NCBI GenBank assembly: GCA_016276965.1 | Contig: JADNRU010000010.1 | Coordinates: 1 to 32,682, forward strand | Direction of reading: 5' to 3' | Source: Nitrosopumilales archaeon | GTDB taxonomy: Archaea; Thermoproteota; Nitrososphaeria; Nitrososphaerales; Nitrosopumilaceae | DNA: 32,682 bases | Part shown: piece after piece, positions 1 to 32,682 of the stretch | How positions within the stretch are numbered: the stretch's first letter is position 1 | How the letters are laid out: every line of letters begins with the position of its first letter | The notes under the pieces: generated by a model | Databases searched by the model: none | Told to the model about the DNA's origin: nothing | Seen by the model: the letters and a program-made list of their open reading frames with translations, nothing else | Program-made: the position numbers and the translations under genes

Positions 1-99
1 CTTGTTTAGATGAAAGAGATAATTAGTTCTAGTTGCATCGCTTTTGATCGCTTGTTCGAAAAGTAGTATTGCACGAGATTGTGTGGGCATAATATACAT
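1..99 (-). CDS. TPR-like protein, N-terminal part only (runs off the window)
   Basis: An open frame enters from the left edge on the minus strand. It has in-frame ATG codons at 99 and 90, and an in-frame TAA a short way further upstream. From the second ATG the 30 visible residues begin MPTQSRAILLFEQAIKSDAT and continue with a YLFHLNK stretch. This looks like the first helix pair of a tetratricopeptide repeat: a small residue, an FEQAIK helix, then a second helix. The gene is divergent from the dCMP deaminase and shares the roughly 75-base region between them. Only the beginning is visible, so the function and even the TPR call are tentative. Confidence 0.45.
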   Translation of the reverse strand, partial: MYIMPTQSRAILLFEQAIKSDATRTNYLFHLNK

Positions 100-140
100 A
101 AGAAAATGTTCTATTAAATTACCACTACAGTCTATTTGTG

Positions 141-150
141 TATAGTTAAA
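141..150 (+). promoter_or_regulatory. TATA-like box of the dCMP deaminase-polB transcript
   Basis: TATAGTTAAA is centred about 31 nt before the GTG start at 176, the spacing expected for an archaeal TATA box driving a leaderless or very short-leader mRNA. Inferred from position and composition only. Confidence 0.4.
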
Positions 151-175
151 TTACAGGAATCTTCATTTTTGATGT

Positions 176-712
176 GTGACTGGTTCCTTTGAAAGGCCAC
201 CGTGGGATGAATATTTTATGCTCCAGGCCGAACTTGCAAAATTACGTTCAAATTGTATAACCCGACATGTAGGGGCTGTAATTGTACGAAATAACAGGCA
301 AATTGCAACAGGCTATAACGGAACCCCTCCAGGTGTGAAAAATTGTTTTGAGGGAGGATGCAAACGATGTCAGTTAAGAATGGAAGGCAAAATTGAATCA
401 GGAGCCTCCTTGGATAGATGCCTTTGCAGCCATGCAGAGGCCAACGCCATAATGCATTGTGCAATTTTAGGAATTGAGGCAGGTGCAAAAGGAGCAGTTT
501 TGTATACTACCTTCGTTCCCTGCTTGGAATGCACAAAGATGGCAATAACAATTGGAATAAAAAAAATCTTTTGTCTTGATTCTTATCCAGAAACTGACTT
601 TGATTTGTTAAAAGAAGCTGGAGTCGAGGTTATTAATTTAGAGAAAAAGAAAATTCAGTATTGGGCAAAAGCTCTAATCGATGGATATGGTAAAGATTTA
701 AGCCCAAAATAG
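176..712 (+). CDS. dCMP deaminase (deoxycytidylate deaminase family)
   Basis: This 178-residue protein belongs to the zinc-dependent cytidine/deoxycytidylate deaminase family. Members convert dCMP to dUMP, feeding thymidylate synthesis in the cytosol. The catalytic zinc site is visible as HAE (H86, E88) and PCLEC (C116, C119). NGTPPG (about 48-53) is typical of dCMP deaminases, and the Cys-rich segments around 57-65 and 82-84 could hold a second structural zinc, as in phage-type enzymes. The start is GTG at 176, because the ATG at 172 is in another frame. The DNA polymerase gene follows 9 nt after the stop, so nucleotide supply and replication are probably co-transcribed. A riboflavin-type or tRNA deaminase is less likely given the NGTPPG motif. 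Confidence 0.85.
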   Translation: MTGSFERPPWDEYFMLQAELAKLRSNCITRHVGAVIVRNNRQIATGYNGTPPGVKNCFEGGCKRCQLRMEGKIESGASLDRCLCSHAEANAIMHCAILGIEAGAKGAVLYTTFVPCLECTKMAITIGIKKIFCLDSYPETDFDLLKEAGVEVINLEKKKIQYWAKALIDGYGKDLSPK

Positions 713-721
713 GGATGAGTT

Positions 722-3271
722 ATGCAAGTACAAACTAAAGAAGAAAAACAAAGTTCTATGCCAACATCGTTACTTGTATCTGCAACATACAATAGTCAAA
801 AAAATGCTGCTGTTCTAAAGTTTTATCATCCAGAAACACAAAAAATTATTCTTTGGGCAGATCAAACAAACCATAAACCATATTGCTATTCTAAACTGAG
901 TCCTGAAGAATTAGATTTCTTATCAGACCGAGACGATGTTATAAAAATAGAACAAAATAAACGTCTTGATACTTTAACTGATACTGAGATTCAAGTTTCT
1001 AAAATAATAGTATCAAATCCTTTAGCAATTGGAGGAACCGACAAAAGTATTCGTAATCTAATTGATACATGGGAATCAGACATAAAATATTATGAAAATT
1101 ATCTTTATGATAAATCACTAATAATTGGAAAGTATTACAAAATTGAAGACGGTAAAATAAAACCACAGGAATTAGAAATCTCCGACGAAGTTCGTCTAGC
1201 ATTAAAAAGTCTACTCTGGGACAAAGCAACAAATGATGGAATGATTAATTCTGAAGAATTTCAAGAGTATGTTTCAGAATGGGCAGAGCTTCTTAACCAA
1301 CCAATCCCAAAATTAAAACGAATTGCAGTGGACATTGAGGTAGAATCAGAAATTGGTAGAATACCTGACCCAAAAATAGCTGAAAAAAAAGTCACTGCAG
1401 TAGGATTTGAAGGGACAGATGACTTCAAACAGGTTTTCCTACTTAGAAGACAAGGAGTAGAAGATGGGCAAAACGAGTTGGATTCAGATGTTAAAGTAGT
1501 TTTTTATGATGAAGATAAAGAAAAGGATATGATTTTAGATGCATTCAAGATAATGTCAAGTTATCCGTTTGTAATTACATACAATGGAGACGATTTTGAT
1601 ATGCCTTATCTTTACAATCGTGCAGAAAGATTGGGTATCAAAAAAGAAGAAAACCCACTTTACATGATGAGAGATTCAGCTACACTCAAAGAAGGTGTAC
1701 ATATTGATCTTTACCGAACTTTATCAAACCGTTCATTCCAGATTTACGCTTTTAGTCACAAATATACTGATTTTTCGCTCAATAGTGTATCAAAGGCTCT
1801 ACTCAATGAAACGAAGATTGATTATGGAATTGAACTTTCAGATTTGAATCATTATCAAACAGCAAATTATTGTTTCAATGATGCAAGATTAACCTACAAG
1901 CTGACCAGCTTTAACAGTGATTTATTGATGAATTTGTTAGTTGTTATTTCAAGAATAGCAAGAATGCCTATTGATGATATAGCAAGAATGGGAGTATCCC
2001 AATGGATTCGTAGTTTACTATATTTTGAACATAGACGGAGAAACGCACTCATTCCAAAGAGAACCGAGCTTGAACAAAAATCTGTAGGGGTAGTTAGTGA
2101 TGCAGTTATCAAAGATAAAAAATATCGGGGGGGGTTAGTTGTTGAACCAACTGAAGGAATTCATTTTAACGTAACCGTTATGGATTTTGCTAGTCTGTAC
2201 CCAAGCATCATTAAAGTTAGAAATATTTCTTATGAGACAGTAAGATGCCCACACGACGAATGTAAGAAAAATACTATTCAAGGAACCAATCATTGGGTTT
2301 GTACAAAACATAATGGAATAACTTCACTCTTAATTGGTTCTCTGCGGGATTTGCGAGTAAATTACTACAAGCATCTTTCAAAAAATAAATCTCTTTCTGA
2401 AGAACAAAGACAACAGTATACCGTAGTTAGCCAAGCACTCAAAGTAATTCTAAACGCAAGTTATGGAGTAATGGGAGCAGAAATATTTCCACTTTATTTT
2501 CTTCCAGCAGCAGAAGCAATTACTGCAATTGGTAGAAATATCATATTAGATACAATTGAACGCTGTAAGCAGGTAGGAATCGAAGTATTATACGGAGATA
2601 CAGATTCATTATTCATAAAAAACCCTACCACACAACAGGTTCAAAATGTTATTGATTGGGCAAAAAAAGAAAACAGAGTTGAATTAGAAGTTGACAAAGA
2701 ATACCGATATGTTGTACTCAGTAAAAGAAAGAAAAACTATCTAGGAGTCACTAAAGATAACAAAGTTGATGTAAAAGGATTAACAGGAAAAAAATCTCAT
2801 ACGCCCCCCTTTATCAAAACTTTGTTTTACGAATTACTAGACATTCTTTCGATAGTTCAAAACGTTGAAGAATTTAAGAATGCAAAAAAACAGATCAGTG
2901 ATAAAATTGTTGAATATGCCAAAAAAGTTGAAGCAAAAGAAATTCCTCTTTCAGAGCTTGCATTCAATGTAATGATTAGCAAAGCACCATCTGAATATGT
3001 AAAGACAATACCACAACATATCCGTGCAGCTAAATTGCTTGAATCAACACGTGAAATAAAAAAAGGTGACATTATTTCTTATGTCAAAATTATTAATAAA
3101 CCAGGAGTCAAACCAGTAGAGATGGCAAGACTTGATGAGGTTGATTCTAAAAAATACATGGAATTTATGGAAAGAACATTAGATCAAATTACATCCTCAA
3201 TGGACCTTGACTTTGATACGTTACTTGGAAAACCAAAACAAACAGGATTAGATCAATTTTTTTGGAATTAA
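722..3271 (+). CDS. polB: Family B DNA polymerase (PolB1-like) with C-terminal PIP-box
   Basis: Replicative-type DNA-directed DNA polymerase of 849 residues. The proofreading exonuclease motifs are intact: Exo I DIE (D204, E206), Exo II NGDDFD (288-293) and Exo III YCFNDA (383-388, D387). The polymerase motifs are also intact: motif A DFASLYPS (488-495), motif B KVILNASYG (574-582) and motif C YGDTDS (624-629). A C509/C514/C527/H530 cluster inside the palm could bind zinc. The NASYGVMGAEIFPLY segment resembles crenarchaeal PolB1 more than euryarchaeal PolB3. The last residues, QTGLDQFFWN, form a PIP-box that should dock on the PCNA clamp. The ATG at 722 lies 9 nt after the deaminase stop. No motif is missing, so an active polymerase with proofreading is expected. 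Confidence 0.95.
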   Translation: MQVQTKEEKQSSMPTSLLVSATYNSQKNAAVLKFYHPETQKIILWADQTNHKPYCYSKLSPEELDFLSDRDDVIKIEQNKRLDTLTDTEIQVSKIIVSNPLAIGGTDKSIRNLIDTWESDIKYYENYLYDKSLIIGKYYKIEDGKIKPQELEISDEVRLALKSLLWDKATNDGMINSEEFQEYVSEWAELLNQPIPKLKRIAVDIEVESEIGRIPDPKIAEKKVTAVGFEGTDDFKQVFLLRRQGVEDGQNELDSDVKVVFYDEDKEKDMILDAFKIMSSYPFVITYNGDDFDMPYLYNRAERLGIKKEENPLYMMRDSATLKEGVHIDLYRTLSNRSFQIYAFSHKYTDFSLNSVSKALLNETKIDYGIELSDLNHYQTANYCFNDARLTYKLTSFNSDLLMNLLVVISRIARMPIDDIARMGVSQWIRSLLYFEHRRRNALIPKRTELEQKSVGVVSDAVIKDKKYRGGLVVEPTEGIHFNVTVMDFASLYPSIIKVRNISYETVRCPHDECKKNTIQGTNHWVCTKHNGITSLLIGSLRDLRVNYYKHLSKNKSLSEEQRQQYTVVSQALKVILNASYGVMGAEIFPLYFLPAAEAITAIGRNIILDTIERCKQVGIEVLYGDTDSLFIKNPTTQQVQNVIDWAKKENRVELEVDKEYRYVVLSKRKKNYLGVTKDNKVDVKGLTGKKSHTPPFIKTLFYELLDILSIVQNVEEFKNAKKQISDKIVEYAKKVEAKEIPLSELAFNVMISKAPSEYVKTIPQHIRAAKLLESTREIKKGDIISYVKIINKPGVKPVEMARLDEVDSKKYMEFMERTLDQITSSMDLDFDTLLGKPKQTGLDQFFWN

Positions 3272-3282
3272 AGTGAAAGAAA

Positions 3283-3579
3283 ATGTTTTTTGAAGGGACA
3301 TCGCTTGCAATTTTAGCTATAATTGCAGGAATTTTGATATTAGCTGGGTGGGTACCTCAAATTGTTAAAGGGTATAGAACAAAAAAACTAGATGATGTTT
3401 CAAAATATCTAATGATTTTGTTAGCAAGTGGAGCTTTTTTGTGGATTTTATATGGAATAGAAAAAGATGATCCATTCATTATTGGTGTAAATGTTGCAGC
3501 TATTGCACTCACAATGATCGTATTAAGAATGAAATTCAAATACAGTAAAGAAACTCAGAGAAAGCAAAAACTATCATAA
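3283..3579 (+). CDS. SemiSWEET-like small membrane transporter (PQ-loop family)
   Basis: A 98-residue integral membrane protein with three predicted helices at about 8-24, 43-61 and 65-84. The first helix ends in WVPQIVKGYRTKKLDDVS, the PQ-loop signature of the MtN3/SWEET/SemiSWEET group (P25, Q26). Known bacterial SemiSWEETs are about 90-100 residues long, dimerise, and move sugars across the membrane, so the length fits one half-transporter. The substrate here cannot be read from the sequence. It starts 12 nt after polB with a GTGA element upstream of the ATG, so it is probably the distal gene of the same transcript. Confidence 0.75.
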   Translation: MFFEGTSLAILAIIAGILILAGWVPQIVKGYRTKKLDDVSKYLMILLASGAFLWILYGIEKDDPFIIGVNVAAIALTMIVLRMKFKYSKETQRKQKLS

Positions 3580-3580
3580 A

Positions 3581-3590
3581 TTATTTAAAT
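3581..3590 (+). promoter_or_regulatory. TATA-like box before the small zinc-ribbon gene
   Basis: TTATTTAAAT directly follows the SemiSWEET stop. Its centre is about 23 nt before the TTG at 3609, so transcription could begin near that codon. It suggests the zinc-ribbon gene has its own promoter. Confidence 0.35.
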
Positions 3591-3662
3591 GAAAATTTTA
3601 TCAATAGGTTGTTTTTTTTGAACATACGAGTCGATATTAGCAAATTAGGGAAATGTTCTTCA

Positions 3663-3821
3663 ATGGCGTTTCAAAAACAATGCCCAAGCTGTACAAAATA
3701 TGTTACCGTGACTACGAGTGATGGAAATTATGCCTCAACTCATAGATGCCAGCATTGTGGATTTACTATTAACATTCCTCCTCCACAAAACAAAATGAAA
3801 AGCGGCGACTACGGGGATTAA
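3663..3821 (+). CDS. Small zinc-ribbon protein
   Basis: A 52-residue protein beginning MAFQKQCPSC if the ATG at 3663 is used. An in-frame TTG at 3609 would add 18 residues, and a TATA-like box at 3581-3590 makes that longer form possible. Two knuckles, CPSC near the N-terminus and CQHC about 20 residues later, form one four-cysteine zinc ribbon, followed by a proline- and lysine-containing tail. Such tiny ribbons are common in thaumarchaea and often relate to nucleic-acid or protein contacts, but nothing here identifies a partner. It lies between the polB cluster and triosephosphate isomerase, with 88 nt of non-coding sequence after it. Confidence 0.7.
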   Translation: MAFQKQCPSCTKYVTVTTSDGNYASTHRCQHCGFTINIPPPQNKMKSGDYGD

Positions 3822-3909
3822 AAAATTCATTTAATTCTTTGATTCATCCTGAAATTAGTAATTTTTTATAATATCCATTTAGGCATAACAAATAATACCA
3901 AAGCCTCCA

Positions 3910-4581
3910 ATGAATGTAAAGGAATTGTTTGTAATTAATTGTAAAAATTATGATGAAACAAGTGGAACAAAAATTATAAAATTAGTAAATACGGCAAAGC
4001 AGATTTCAAAAAAATTTGGAGTTAAAATAGCCATTGCCCCTCCATCACATCTATTATCTCAGGTTGCTGGCCAGTCTTTAGCTATTTTTGCTCAACATTT
4101 AGACAATTCTAAAATTGGAAGTACGACAGGGTTTATGGTTCCCGAACTTGTTAAAAAATCCAAAGTAAATGGATCATTAATAAATCACAGTGAGCATAGA
4201 ATTTCAAGTAAAAATATTTCTCAATTGGTTTTAAAGCTAAGAAAACTCAAAATGATATCAATAGTTTGTGTTAAAAACGTATCAGAGGCAGAAAAATACG
4301 CAAAACTAAATCCAACTTATATTGCAATTGAACCTCCAGAATTAATTGGTTCTGGAAAGGCTGTATCAAAAGAAAAACCAGAATTAATTACCAAAGCTGT
4401 CAAAGCAGTCAGAAAGGCAAAAAATAACACGAAACTTTTGTGTGGAGCTGGAATTGTTTCTGGTGAAGATGTAGCAAAAGCTATTGAGCTTGGTTCCCAA
4501 GGGATCTTAGTAGCTAGTGGAATTGTAAAGGCAAAAAATTGGAAAAAAATTATAGAAGAATTTGCCAAGGCAATGCTTTAA
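3910..4581 (+). CDS. tpiA: Triosephosphate isomerase (archaeal type)
   Basis: Interconverts glyceraldehyde 3-phosphate and dihydroxyacetone phosphate in the cytosol. At 223 residues it is the short archaeal form (bacterial and eukaryotic enzymes are about 250). Catalytic residues are visible: N10 and K12 in INCKNY, H93 in NHSEHR and E141 in AIEPPELIGSG. The phosphate-gripping loop CGAGIVSGED lies at 178-187. The start is ATG at 3910, with an AT-rich TATA-like stretch at about 3862-3874. Pyruvate phosphate dikinase follows closely on the same strand, so the pair probably serves gluconeogenesis from fixed carbon. Confidence 0.95.
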   Translation: MNVKELFVINCKNYDETSGTKIIKLVNTAKQISKKFGVKIAIAPPSHLLSQVAGQSLAIFAQHLDNSKIGSTTGFMVPELVKKSKVNGSLINHSEHRISSKNISQLVLKLRKLKMISIVCVKNVSEAEKYAKLNPTYIAIEPPELIGSGKAVSKEKPELITKAVKAVRKAKNNTKLLCGAGIVSGEDVAKAIELGSQGILVASGIVKAKNWKKIIEEFAKAML

Positions 4582-4620
4582 AACCCTCTATTTTTGATTG
4601 GATTATCTAGGAAAATCAGA

Positions 4621-7293
4621 ATGAAACAAGTGTATTTTTTCAATGAAGGTGATGGGAAAAACAAAAAGCTGCTAGGTGGAAAGGGAGCAGGACTTTGTGA
4701 GATGACCAGATTAAAACTACCCGTACCACCAGGTTTTGTAATTACAACTGAAGTTTGTAAAAAATATTATGAGAATGGTAAAAAACTACCTTCCAATCTT
4801 TTAGCTCAAGTCAAAAAAAATATTGCAAAAATCGAGAAAAAAACTGGTAAAAAATGGAATTCAAAAGAAAATCCTTTACTAGTTTCAGTTAGATCTGGGG
4901 GAGCCTTATCAATGCCAGGTATGATGGATACCATTCTAAATTTAGGATTAAACGACACTTCAGTACAAGGCCTAGCAAATCAAAGCAATAACCTAAGATT
5001 TGCTTGGGATTCTTACAGGAGATTCATTCAATTATTTGGAAAGGTAGTATTTGGGATAGATGACAAAAAATTTGATGAAGTTTTAGAAAATGCAAAAAAA
5101 AGTCAAGCGGTACAATCCGATAGTGCACTTGACGAAAAAACTTTAAGACAAGTTGTTTTTCAGTACAAAAAAATTTGTGAAAAGTATACAGGAAAACCAT
5201 TCCCATCAGATCCATTTGAACAATTAGAACTTGCTATAAAAGCAGTGTTTGGAAGTTGGATGGGTGAACGAGCCATCATTTATCGTGAAAAAAATAATAT
5301 TACAAAAGACATTGCAGATGGTACTGCAGTAAATGTAGTTACCATGGTTTTTGGCAACATGGGAAGTGATAGTGCTACGGGAGTTGTATTTACCAGAAAT
5401 CCAGGAGATGGTACAAAACAAATCTTTGGTGATTATTTAGTTAATGCTCAAGGGGAAGATGTTGTAGCGGGAGTAAGAACTCCAAAACATGTAGACCAAT
5501 TAAAAACTGAATTACCTAAAACTTATCAAGAATTGGTCAAAACCTGTAACAAACTAGAAAAACATTACAGAGAACCACAGGATATAGAATTTACTGTTGA
5601 ACAAGGAAGATTTTATCTTTTACAAACTCGTGCTGCTAAAATGAACGCTACAGCAATGGTAAAAGCATCTGTAGATATGGTTAAAGAAAAATTAATTTCT
5701 AAAGACCAAGCATTACTTCGATTACAGCCAGAACAATTAGAACAACTACTTCACAAAACAATTGATCAAAATGCTAAAGGTTTTTCTCAAGTTACTAAAG
5801 GAATTGCAGCCTCACCTGGAGCAGCAAGTGGAATAGCAGTGTTTGATGTTAAAAGAGCAATCAGTATGGGCGAAAATGGTTCTAAGGTTATTTTAGTAAG
5901 AGAGGAGACAAAACCTGAAGATGTACCAGCCTTTTTCTCTTCAGTTGGAATTCTTACTAGTCGAGGTGGAAAAACATCACATGCAGCAGTTGTAGCAAGA
6001 GGTATGGGAAAACCCAGTATTGTTGGATGTTCAGAATTAAAAATTGATTATGAAGGAAAAAAATGTCAAGCAAATGGTAAAACAGTAAATGAAGGTGATC
6101 TCATCACAATAGATGGTAGTAGTGGAATTGTGTATTTAGGCGAAGTTCCAACTGTAGAACCTAAAACTACAGATGAGTTTAGAACAATTCTGTCTTGGGC
6201 ACAAAAAGCTAAAAAGATTGGAGTTCAAGCAAATTCAGATACTCCCGAATCATCAAAATTAGCTCGCAAATATGGTGCTGAAGGAATAGGACTTTGCAGG
6301 ACTGAGCGAATGTTTAACGCTAAAGATAGAATCGGATTATTCGTGGAAATGATTATGGCAAAATCTTTAGCAGAAAGACAATCAGTTTTACAAAAGTTAG
6401 GACAATTACAAAAAAGTGATTTCATTCAAATTTTGAAAGCTATGGAAGGTTATCCAGTAACAATTCGTCTTCTTGATCCTCCACTACATGAATTCCTTCC
6501 AAATCCTGAAGAATTAATGAAGAAAATTTACAATGTAGAAAAGCAAAACTCTAATGAAAATCTAGAGCAAACTAAAAAAATTCTTGAAAGAGCAAAAGAT
6601 TTGGCCGAAATAAATCCCATGATGGGCCATAGAGGGGTTAGAGTTGGAATTACTTATCCAGAAATTTATGACATGCAAATCAGATCAGTCTTTGAAGCAG
6701 CTGCTGAGTTAGCTAAACAAAAGGTTGATGCACGACCACAGATAATGATTCCTCAAATTAGCAGTATTCAAGAGTTGAACCATATTAAGAAAATCTATAA
6801 TTCAATAAAATCAGAGATGGAATTAAAACACAAAATGAAATTTAAAATAAATTTTGGAACAATGCTTGAGGTTGTAAGAGCATGTCTTACCTCTGGAGAA
6901 CTTGTTAAAACTGCAGAATTTTTTAGTTTTGGAACAAATGATTTGACTCAAGCTGTTTTCAGCTTTAGTAGGGAAGATGCAGAGGGAAAATTTCTTCCTG
7001 AATATCTTGAAAAGGAAATTCTTGAACGAAATCCATTCCAATCAATTGATGAAAACGGGGTGGGAAGTCTTATGAAAATTGCAATTTCAGACGGAAGAAA
7101 AATTAATCCAAAACTTGAGATTGGCATATGTGGTGAACATGGAGGAGATCCGAAATCCATATTTTTTTGCCACAATTCAGGAATTAATTATGTTAGCGCA
7201 TCACCCCATAGGATTCCAATTGCCATAGTTGCAGCTGCCCAAGCCCAGATCTCTAAAAGCCGTGCAAAATCGAAAAGGGCAAAAAAAAGGTAG
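4621..7293 (+). CDS. ppdK: Pyruvate, phosphate dikinase
   Basis: Interconverts pyruvate + ATP + phosphate and phosphoenolpyruvate + AMP + pyrophosphate, the entry to gluconeogenesis in autotrophic archaea. The protein has 890 residues from the ATG at 4621. A TTG at 4594 would add nine residues that look unlike the family. The N-terminal ATP-grasp domain starts with GGKGAGL and includes VRSGGALSMPGMMDT. The phosphohistidine is in GGKTSHAAVVARGMGKP, about residue 454, matching the family position near 455. The C-terminal barrel has GLCRTERMF and the catalytic Cys in CGEHGG near the end. Length and domain order are normal. The tail is lysine/arginine-rich. It lies 39 nt after tpiA. Confidence 0.95.
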   Translation: MKQVYFFNEGDGKNKKLLGGKGAGLCEMTRLKLPVPPGFVITTEVCKKYYENGKKLPSNLLAQVKKNIAKIEKKTGKKWNSKENPLLVSVRSGGALSMPGMMDTILNLGLNDTSVQGLANQSNNLRFAWDSYRRFIQLFGKVVFGIDDKKFDEVLENAKKSQAVQSDSALDEKTLRQVVFQYKKICEKYTGKPFPSDPFEQLELAIKAVFGSWMGERAIIYREKNNITKDIADGTAVNVVTMVFGNMGSDSATGVVFTRNPGDGTKQIFGDYLVNAQGEDVVAGVRTPKHVDQLKTELPKTYQELVKTCNKLEKHYREPQDIEFTVEQGRFYLLQTRAAKMNATAMVKASVDMVKEKLISKDQALLRLQPEQLEQLLHKTIDQNAKGFSQVTKGIAASPGAASGIAVFDVKRAISMGENGSKVILVREETKPEDVPAFFSSVGILTSRGGKTSHAAVVARGMGKPSIVGCSELKIDYEGKKCQANGKTVNEGDLITIDGSSGIVYLGEVPTVEPKTTDEFRTILSWAQKAKKIGVQANSDTPESSKLARKYGAEGIGLCRTERMFNAKDRIGLFVEMIMAKSLAERQSVLQKLGQLQKSDFIQILKAMEGYPVTIRLLDPPLHEFLPNPEELMKKIYNVEKQNSNENLEQTKKILERAKDLAEINPMMGHRGVRVGITYPEIYDMQIRSVFEAAAELAKQKVDARPQIMIPQISSIQELNHIKKIYNSIKSEMELKHKMKFKINFGTMLEVVRACLTSGELVKTAEFFSFGTNDLTQAVFSFSREDAEGKFLPEYLEKEILERNPFQSIDENGVGSLMKIAISDGRKINPKLEIGICGEHGGDPKSIFFCHNSGINYVSASPHRIPIAIVAAAQAQISKSRAKSKRAKKR

Positions 7294-7300
7294 CAAATAG

Positions 7301-7310
7301 ATAATTTAAA
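7301..7310 (+). promoter_or_regulatory. TATA-like box of the XRE-CBS regulator
   Basis: ATAATTTAAA is centred 31 nt before the ATG at 7337, immediately after the ppdK stop. It suggests the regulator gene can be transcribed on its own. Confidence 0.4.
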
Positions 7311-7336
7311 ACCAAAGAATTGATTACTAATTTCCT

Positions 7337-7894
7337 ATGTTACCTAGATTAGATTCAATTAAACAGGCAAGATTAAAGCTCGGAATTACACAGAAAAAAT
7401 TGGCAAGTATGACTGGAGTTAGCACATCTATGATTAACCAGATAGAATCAGGACGTAGTCAACCAAGTTATGAAACAGCAAGAAAAATTTTTGATAATTT
7501 AGCCACACTCGAAGGTAAATCATCATCCCATAAAGCAGGTGATTTTTGCAGTAAAGAAATCGTAAAATTAAAACCAAATAATTCCTTGCATGATGCCATA
7601 AAAAAAATGCGTTCCCGTTCAATTAGTCAAATTCCTATTTTCAATGGCAAAGAACCTGTTGGAATTGTTACAGAAGATGGTATTGTAAAACAATTATCAG
7701 ATAGTGATGAATCACATTGGAAAAATATCCGACTAGATGAAGTAATGGAACCAATTCCACCTATTGTAGATTATGAAACACCTGCGAATACTTTGGTTCC
7801 ATTGATTAGATTTTCTAAATGCATACTTGTTTCAAAAAAATCAAAAATAATTGGAATAATTACTGCATCAGATACTTTAAAAATGATGGAATAA
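7337..7894 (+). CDS. XRE-family HTH transcriptional regulator with paired CBS domains
   Basis: A 185-residue protein with an N-terminal helix-turn-helix (about 8-45: ARLKLGITQKKLASMTGVST, then INQIESGRSQPSYETA) of the Cro/C1 family. A pair of CBS motifs follows (about 60-120 and 125-185; the segments SQIPIFNG and GIVTEDGIV are typical). CBS pairs usually bind adenine nucleotides or related ligands. In archaea this architecture is known for putative regulators whose DNA binding may respond to energy charge. It lies directly downstream of ppdK, whose reaction consumes ATP and produces AMP, so a link to gluconeogenic flux is an attractive inference but is not shown by the sequence. Only 9 nt separate its end from the convergent epimerase gene. 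Confidence 0.85.
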   Translation: MLPRLDSIKQARLKLGITQKKLASMTGVSTSMINQIESGRSQPSYETARKIFDNLATLEGKSSSHKAGDFCSKEIVKLKPNNSLHDAIKKMRSRSISQIPIFNGKEPVGIVTEDGIVKQLSDSDESHWKNIRLDEVMEPIPPIVDYETPANTLVPLIRFSKCILVSKKSKIIGIITASDTLKMME

Positions 7895-7903
7895 GTTTTG
7901 AAT

Positions 7904-8299
7904 CTATTTGGGATGTGAACAGAGCTCAGCTAACACTCCATGTAGGGATTTTGGATGAATAAAAGTCACTTTAGTTCCAGCAGAACCTGGTCTAATTTTT
8001 CCAAGAAATTGAACTCCACATCCTTCCATACGTGTAACTTCTCCTTCAATGTTATCAGTTTCTAAAGCAATATGATGCAAGCCTGAACCTTTTTTTTCAA
8101 GAAATTTCTTGATAGGACTAGAATCATTTGTCGGCTGCATGAGTTCAATTCTACCATTTTCTAGATGAATGATTGCAACACGTACACCTTCGGTTTCAAT
8201 AGTTTCAAATTCAACCTTATCAATACCAAAGACTTCTTGATATTTTTTGGCAGCTTCTTCAACATCATTTACGGCAATTGCAATATGATCAATTTTCAA
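7904..8299 (-). CDS. mce: Methylmalonyl-CoA epimerase
   Basis: Interconverts (S)- and (R)-methylmalonyl-CoA, between propionyl-CoA carboxylase and the mutase of the 3-hydroxypropionate/4-hydroxybutyrate cycle. It is a glyoxalase/VOC-fold protein. From a TTG at 8299 it has 131 residues starting with KIDHIAIAV, the usual family N-terminus. Metal-site candidates are H5, the H75-H76 pair and E125. The longest frame begins at ATG 8332 but would overlap the mutase by 32 nt and add 11 atypical residues. The TTG sits 1 nt after the mutase stop (TAAATTG) and is preceded by AGAGG, so I prefer it. It is the last gene of the meaB-mutase-epimerase run. Confidence 0.9.
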   Translation of the reverse strand: MKIDHIAIAVNDVEEAAKKYQEVFGIDKVEFETIETEGVRVAIIHLENGRIELMQPTNDSSPIKKFLEKKGSGLHHIALETDNIEGEVTRMEGCGVQFLGKIRPGSAGTKVTFIHPKSLHGVLAELCSHPK

Positions 8300-8300
8300 T

Positions 8301-9890
8301 TTAGAAAACCTCTTTTGGTCTATATTCACCAAAAACTTCTCTGAATGTGTTACTTATTTCTCCTGTTGTAGCGTAGCTTTTCACGGCATCAAGAATATGA
8401 GGCATTAAGTTAGCATCACTTTCTGCTGCATCTTGCATTTTTGATAGTACTTTTTCTACTTTTGTGTTGTCTCGTGAACTTCGAAGTTTTTTGATTGCTT
8501 TTGCTTGTTTTATTCCTACTGAATCATCGATTCTAAGTAAGTTCTGTTTAGTTTCAACTTCATCTACAAATTTATTGACGCCTACAAGTATCCTTTCGTT
8601 AGCATCAATTTCCTTTTTAAGACGATAGGCATTTTGCCTAATTTCAGCTTGGAAGAAACCGCGCTCAATTCCTTTGAGGGACCCGCCCATTTTCTCAATC
8701 TTTTTTAAATACTTTAAAACTTGATCTTCAATTTCATCACAAAGATTTTCTAAATAATTAGAGCCTGCCATAGGATCTACTGTTTTTGTAACTCCACTTT
8801 CAAAAGCAACAATTTGTTGAGTACGTAAAGCAATCTTTGCTGCCTCTTGTGATGGTAATGCCAATGCTTCATCTCTTGAATTTGTATGCAGTGATTGAGC
8901 TCCGCCTAAAACTGAAGCCAATGATTGTATTGCTACACGTACAATATTATTATCAGGTTGTTGTGCAGTCAATGATTCTCCGCTAGTTTGAACATGAAAT
9001 TTTAATTGCATGGATTTTGGATCCTTTGCATGGAATTTTTCTTTGAGAATTTTTGCATAAATTTTTCTTGCAACTCTAAATTTTGCAATTTCTTCAAATA
9101 GCTCTATAGTACAACAGAAAAAGAAAGATAGTCTTGGGGCAAAATCATCAATTTTCAAACCACGATCCAGACAAGTTTGAATGTATTCAATTGCATTTGC
9201 AAGTGTAAATGCAATTTCTTGAACCGCAGTTGCACCAGCTTCTCGCATATGATAACCAGAAATTGATACAGGATACCATTGAGGAACCTCTTTTGCACAA
9301 TATTGGATCATATCTCCAATTATTCTCATTGAAGGTTGAGGAGGGTAAATGTAGGTGTTTCTTGCAATGTACTCTTTTAAAATATCATTTTGTGTTGTTC
9401 CTCTTAATTCATTGCTAGAAAATCCCTGAGATTGACCAACAGCAATGTAATAGGATAGAAGAGTAGAAGCAGTAGAGTTTATCGTCATTGAAGTACTGAC
9501 TTTTCCTAATGGGATACCATCAAAAGCAGTCAACATATCTTTCAGAGATGCAATTGAAACTCCAACCTTTCCAACCTCACCTTCAGCGGGAGCCGAATCT
9601 GGATCATGACCAATTTGAGTTGGTAAATCAAATGCCATACTTAATCCGGTCTGACCCTTATCCAACATGAATTTGAACCGTTTACTGGTTTGAGCTGCAT
9701 CACCAAATCCAGAATATTGACGCATTGTCCATAACCTATGACGATACATTCCTGCATGAATTCCTCTTGTAAAAGGATATTTGCCTGGGTCTTCTTTTTT
9801 TAATTTCTTATTTGGTTGGTAGACTTGTTTTACGGGAATTTTAGAATCCGTGTAAAGAATTTTGATAGTAGATGGTTTTTGTTTTTTCAT
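8301..9890 (-). CDS. mcmA1: Methylmalonyl-CoA mutase, large (catalytic) subunit
   Basis: Adenosylcobalamin-dependent rearrangement of (R)-methylmalonyl-CoA to succinyl-CoA. About 530 residues form only the catalytic TIM-barrel part. The B12-binding domain is absent and is encoded separately at 13938-14360. Family motifs are clear: TRGIHAGMYR, RQYSGFG, FDLPTQIGHDPD, TINSTA, GYHMREAGA, FHVQTSGESLTAQQP and GGAQSLHTNSRDEAL. The tyrosine in RQYSGFG corresponds to the substrate-determining Tyr of true methylmalonyl-CoA mutases; 2-hydroxyisobutyryl-CoA mutases carry Ile there. The ATG at 9890 is preceded by GTGAT. A GTG at 9899 that overlaps the meaB stop is the alternative start. Confidence 0.93.
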   Translation of the reverse strand: MKKQKPSTIKILYTDSKIPVKQVYQPNKKLKKEDPGKYPFTRGIHAGMYRHRLWTMRQYSGFGDAAQTSKRFKFMLDKGQTGLSMAFDLPTQIGHDPDSAPAEGEVGKVGVSIASLKDMLTAFDGIPLGKVSTSMTINSTASTLLSYYIAVGQSQGFSSNELRGTTQNDILKEYIARNTYIYPPQPSMRIIGDMIQYCAKEVPQWYPVSISGYHMREAGATAVQEIAFTLANAIEYIQTCLDRGLKIDDFAPRLSFFFCCTIELFEEIAKFRVARKIYAKILKEKFHAKDPKSMQLKFHVQTSGESLTAQQPDNNIVRVAIQSLASVLGGAQSLHTNSRDEALALPSQEAAKIALRTQQIVAFESGVTKTVDPMAGSNYLENLCDEIEDQVLKYLKKIEKMGGSLKGIERGFFQAEIRQNAYRLKKEIDANERILVGVNKFVDEVETKQNLLRIDDSVGIKQAKAIKKLRSSRDNTKVEKVLSKMQDAAESDANLMPHILDAVKSYATTGEISNTFREVFGEYRPKEVF

Positions 9891-9895
9891 GTAAA

Positions 9896-10813
9896 TCACT
9901 TTTCTAGATATTTTGAGATTTTTTCAGCAGCATCAAAAGGATCTAATTTTTTTGATTGAACTTGTTTGAGGTATTTTGAAAAGGTGTTTCCAGAAGCGAA
10001 CATGGAATCAATTTTTTCTTTCATATTATTTAAAACAATATCTTTTAATTCAGACTCTAGACGAAGCTTTTCTGTTTCTTTTTTTGTTTTTTTCTTTTCA
10101 GTCATCATTTTTTTAAGTAAATTGGTAAATTCAGCAATACTTTTTTTTGTTTTTGTTGATGTCTTTAAAATTAAAGGATTTTTTTCTGAATCACCAATGT
10201 AATCTTGAACTGCTTGAAATAACTGTGAGGCTCCAGGTAAATCACTTTTATTTACAATGTAAATATCACCAATTTCGGTTAATCCAGCTTTTATTGTTTG
10301 AATGCTATCACCAGTATGTGGATTAAAAACTACAACAGTAATATCTACAATTTTTGAAATCTCAACTTCTGTTTGTCCTGCACCTACACTTTCGATTATA
10401 ATTGGATCAAATCCAGCATACTCTAAAATACGGATACTATTTCGAATTGAGTTTGATACTCCTCCAGTTGCACCTCTGGTTGCAATACTTCGAATGTATG
10501 TTCCAGAATCTGTAGATTCAGTCATTCGCACTCTATCTCCCAAAATTGCTCCTCCAGTTATATGACTAGTAGGATCTATTGCTAAAACTGCAGGTTTAGT
10601 TCCTAATTTTTTCAAATGCAAAGATGTTAAGTTGATTAAGGAACTTTTTCCTGCTCCTGCAGGACCTGTAAATCCTATTATCACAGATTTACCTGAATTT
10701 TTAAAAATTTTTTTAATTAATTTTCTAGCATTTTTTTTATCGTTTTCAATAATTGATATGGCTTTGGCAATAGCTCCCCGTTTGCCTTTTTTTAGTTCAG
10801 AAGATAGATCCAA
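9896..10813 (-). CDS. meaB: MeaB/ArgK-type GTPase, chaperone of methylmalonyl-CoA mutase
   Basis: A G3E-family GTPase of 305 residues that in characterised systems gates cobalamin loading and protects methylmalonyl-CoA mutase. The P-loop is GPAGAGKS (50-57), followed by VLAIDPTSHITGGAILGDRVRM and ESVGAGQTEVEI, both family hallmarks, and the base-recognition motif NKSD. The start is TTG at 10813, with no better in-frame codon. The family is usually slightly longer (about 320 residues). Its stop lies 5 nt before the mutase ATG, inside the alternative GTG start, so the two are translationally coupled. The tight meaB-mutase-epimerase order supports the function. Confidence 0.92.
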   Translation of the reverse strand: MDLSSELKKGKRGAIAKAISIIENDKKNARKLIKKIFKNSGKSVIIGFTGPAGAGKSSLINLTSLHLKKLGTKPAVLAIDPTSHITGGAILGDRVRMTESTDSGTYIRSIATRGATGGVSNSIRNSIRILEYAGFDPIIIESVGAGQTEVEISKIVDITVVVFNPHTGDSIQTIKAGLTEIGDIYIVNKSDLPGASQLFQAVQDYIGDSEKNPLILKTSTKTKKSIAEFTNLLKKMMTEKKKTKKETEKLRLESELKDIVLNNMKEKIDSMFASGNTFSKYLKQVQSKKLDPFDAAEKISKYLEK

Positions 10814-10835
10814 TAAAGAGTTGTCACTTTTCCCA

Positions 10836-10859
10836 CAATAAAATCTTGCAGGTGCAAGA
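10836..10859 (-). promoter_or_regulatory. TATA-like box with adjoining palindrome upstream of meaB
   Basis: On the minus strand, TCTTGCA-CC-TGCAAGA (10844-10859) is a perfect 7-bp inverted repeat with a 2-nt centre. It runs straight into GATTTTATTG, a TATA-like box about 29 nt before the meaB TTG. It could be an operator over the BRE/TATA region, or a hairpin plus U-run ending the upstream gene, whose stop is at 10870. The sequence alone does not decide. Confidence 0.4.
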
Positions 10860-10869
10860 AACTATTTTC

Positions 10870-11280
10870 TTAACCTTTACTGTAAATAATAGGTGGAGTT
10901 GGTTCATTTTTAGAATGAATTTCTGTTTTTAATCCAACTTGTCCCAATTCTTCATGTTCTATTAATAATGTAACAGGATTAGTTTTCCAACCATATTGTG
11001 GTGGTTTAGAAAAGGATACTCTTTCAACAAATTGTGAATTATTAAAATTTTTTTGAAATGATTCGGGCATCCCTAAAATTTCTAGGACAACTCTACTTGT
11101 TTTTTGAGTTTTATCTTGGAAGGTTATCTCAACAAAGCCTTCATTTTCATAATAAATTGCATCTAACTCAAAGGTATTGGCTAAAAGCTCTCGATCAACT
11201 GAGTTTGTTTCTATTAGAAAGATTATCGCTAGAGAGCTTACAAGAGCAATGGAAATAATTGGAATAATTTTTCGTACCAT
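10870..11280 (-). CDS. Membrane-anchored protein of unknown function
   Basis: I do not recognise this 136-residue protein. Residues about 4-23 (KIIPIISIALVSSLAIIFLI) form one hydrophobic segment, read as a signal anchor. The rest is polar and looks beta-rich and extracytoplasmic, with no cysteines and no obvious catalytic motif. The C-terminus is PTPPIIYSKG. It lies between the M1 aminopeptidase (23 nt upstream) and meaB (56 nt downstream) on the same strand, so it may be co-transcribed with either. The start is ATG at 11280. Likely a conserved thaumarchaeal surface protein, but that needs a homology search. Confidence 0.65.
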   Translation of the reverse strand: MVRKIIPIISIALVSSLAIIFLIETNSVDRELLANTFELDAIYYENEGFVEITFQDKTQKTSRVVLEILGMPESFQKNFNNSQFVERVSFSKPPQYGWKTNPVTLLIEHEELGQVGLKTEIHSKNEPTPPIIYSKG

Positions 11281-11303
11281 ATTTTAGTTGATTAATTGTT
11301 ACA

Positions 11304-13802
11304 TTAATTGTTATATTCAGATTTTATGTTACTCAACAAGTTTGTGTGAACCCGAATTCTTTCTAGTGCTTGTTCTAAAGTCATCTCAGTTCCAGGCGTA
11401 GGATTTTTTTTGAAAAATTGTCTAATTTCTTTTTCCATACTGCTGTCTGCAACAAGTGAAATAGATCCAACTATCCTATTTGCTAGTGGGTTGCCTAATC
11501 CAAATTTCTTTATGAGTGTTTTCCAATTTTTTTTAAGCCAAGGCCACATAATCTTTCTACCATAAGGATTACCAGATACACGAATTATTGGTAATGCAAT
11601 ATTTTGTGAACGAACCTCCTTACTTAAAGAAAATTCTAATGTTTTCAAAAGTAATTTCTCGCTTCTAAAATTGCATAATCCTGCAAGAGCTCTTAATTTT
11701 GCCTCCTGGGTTGCAGCTTTTTTGTAAATTCGAATTAAGGTCTCATATGTTTTTTCATCCCCACTCCAAGCTACTAATGAAAAAACTGGCTCTCGTAAAT
11801 CTGGTCTTAGTGTCTCTCTTTTTTTAAGAAATGTCTTAAATCGTCTTTGTGCTTCCTGAAGTATTTTTTTGTCACCTAATTTTCCTAGCACTACTATGAC
11901 CATACTTCTCAGTAATGTGTCAGTGTGTTTTTCATCAGGTTTTGGATCCCAACCTACTAATTCAAAAAGCTCCTTGAAATAATCGTACGCGTATTTTTTT
12001 ATTATAGGTGCAAATCTTTCATGAAAAGAAAGAAAATACAAGAAATTGAGATTGTTAGCCACATTAATTGAGGTTAAATAATTTTTTTCGCCATGATATG
12101 CTTCAGAAAAATCAAGATAGGTATGGACTCGCTCAGTACCATTTACACATAATGCAAAAAGATCATTTTGAATAGACCAACGGTCAACATAATATAGTTT
12201 CTTTAACGATACAAGTTTTTTTAATTCAGTGAGCAAATGCCTATCATATTTTATCCGTACGAAAGCTTTTCTTGAAGAATTAACTACCGGGAAAAACTTT
12301 TTCTGATTGAATGTAATTTGTGAAGTTTTGCTTGTCATAAGTTTTGATAAAGTATTACTTCCAGTACCTACAGAAACAGGGATTAACCAAAGTCCTTTTT
12401 GATATTTTTTGTTATGCTCTAATAAGAATCGATTTTGTTCCAAATGAAGTTTTGAATTTTGTTTGTTTACCTCAACTAAAGGAAAACCTACTTGATGTAT
12501 CCATGTATTCATCATTTTTCGAACAGGTTTTTTTGAAATTTTTCCAATTGAATCCCAAAGATCATCTCCAGTAGCATTACCATACATGTGATGGCTTAGA
12601 TAGTGATGAAGACCGTTACGAAAATTATTTTCTCCAACAAAATATTCCAACATTCGTAAAACACAACCTCCTTTATCGTAGCTAATACTATCGAAAATTT
12701 CTCTAATTTCCGATGGTTTTTTGACTTTAGCATGTATTGGATGGGAAGTTTTCAAACCATCTAGTCTCATAGCATCATTCATTGATGTTTCAAGAAATTG
12801 ATCCCATAGATCCCATTCAGGATAATAATTAACTACTATTTTTGTAGCCATAAAGGTAGCAAAACTTTCGTTGAGCCACAAATCATCCCACCATCTCATT
12901 GTGACTAAATTTCCAAACCATTGATGAGCTAATTCATGAGAAATTACTTCAGCAATGAATTGTTTTGTTTTTGTAGAAGAAGTCTTAGGATCATATAGTA
13001 GAATTGTTTCCCTAAACGTAATAGCGCCCCAATTTTCCATAGCACCTGCAGCAAAATCAGGTACAGCAATAAGATCAAGTTTTGGTAATGGATATTTTAT
13101 TTGAAAATATTTTTCATAGTCTTTAAGAAATTTTTTTGTATAATCAAGAGCAAGCTTTCCTTTAGATTTATTTCCTCTAATAGTAACTACACGAATCATT
13201 AATTTCCCCAATTTACCTGTTAAAAATTCAAAATCACCAACCCCAAGATATAACAAATAAGTTGACATTATTGGTGTTCTAGAAAAATTATAACGGATTT
13301 TTTTACCATTTTTCTTTTTTGATATAACAGGCATGTTTGAAATTGCAACTAAGTTTCGGTCAACTATTAAGCTAATATCGAAAGTTGCTTTGGCTTTTGG
13401 TTCATCCCAACATAGAAAAGCGCGACGTGCGTCTGCTGCTTCAAATTGAGTTGTAGCTAGATATCTGATTTTTCCACGATTGTCTTTATATTCACTTTTG
13501 TAAAAGCCTAAAAGTCTATCATTTAAAATTCCTTTGAATTCAAAATATAGCTTTACGTTTCCACGTACTTTTTCTGAAAGTTTTATATCAAGTTCTTCCT
13601 TTTTTTCATTTAGTTTTGTTGTAGCTGTAATTTTTTTATTTTTTGTTTCAAGATAGCATTTCCTAATTTTTAATTCAGCTGCATTTAGCGTAATGCGGTT
13701 GGTTGCCTTTGGTATTTTGATTTCAATGAATTCTTTGCCATAAAATGTAAAATCTTTAAAGTTTGGTTCAAATTCCAGATGATAATTAAGAGGAGAAATC
13801 AT
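11304..13802 (-). CDS. M1-family zinc aminopeptidase (tricorn-interacting-factor / APN type)
   Basis: Cytosolic metallopeptidase of 832 residues that removes N-terminal residues from peptides, probably downstream of the proteasome. The N-terminal beta domain leads to the exopeptidase motif GAMEN (253-257). The zinc site follows: HELAH (H289, E290, H293) with the third ligand E312 in NESFA. A conserved tyrosine lies in FDSISYDKGG. The remaining 400 or so residues form the helical C-terminal domain. No signal peptide is visible and the length is normal for archaeal tricorn F2/F3-like enzymes. The start is ATG at 13802, and it is divergent from the B12-binding mutase subunit across 135 nt. Confidence 0.93.
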   Translation of the reverse strand: MISPLNYHLEFEPNFKDFTFYGKEFIEIKIPKATNRITLNAAELKIRKCYLETKNKKITATTKLNEKKEELDIKLSEKVRGNVKLYFEFKGILNDRLLGFYKSEYKDNRGKIRYLATTQFEAADARRAFLCWDEPKAKATFDISLIVDRNLVAISNMPVISKKKNGKKIRYNFSRTPIMSTYLLYLGVGDFEFLTGKLGKLMIRVVTIRGNKSKGKLALDYTKKFLKDYEKYFQIKYPLPKLDLIAVPDFAAGAMENWGAITFRETILLYDPKTSSTKTKQFIAEVISHELAHQWFGNLVTMRWWDDLWLNESFATFMATKIVVNYYPEWDLWDQFLETSMNDAMRLDGLKTSHPIHAKVKKPSEIREIFDSISYDKGGCVLRMLEYFVGENNFRNGLHHYLSHHMYGNATGDDLWDSIGKISKKPVRKMMNTWIHQVGFPLVEVNKQNSKLHLEQNRFLLEHNKKYQKGLWLIPVSVGTGSNTLSKLMTSKTSQITFNQKKFFPVVNSSRKAFVRIKYDRHLLTELKKLVSLKKLYYVDRWSIQNDLFALCVNGTERVHTYLDFSEAYHGEKNYLTSINVANNLNFLYFLSFHERFAPIIKKYAYDYFKELFELVGWDPKPDEKHTDTLLRSMVIVVLGKLGDKKILQEAQRRFKTFLKKRETLRPDLREPVFSLVAWSGDEKTYETLIRIYKKAATQEAKLRALAGLCNFRSEKLLLKTLEFSLSKEVRSQNIALPIIRVSGNPYGRKIMWPWLKKNWKTLIKKFGLGNPLANRIVGSISLVADSSMEKEIRQFFKKNPTPGTEMTLEQALERIRVHTNLLSNIKSEYNN

Positions 13803-13906
13803 AATGATAAGATTGAAAATTTTGCTCTATTTGTACCATACAGATAGAACGACTGTGATTTTTTTCTGTTCATGATTTATCAAAATTTTTCAAAATATTA
13901 CCAAAG

Positions 13907-13914
13907 ATTTTAAG
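13907..13914 (+). promoter_or_regulatory. TATA-like box of mcmA2
   Basis: ATTTTAAG is centred about 27 nt before the ATG at 13938, in the divergent region shared with the aminopeptidase. This would give a leaderless mRNA. Confidence 0.35.
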
Positions 13915-13937
13915 AGTTAGGAATAATATTTTATCAT

Positions 13938-14360
13938 ATGAAGCAAAAGGCCGCCTCTAGAAGTATTAAGATCCTTGTAGCAAAAATGGGTTTGGATGGC
14001 CATGATAGGGGTGCGTTGGTACTTTGTAGATCCTTTAGAGATGCAGGGATGGAAGTAATTTACTCTGGACTTTTTGCCACTCCTGATAGAATCGCCCAAA
14101 TAGCAGAAGACGAAGATGTTGATGTCATTGCTTTAAGTCTGCTTAATGGTGCTCATAATACATTATTTCCTAGAGTAGTCAAAGCTATTGGAAAAAAAGG
14201 AATCAAAGATGTATTAGTTGTAGGTGGAGGAGTAATTCCTGAAGAAGATAAAAAGGGTTTAGAAAAAGCAGGAATCTCAGGCGTGTTTGGCCCGGGTACA
14301 CCTCTTCCAAAAATAATAAAACATATCACTACTGGAGTATCTAAACTAAGAAAAATTTAG
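13938..14360 (+). CDS. mcmA2: Methylmalonyl-CoA mutase, small (B12-binding) subunit
   Basis: A free-standing cobalamin-binding domain of 140 residues. The B12 motif DxHxxG is present as DGHDRG (D20, H22, G25); H22 would be the lower axial cobalt ligand. LLNGAHNTLFPRV and VVGGGVIPEED complete the Rossmann-like B12 fold. With the catalytic subunit at 8301-9890 it forms the split archaeal type of methylmalonyl-CoA mutase, whereas many bacteria carry one fused chain. It is on the opposite strand, about 4 kb from its partner, with the aminopeptidase and a membrane protein between, so the two halves cannot share a transcript. Confidence 0.93.
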   Translation: MKQKAASRSIKILVAKMGLDGHDRGALVLCRSFRDAGMEVIYSGLFATPDRIAQIAEDEDVDVIALSLLNGAHNTLFPRVVKAIGKKGIKDVLVVGGGVIPEEDKKGLEKAGISGVFGPGTPLPKIIKHITTGVSKLRKI

Positions 14361-14369
14361 TATTAAAAA

Positions 14370-15368
14370 TTATTCTTTAGAATCTGGCCACATCATTTGT
14401 CGCATTTTCTTGCCGACTTGTTCTATTTGATGTGAATCAAGCTCTTTCATGTATCTATCAAAAGCATTTTTCCCATTTTTCTGATACTCACTAATCCATT
14501 CTTCGTTAAATGTTCCATTCTGGATTTCTTCAAGAACTTTTTTCATACGCTCTTTAGTTTCTGCATTCATTACAACAGAACCTCTAGTTAATCCACCGTA
14601 TCTTGCAGTTTCACTTACACGTCTCCACATGCCATTAATTCCATATCTTTGAATCATATCTACAATTAATTTGAGTTCGTGTAAAACCTCAAAGTATGCA
14701 ATCTCTGGTTGATAACCTGCTTCAACAAGTGTTTCAAATGATTTGATTACCATTGATGCACAACCACCACAAAGGTCCGCTTGTTCCCCAAACCAGTCGG
14801 TTTCAACTTCTTCTTTGAATGTAGTTTTAATTACACCGGCTTTTGTGCTACCAATTGCTTTTGCAATTCCCAAAGTTCTCTCCCAAGCTTTTTTAGTATA
14901 ATCTTGATGAACTGCAACAATTGATGGAGTTCCAAATCCTTGCTGATAGGTTTCTCTTACTTTAGAACCAGGTCCTTTTGGTGCAATCATAATAACATCA
15001 ATGTTATTTGGAGCTTCAATCCATTTCCAATGAATTGCAGCAGCATGTGAAAAAGATAAAGCGTTTCCCTCTGAAAGGTTTGGCCCTATTTCTTCTTTGT
15101 AGACTTTAGCCTGAACCATATCGGGTATCAAAACGTAAATTATATCACCAGCTTTCGTTGCGTCTGAAATTGACATCACTTTATGCCCGTCTGCTTGTGC
15201 TTTTTGCCAGCTAGAACCGCCTTCTTTTACACCTACGATTACATTGAGACCAGAATCTTTCATGTTGTTAGATTGGGCATTTCCTTGAATTCCATAGCCT
15301 AAAACAGCAATTATCTGGTCTTTTATTGGGTCTAAACTTACGTCTTCGTCCTTCCAAATTTGTGCCAT
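14370..15368 (-). CDS. ilvC: Ketol-acid reductoisomerase
   Basis: Second step of valine, leucine and isoleucine synthesis: NADPH- and magnesium-dependent isomeroreduction of acetolactate or acetohydroxybutyrate. At 332 residues it is a short class I enzyme. The N-terminal Rossmann fold has GYGIQG (24-29), and conserved FSHAAAIHW and APKGPG follow. The knotted C-terminal domain has metal ligands D191 and E195 in DWFGEQADLCGG and E227/E231 in YFEVLHELK. The start is ATG at 15368, preceded by a G-rich GGGGGGTTATT and an AT-rich TATA-like stretch near 15390. It is convergent with mcmA2 and separated from it by 9 nt. No other branched-chain pathway gene is in view. Confidence 0.96.
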   Translation of the reverse strand: MAQIWKDEDVSLDPIKDQIIAVLGYGIQGNAQSNNMKDSGLNVIVGVKEGGSSWQKAQADGHKVMSISDATKAGDIIYVLIPDMVQAKVYKEEIGPNLSEGNALSFSHAAAIHWKWIEAPNNIDVIMIAPKGPGSKVRETYQQGFGTPSIVAVHQDYTKKAWERTLGIAKAIGSTKAGVIKTTFKEEVETDWFGEQADLCGGCASMVIKSFETLVEAGYQPEIAYFEVLHELKLIVDMIQRYGINGMWRRVSETARYGGLTRGSVVMNAETKERMKKVLEEIQNGTFNEEWISEYQKNGKNAFDRYMKELDSHQIEQVGKKMRQMMWPDSKE

Positions 15369-15409
15369 AATAACCCCCCGATTTAATGCAAATAAATATC
15401 AATTAATTT

Positions 15410-16429
15410 CTAAATTGGGGAATCACTTCTTTCAGAAGTTGGCATGCTTGGTTTTTTCCTTTTCATAATAAGAATTATTGCTAGAAGCAATATTGCAGGA
15501 GCTGCAATTATTGCAACTGCAATCTCATAGTAAAACTGTAACGTTTCTTTTGGCTGAACAATTTTTTCAGTAGTTTGTGTTTTTTCAGGATTTTCGTAAA
15601 CTATAGTACTAAAGTCTGCAATTCTCCCTACAGATTCTTCTGTAAGCTTGATTTCCATTCCACCTACTGTACCAAAAGCTTTGATGTTACGAAACTTGAT
15701 AATTACTTGCCCTGGCTCCTCAAAAATCCACTCTCTGTAATCCCCTCCTGCACCAGAAACTGTCTGCTCATCTCGATAGACTTCTTTTCCATTGTGGATT
15801 ATTGAAATATCGTACTGTAGCTTTCTTAGAGGTAGGTCATTTACTGTATCATAAAATCTGTAAATGAACTTGACTTTCTCATGAGTTTTAATCACTTTTG
15901 GATCCCATGAAAAATTAACTTCAACAGAATTATCAGGTGTAATCTGTAGTATTGGAAATTGTTCTATTTTTTTGCCAGATGCATCATGAGGGTAGTCGGG
16001 TATTATTGCCTCTACTTGAACAAGCCCTTCCATCCATGGATGTATTACACAAAAATATGAAAATGACCCAGTATTTTCAAAAGTGTAAGACCACGAGTCT
16101 CCAGGCATAAACCTTCCACTATCAAATAACCCTTCGGGAGTTCCAAAATCATCACCCATCCATCCAAATCTTCCTGAACCTTTACCACTAGTTACAGTAT
16201 GTCCCTCTCTATCGTCATTTTTCCAAGTTATAGTATCTCCAACTTGAATTGATATTTCTGGAGGATCGTACCAAACTTCGGCTGGTGTGTTTAGCTCAGG
16301 ATTGTATGCACCAAATGGAATTAAAACAACTTTTTCTTCTGCATATGCTTGATTATTTAATAATGAACTTGCCAAAAAGATAAAAAACAAACCGACGATA
16401 ATTCCAATCCAAGTGTATTGATTTACCAT
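15410..16429 (-). CDS. Membrane-anchored cupredoxin-domain protein
   Basis: An exported protein of 339 residues. Residues about 7-30 form a signal sequence ending in QAYA. A blue-copper domain (about 50-140) has type-1 ligands H77, C127, H130 and M133 in the pattern FCVIHPWM. An unrecognised beta-rich domain follows (about 155-270), then a C-terminal transmembrane helix at about 302-322 with a short basic cytoplasmic tail. It should be tethered on the outside of the cell membrane. Thaumarchaea use many such copper proteins, presumably as electron carriers in ammonia oxidation; a direct role here is inferred. The second domain is absent from simple plastocyanins and could bind a partner. Confidence 0.85.
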   Translation of the reverse strand: MVNQYTWIGIIVGLFFIFLASSLLNNQAYAEEKVVLIPFGAYNPELNTPAEVWYDPPEISIQVGDTITWKNDDREGHTVTSGKGSGRFGWMGDDFGTPEGLFDSGRFMPGDSWSYTFENTGSFSYFCVIHPWMEGLVQVEAIIPDYPHDASGKKIEQFPILQITPDNSVEVNFSWDPKVIKTHEKVKFIYRFYDTVNDLPLRKLQYDISIIHNGKEVYRDEQTVSGAGGDYREWIFEEPGQVIIKFRNIKAFGTVGGMEIKLTEESVGRIADFSTIVYENPEKTQTTEKIVQPKETLQFYYEIAVAIIAAPAILLLAIILIMKRKKPSMPTSERSDSPI

Positions 16430-16443
16430 ACAAAGACTTTCTG

Positions 16444-16458
16444 ATTTAAATATATTAA
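16444..16458 (-). promoter_or_regulatory. TATA box of the cupredoxin gene
   Basis: On the minus strand TTAATATATTTAAAT is centred about 22 nt before the ATG at 16429. It begins right after the stop of the 39-residue zinc protein, so the cupredoxin gene probably has its own leaderless promoter. Confidence 0.5.
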
Positions 16459-16463
16459 GAAAC

Positions 16464-16583
16464 TCAAATCTGAATTACTTTTTTACATGAAAGACAGCGA
16501 ACTTTTACTCCATCTTCATTTACACGTTCAAATTTCTTAGAACCACAATTTGGGCAAATTGGGCAAGCACGTAACCCCTTCAA
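16464..16583 (-). CDS. 39-residue zinc-ribbon microprotein
   Basis: A short frame starts at TTG 16583, the very next base after the NMN adenylyltransferase TAA, and ends in TGA at 16464. The product begins MKGLRACPICPNCGSKKFER and later has CLSC. C10-x2-C13 and C30-x2-C33 form a classic four-cysteine ribbon, with an extra C7. Dense, well-spaced CxxC pairs and immediate coupling to the preceding stop argue that it is real despite its size. Small ribbons of this kind often bind nucleic acid or act as small subunits, but no partner is evident. Probably co-transcribed with the NMNAT gene. Confidence 0.6.
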   Translation of the reverse strand: MKGLRACPICPNCGSKKFERVNEDGVKVRCLSCKKVIQI

Positions 16584-17114
16584 TTAAAACTCCTGTGGCT
16601 TTGTATCTGTTTTGGAAATTGTTTTTATTCGATTTACACCGTTTATTTTTTTAATAATTTTTGAAGCAGCCGAGGGTATACACTTTTCCCAGTCTTGATC
16701 ATTGAGAATCATTTTGCGAATTTGTGTACCGTTGTATTTTTCTCTATCTAGGAATTTTGGTTGAATTACATCATATCCTGAATTAGCTAAAAGCATTGTA
16801 ACATAGTCATTTCCACTGTAAACTTTTTCAAATTGTGGGAGAATTGATTTAAGATAAGATGCCCAAGTTGCTATATTAAATTGATTTTCTATTGGCACAA
16901 TGAAACATTTTGATAAATCAACTCCGTCTTCCTTTAAGGATTCATGTATCATCTCAATGCGTTCTCCTGCAGTAAATGGATCTTTTTCAATATAGTTAAA
17001 CTGGGAACCAGTAAGGGCAATTACTACTTCGTCACATTCTGAGAGAATTTGTTTGGTAAGCTCTAAATGGCCTAGATGAAATGGTTGGAAACGACCCATC
17101 ATTAAACCGCGCAT
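16584..17114 (-). CDS. nadM: Nicotinamide-nucleotide adenylyltransferase (archaeal NadM type)
   Basis: Makes NAD+ (or its deamido form) from the mononucleotide and ATP. The protein has 176 residues. The nucleotidyltransferase signature is GRFQPFHLGH (7-16, with HxGH) and the second ATP-binding motif is GTQIRK (129-134). Length fits archaeal NMNATs. The start is ATG at 17114, with a strong TATA-like palindrome 25 nt upstream. The next step, NAD synthetase, is also in this window (24458-25270) but on another transcript. The C-terminal 20 or so residues are lysine-rich and look like a poorly conserved tail. Confidence 0.93.
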   Translation of the reverse strand: MRGLMMGRFQPFHLGHLELTKQILSECDEVVIALTGSQFNYIEKDPFTAGERIEMIHESLKEDGVDLSKCFIVPIENQFNIATWASYLKSILPQFEKVYSGNDYVTMLLANSGYDVIQPKFLDREKYNGTQIRKMILNDQDWEKCIPSAASKIIKKINGVNRIKTISKTDTKPQEF

Positions 17115-17132
17115 GCTATTGAATAAATTTTG

Positions 17133-17144
17133 ATTTAATTAAAT
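17133..17144 (-). promoter_or_regulatory. TATA box of nadM
   Basis: ATTTAATTAAAT, a perfect 12-bp palindrome, is centred about 25 nt before the ATG at 17114. The position matches a leaderless archaeal promoter. Confidence 0.5.
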
Positions 17145-17156
17145 GTAATTTTACAA

Positions 17157-17792
17157 TTATGAATTAATTATGGTATATGTCAAAATAGTGTCTTGCTCAA
17201 GAGGATTTTGATCACATTTCATAATAAATCCATGCAAATCTGAAAGCGTTGTAACTTTACCTGATTCAGGATCCTCAAAACTAAAGTTAAACTTATTCTG
17301 ATTAATAGCACCGCAAATAGTTTGTCCTTCAATTGCATCGAATTTTTGATTCAAACTTATTGCAATTATCGAATCTTCCTTAACTCGATCATCTTCAATA
17401 AAGTATATGTTGCGAGCTGGATGAGGACACCATCCGCTTAGGAAGGCTTTTACCATATTTCGGTTACTACAGTCAATATCAGTGACTGGAAGAAGTTCAG
17501 TGGTGTATATCTTTGAAGGATTTTCTAAAGAAGCTAATCTTGTGGAAAGCTCATCCACCTCATCTTGTAGCTGAACAACTAAAGATGCTGAAAGTGTATC
17601 TGACATTGATGTAGTTGAAGTATCATCCATGACATCGCCGTATTTCAAATCCTGAAGAAAACCATACACCATGCCAAAGAAATTTGCTGTTGTGGAAAAA
17701 TCCTCATCAGCAAATGCTACTGTAACTGTGGTGGTTATACCCATAATTAGCGATATTACTACAAAGGCTATGATTCCCGTTTTATACCCCAT
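17157..17792 (-). CDS. Exported protein of unknown function with a short coiled coil
   Basis: I do not recognise this 211-residue protein. Residues about 5-28 form a signal sequence or anchor (IIAFVVISLIMGITTTVTVA followed by FADED). Residues about 66-92 (LSASLVVQLQDEVDELSTRL onward) look like a short coiled coil and may oligomerise. The C-terminal half has four cysteines, spread through DIDCSNR, SGWCPHP, QTICGA and MKCDQN, which could form disulfides outside the cell. The start is ATG at 17792, preceded by AAGGATA. It lies 42 nt upstream of nadM on the same strand. Confidence 0.6.
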   Translation of the reverse strand: MGYKTGIIAFVVISLIMGITTTVTVAFADEDFSTTANFFGMVYGFLQDLKYGDVMDDTSTTSMSDTLSASLVVQLQDEVDELSTRLASLENPSKIYTTELLPVTDIDCSNRNMVKAFLSGWCPHPARNIYFIEDDRVKEDSIIAISLNQKFDAIEGQTICGAINQNKFNFSFEDPESGKVTTLSDLHGFIMKCDQNPLEQDTILTYTIINS

Positions 17793-17872
17793 TATCCTTC
17801 AATACTTACTATTTTACTAAAGCATGGGGGAAATTTCCGTCTCTAAATAGTTCCAAAATGGAAAAACTGTTC

Positions 17873-18793
17873 CTAAATGAGTGTCCCGCTTCCAAGAATT
17901 CGAATGTTTTGAGATTCAGGTTTCAAGAGAACACAAGTTTCATTTTTGATGTAGACTATTGGTTTGTCAAGAGTAAGTTTAACCGGTTTTATAGAACTGA
18001 ATTTGGCTGCCTTTACTTGCAATCCTAGACTTACAAGACACATTTGATTTTCAGTGATTTCTCCTTTATAGAACGGATTTTGAAGGAAATCAAGTTCTAT
18101 TTCTGTTTGTATTTGTTCAGAATCTGCTTCACAAATATAATCTCCGCGAGAAATATCCTCTACTTTTGCTCCCTTTATAGAAAGTCCCACTCTTGCTGGA
18201 GAAACAGCTTCTTGTACAGTATCATCATGCATTTGTATTGATTTTATCATAACATCAATTTTTGCAGGAAGTAGTTTTAGATTATCATATTGTTTTACTT
18301 TTCCTTGAATCACTTTACCCAAGACAACTGTTCCAACTCCTTTTACATCAAAACAATGATCAACTACAATTTTTACTGGCCCGTCTTTTGAAATTGGTTT
18401 TATTTTGTTAATTTCTTGTTTGATTTCAGATGAATTTACTTTTTTGTATTGTTCTAAAACAGTCCCTTTGATCATAGAGTTGAGTCGATTTTCATCGACT
18501 TCATATGTATGGCTAATTATTCCATCTCTTTTTTTCATCAAATTTAGTGCGATGATCTGTTCTCCAGTAAATCGATCTAAATTACCAACATAAAAAATAA
18601 CATGTTCAGCTAAATTTACTGCTTGAAATAAAGGTTGGATTTTGTCAGGAAATCCATTAGGAATGACCCAAGTTCTAATGATATCTGAATCCTTTCTGTC
18701 AAATAAGGTAATGTCAGTTGCCGTTCCTTTTTTTCCAAAATCATTGGCAATTGTTTGCTCTCCAAGAACAACAAAATTTACAGATTTTACCAT
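17873..18793 (-). CDS. SelB/EF-Tu-like protein with degenerate GTPase domain
   Basis: A 306-residue protein with the domain II/III beta-barrels of translational GTPases (about 140-306): VDHCFDVKGVGTVVLGKVIQ, then GLSIKGAKVEDISRGD, typical of EF-Tu/SelB domain II. The N-terminal part (1-120) keeps the length and partial shape of a G domain but lacks its motifs. No P-loop GxxxxGK[ST] follows VNFVVLG, no DxxG is visible, and the NKxD position reads GNLDRF. It matches the described archaeal SelB-like family (aSelBL), which has lost nucleotide-binding motifs. It is therefore unlikely to hydrolyse GTP and may bind tRNA or ribosome-linked partners. The start is ATG at 18793. Confidence 0.75.
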   Translation of the reverse strand: MVKSVNFVVLGEQTIANDFGKKGTATDITLFDRKDSDIIRTWVIPNGFPDKIQPLFQAVNLAEHVIFYVGNLDRFTGEQIIALNLMKKRDGIISHTYEVDENRLNSMIKGTVLEQYKKVNSSEIKQEINKIKPISKDGPVKIVVDHCFDVKGVGTVVLGKVIQGKVKQYDNLKLLPAKIDVMIKSIQMHDDTVQEAVSPARVGLSIKGAKVEDISRGDYICEADSEQIQTEIELDFLQNPFYKGEITENQMCLVSLGLQVKAAKFSSIKPVKLTLDKPIVYIKNETCVLLKPESQNIRILGSGTLI

Positions 18794-18846
18794 ATTTTTT
18801 GCTCCAATTAACTTCGTTTAATCTTATTCAAATTTTTTAGAAAAAA

Positions 18847-19611
18847 TCATGGAAAAGAATCTAAAACTTTGGCATAGCTTACAAATCGATGGTTTGTTGG
18901 ATATACTCGTTTTTGAGAAAACTTGGGAATGGTTTTTCCAGTAGCACCATATAACCCAAGGGGAGCTTTAACCCAATTTTCATCATTTGATTGTTTTAAT
19001 ACCTCATCTTTTGGACTATAGTAATTTTTTATTTTTTTTCTGACTATTTCTTGCATTATCTTTCCATATTCTCGTGAATTAGCAAAGTTACTTGGAACTG
19101 ATGCTCCAAAAAAGTACACACTCTCAATAATGTTTCTTGTATTAGATTTTGTTGACAATTTTTGAATAGTACTTAGAATAACTTCTGTTCCAAGGGAATG
19201 CCCCATCAATCTTATTTTAGTATCTGAACTTTTTTGTTTAAAATCAGTTATGAATTTTGAAAGATTATTACCATTTTGTTTTGCAATTTTTTGTCCTACT
19301 CTAAGTGCTTTTAAAGCAGTTTTTTTGAGGTGGGCCCCTTTAGTATTTGCATCATAACTAAACCCAATAACAGGATATGAATATCCTAGTTTTTTTAGTC
19401 GTCTTTGTGCTATTACAAACTTTTTGATAGCGCCGGGTCCATCATTTCTTAAACCATGAACCATAATGGTTAGTTCTTTTTTGCTGTAAAGTTGTTGAAG
19501 AGATTTTTTTGGGTAAAAAGAATAAGGATTATGTTTAATCTTATGACCACTTGACAAATCATAATAGCCCCGAGTAGTAATTCGTGGAATTTTGTTAGAA
19601 ATTTTTTTCAA
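18847..19611 (-). CDS. Alpha/beta-hydrolase fold protein
   Basis: A 254-residue serine hydrolase candidate. The nucleophile elbow is GHSLG (S139), the oxyanion strand is MVHGLRN (50-56), and plausible triad partners are D202 in SPKDEVL and H241 in TNHRFVSYA. No signal peptide is seen, so it is probably cytosolic. The substrate is unknown; relatives include esterases and lipase-like proteins. The start is TTG at 19611, 1 nt after the methionyl-tRNA synthetase stop (TAAATTG), so it is translationally coupled to metG, a link I cannot explain functionally. Confidence 0.75.
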   Translation of the reverse strand: MKKISNKIPRITTRGYYDLSSGHKIKHNPYSFYPKKSLQQLYSKKELTIMVHGLRNDGPGAIKKFVIAQRRLKKLGYSYPVIGFSYDANTKGAHLKKTALKALRVGQKIAKQNGNNLSKFITDFKQKSSDTKIRLMGHSLGTEVILSTIQKLSTKSNTRNIIESVYFFGASVPSNFANSREYGKIMQEIVRKKIKNYYSPKDEVLKQSNDENWVKAPLGLYGATGKTIPKFSQKRVYPTNHRFVSYAKVLDSFP

Positions 19612-19612
19612 T

Positions 19613-21262
19613 TTAATTTTGTGAACTCAGTTTATTCTTGTACTTTTGTATATCAGATTCTTCGACTTTATCAAACAAAGGACTTGGCGTACCTAGTTTA
19701 TGACCTTGTTTTATTTGAAGTTCAGAAATTGAAGACCATGATTGCTCTGAAATTTTACTAGACATTCCAAGTTGCGACCAAATCTTTTCTGCAGACTTGG
19801 GTAAAAAAGGATATAATGCAATAGCTAGACTTCGAACTGCATTAACAGAGAGGTTTAGGCAAGTTTTGGTACCTACTCCTTTTTTCCACGGTTCCTTATG
19901 TTGAAAATATTGGTTAAAATGAGTTGTAAATTCAAGAATTTTTTTCATTGCTCTGTCCAAATGATTTTGTTCAATCAAACTACCAACATCATCAGATAAA
20001 GTTTTGATCTTGTTTTCTGCTTCTTTATCAATATTATCGGATTCTTCAATAGACGGAATTTCGCCATTGAAAGTTTTTTTTGCAAATCCAAGTGCTCTGT
20101 TTACAAAATTTCCCAAATTTCCAATAAGTTCAGAATTAATTTTTATTGCAAATTCATCCCAGCTAAAATTCAAATCATCCTGTGAATAAGGAGTAATTGA
20201 GGTTAGATAGAATCGTAAATAATCAGCTGGATAGTAATCAAGAAATTCTTTAAGACCTATATACCAATTCCGACTTTTTGAAATTTTTTTCCCTTGTAAT
20301 GTAAGGTGACCACGGGTAGGTATGAAATCTGGAAGTTTGTACTCGTTTTGAATTCCAATACGCATTGCTGGCAAAAACAAAAAGTGATGATAAACTATGT
20401 CTTTTCCAATGAAGTGATAGATGTCTGCAGAATTCCAAAATTCTTTTCCGTTAATTCCTTTTCCTTCAAGAAACTTTAGTGAAGATGATATGTATGCAAG
20501 ATGATTATCAAACCAACCATAAAGCACTTGACCATCGATGCCAGGAATAGGAACCCCCCAGCTAATATCGCGCGTAATGTCCCAGTCTATTAATCCAGAT
20601 TTTATCCAATTTTGGACATATTTTTTAACATCTTTTTGAAGATTAGAATTTTTTTCAAGATAGTTATCAATCTCGTCTGAAAAATTTTTTAACTTAAAGA
20701 AAAAGTGTTTAGTTTTTTCCTTAACAGGGGTTTGACCACAAATTGAACAACGAGGATTGTCAATTTCTGCAGGAACACGACCACACTTTTCACATAAATC
20801 CGAATATTGATCTTCTGCCTTACAATAAGGACAGGTTCCTTTTACGTATCTATCTGGAAGAAATTTTTTGTCATTGTTACAATAAAACTGAATAATTTCA
20901 GATTCGTAAATATGACCTGCGTCATTTAATTTTTTAAAAACATATTGAGAAAAATCAATATTTTCTTTTGAACTTGTTTTGTAAAAAAAATCAAAATCAA
21001 TATCAAATGACGTGAAATCATCATAATCACGTTTATTCCAATAAGCAACGTATTCTTCAGGGCTTTTACCTTCTTTTTCTGATTGAATCAAAATAGGTGT
21101 ACCGTAGTCATCTGAGGCACAGATGTAGTAAGCTTCAACTCCTTTTTGTTTTAGAAATCGTGTAGTAACATCTGCAGGAAGATAAGTAGATGCAACATGG
21201 CCTAGATGGATCTCTCCATTTGAATAGGGAAGTGCACTAGTGATTATTGCTTTTTTTGTCAT
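19613..21262 (-). CDS. metG: Methionyl-tRNA synthetase
   Basis: Class I synthetase of 549 residues that charges methionine to tRNA. The HIGH-type motif is HLGH in ALPYSNGEIHLGH near the N-terminus, and the KMSKS-type motif is KISKS at about residue 326. The connective-peptide insert has two zinc knuckles, CPYC...CEKC and CSICG. Helical anticodon-domain sequences follow (NLGNFVNRALGF). The protein ends soon after that domain, so the C-terminal OB-fold tRNA-binding extension found in many MetRS is missing and may be encoded elsewhere. The start is ATG at 21262 with a TATA-like box about 30 nt upstream. Confidence 0.96.
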   Translation of the reverse strand: MTKKAIITSALPYSNGEIHLGHVASTYLPADVTTRFLKQKGVEAYYICASDDYGTPILIQSEKEGKSPEEYVAYWNKRDYDDFTSFDIDFDFFYKTSSKENIDFSQYVFKKLNDAGHIYESEIIQFYCNNDKKFLPDRYVKGTCPYCKAEDQYSDLCEKCGRVPAEIDNPRCSICGQTPVKEKTKHFFFKLKNFSDEIDNYLEKNSNLQKDVKKYVQNWIKSGLIDWDITRDISWGVPIPGIDGQVLYGWFDNHLAYISSSLKFLEGKGINGKEFWNSADIYHFIGKDIVYHHFLFLPAMRIGIQNEYKLPDFIPTRGHLTLQGKKISKSRNWYIGLKEFLDYYPADYLRFYLTSITPYSQDDLNFSWDEFAIKINSELIGNLGNFVNRALGFAKKTFNGEIPSIEESDNIDKEAENKIKTLSDDVGSLIEQNHLDRAMKKILEFTTHFNQYFQHKEPWKKGVGTKTCLNLSVNAVRSLAIALYPFLPKSAEKIWSQLGMSSKISEQSWSSISELQIKQGHKLGTPSPLFDKVEESDIQKYKNKLSSQN

Positions 21263-21286
21263 GTTATAACCAGTCTGATGATTAAC

Positions 21287-21296
21287 TAAACATAAA
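21287..21296 (-). promoter_or_regulatory. TATA-like box of metG
   Basis: On the minus strand TTTATGTTTA lies about 29 nt before the ATG at 21262, between the plastocyanin-like gene and metG. It suggests a separate leaderless start for metG. Confidence 0.35.
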
Positions 21297-21345
21297 CAAA
21301 TCGAACCAGCGTATTAAAAGCCTGAAAAAAAGAAAAGTGAAGAAT

Positions 21346-21936
21346 TCAGTTTACCTGAACGTTTCCTACCATCCAAGGATGAACCATGCAAAAGTAGTCA
21401 TAGCTGCCGGGGTTATCAAAAGTTACATCAAATGTGGCTCCAGCCATAAACAAGCTACTGTCAAAAACGCCATCGGGACCTCCAGCAGGAGTTCCACTGG
21501 AAACTGTGTGAGCTGCTGTATCATCATTTGACCAGCTAACTGTGTCTCCTGTGTTAATGCTAACTGATGTAGGAACGTAGCACTCAAGTATTTCTTCACA
21601 CCCTGGAACTGATGAACCACTTGGTAGAGAAACTTGAACGGTCATAGGTTCTGTCATTTCAGGTACGTCTTCGATTCTTGGAGTTGAAACAGTTACTGCT
21701 TCTTCTTCAAAAGAAGGAGCTTCCTTTGCAACCATTTTCATTTGTTCTTCTATAGCTTGTTCACGTTGTTTTACTTTTTCAGCTATGTCTGCAAATGGGT
21801 CAGATGGGGTAGATTCTTTTGAAACTGGTGCAACGGCCATTTCAAATCCTTGTAGTGAAGCAGCCATTGTAAAAGCTACTGCTACTACGGTAATTCCAAT
21901 AGCTAATCCAATTCCAGCTTTATCCATCGTAGTCAT
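21346..21936 (-). CDS. Plastocyanin-like blue-copper protein, membrane anchored
   Basis: A 196-residue protein with an N-terminal hydrophobic anchor (about 7-28), a charged Glu/Lys-rich linker with coiled-coil character (about 48-95), and a C-terminal cupredoxin domain (about 98-196). Type-1 copper ligands are H143, C183, H186 and M189, in the pattern FCMVHPWM. Two further cysteines (C113, C119) just before the domain core could form a disulfide. The likely role is electron transfer outside the cell membrane, as for other thaumarchaeal plastocyanins. The start is ATG at 21936, with CTAAATAAAT on the plus strand (minus-strand TATA-like) at 21967-21976. Confidence 0.9.
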   Translation of the reverse strand: MTTMDKAGIGLAIGITVVAVAFTMAASLQGFEMAVAPVSKESTPSDPFADIAEKVKQREQAIEEQMKMVAKEAPSFEEEAVTVSTPRIEDVPEMTEPMTVQVSLPSGSSVPGCEEILECYVPTSVSINTGDTVSWSNDDTAAHTVSSGTPAGGPDGVFDSSLFMAGATFDVTFDNPGSYDYFCMVHPWMVGNVQVN

Positions 21937-22050
21937 TTTCTTCTGATTTGTGTGATTCGTAATTGACTAAATAAATCTAATCAAAATTTTCTGGTATGAT
22001 TATATGAAATTTGAGGGGAATGTTGCAAGTTCGATCAACATAAACACACC

Positions 22051-22060
22051 TTATGATAAT
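22051..22060 (+). promoter_or_regulatory. TATA-like box of the archaellin gene
   Basis: TTATGATAAT is centred about 31 nt before the TTG at 22087. This supports that unusual start codon and a leaderless mRNA. Confidence 0.4.
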
Positions 22061-22086
22061 AGCGATTATTAACTTAATTTAATGAA

Positions 22087-22803
22087 TTGGAACTTAGTCC
22101 TAAAGGACATGGACACTCTCATCGAGGAGTAATTGGTATGGAAGCTGCAATAGTTTTAATTGCATTTGTTATTGTGGCTGCTGCTTTAGCGTTTGTAGTG
22201 TTAAACATGGGATTTGCAACAACACAAAAAGCAAAGACATCAATCATTTCTAGTCTGGGTCAAGCAAGTAGTAGCTTAGCAATTTCTGGCAAAGTCACTG
22301 CAGTAGCTAACGTAACAGATGGGGTAATTAATGCAACAATTATTCCAATCAGAATTACAGCTGGTGGAGATTCAATTAACCTTGATAATGCTACTGTCTC
22401 TCTAAAATATATCAGCAATTCAGTAGAATACGATAACATCTTAACGGCAACAATATCTGACGTAACATTTGGAAACGTTTCTTTAGCATTCCAACATGTA
22501 GCAAGAGACGGTAGCTTAAAGGGTTTAACTGAATTTGCGCCAGCCGGTGGCCCCGTCGAGAATCCGGTAAACGCAACTTTACCACAACAAACATTTGCAA
22601 TTATTTACTGGGTTGTGCAACAAAATCAAAACTCTATCTTAGAAAGAGGAGAACATGTTGTAATTGCAATTGGTTACAAAGATGAGGACAGACCTGCAGC
22701 ACTTGACAAAATTAGAGCTGAACTATTGCTTGCTCAAGGTGCGACCCTAACAATAGAAAGAAATGTACCCAACATTACCAACTTGATAGTAGATTTAGGT
22801 TAG
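22087..22803 (+). CDS. Archaellin (archaeal flagellin), isolated
   Basis: A major filament protein type of the archaellum, 238 residues. A class III (type IV pilin-like) leader, MELSPKGHGHSHRGVIG, ends at G17. Cleavage by the prepilin-like peptidase would expose the hydrophobic helix that starts MEAAIVLIAFVIVAAALAFV. The following ATTQKAKTSIISSLG and the C-terminal LERGEHVVIAI and TNLIVDLG are archaellin-like. Six N-glycosylation sequons are visible (N75, N82, N101, N130, N162, N229). The start must be TTG at 22087: an in-frame TAA lies 10 nt upstream and the ATG at 22082 is in another frame. No other archaellum genes flank it. A pilin of the same superfamily is the alternative. Confidence 0.85.
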   Translation: MELSPKGHGHSHRGVIGMEAAIVLIAFVIVAAALAFVVLNMGFATTQKAKTSIISSLGQASSSLAISGKVTAVANVTDGVINATIIPIRITAGGDSINLDNATVSLKYISNSVEYDNILTATISDVTFGNVSLAFQHVARDGSLKGLTEFAPAGGPVENPVNATLPQQTFAIIYWVVQQNQNSILERGEHVVIAIGYKDEDRPAALDKIRAELLLAQGATLTIERNVPNITNLIVDLG

Positions 22804-22812
22804 AAGATAAAA

Positions 22813-24054
22813 TTAGTTCCAACTATTCATGTAAGCTTTTTGCTCTTTTGTTAGCTTGTCAATTTTAACATTCATTGCTTTTAGAGCATCTACTGCAATT
22901 TGTTGATCAATTTCTTTAGGAACAGAAATTACTTTCTTTTTCATTTTCTTGTGGTTTTTTAGTATGTATAAAATGGAAAGAAGCTGATTTGAAAATGATT
23001 GTGCCATTACCTCAGGAGGATGTCCTTCAGCTGCAACTAAATTTGCAATTCTTCCTTCGCCTATCAGATAGATCTTCCTTCCATTTTTTAAAACACATTC
23101 ATCAAGATTTGGCCTTACTCTTCTAACTGATTTGGATTTTTTTAACAAAAAGTTTGCATCAACTTCAACATCAAAATGACCTACGTTTCCAACGATCGCA
23201 CCATCTTTCATTTGTAAGAGATGTTCTTTTCTAATTACACTGGTCATCCCAGTACATGTTATGAATATATCACCAATTTTTGCAGCTTGTGCTATTGGCA
23301 TTACTTCATACCCATCCATATGGGCCTCAAGTGCGCTCACCGGGTCAACTTCGGTGACTATAACTTTGCATCCCATTCCATGACATCTTTGGGAAACTCC
23401 TTTTCCAACCCAACCGTATCCTACAATAACTACACGTTTTGACGCTAACATCAAATTCATTGCCCGGAGATAACCATCAATTGTACTCTGGCCAGTTCCA
23501 TACCTGTTATCAAACATGTGTTTTGTGTATGCATCATTTACTGAAATTATAGGATAACGCAGCTTTCCTTGTTTTTCGACTGCCTTTATTCTGTTTACTC
23601 CTGCTGTTGTTTCTTCAGTAGCTCCAAGAATTTTTAGAGACTGATTTTTTTTGCCAAAATGTGCTTTAATATTAAGATCAGAACCATCATCGGTTAAAAT
23701 TTGAGGTTTGTGATTTAATACTTGCTGAATACACCAATCATATTCTTTTACAGTTTGACCAGCCCATGCATAAATGTGAATTCCTTGAGATGCAATAAAA
23801 GCTGCAATATCATCTTGAGTGGTTAATGGATTTCCTCCACAAGCTGCAACTTTGGCTCCAAGTTCTTTTGCTCCCATTAATAATACTGAAGTTTCTTTTG
23901 TAATGTGTAAACAAAATCCAAGAGTAACTCCCTTGAGTGGTTTTGATTTTTTCAAACGATTTAATGTATTATCAAGAATTTGCATATGACTTCTTGCCCA
24001 TTCGTAGGAAAGTTTTCCTTGTTTTGCAAGCTTTGGGTTTTTTACCTTACTCAA
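22813..24054 (-). CDS. ahcY: Adenosylhomocysteinase (S-adenosyl-L-homocysteine hydrolase)
   Basis: Splits S-adenosylhomocysteine into adenosine and homocysteine, relieving product inhibition of methyltransferases. The protein has 413 residues. The NAD-binding Rossmann motif GYGWVGKG lies near 212-220, with GVNRIKAVEKQGKLRYPIIS and the substrate-region NDAYTKHMFDNRYGTGQS characteristic of the family. The C-terminus ends in KAYMNSW, close to the usual pattern. The start is TTG at 24054 (SKVKNPKLAKQGK matches the family N-terminus); no in-frame ATG exists upstream. It is divergent from the Rieske ferredoxin across about 84 nt, and its end is 9 nt from the archaellin stop. Confidence 0.95.
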   Translation of the reverse strand: MSKVKNPKLAKQGKLSYEWARSHMQILDNTLNRLKKSKPLKGVTLGFCLHITKETSVLLMGAKELGAKVAACGGNPLTTQDDIAAFIASQGIHIYAWAGQTVKEYDWCIQQVLNHKPQILTDDGSDLNIKAHFGKKNQSLKILGATEETTAGVNRIKAVEKQGKLRYPIISVNDAYTKHMFDNRYGTGQSTIDGYLRAMNLMLASKRVVIVGYGWVGKGVSQRCHGMGCKVIVTEVDPVSALEAHMDGYEVMPIAQAAKIGDIFITCTGMTSVIRKEHLLQMKDGAIVGNVGHFDVEVDANFLLKKSKSVRRVRPNLDECVLKNGRKIYLIGEGRIANLVAAEGHPPEVMAQSFSNQLLSILYILKNHKKMKKKVISVPKEIDQQIAVDALKAMNVKIDKLTKEQKAYMNSWN

Positions 24055-24138
24055 TATTCCAAAACATCGATCAACACTATAAAATTCTATCAGAGCATTG
24101 TGTGAAACTACATATGTAAGAATTTTTGAGTTGTTTTG

Positions 24139-24441
24139 ATGGTCTGGAAAAAAGTAGCTAAAAAAGATTCCATTGCTTCAGGTAAAGGAAGAGAATTCAC
24201 AGTTGATGATAAAAAAATTGCAATCTTTAATCAAAATGGATATCATGCAATTGATGGAATTTGTGTTCATCAAGATGGCCATATTGCTCCAGGAAAGTTA
24301 GATGGAGACATTGTAGAATGCCCACTTCACCTTTGGCATTATAATATCAAGACTGGCGAGTTGATAGATTATCTTAAAGATGTAAAAATGCAGACATACA
24401 AAGTTGAAGCCCGCCAAGATGGAATATACATAGATATTTAA
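24139..24441 (+). CDS. Rieske-type [2Fe-2S] ferredoxin
   Basis: A soluble small electron carrier of 100 residues from the ATG at 24139; a TTG three bases earlier is the alternative. The cluster ligands are C42 and H44 in CVHQDGH, and C61 and H64 in CPLHLWHY. The Rieske pattern CxH...CxxH is complete. There is no membrane segment, so it resembles the ferredoxin component of NirD- or dioxygenase-type systems rather than the bc1 Rieske. No oxygenase or reductase gene is adjacent, so its partner is unknown. NAD synthetase follows 16 nt after its stop on the same strand. Confidence 0.9.
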   Translation: MVWKKVAKKDSIASGKGREFTVDDKKIAIFNQNGYHAIDGICVHQDGHIAPGKLDGDIVECPLHLWHYNIKTGELIDYLKDVKMQTYKVEARQDGIYIDI

Positions 24442-24457
24442 TTTTAAAACAACTTTT

Positions 24458-25270
24458 ATGATAATAAATTCTAGAACAGTTACATTGAACAAAGATATCC
24501 TAAATGAATTAGTTAATCAAGATTATGATTCAATCACAAAAACTATTGAAGACTTTCTTAAAAACCAAATTTCTGAAACTAGTTCAAAAGGAGTGATTGT
24601 GGGTTTAAGTGGAGGCTTAGATTCTTCTGTAATCACTTTTCTCTGTTCACGTGTTTTTAAAAAAAACATGCTAGCGCTGATAATGCCAGATACAAAAATT
24701 TCACCAAAGAGCGATACAGAAGATGCATTAAAAATTGTAGATAGTCTTGGAATAGAATACAAGCTTCTTGATATTGGTTTAATCGTATCTGAATATTCAA
24801 AGTATATTGAACCAAATGAAAGAGCGCTTGGAAATTTGCGTGCAAGAATTAGAGCCAATCTTCTATATTATTATGCAAATGTAAGAAACTACTTAGTGGT
24901 TGGTTCCAGTGATAAAAGCGAGTTTCTAATTGGATACTTTACAAAATTTGGCGATGGTAGTGCTGACTCGTTACCAATAGTTTCCTTATACAAAACTCAA
25001 GTAAGAGAGCTTGCCAAGTTTCTAGGAGTTCCAAAATCTGTTATAGAAAAGAAAAGTAGTCCACATCTTTGGAAAAATCATTTAGCAGAAGAGGAGATAG
25101 GAGCATCATATGCGGAAATAGATTCAATTCTCTATTGCATGTATGATAAAAAATTATCAATTGATGAAGTAATAAAAAAGACCAATATTGAAAGAAACAT
25201 CGTTGAAAAGATACATGAACGATACAAAAATAGTAAGCACAAAAGAATTACTGCAGCAAGACCACAATGA
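24458..25270 (+). CDS. nadE: NH3-dependent NAD+ synthetase
   Basis: Amidates deamido-NAD to NAD+ with ATP, the last step of NAD synthesis. The protein has 270 residues with the PP-loop SGGLDSS (51-57). SSDKSEFLIGYFTKFGDGSA and KSSPHLWKNHLAEEE are typical of the family. There is no N-terminal glutaminase domain, so ammonia is used directly unless a separate glutaminase exists; this suits an ammonia-oxidising host. The start is ATG at 24458. The cysteinyl-tRNA synthetase start lies 4 nt after the stop, so the two are probably translationally coupled. Confidence 0.95.
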   Translation: MIINSRTVTLNKDILNELVNQDYDSITKTIEDFLKNQISETSSKGVIVGLSGGLDSSVITFLCSRVFKKNMLALIMPDTKISPKSDTEDALKIVDSLGIEYKLLDIGLIVSEYSKYIEPNERALGNLRARIRANLLYYYANVRNYLVVGSSDKSEFLIGYFTKFGDGSADSLPIVSLYKTQVRELAKFLGVPKSVIEKKSSPHLWKNHLAEEEIGASYAEIDSILYCMYDKKLSIDEVIKKTNIERNIVEKIHERYKNSKHKRITAARPQ

Positions 25271-25273
25271 GAA

Positions 25274-26677
25274 ATGAAAAAAATGAAAATTAAGGATACT
25301 TTAAGTGGGCAAGATAAAGAACTTGATATTTCAAAAAAGGTGAGAATCTACCTTTGTGGTGTGACTGTCTACGATGAATCACACATAGGTCATGCAAGGA
25401 CCATAATAGTTTTTGATATTCTTCGCAGATATCTTGAATCAAAAGGAATCGAAGTAGAATTAATCCAAAATTTTACTGATGTTGATGATAAAATTATCCT
25501 TAGGGCTAAAAGAGAAAATGTTCGTGCCTCAGCAATTAGTTCACGATATATTCAACATTATTATGATGATTTTGATGGACTAAATGTTCATCGCGCAACA
25601 AAATTTCCAAAAGCTACTGAACACATACAAGATATGCAGGATTTTATCCAGGACCTATTAAAAAAAGAATTTGCATATACGAGCAAAAATGGAGTATATT
25701 TTAGAGTAAGCAAATTTTTAGATTATGGAAAACTTTCAAAGAAAAATATCGGAGATCTTGTTGTGGGAGCAAGAGTTGAAGAAGACAAAGAGAAAGAATC
25801 TGGAATAGATTTTGCGTTATGGAAATTTTCTAAAGATGATCCTTCTTGGGAAAGTCCATGGGGAAGAGGAAGACCAGGGTGGCATATTGAGTGTTCAACT
25901 ATGGTACATAAGTATCTAGGAAACACTATTGAAATACACGGTGGTGGAAGAGATTTAATCTTTCCCCACCATGAAAACGAAATAGCACAGTCAGAATCAC
26001 GTACCTCTAAACCTCTTGCAAAAATTTGGATGCATGTTGGAATGATTACAATTAATGGAGAAAAAATGGCAAAATCCAAAGGAAACATTAAGTCAATTAA
26101 ACATGTCTTAGAAAATTGGGGACCAAACATCATTAGACTCTTTTGTCTCGCAGGTCATTATTCAAAACCAATTGATTATTCAGAAGACTTGTTAAAAGAA
26201 AATGTGATAAAATGGAGACAAGCTGAATCTTGTTATTATGAAATGAAACTAGCGCAAGAAGAAGGACCTACAAAGGAAATTGAAAAATTAATTTTCGAAT
26301 GCAAAAGTGAATTTGATTCTGCACTTGATGATGATTGTAATACACATCTTGCACTTTCAGCATTTTTTAAATTCGTTAAAGAGATTAATCGAATAGCGGC
26401 ATCTGATTCATTAACTAAATCAATATCAAAATTAGCTTTAAATCGATTTGAAAAAATGTTAGATGTTTTAGGTTTAGTTATTCCAAAAATTTCTAATGAG
26501 GAAATAAATTCAATTAATGGTTTAATAAAAAAGCGAGAAACCATGCGAGGAAAAAAACAGTTTCAGGAGGCAGACTTCATAAGAGATCAAATTGCAGAAA
26601 TGGGAATTGAGTTAATCGATCATAAAACTAGGACCACGTGGATGAAAAAAGAAAAAATAAAATCAGATTTTAATTAG
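25274..26677 (+). CDS. cysS: Cysteinyl-tRNA synthetase
   Basis: Class I synthetase of 467 residues. The N-terminal zinc/substrate Cys is C28 in YLCGVTVYD. The HIGH motif is HIGH (37-40) and the KMSKS-type motif is KMAKS at about 263-267. GGGRDLIFPHHENEIAQSE and WHIECSTM are family signatures carrying further zinc ligands. The C-terminal DALR-like helical domain is present. The ATG at 25274 follows the nadE stop at once. Presence of a direct CysRS means this organism need not rely on the phosphoserine (SepRS/SepCysS) route. Confidence 0.96.
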   Translation: MKKMKIKDTLSGQDKELDISKKVRIYLCGVTVYDESHIGHARTIIVFDILRRYLESKGIEVELIQNFTDVDDKIILRAKRENVRASAISSRYIQHYYDDFDGLNVHRATKFPKATEHIQDMQDFIQDLLKKEFAYTSKNGVYFRVSKFLDYGKLSKKNIGDLVVGARVEEDKEKESGIDFALWKFSKDDPSWESPWGRGRPGWHIECSTMVHKYLGNTIEIHGGGRDLIFPHHENEIAQSESRTSKPLAKIWMHVGMITINGEKMAKSKGNIKSIKHVLENWGPNIIRLFCLAGHYSKPIDYSEDLLKENVIKWRQAESCYYEMKLAQEEGPTKEIEKLIFECKSEFDSALDDDCNTHLALSAFFKFVKEINRIAASDSLTKSISKLALNRFEKMLDVLGLVIPKISNEEINSINGLIKKRETMRGKKQFQEADFIRDQIAEMGIELIDHKTRTTWMKKEKIKSDFN

Positions 26678-26695
26678 TCTATGAAAAGTTATGGA

Positions 26696-27907
26696 TTATT
26701 TTTTTGAAGCACTAATTAAGGATATTACATCTCTATCTCTTAGCTGATAAGTTGTTGGCAATCTTAGATTATATCTTAGGTCTTTAGCATAAAGAAGCCC
26801 CTTTGGCAAATCTGTATGTATTTCCCTAGCTAGATCTTTTACTGTAGCACCATCTTTCATCAAAATTAGGTCTGGAAGAACCCTTCCTTTCTTATCAGAT
26901 AGTTTTTCTTCATTTGCTACGGGATAAACAGAATTCATTTTTAGCAATTTGAAAACTGCTACGTTTATTGCAAATTGGACCCCCGTTCTCATGTATTCAC
27001 CCATAATGCTTTTTTTGATAAATTCCAACGCATTTTTTTGCTTTTCATTAAGGTCCTGAGGATTAATAATATCAAATTGTTCGGAACCTGGAGAGTATTT
27101 TATAAGACTTTTCTGTTCAGCACGTCGCAAACTTAGTTCACTATCAGCACTAGCAGGAACAACAATTGTATCATTGTATCTTTCACGTAATCTATCAAAA
27201 GTTTTTTCTCCACCCTCAATATCTATTTTGTTTGCAACAATCAAGGTTGGTTTTGAAATATTTCGTAGAAATGTTGCAAAGTTTTTCGTATCTTGAATTT
27301 CATAATTATCAAATTCTTTGTCTTCAAGTCCCGTTGATTTAAGAGTCTCTTTGATATTGTCTTTTGTTACTCCTACACCACGGTATAGATCAGTTAAAGC
27401 ATTTACTTGGTCTGTACCAGAACGAATTAATTTTGATACTTTATCTCGATTTCCTTCAAGAATTTTATGGTACCACATGATTAATTCTTCTTCAATATCT
27501 GCAAAATCAGAAATTGGATCACCAGAGCCAACTTCTGCTACTTTTCCTGTGGCATCAACACTTCCAGATACATCTACCACATGTAACAAAACATCTGACT
27601 GCGCTGCAATTGTTAGAAATTGATTTCCTAATCCTTTACCTTTCCATGCATCTTTTATGAGACCAGGTAAATCAATTAGCTCAATTGGAATATATCTCCA
27701 ACCATCTTTGCATATGGAATTATTAGGATTATCAAATACATTGAACTCTTGATGAACGCAGAGTGTAATTGCGTGTGCAGTTGCTGTTTCTGCCTTTTTT
27801 GTAGTAAATGGATAAGTAGAAATTTCTGAAGACGACAACGTAGCAGCATTAAAAAAAGTAGTTTTACCAGTGTTTGTTTTGCCAATAAGGCCGATTCTAA
27901 TCGGCAT
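26696..27907 (-). CDS. ychF: YchF/Obg-family P-loop NTPase with TGS domain
   Basis: A 403-residue TRAFAC-class NTPase of the YchF group, ribosome-associated and, in studied members, able to use ATP. G1 is GLIGKTNTGKTT (6-17), G3 is DLPGLIKDAWKGKGLGNQFL, and the base-recognition motif reads VANKID. The TGS domain is at the C-terminus (about 325-403; DLAREIHTDLPKGLLYAKDL). YchF proteins often carry NxxE in place of NKxD; here NKID is kept, so GTP use is plausible. The start is ATG at 27907, with a TATA-like box 24 nt upstream. It is convergent with cysS. Confidence 0.9.
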   Translation of the reverse strand: MPIRIGLIGKTNTGKTTFFNAATLSSSEISTYPFTTKKAETATAHAITLCVHQEFNVFDNPNNSICKDGWRYIPIELIDLPGLIKDAWKGKGLGNQFLTIAAQSDVLLHVVDVSGSVDATGKVAEVGSGDPISDFADIEEELIMWYHKILEGNRDKVSKLIRSGTDQVNALTDLYRGVGVTKDNIKETLKSTGLEDKEFDNYEIQDTKNFATFLRNISKPTLIVANKIDIEGGEKTFDRLRERYNDTIVVPASADSELSLRRAEQKSLIKYSPGSEQFDIINPQDLNEKQKNALEFIKKSIMGEYMRTGVQFAINVAVFKLLKMNSVYPVANEEKLSDKKGRVLPDLILMKDGATVKDLAREIHTDLPKGLLYAKDLRYNLRLPTTYQLRDRDVISLISASKK

Positions 27908-27925
27908 AATTAAATTTTCATTTCA

Positions 27926-27936
27926 GAATATTTATC
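27926..27936 (-). promoter_or_regulatory. TATA-like box of ychF
   Basis: On the minus strand GATAAATATTC is centred about 24 nt before the ATG at 27907, consistent with a leaderless transcript. It sits just after the stop of the preceding minus-strand gene. Confidence 0.45.
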
Positions 27937-27944
27937 TCTGTCTG

Positions 27945-28310
27945 CTAGTCATTTTTTAATTGTTCTTTGAGTTTTTTACATGTATGCTTTAGTTCGTCAA
28001 TTGACCACTCTATTTCATCAAGTTCATCTTTTGTAAAATCATCATTCCATTTTTCAAGGGATGATTTTGAAATTTGGGTACAATGATACAATAGAGCCCA
28101 ATAGGGATGATGCTCAGCAGTAGTATAAGCTAGCTCTGCAACAGCTTCAATCCCATTTTTGGCTCTGGAAATTGAAGTAATGTTTTCTCCAAAAATACTA
28201 ATAATATTTGACTCCAAATCTTCTTCAATCTTTAACATAGTATTTTTCTTTTCAAATGATTTGACAAGTTCTAAAAGAGATTCGTAAAAATCAGAAAACG
28301 AGTTGGTCAT
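27945..28310 (-). CDS. Small helical protein of unknown function
   Basis: I do not recognise this 121-residue protein. It appears fully alpha-helical and acidic, with no signal or membrane segment. A central stretch, AELAYTTAEHHPYWALLYHC, contains paired histidines and aromatics that might bind a metal or cofactor. The C-terminus (about 85-121) is a charged helix ending in KKLKEQLKND. The start is ATG at 28310, only 3 nt after the stop of the CoA-binding protein, so the two are very likely one operon and may work together. Confidence 0.65.
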   Translation of the reverse strand: MTNSFSDFYESLLELVKSFEKKNTMLKIEEDLESNIISIFGENITSISRAKNGIEAVAELAYTTAEHHPYWALLYHCTQISKSSLEKWNDDFTKDELDEIEWSIDELKHTCKKLKEQLKND

Positions 28311-28313
28311 GGA

Positions 28314-28724
28314 TCAAAAAAGCCGTTGATGTTCAGCCAACATACATCTATTGAAAACAACCGTGATTCCTTCTTTTCTAGCCAATTCTTCAGCTTCAGT
28401 GTTATGAATTCCTTCTTGTAACCAAATCACTTTAGGTTTCTTTTTAATAGCATCTTTAACAAATGGTAATACTTGATCTGATGGCCTAAAAACATCAACT
28501 ATGTCAATTGATTCATCAACATCATTAATGCTAGGATAACATTTTTTGTTCAAAATTTCATCGGCACTTGGATTAATTGGAATAATATTATATCCATTTT
28601 CTGCCAAATATTTTGGAACAAAGTGAGCTGCCTTTTCTTGATTTTTTGATAATCCAATTACTGCAACATTTTTCAAAGAATAGATTTCTTTTATTTCTTC
28701 ATCAGATAGAGAATCTTTTTCCAT
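28314..28724 (-). CDS. CoA-binding domain protein (YccU-like)
   Basis: A single-domain protein of 136 residues with the Rossmann-like CoA-binding fold also found in succinyl-CoA synthetase alpha. VAVIGLSKNQEKAAHFVPKYL (about 20-40) is the nucleotide-binding loop. IVDVFRPSDQVLPFVKDAI and VIWLQEGIHN are typical of the stand-alone group. The enzyme role of these proteins is unknown; they bind CoA or acyl-CoA in the cytosol. There is no ATP-grasp partner, so a ligase activity is not expected from this chain alone. The start is ATG at 28724, with a TATA-like GATTATTA on the minus strand about 28 nt upstream. Confidence 0.85.
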   Translation of the reverse strand: MEKDSLSDEEIKEIYSLKNVAVIGLSKNQEKAAHFVPKYLAENGYNIIPINPSADEILNKKCYPSINDVDESIDIVDVFRPSDQVLPFVKDAIKKKPKVIWLQEGIHNTEAEELARKEGITVVFNRCMLAEHQRLF

Positions 28725-28776
28725 AAATCCAATAGTTATTTTTTGGTTAATAATCTATTAGGAATTTTTATGAAAT

Positions 28777-28869
28777 TTCTAATTTATGGGGAAATCCTGC
28801 ACGCCCAAAAGGAAGGGAATGTCACCCAACTACTCTCAGCGTGTGGATTTCCCACTAGTAAATTTAGAA
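28777..28869. repeat. Imperfect long inverted repeat, candidate structured RNA or miniature element
   Basis: The left arm (28777-28804) and right arm (28839-28869) pair almost throughout. TTCTAA/TTTAGAA with TTTA/TAAA forms the outer part, a perfect 9-bp GGGAAATCC/GGATTTCCC (28789-28797 with 28845-28853) the middle, and CACGC/GCGTG (28800-28804 with 28839-28843) the inner stem. The loop is 34 nt. By hand count about half the bases in 28787-28853 are G or C, far above the AT-rich surroundings. It lies in the 276-nt gap between the CoA-binding protein and biotin ligase. The rest of that gap holds promoter-like AT sequence and the T7/A7 palindrome. Confidence 0.6.
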
Positions 28870-28897
28870 CTAAATTGAGTTATGCATGTGTTTGTAA

Positions 28898-28916
28898 TTT
28901 TTTTGTTACAAAAAAA
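28898..28916. terminator. T7/A7 palindrome, possible terminator or promoter element
   Basis: TTTTTTTGT-T-ACAAAAAAA is a perfect 9-bp inverted repeat around one base, just after the larger inverted repeat. On either strand it would give a hairpin-adjacent U-run, so it could end a transcript of the element, but simple AT sequence can also look like this. Confidence 0.25.
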
Positions 28917-28966
28917 CATAGAACATTTTGAATAAAATTCAGCATCCAATATAGCTAGAAACGAAC

Positions 28967-28976
28967 TTTTTATAAT
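28967..28976 (+). promoter_or_regulatory. TATA box of the biotin ligase gene
   Basis: TTTTTATAAT is centred about 29 nt before the TTG at 29001, supporting that start codon and a leaderless mRNA. Confidence 0.5.
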
Positions 28977-29000
28977 CAAGATTCAAAATTACCTTGTATT

Positions 29001-29996
29001 TTGATATACAATTCCTATGACAATGTGGGTTTAGTTCGAGTATTATCTTTTTTAAAATCTCATAGTTCCGAATATCTTTCTGGTCAGGACTTAAGTGATG
29101 TATTAAAGATAAGTAGAGTAGCAGTATGGAAACATATCAACCGGATTCGTTCATTAGGATACAAAATTGAATCAAAACAAAAACTAGGATACAAACTAGT
29201 AAAAAATACCGAACTCTTGTTACCTTGGGAAATAATAGATGGTATAAAAACACGAAAAATAGGAAGGCGTTCTTACTATTTTGATTCAATAGATTCTACT
29301 CAGGCTTTTGCAAAAACATTAACAACCAATCCAAAAGAAAATGGTGCAATAATTATTGCACAAAAACAAACAAGTGGAAAGGGTAGGATGAAAAGAAAAT
29401 GGATTTCACCCCCTGGCGGGATTTGGTTTTCTATTGTTTTGAAACCTGAAATTGACGTTTCATTAATCACGTTATTTCCTATTGCAGCCTCCTTAGCTTT
29501 GGCAATTTCAATAGAAAAAACCTTGAAGAAAAAACCGGAATTAAAATGGCCAAATGATATTACTTTAAGAGGAAAAAAAGCAGCTGGAATCTTAATTGAT
29601 TTATCAATGGAATCAAACAGTATTGAAAATCTCATTCTTGGTGTTGGTATAAATTTTAAAATTAATCCCAGAAATATAGAAAAATCAATTAAAAACACGG
29701 GAAATTATTATGGAGTAGCAACTTTAGTTAAGAAAAATGAAAATTCTAATCCAATAAAATTAGTTCAATCCTTTCTTTTTGAATTGGAAAAAATGATGGA
29801 TTCTCTAGAACAAAGGAAGATTCGAGAAATTATTAAAAATTGGACAAAAAAATCATTCACTATAGGAAAGTATGTAAAAGTTTTAACTTCTGATGGAATT
29901 GTTCAAGGAAAGGCATTAAGAATTGATAATGATGGAGCTTTAGTAATATCTCAAAATAAAAAAACCACGCGTGTACTAGTTGGCGATGTAACCTGA
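29001..29996 (+). CDS. birA: Biotin-[acetyl/propionyl-CoA carboxylase] ligase with HTH domain
   Basis: Activates biotin with ATP and attaches it to carboxylase carrier domains. In thaumarchaea the acceptor should be the acetyl-CoA/propionyl-CoA carboxylase that feeds methylmalonyl-CoA to the mutase found earlier in this window. An N-terminal winged helix (about 10-65, SDVLKISRVAVWKHINRI) precedes the catalytic domain, with the biotin-binding GKGRMKRKW (127-134) and KWPNDI (181-186). GRGR is the usual form of the first motif, so GRMKRK is a variant. The C-terminal SH3-like domain is present. The start is TTG at 29001, supported by the TATA spacing. The HTH suggests it may also regulate genes, as in BirA. 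Confidence 0.9.
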   Translation: MIYNSYDNVGLVRVLSFLKSHSSEYLSGQDLSDVLKISRVAVWKHINRIRSLGYKIESKQKLGYKLVKNTELLLPWEIIDGIKTRKIGRRSYYFDSIDSTQAFAKTLTTNPKENGAIIIAQKQTSGKGRMKRKWISPPGGIWFSIVLKPEIDVSLITLFPIAASLALAISIEKTLKKKPELKWPNDITLRGKKAAGILIDLSMESNSIENLILGVGINFKINPRNIEKSIKNTGNYYGVATLVKKNENSNPIKLVQSFLFELEKMMDSLEQRKIREIIKNWTKKSFTIGKYVKVLTSDGIVQGKALRIDNDGALVISQNKKTTRVLVGDVT

Positions 29997-30078
29997 ACTA
30001 AAAATATTATCTTAGTCTATGGCATTTTTTCATTCTACATGATTAAATCTTTTCTACAAAAACTAAAACAAGAAATTT

Positions 30079-30552
30079 TTATTTTTGGAATCCAGAACTA
30101 TGATCCCATGTGGCAAAATATTTAGGAGTAATTTCCAATAATACGGAAAATCCATTTTTGACTCCATCCATTAAGAATTTTGCAACTTCATTTTCCAAAT
30201 TACCAGTATACTTTATCATTATTTTTTCAGCGATTGGAATGTTAGCTTGTATGTCTTCTAATATACGAACAGTCCCTTTCCCTCGTACACCTTTGTAAGG
30301 AATGGTTTCATCATCTACACAAAAATAAACAGAATTTTTATTTCGTATATTTTTGGTTTTTTTTGCAGTTTTAGCAGTTTCTACATATAGCTTACCGTTA
30401 TCATAAATATACCATACCGGATGAACATTTGGTTCGCCAGATTCATCTATTGTCCCCAATAATAAATTCAGTTTGCTTTTAGAAAGAAAATCTATCGTTT
30501 GGGTTTCAGTCAATTCTGAACCAAATCCAGGACTGGCATGTACAATTTTCAT
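30079..30552 (-). CDS. Pyridoxamine 5'-phosphate oxidase-like FMN/F420-binding protein
   Basis: A 157-residue split-barrel flavin-fold protein. LLLGTIDESGEPNVHPVWYI, then GKLYVETAKTAKKTKNIRNK and VYFCVDDE are typical of the PNPOx-like superfamily, in which paired chains bind FMN, F420 or haem. It lacks the full residue set of true PNP oxidases, so a role in vitamin B6 synthesis is unlikely; an F420- or FMN-dependent reductase is possible. The start is ATG at 30552, with a TATA-like box 28 nt upstream. It is convergent with birA across 82 nt of AT-rich sequence. Confidence 0.8.
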   Translation of the reverse strand: MKIVHASPGFGSELTETQTIDFLSKSKLNLLLGTIDESGEPNVHPVWYIYDNGKLYVETAKTAKKTKNIRNKNSVYFCVDDETIPYKGVRGKGTVRILEDIQANIPIAEKIMIKYTGNLENEVAKFLMDGVKNGFSVLLEITPKYFATWDHSSGFQK

Positions 30553-30574
30553 ACCAACTACTCATTTGATTTTC

Positions 30575-30585
30575 TAATAAATTTA
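30575..30585 (-). promoter_or_regulatory. TATA-like box of the PNPOx-like gene
   Basis: On the minus strand GTAAATTTATTAG contains a TATA-like core centred 28 nt before the ATG at 30552. Confidence 0.4.
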
Positions 30586-30622
30586 CTTATTTTAAAAAAA
30601 TCTAGGGATGAAATGAAGTGAT

Positions 30623-31204
30623 TTAGTTCATATCTAAAGCACGAGAGTGCTTTCTTGTGTGAGGTCTTTCACCAGGATGTTTTCTTCTCATGTGACCTGA
30701 TGGTCTTCCGTAGAGTAGTTCTAAGAACCAAGATTCATGTTCAACTTCTTCAGCTAGGATGTCTTTTGCAATATCATACGTTATTGGATCTTTTCCATGA
30801 GTCATTTTGCAAACTTTGTCCCAGTTTATAGTTGCTCCTTGTTCAGCTTTAAGGCATTTCTCCAGAATTGCTTTTAGATCTGTGGGATTGTCAGGTAATT
30901 GAAGAAATTCACAACCAGACATCTTGATGTAATCAATTGGATCTTTTGGTAAAGAACCCCCTAGTTGATAGATTCTCTCAATGCAGGATTCAAAGTGACT
31001 GAGATCCTCCATTCTTGCATCTTCGATTATGCCTTTAACTCCTTCACCATCCATTCCTGTACAGTTGGCTCTTAGAAGTGTGAAGTAGTAATACGCTGTA
31101 AACTCAACCGAAGAGTTGATGACGAGTTGTTTGATTAGCTCGTCTACATCTAAACCGTTTTGTTTGAGTAATTCTACACCAACAACTTTTTCTGAATTGC
31201 CCAT
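30623..31204 (-). CDS. Dps-like ferritin (DPSL / thioferritin type)
   Basis: A four-helix ferritin-fold protein of 193 residues, expected to form a cage that oxidises and stores iron and protects DNA from peroxide. Iron-ligand candidates are E34, E66 and H70, E121, and E153 with H156 (EEVEHE), a bacterioferritin-like di-iron set. C98 and C132 are spaced like the cysteine pair that marks archaeal DPSL proteins. The tail (about 168-193: GRPSGHMRRKHPGERPHTRK) is strongly basic and His-rich, which could bind DNA or metal. The start is ATG at 31204. The 45-residue zinc protein lies just upstream on the same strand. Confidence 0.85.
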   Translation of the reverse strand: MGNSEKVVGVELLKQNGLDVDELIKQLVINSSVEFTAYYYFTLLRANCTGMDGEGVKGIIEDARMEDLSHFESCIERIYQLGGSLPKDPIDYIKMSGCEFLQLPDNPTDLKAILEKCLKAEQGATINWDKVCKMTHGKDPITYDIAKDILAEEVEHESWFLELLYGRPSGHMRRKHPGERPHTRKHSRALDMN

Positions 31205-31261
31205 GCCCTAACTGAAAATATTTTGACTTTGTAATAAGGATATTGAAAAAGAGATTACGTG

Positions 31262-31399
31262 TTAATTATGTAGATGTATTTGTGAATCACTGGATTTTCC
31301 ACATTTAGGACAATGTAATGTTACATAATTATGACAAATACTACATTGTTGGGCTGGTTCCATTTCTGTACCACATAATCTACAACTCTCTAATCTCAT
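31262..31399 (-). CDS. 45-residue triple-CxxC zinc microprotein
   Basis: A short frame from ATG 31399 to TAA 31262. The product begins MRLESCRLCGTEMEPAQQCS and continues with CHNYVTLHCPKCGK. Three knuckles are present: C6-C9, C19-C22 and C30-C33, enough for one full zinc ribbon plus a pair. It ends in an HLHN tail. A TATA-like box (TTTAAAAC on the minus strand) lies 27 nt before the ATG, which supports expression. It is 57 nt upstream of the Dps-like gene on the same strand. Function unknown; it may be a nucleic-acid or partner-binding ribbon. Confidence 0.65.
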   Translation of the reverse strand: MRLESCRLCGTEMEPAQQCSICHNYVTLHCPKCGKSSDSQIHLHN

Positions 31400-31422
31400 A
31401 AAAAACAATAATACAATTCGAG

Positions 31423-31430
31423 TTTTAAAT
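31423..31430 (-). promoter_or_regulatory. TATA-like box of the 45-residue zinc protein
   Basis: ATTTAAAAC on the minus strand is centred about 27 nt before the ATG at 31399, the leaderless spacing seen elsewhere in the window. Confidence 0.4.
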
Positions 31431-31607
31431 CAACAGAAAATTAGACTGCGCTAATTAGCATCACCTAACTTTTTACGAGTAAAAATTTCATTTCATTCTC
31501 ATTTTTTAGAATAAGAATGTAAATTAGCTGAACCTACACCTAATTAACCTGCGGACAATGTGTGAAATCCATAATAAGCAAATTCACTAAATAATAGTAG
31601 TAATAGT

Positions 31608-32519
31608 ATGATGAAAGAAGCTATGTTATCTCGAAGACGATGTCCTAGTTGTGGCAAAACTAAGATTCTTACCGATGAAAATTCAGGAGAAATGTTTTGT
31701 GGTTCGTGTGGCTTTGTAATTACAGAAAAGATTGCATCCACAAGTGCTGAATGGCGTTCGTTTTCGCAAGATGAAACAAATAGAGCTAGAACTGGTGCAG
31801 GAACTTCCCTTACTATGCACGACATGGGACTTTCAACAGTTATTGGTAGTGTAAACAAAGATGCTACAGGAAAACCACTTTCAGCATCTATGAGGAGCTC
31901 AATTGAGAGACTCCGAACATGGGACAGTAGAACTCAGGCTCATTCTTCTTCAGATAGAAATCTAAGACAAGCATTAAATGAGATGAATAAGATGAAAGAC
32001 AAACTTGCATTGACAGATGCAGTCATAGAAAAAGCTGCATACATTTACAGAAAGGCAATGGAGAAAAAATTAATCAGGGGACGTTCAATTCTTGGATTAG
32101 TGGCCGCTTGCCTTTATGCATCCTGTCGAAATACTGAAACTCCTCGAACATTAGATGATATGGCAAATGGAATTAATGTTAGAAGAAAAGATGTAGCGAG
32201 ATGTTACAGACTAATTTTTAGAGAATTAGAACTAAAAATACCAGTTCCTGATCCTAAAAAAGGAGTTTCTAGAATCGCCAGTCTTGCGGATCTTAGTGAA
32301 AAAACTAAAAGAAAAGCAATTGAGATTTTAGAAAAGGCTAAAAAGGTAGGAATGATTGCCGGCAAGGATCCTATGGGTATTGCTGCAGCTGCACTATACA
32401 TTGCCTGTATTAGCAATAACGAAACAAAATCTCAAAAGGAGATTTCTTTAGCATCTGGAGTAACGGAAGTAACAATTAGAAATAGATGCGCAGGTTTGAG
32501 AAAAATTATCGATTCTTAG
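31608..32519 (+). CDS. tfb: Transcription initiation factor B (TFB)
   Basis: The archaeal TFIIB homologue that binds TBP-TATA and the BRE and recruits RNA polymerase. The 303 residues hold an N-terminal zinc ribbon (C12, C15, C31, C34), a B-reader/linker region with SAEWRSFSQDE (about 46-56), and two cyclin-like repeats (about 105-195 and 205-300) whose core helices read GLVAACLYASCR and GIAAAALYIACI. All parts are present, so it should be a functional general factor. Thaumarchaea have several TFB paralogues, and which one this is cannot be said. ATG at 31608 or 31611 is the start; ATAATAAG about 33 nt upstream may be its TATA box. The 208 nt before it hold only AT-rich sequence with short palindromes. 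Confidence 0.95.
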   Translation: MMKEAMLSRRRCPSCGKTKILTDENSGEMFCGSCGFVITEKIASTSAEWRSFSQDETNRARTGAGTSLTMHDMGLSTVIGSVNKDATGKPLSASMRSSIERLRTWDSRTQAHSSSDRNLRQALNEMNKMKDKLALTDAVIEKAAYIYRKAMEKKLIRGRSILGLVAACLYASCRNTETPRTLDDMANGINVRRKDVARCYRLIFRELELKIPVPDPKKGVSRIASLADLSEKTKRKAIEILEKAKKVGMIAGKDPMGIAAAALYIACISNNETKSQKEISLASGVTEVTIRNRCAGLRKIIDS

Positions 32520-32682
32520 AACTAAATTTTCCTAAACCCATATTTTTTGTTAAATTAGTTTTGTGACTTTGTATGCCTTGGATTAGATCAGCTTTATTAT
32601 TCAGTATGCGATATAATACTTGGAAGCTAACACATGTCATCAAATTGACCCAAAGTCAGAAGGGATGTGTTTTGGGATCCTT

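Follow-up and report, generated by a model that had tools for sequence, protein, structure and literature searches.

A narrowly distributed family of hairpins, candidate small RNA genes, in ammonia-oxidising-type archaea

A long inverted repeat lies between two divergent genes in a stretch of 32,682 nt (hereafter the window) from contig JADNRU010000010.1 of a Nitrosopumilales archaeon, an 85% complete MAG. The question raised by this locus is which of two things it is, since the original prediction, made from the sequence, allowed either an undescribed small RNA or a miniature element. The features on which the answer depends are as follows:

28788-28853, minus strand: hairpin, proposed to form the 5' end of a small RNA (lowest-energy 93-mers; nine homologous copies under covariance models R1/R2)
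28789-28797, no strand assigned: left outer arm, GGGAAATCC; outer-stem pairs change on both sides across copies with pairing kept
28845-28853, no strand assigned: right outer arm, GGATTTCCC; the same two-sided changes, pairing kept
28800-28809, plus strand: left side of the inner core, CACGCCCAAA as read on plus; CAC.CCCA unchanged across the nine copies and three genera
28833-28843, plus strand: right side of the inner core, CTCTCAGCGTG as read on plus; CTCAG.G invariant in nine copies
28815-28827, no strand assigned: apical hairpin GGGAATGTCACCC, a 3-bp stem and 7-nt loop
28879-28910, minus strand: promoter/operator-like module TGTAACAAAAAAATTACAAACACATGCATAAC, ending 25 nt before the hairpin; related modules in the same genus only
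28314-28724, minus strand: CoA-binding-domain gene (PF13380), the downstream neighbor on the minus strand, outside the element
29001-29996, plus strand: biotin-protein-ligase gene (birA; BPL_LplA_LipB and HTH_11), the divergent neighbor

The hairpin at 28777-28869 is real. Its arms pair as had been described, with a 9-bp stem between GGGAAATCC (28789-28797) and GGATTTCCC (28845-28853) and a 5-bp stem between CACGC (28800-28804) and GCGTG (28839-28843). Its fold energies, -31.4 kcal/mol on the plus strand (z -4.4) and -34.6 kcal/mol on the minus strand (z -4.1), were far below those of dinucleotide-preserving shuffles, none of which (0/200) reached them on either strand. When the window was scanned as 93-mers at 15-nt steps on both strands, the two lowest energies among the 4346 values were at this hairpin, both on the minus strand. 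Two details of the original prediction needed correction. The G+C content of 28777-28869 is 43% rather than about half (33% for the window), reaching 52% in the narrower span 28790-28852, and the gap of 276 nt that holds the hairpin (28725-29000) is not the largest between genes, as 31205-31607 spans 403 nt by the ORF reading. This larger gap lies upstream of a TFB-like gene and contains an imperfect palindrome at 31437-31472. A 62-aa frame (28743-28931) was rejected as coding because hairpin lengths across copies (80, 76, 76, and 75 nt in four aligned copies) do not differ by multiples of three. Based on the ORF reading and the copy lengths, the element is thus positioned between genes and non-protein-coding, as archaeal intergenic small RNAs are.

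BLASTN identified one other, divergent copy in the window's genome (76% identity over 82 nt) and, in three further genomes of the same genus, one copy each. A covariance model (R1, from alignment A1) searched against 250 genomes of the family found nine copies, all in non-coding positions and all with E 1e-6 or better, in six genomes. Four of these are of the window's genus: the window's genome, G000 (two copies, that in the window and C6), G001 (two), G002 (one), and G003 (one). The remaining copies are in a different genus (G085, one) and a third genus (G257, two). A second model (R2) detected no copies beyond the nine in 400 genomes of the order, and in pattern scans there were no hairpin copies in viral contigs and chance-level matches only in phage and plasmid collections. 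There was no Rfam match to the window at the gathering score, and for eight copies searched at E up to 5 nothing over the hairpin was above the cut-off; a known RNA family or tRNA was rejected accordingly. Literature searches found no description of this element. Given the few copy-bearing genomes and the lack of matches in the order, the viral contigs, and Rfam, the distribution is narrow and patchy, and the hairpin is one of a small undescribed family of about 75 nt that is scattered in a few ammonia-oxidising-type archaea. Weaker matches within the family (L044-L048, E 0.01-0.1) lacked the core and were rejected. A match in an Obscuribacterales contig (L056:1499-1555) has the form-A core pattern, described below, with an apical helix between the core halves; it was treated as chance, based on our own estimate of about two chance matches and on an outer stem that does not fit.

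All nine copies have an inner core in common, the two halves of which read CACRCCCA and CTCAGYG, and fall into two forms that differ in their apex. In form A (L042, L043, L049, L050, and L051) the apex is a helix of 7-9 bp that varies in sequence with pairing kept, closed by loops of UUCG, GUAA, UUUA, or UCUU. In form B (the window copy, L038, L039, and L040) it is the apical hairpin GGGAATGTCACCC, identical in four of four copies and unrelated to the form-A helix that replaces it. In the window copy the inner helix is form-A-like, and the apex and flank are form B. The outer stems vary between copies and keep their pairing. The counts rest on few sequences: five compensatory outer-stem pairs in one alignment, three when form B is read on minus, and, in the form-A apical helix, four of nine pairs that change on both sides. 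In that helix 88.6% of cells are paired, versus 38-54% when the alignment is slid, and 47 of 500 shuffles reach the same number of two-sided pairs.

The copies are accompanied by promoter-like modules at constant spacing. In form A, a TATA-like block, TACGYRTTTGTTAAATA, is situated about 20 nt before the plus-strand hairpin, and most copies need no gap in its alignment. At 0-1 mismatch in six genomes the block was found only at form-A copies; at 3 mismatches its counts equaled those of the reversed-pattern control, and a wider regulon under this promoter was rejected. An inverted repeat, GTTCW....WGAAC, a possible operator, occurs about 25-40 nt before the block in L049, L050, and L051.

Form B, read on the minus strand, has ATTACAAACA, 6 nt, and TAAC, followed after 23-25 nt by the hairpin, at three of three independent loci. 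With up to 2 mismatches allowed, a closely related 32-nt module, TGTTTGGAAAAAATTACAAACAATTTCTTAAC, has 12 occurrences in the window's genus (four genomes), besides two weaker-looking cases; the reversed-pattern control, with three hits, gave zero in all four. Outside the genus it was absent from 16 of 17 genomes, the other (G043) having one match and one control match. Modules of this type precede small genes, whose start codons follow at 22-25 nt, the distance expected of archaeal genes that are leaderless, and also three other hairpins, at 24-26 nt. The window block at 28879-28910 diverges from the genus module that it matches, and its TATA part is non-canonical. Under a matrix trained without form B it scored 16.0 bits, with the third-best position in the window at 4.1; one position, inside a gene and taken as chance, outscored it at 18.4 bits. 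(Another matrix included form B and is not independent.) A promoter match at 3916-3947, inside a triose-phosphate-isomerase-like gene, was taken as chance. Upstream of the tRNA genes of the window's genome, TTTAA-type boxes are found at about 26-32 nt, so the distances from module to hairpin fit those of transcription starts. An initial assignment of the form-B block as a 3' tail or terminator was revised, as its relatives are upstream of genes on the other strand. Because the block read in reverse resembles the genus operator-promoter, the most plausible reading of the window hairpin is as the hairpin that begins a minus-strand RNA.

Based on these patterns, each copy is most likely a small RNA gene with its own predicted promoter, and we favor, with moderate confidence, the assignment of the window hairpin to a small family, hitherto undescribed, of genes for hairpin RNAs, with a minus-strand start near 28853. 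Supporting the small RNA half of the original prediction are the lack of an Rfam match, the non-coding nature of the element, compensatory stems at unrelated loci, and the promoter-like modules at start distance. RNA polymerase would begin near 28853, about 25 nt after the operator-promoter-like module at 28879-28910, and the resulting short RNA would open with a stable hairpin in which both the 7-nt apical loop (UGACAUU) and the inner core are fixed. That the form-B loop and the core do not vary suggests that they are recognized, either by a protein or through base pairing; base pairing via its loop or its core is the probable mode of action of the RNA. We infer transcription and its strand, together with any regulator, pairing partner, or effect on a gene. 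Form B has no obvious U-rich terminator after the hairpin, the stem in the window being followed by CATAAATTAG on the minus strand and ACTAGTAAAT on the plus strand; neither is the adjoining U-run of an intrinsic terminator, which the hairpin thus does not resemble. As to strand, the minus-strand fold is the better one for all four form-B hairpins and the preference is mixed for form A. Wobble counts favor minus in G002 (two A.C pairs on plus become G.U) and plus, by one pair, in G001/G003; as this evidence is mixed, the strand assignment comes mainly from the flanking modules.

Among the alternatives, a non-autonomous mobile DNA element or its relic, in which the hairpin would be the element or its end, the transposase or recombinase would come from elsewhere, and the promoter would be incidental, is unlikely, yet it fits several observations. 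Like miniature inverted-repeat elements and hairpin-ended IS200-IS605 derivatives, the copies are short, self-complementary, patchy, and mostly non-syntenic. The copy in G001/G003 fills about 120 nt between two convergent genes that is absent between the same genes in G002, where the gene ends overlap, and at the copy sites of G000 and G002 relatives carry a different gene. However, copy number is very low and the copies are divergent (two in the window's genome, one or two elsewhere) rather than many and near-identical; the many dispersed copies with target duplications that the original prediction named as the mark of a mobile element were not found. As it had noted, there is no clear target-site duplication, the same being true of the occupied site compared with the empty one in G002 (one site, AT-rich flanks), where no terminal repeat was seen beyond the hairpin. 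In addition, the stems diverge with pairing kept, the conserved modules outside the hairpin hold their spacing, and viral contigs, phages, and plasmids gave nothing above chance. The original prediction is upheld in part: patchy, non-syntenic copies that are present or absent between close relatives speak for a miniature element, the single other copy in the genome and the lack of a clear duplication speak against it, and this half is weakened but keeps some probability.

Beside thioredoxin, G002 lacks the form-A copy that G001 has; the form-A copy of G000 is in the same neighborhood with extra genes between. At the window locus an empty-site comparison is not clean, since neither G002 nor G003 has birA next to the CoA-binding gene. 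At the G001/G003 site no outgroup sets the order of gain and loss, as the methyltransferase gene did not turn up next to its partner in genomes beyond the genus. The unit may have moved, though not necessarily by way of the hairpin. Two loci (L058 and L059; G003:C145 and G002:C8) have a gene for a large secreted-type protein by the CoA-binding gene, either between it and birA or beside it, which is missing in the window. Adjoining the G002 copy, at the end of a convergent gene, is a 20-bp palindrome, AATCATACTCTAGTATGATT, perfect save for one central mismatch pair (L040/L009, near 1619-1638).

Under the preferred small RNA assignment, the apparent reading of forms A and B from opposite strands is odd for one RNA family, unless orientation is irrelevant or the two pair. 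As form A is apparently read on plus and form B apparently on minus, their RNAs would be complementary, which would make form-A RNAs natural candidate partners. For the two copies of the window's genome the predicted A+B heteroduplex has an energy of -95.9 kcal/mol, compared to -67.4 kcal/mol for two separate hairpins, a stability that follows partly from common descent and is alone no evidence of function. Duplex energies gave own-genome partners no clear advantage, as co-change of the arms within a genome would have. The predicted RNAs resemble paired antisense RNAs in being complementary over most of their length; unlike these, A and B are encoded at separate loci. We consider it rather improbable that the two forms arose from one hairpin through an inversion or a promoter swap and now make a sense/antisense pair acting in trans, under different switches, with one silencing the other.

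It is likewise improbable that the window copy is read on the plus strand like form A, with 28879-28910 as its 3' tail or terminator. The form-A covariance model does match the window copy on plus at 57 bits, the inner core and CTCTCAG match form A, and the block contains the T-rich TTTGTAATTTTTTT. However, the plus strand of the window has no TATA-like box at the form-A position, two form-B copies begin at the stop codon of the preceding gene, the relatives of the block precede genes read the other way, and form B folds better on minus.

A site acting as DNA, with the inverted repeat binding a protein or forming a cruciform and not needing transcription, is very unlikely. Self-complementarity would make orientation irrelevant and explain forms A and B on opposite strands; however, the apical helix differs wholly between forms with pairing kept, the promoter-like modules are at fixed spacing, and the changed helices, the UUCG and GUAA loops, and the wobble pairs fit RNA better. 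Least likely of all is a riboswitch-like 5' leader of the CoA-binding-domain gene at 28724. Its orientation and distance (about 60 nt, minus strand) fit in the window, but other form-B copies are between convergent genes with no same-strand gene immediately downstream, other copies adjoin other genes, the CoA-binding gene is without the hairpin in 20 family-level relatives, and in G002/G003 another gene is upstream of it.

Compared with described RNAs, and judged from sequence, the hairpins are best classed as a candidate family, new and unnamed, of the archaeal intergenic small RNA type. Among the latter are sRNA154 and sRNA162 of Methanosarcina mazei, which are intergenic and trans-encoded (reviewed in PMC5867862; PMC3432209). 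The likeness lies in the intergenic position, the predicted own promoter, and a stem-loop expected to base-pair; the present copies, for which no sequence relation to these RNAs is shown, differ in being dispersed, in two oppositely oriented forms, and known from sequence alone. Archaeal H/ACA guide RNAs are likewise hairpins of 65-75 nt with an internal loop, but here there is no consistent ACA/ANA box after the stem (the 3' flanks of the nine copies differ: ACUAAUA, ACUGAUU, ACUAUAG, UUUAAUU, UCUAAAU ...), no kink-turn was seen, the hairpin is not conserved across the order, and Rfam searches of the window and copies gave no H/ACA match. No RUGAUGA box of C/D guide RNAs was found in the hairpin on either strand.

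As far as our literature searches go, little has been charted of the regulatory RNAs in Nitrososphaerota (Thaumarchaeota). Our assignment, if correct, would add a defined small RNA gene family whose start sites are predicted, and a promoter module, specific to the genus, that is found at small-protein genes as well. Pairing of forms A and B, if it occurs, would provide a case of two hairpin RNAs that are complementary and encoded at separate loci.

The palindromic operator-promoter (TGTTTGG..ATTACAAACAATTTCTTAA) is genus-specific, precedes small-protein genes, and looks like the mark of an undescribed regulon. Its sites (L178-L189) include G000:C31:9007, C24:4268, and C13:3935; G001:C34:9284; G003:C166:1939; and, in G002, C8:131383, C9:10921, and C9:11103. 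Several of the small proteins have an LPxNAxxWAxLF motif (46 aa and similar) or a VxxILxDVAExVLxWNLG motif, and those tested had no Pfam match. The three further hairpins that follow the module, L170/L179 (G000:C1:40844), L172/L185 (G000:C1:43557), and L168/L177 (G002:C8:131635), are of the type GAACGAG...CTCGTTC, 60-67 nt in length, and are followed by T-rich tracts; they probably form a further small RNA family within this regulon.
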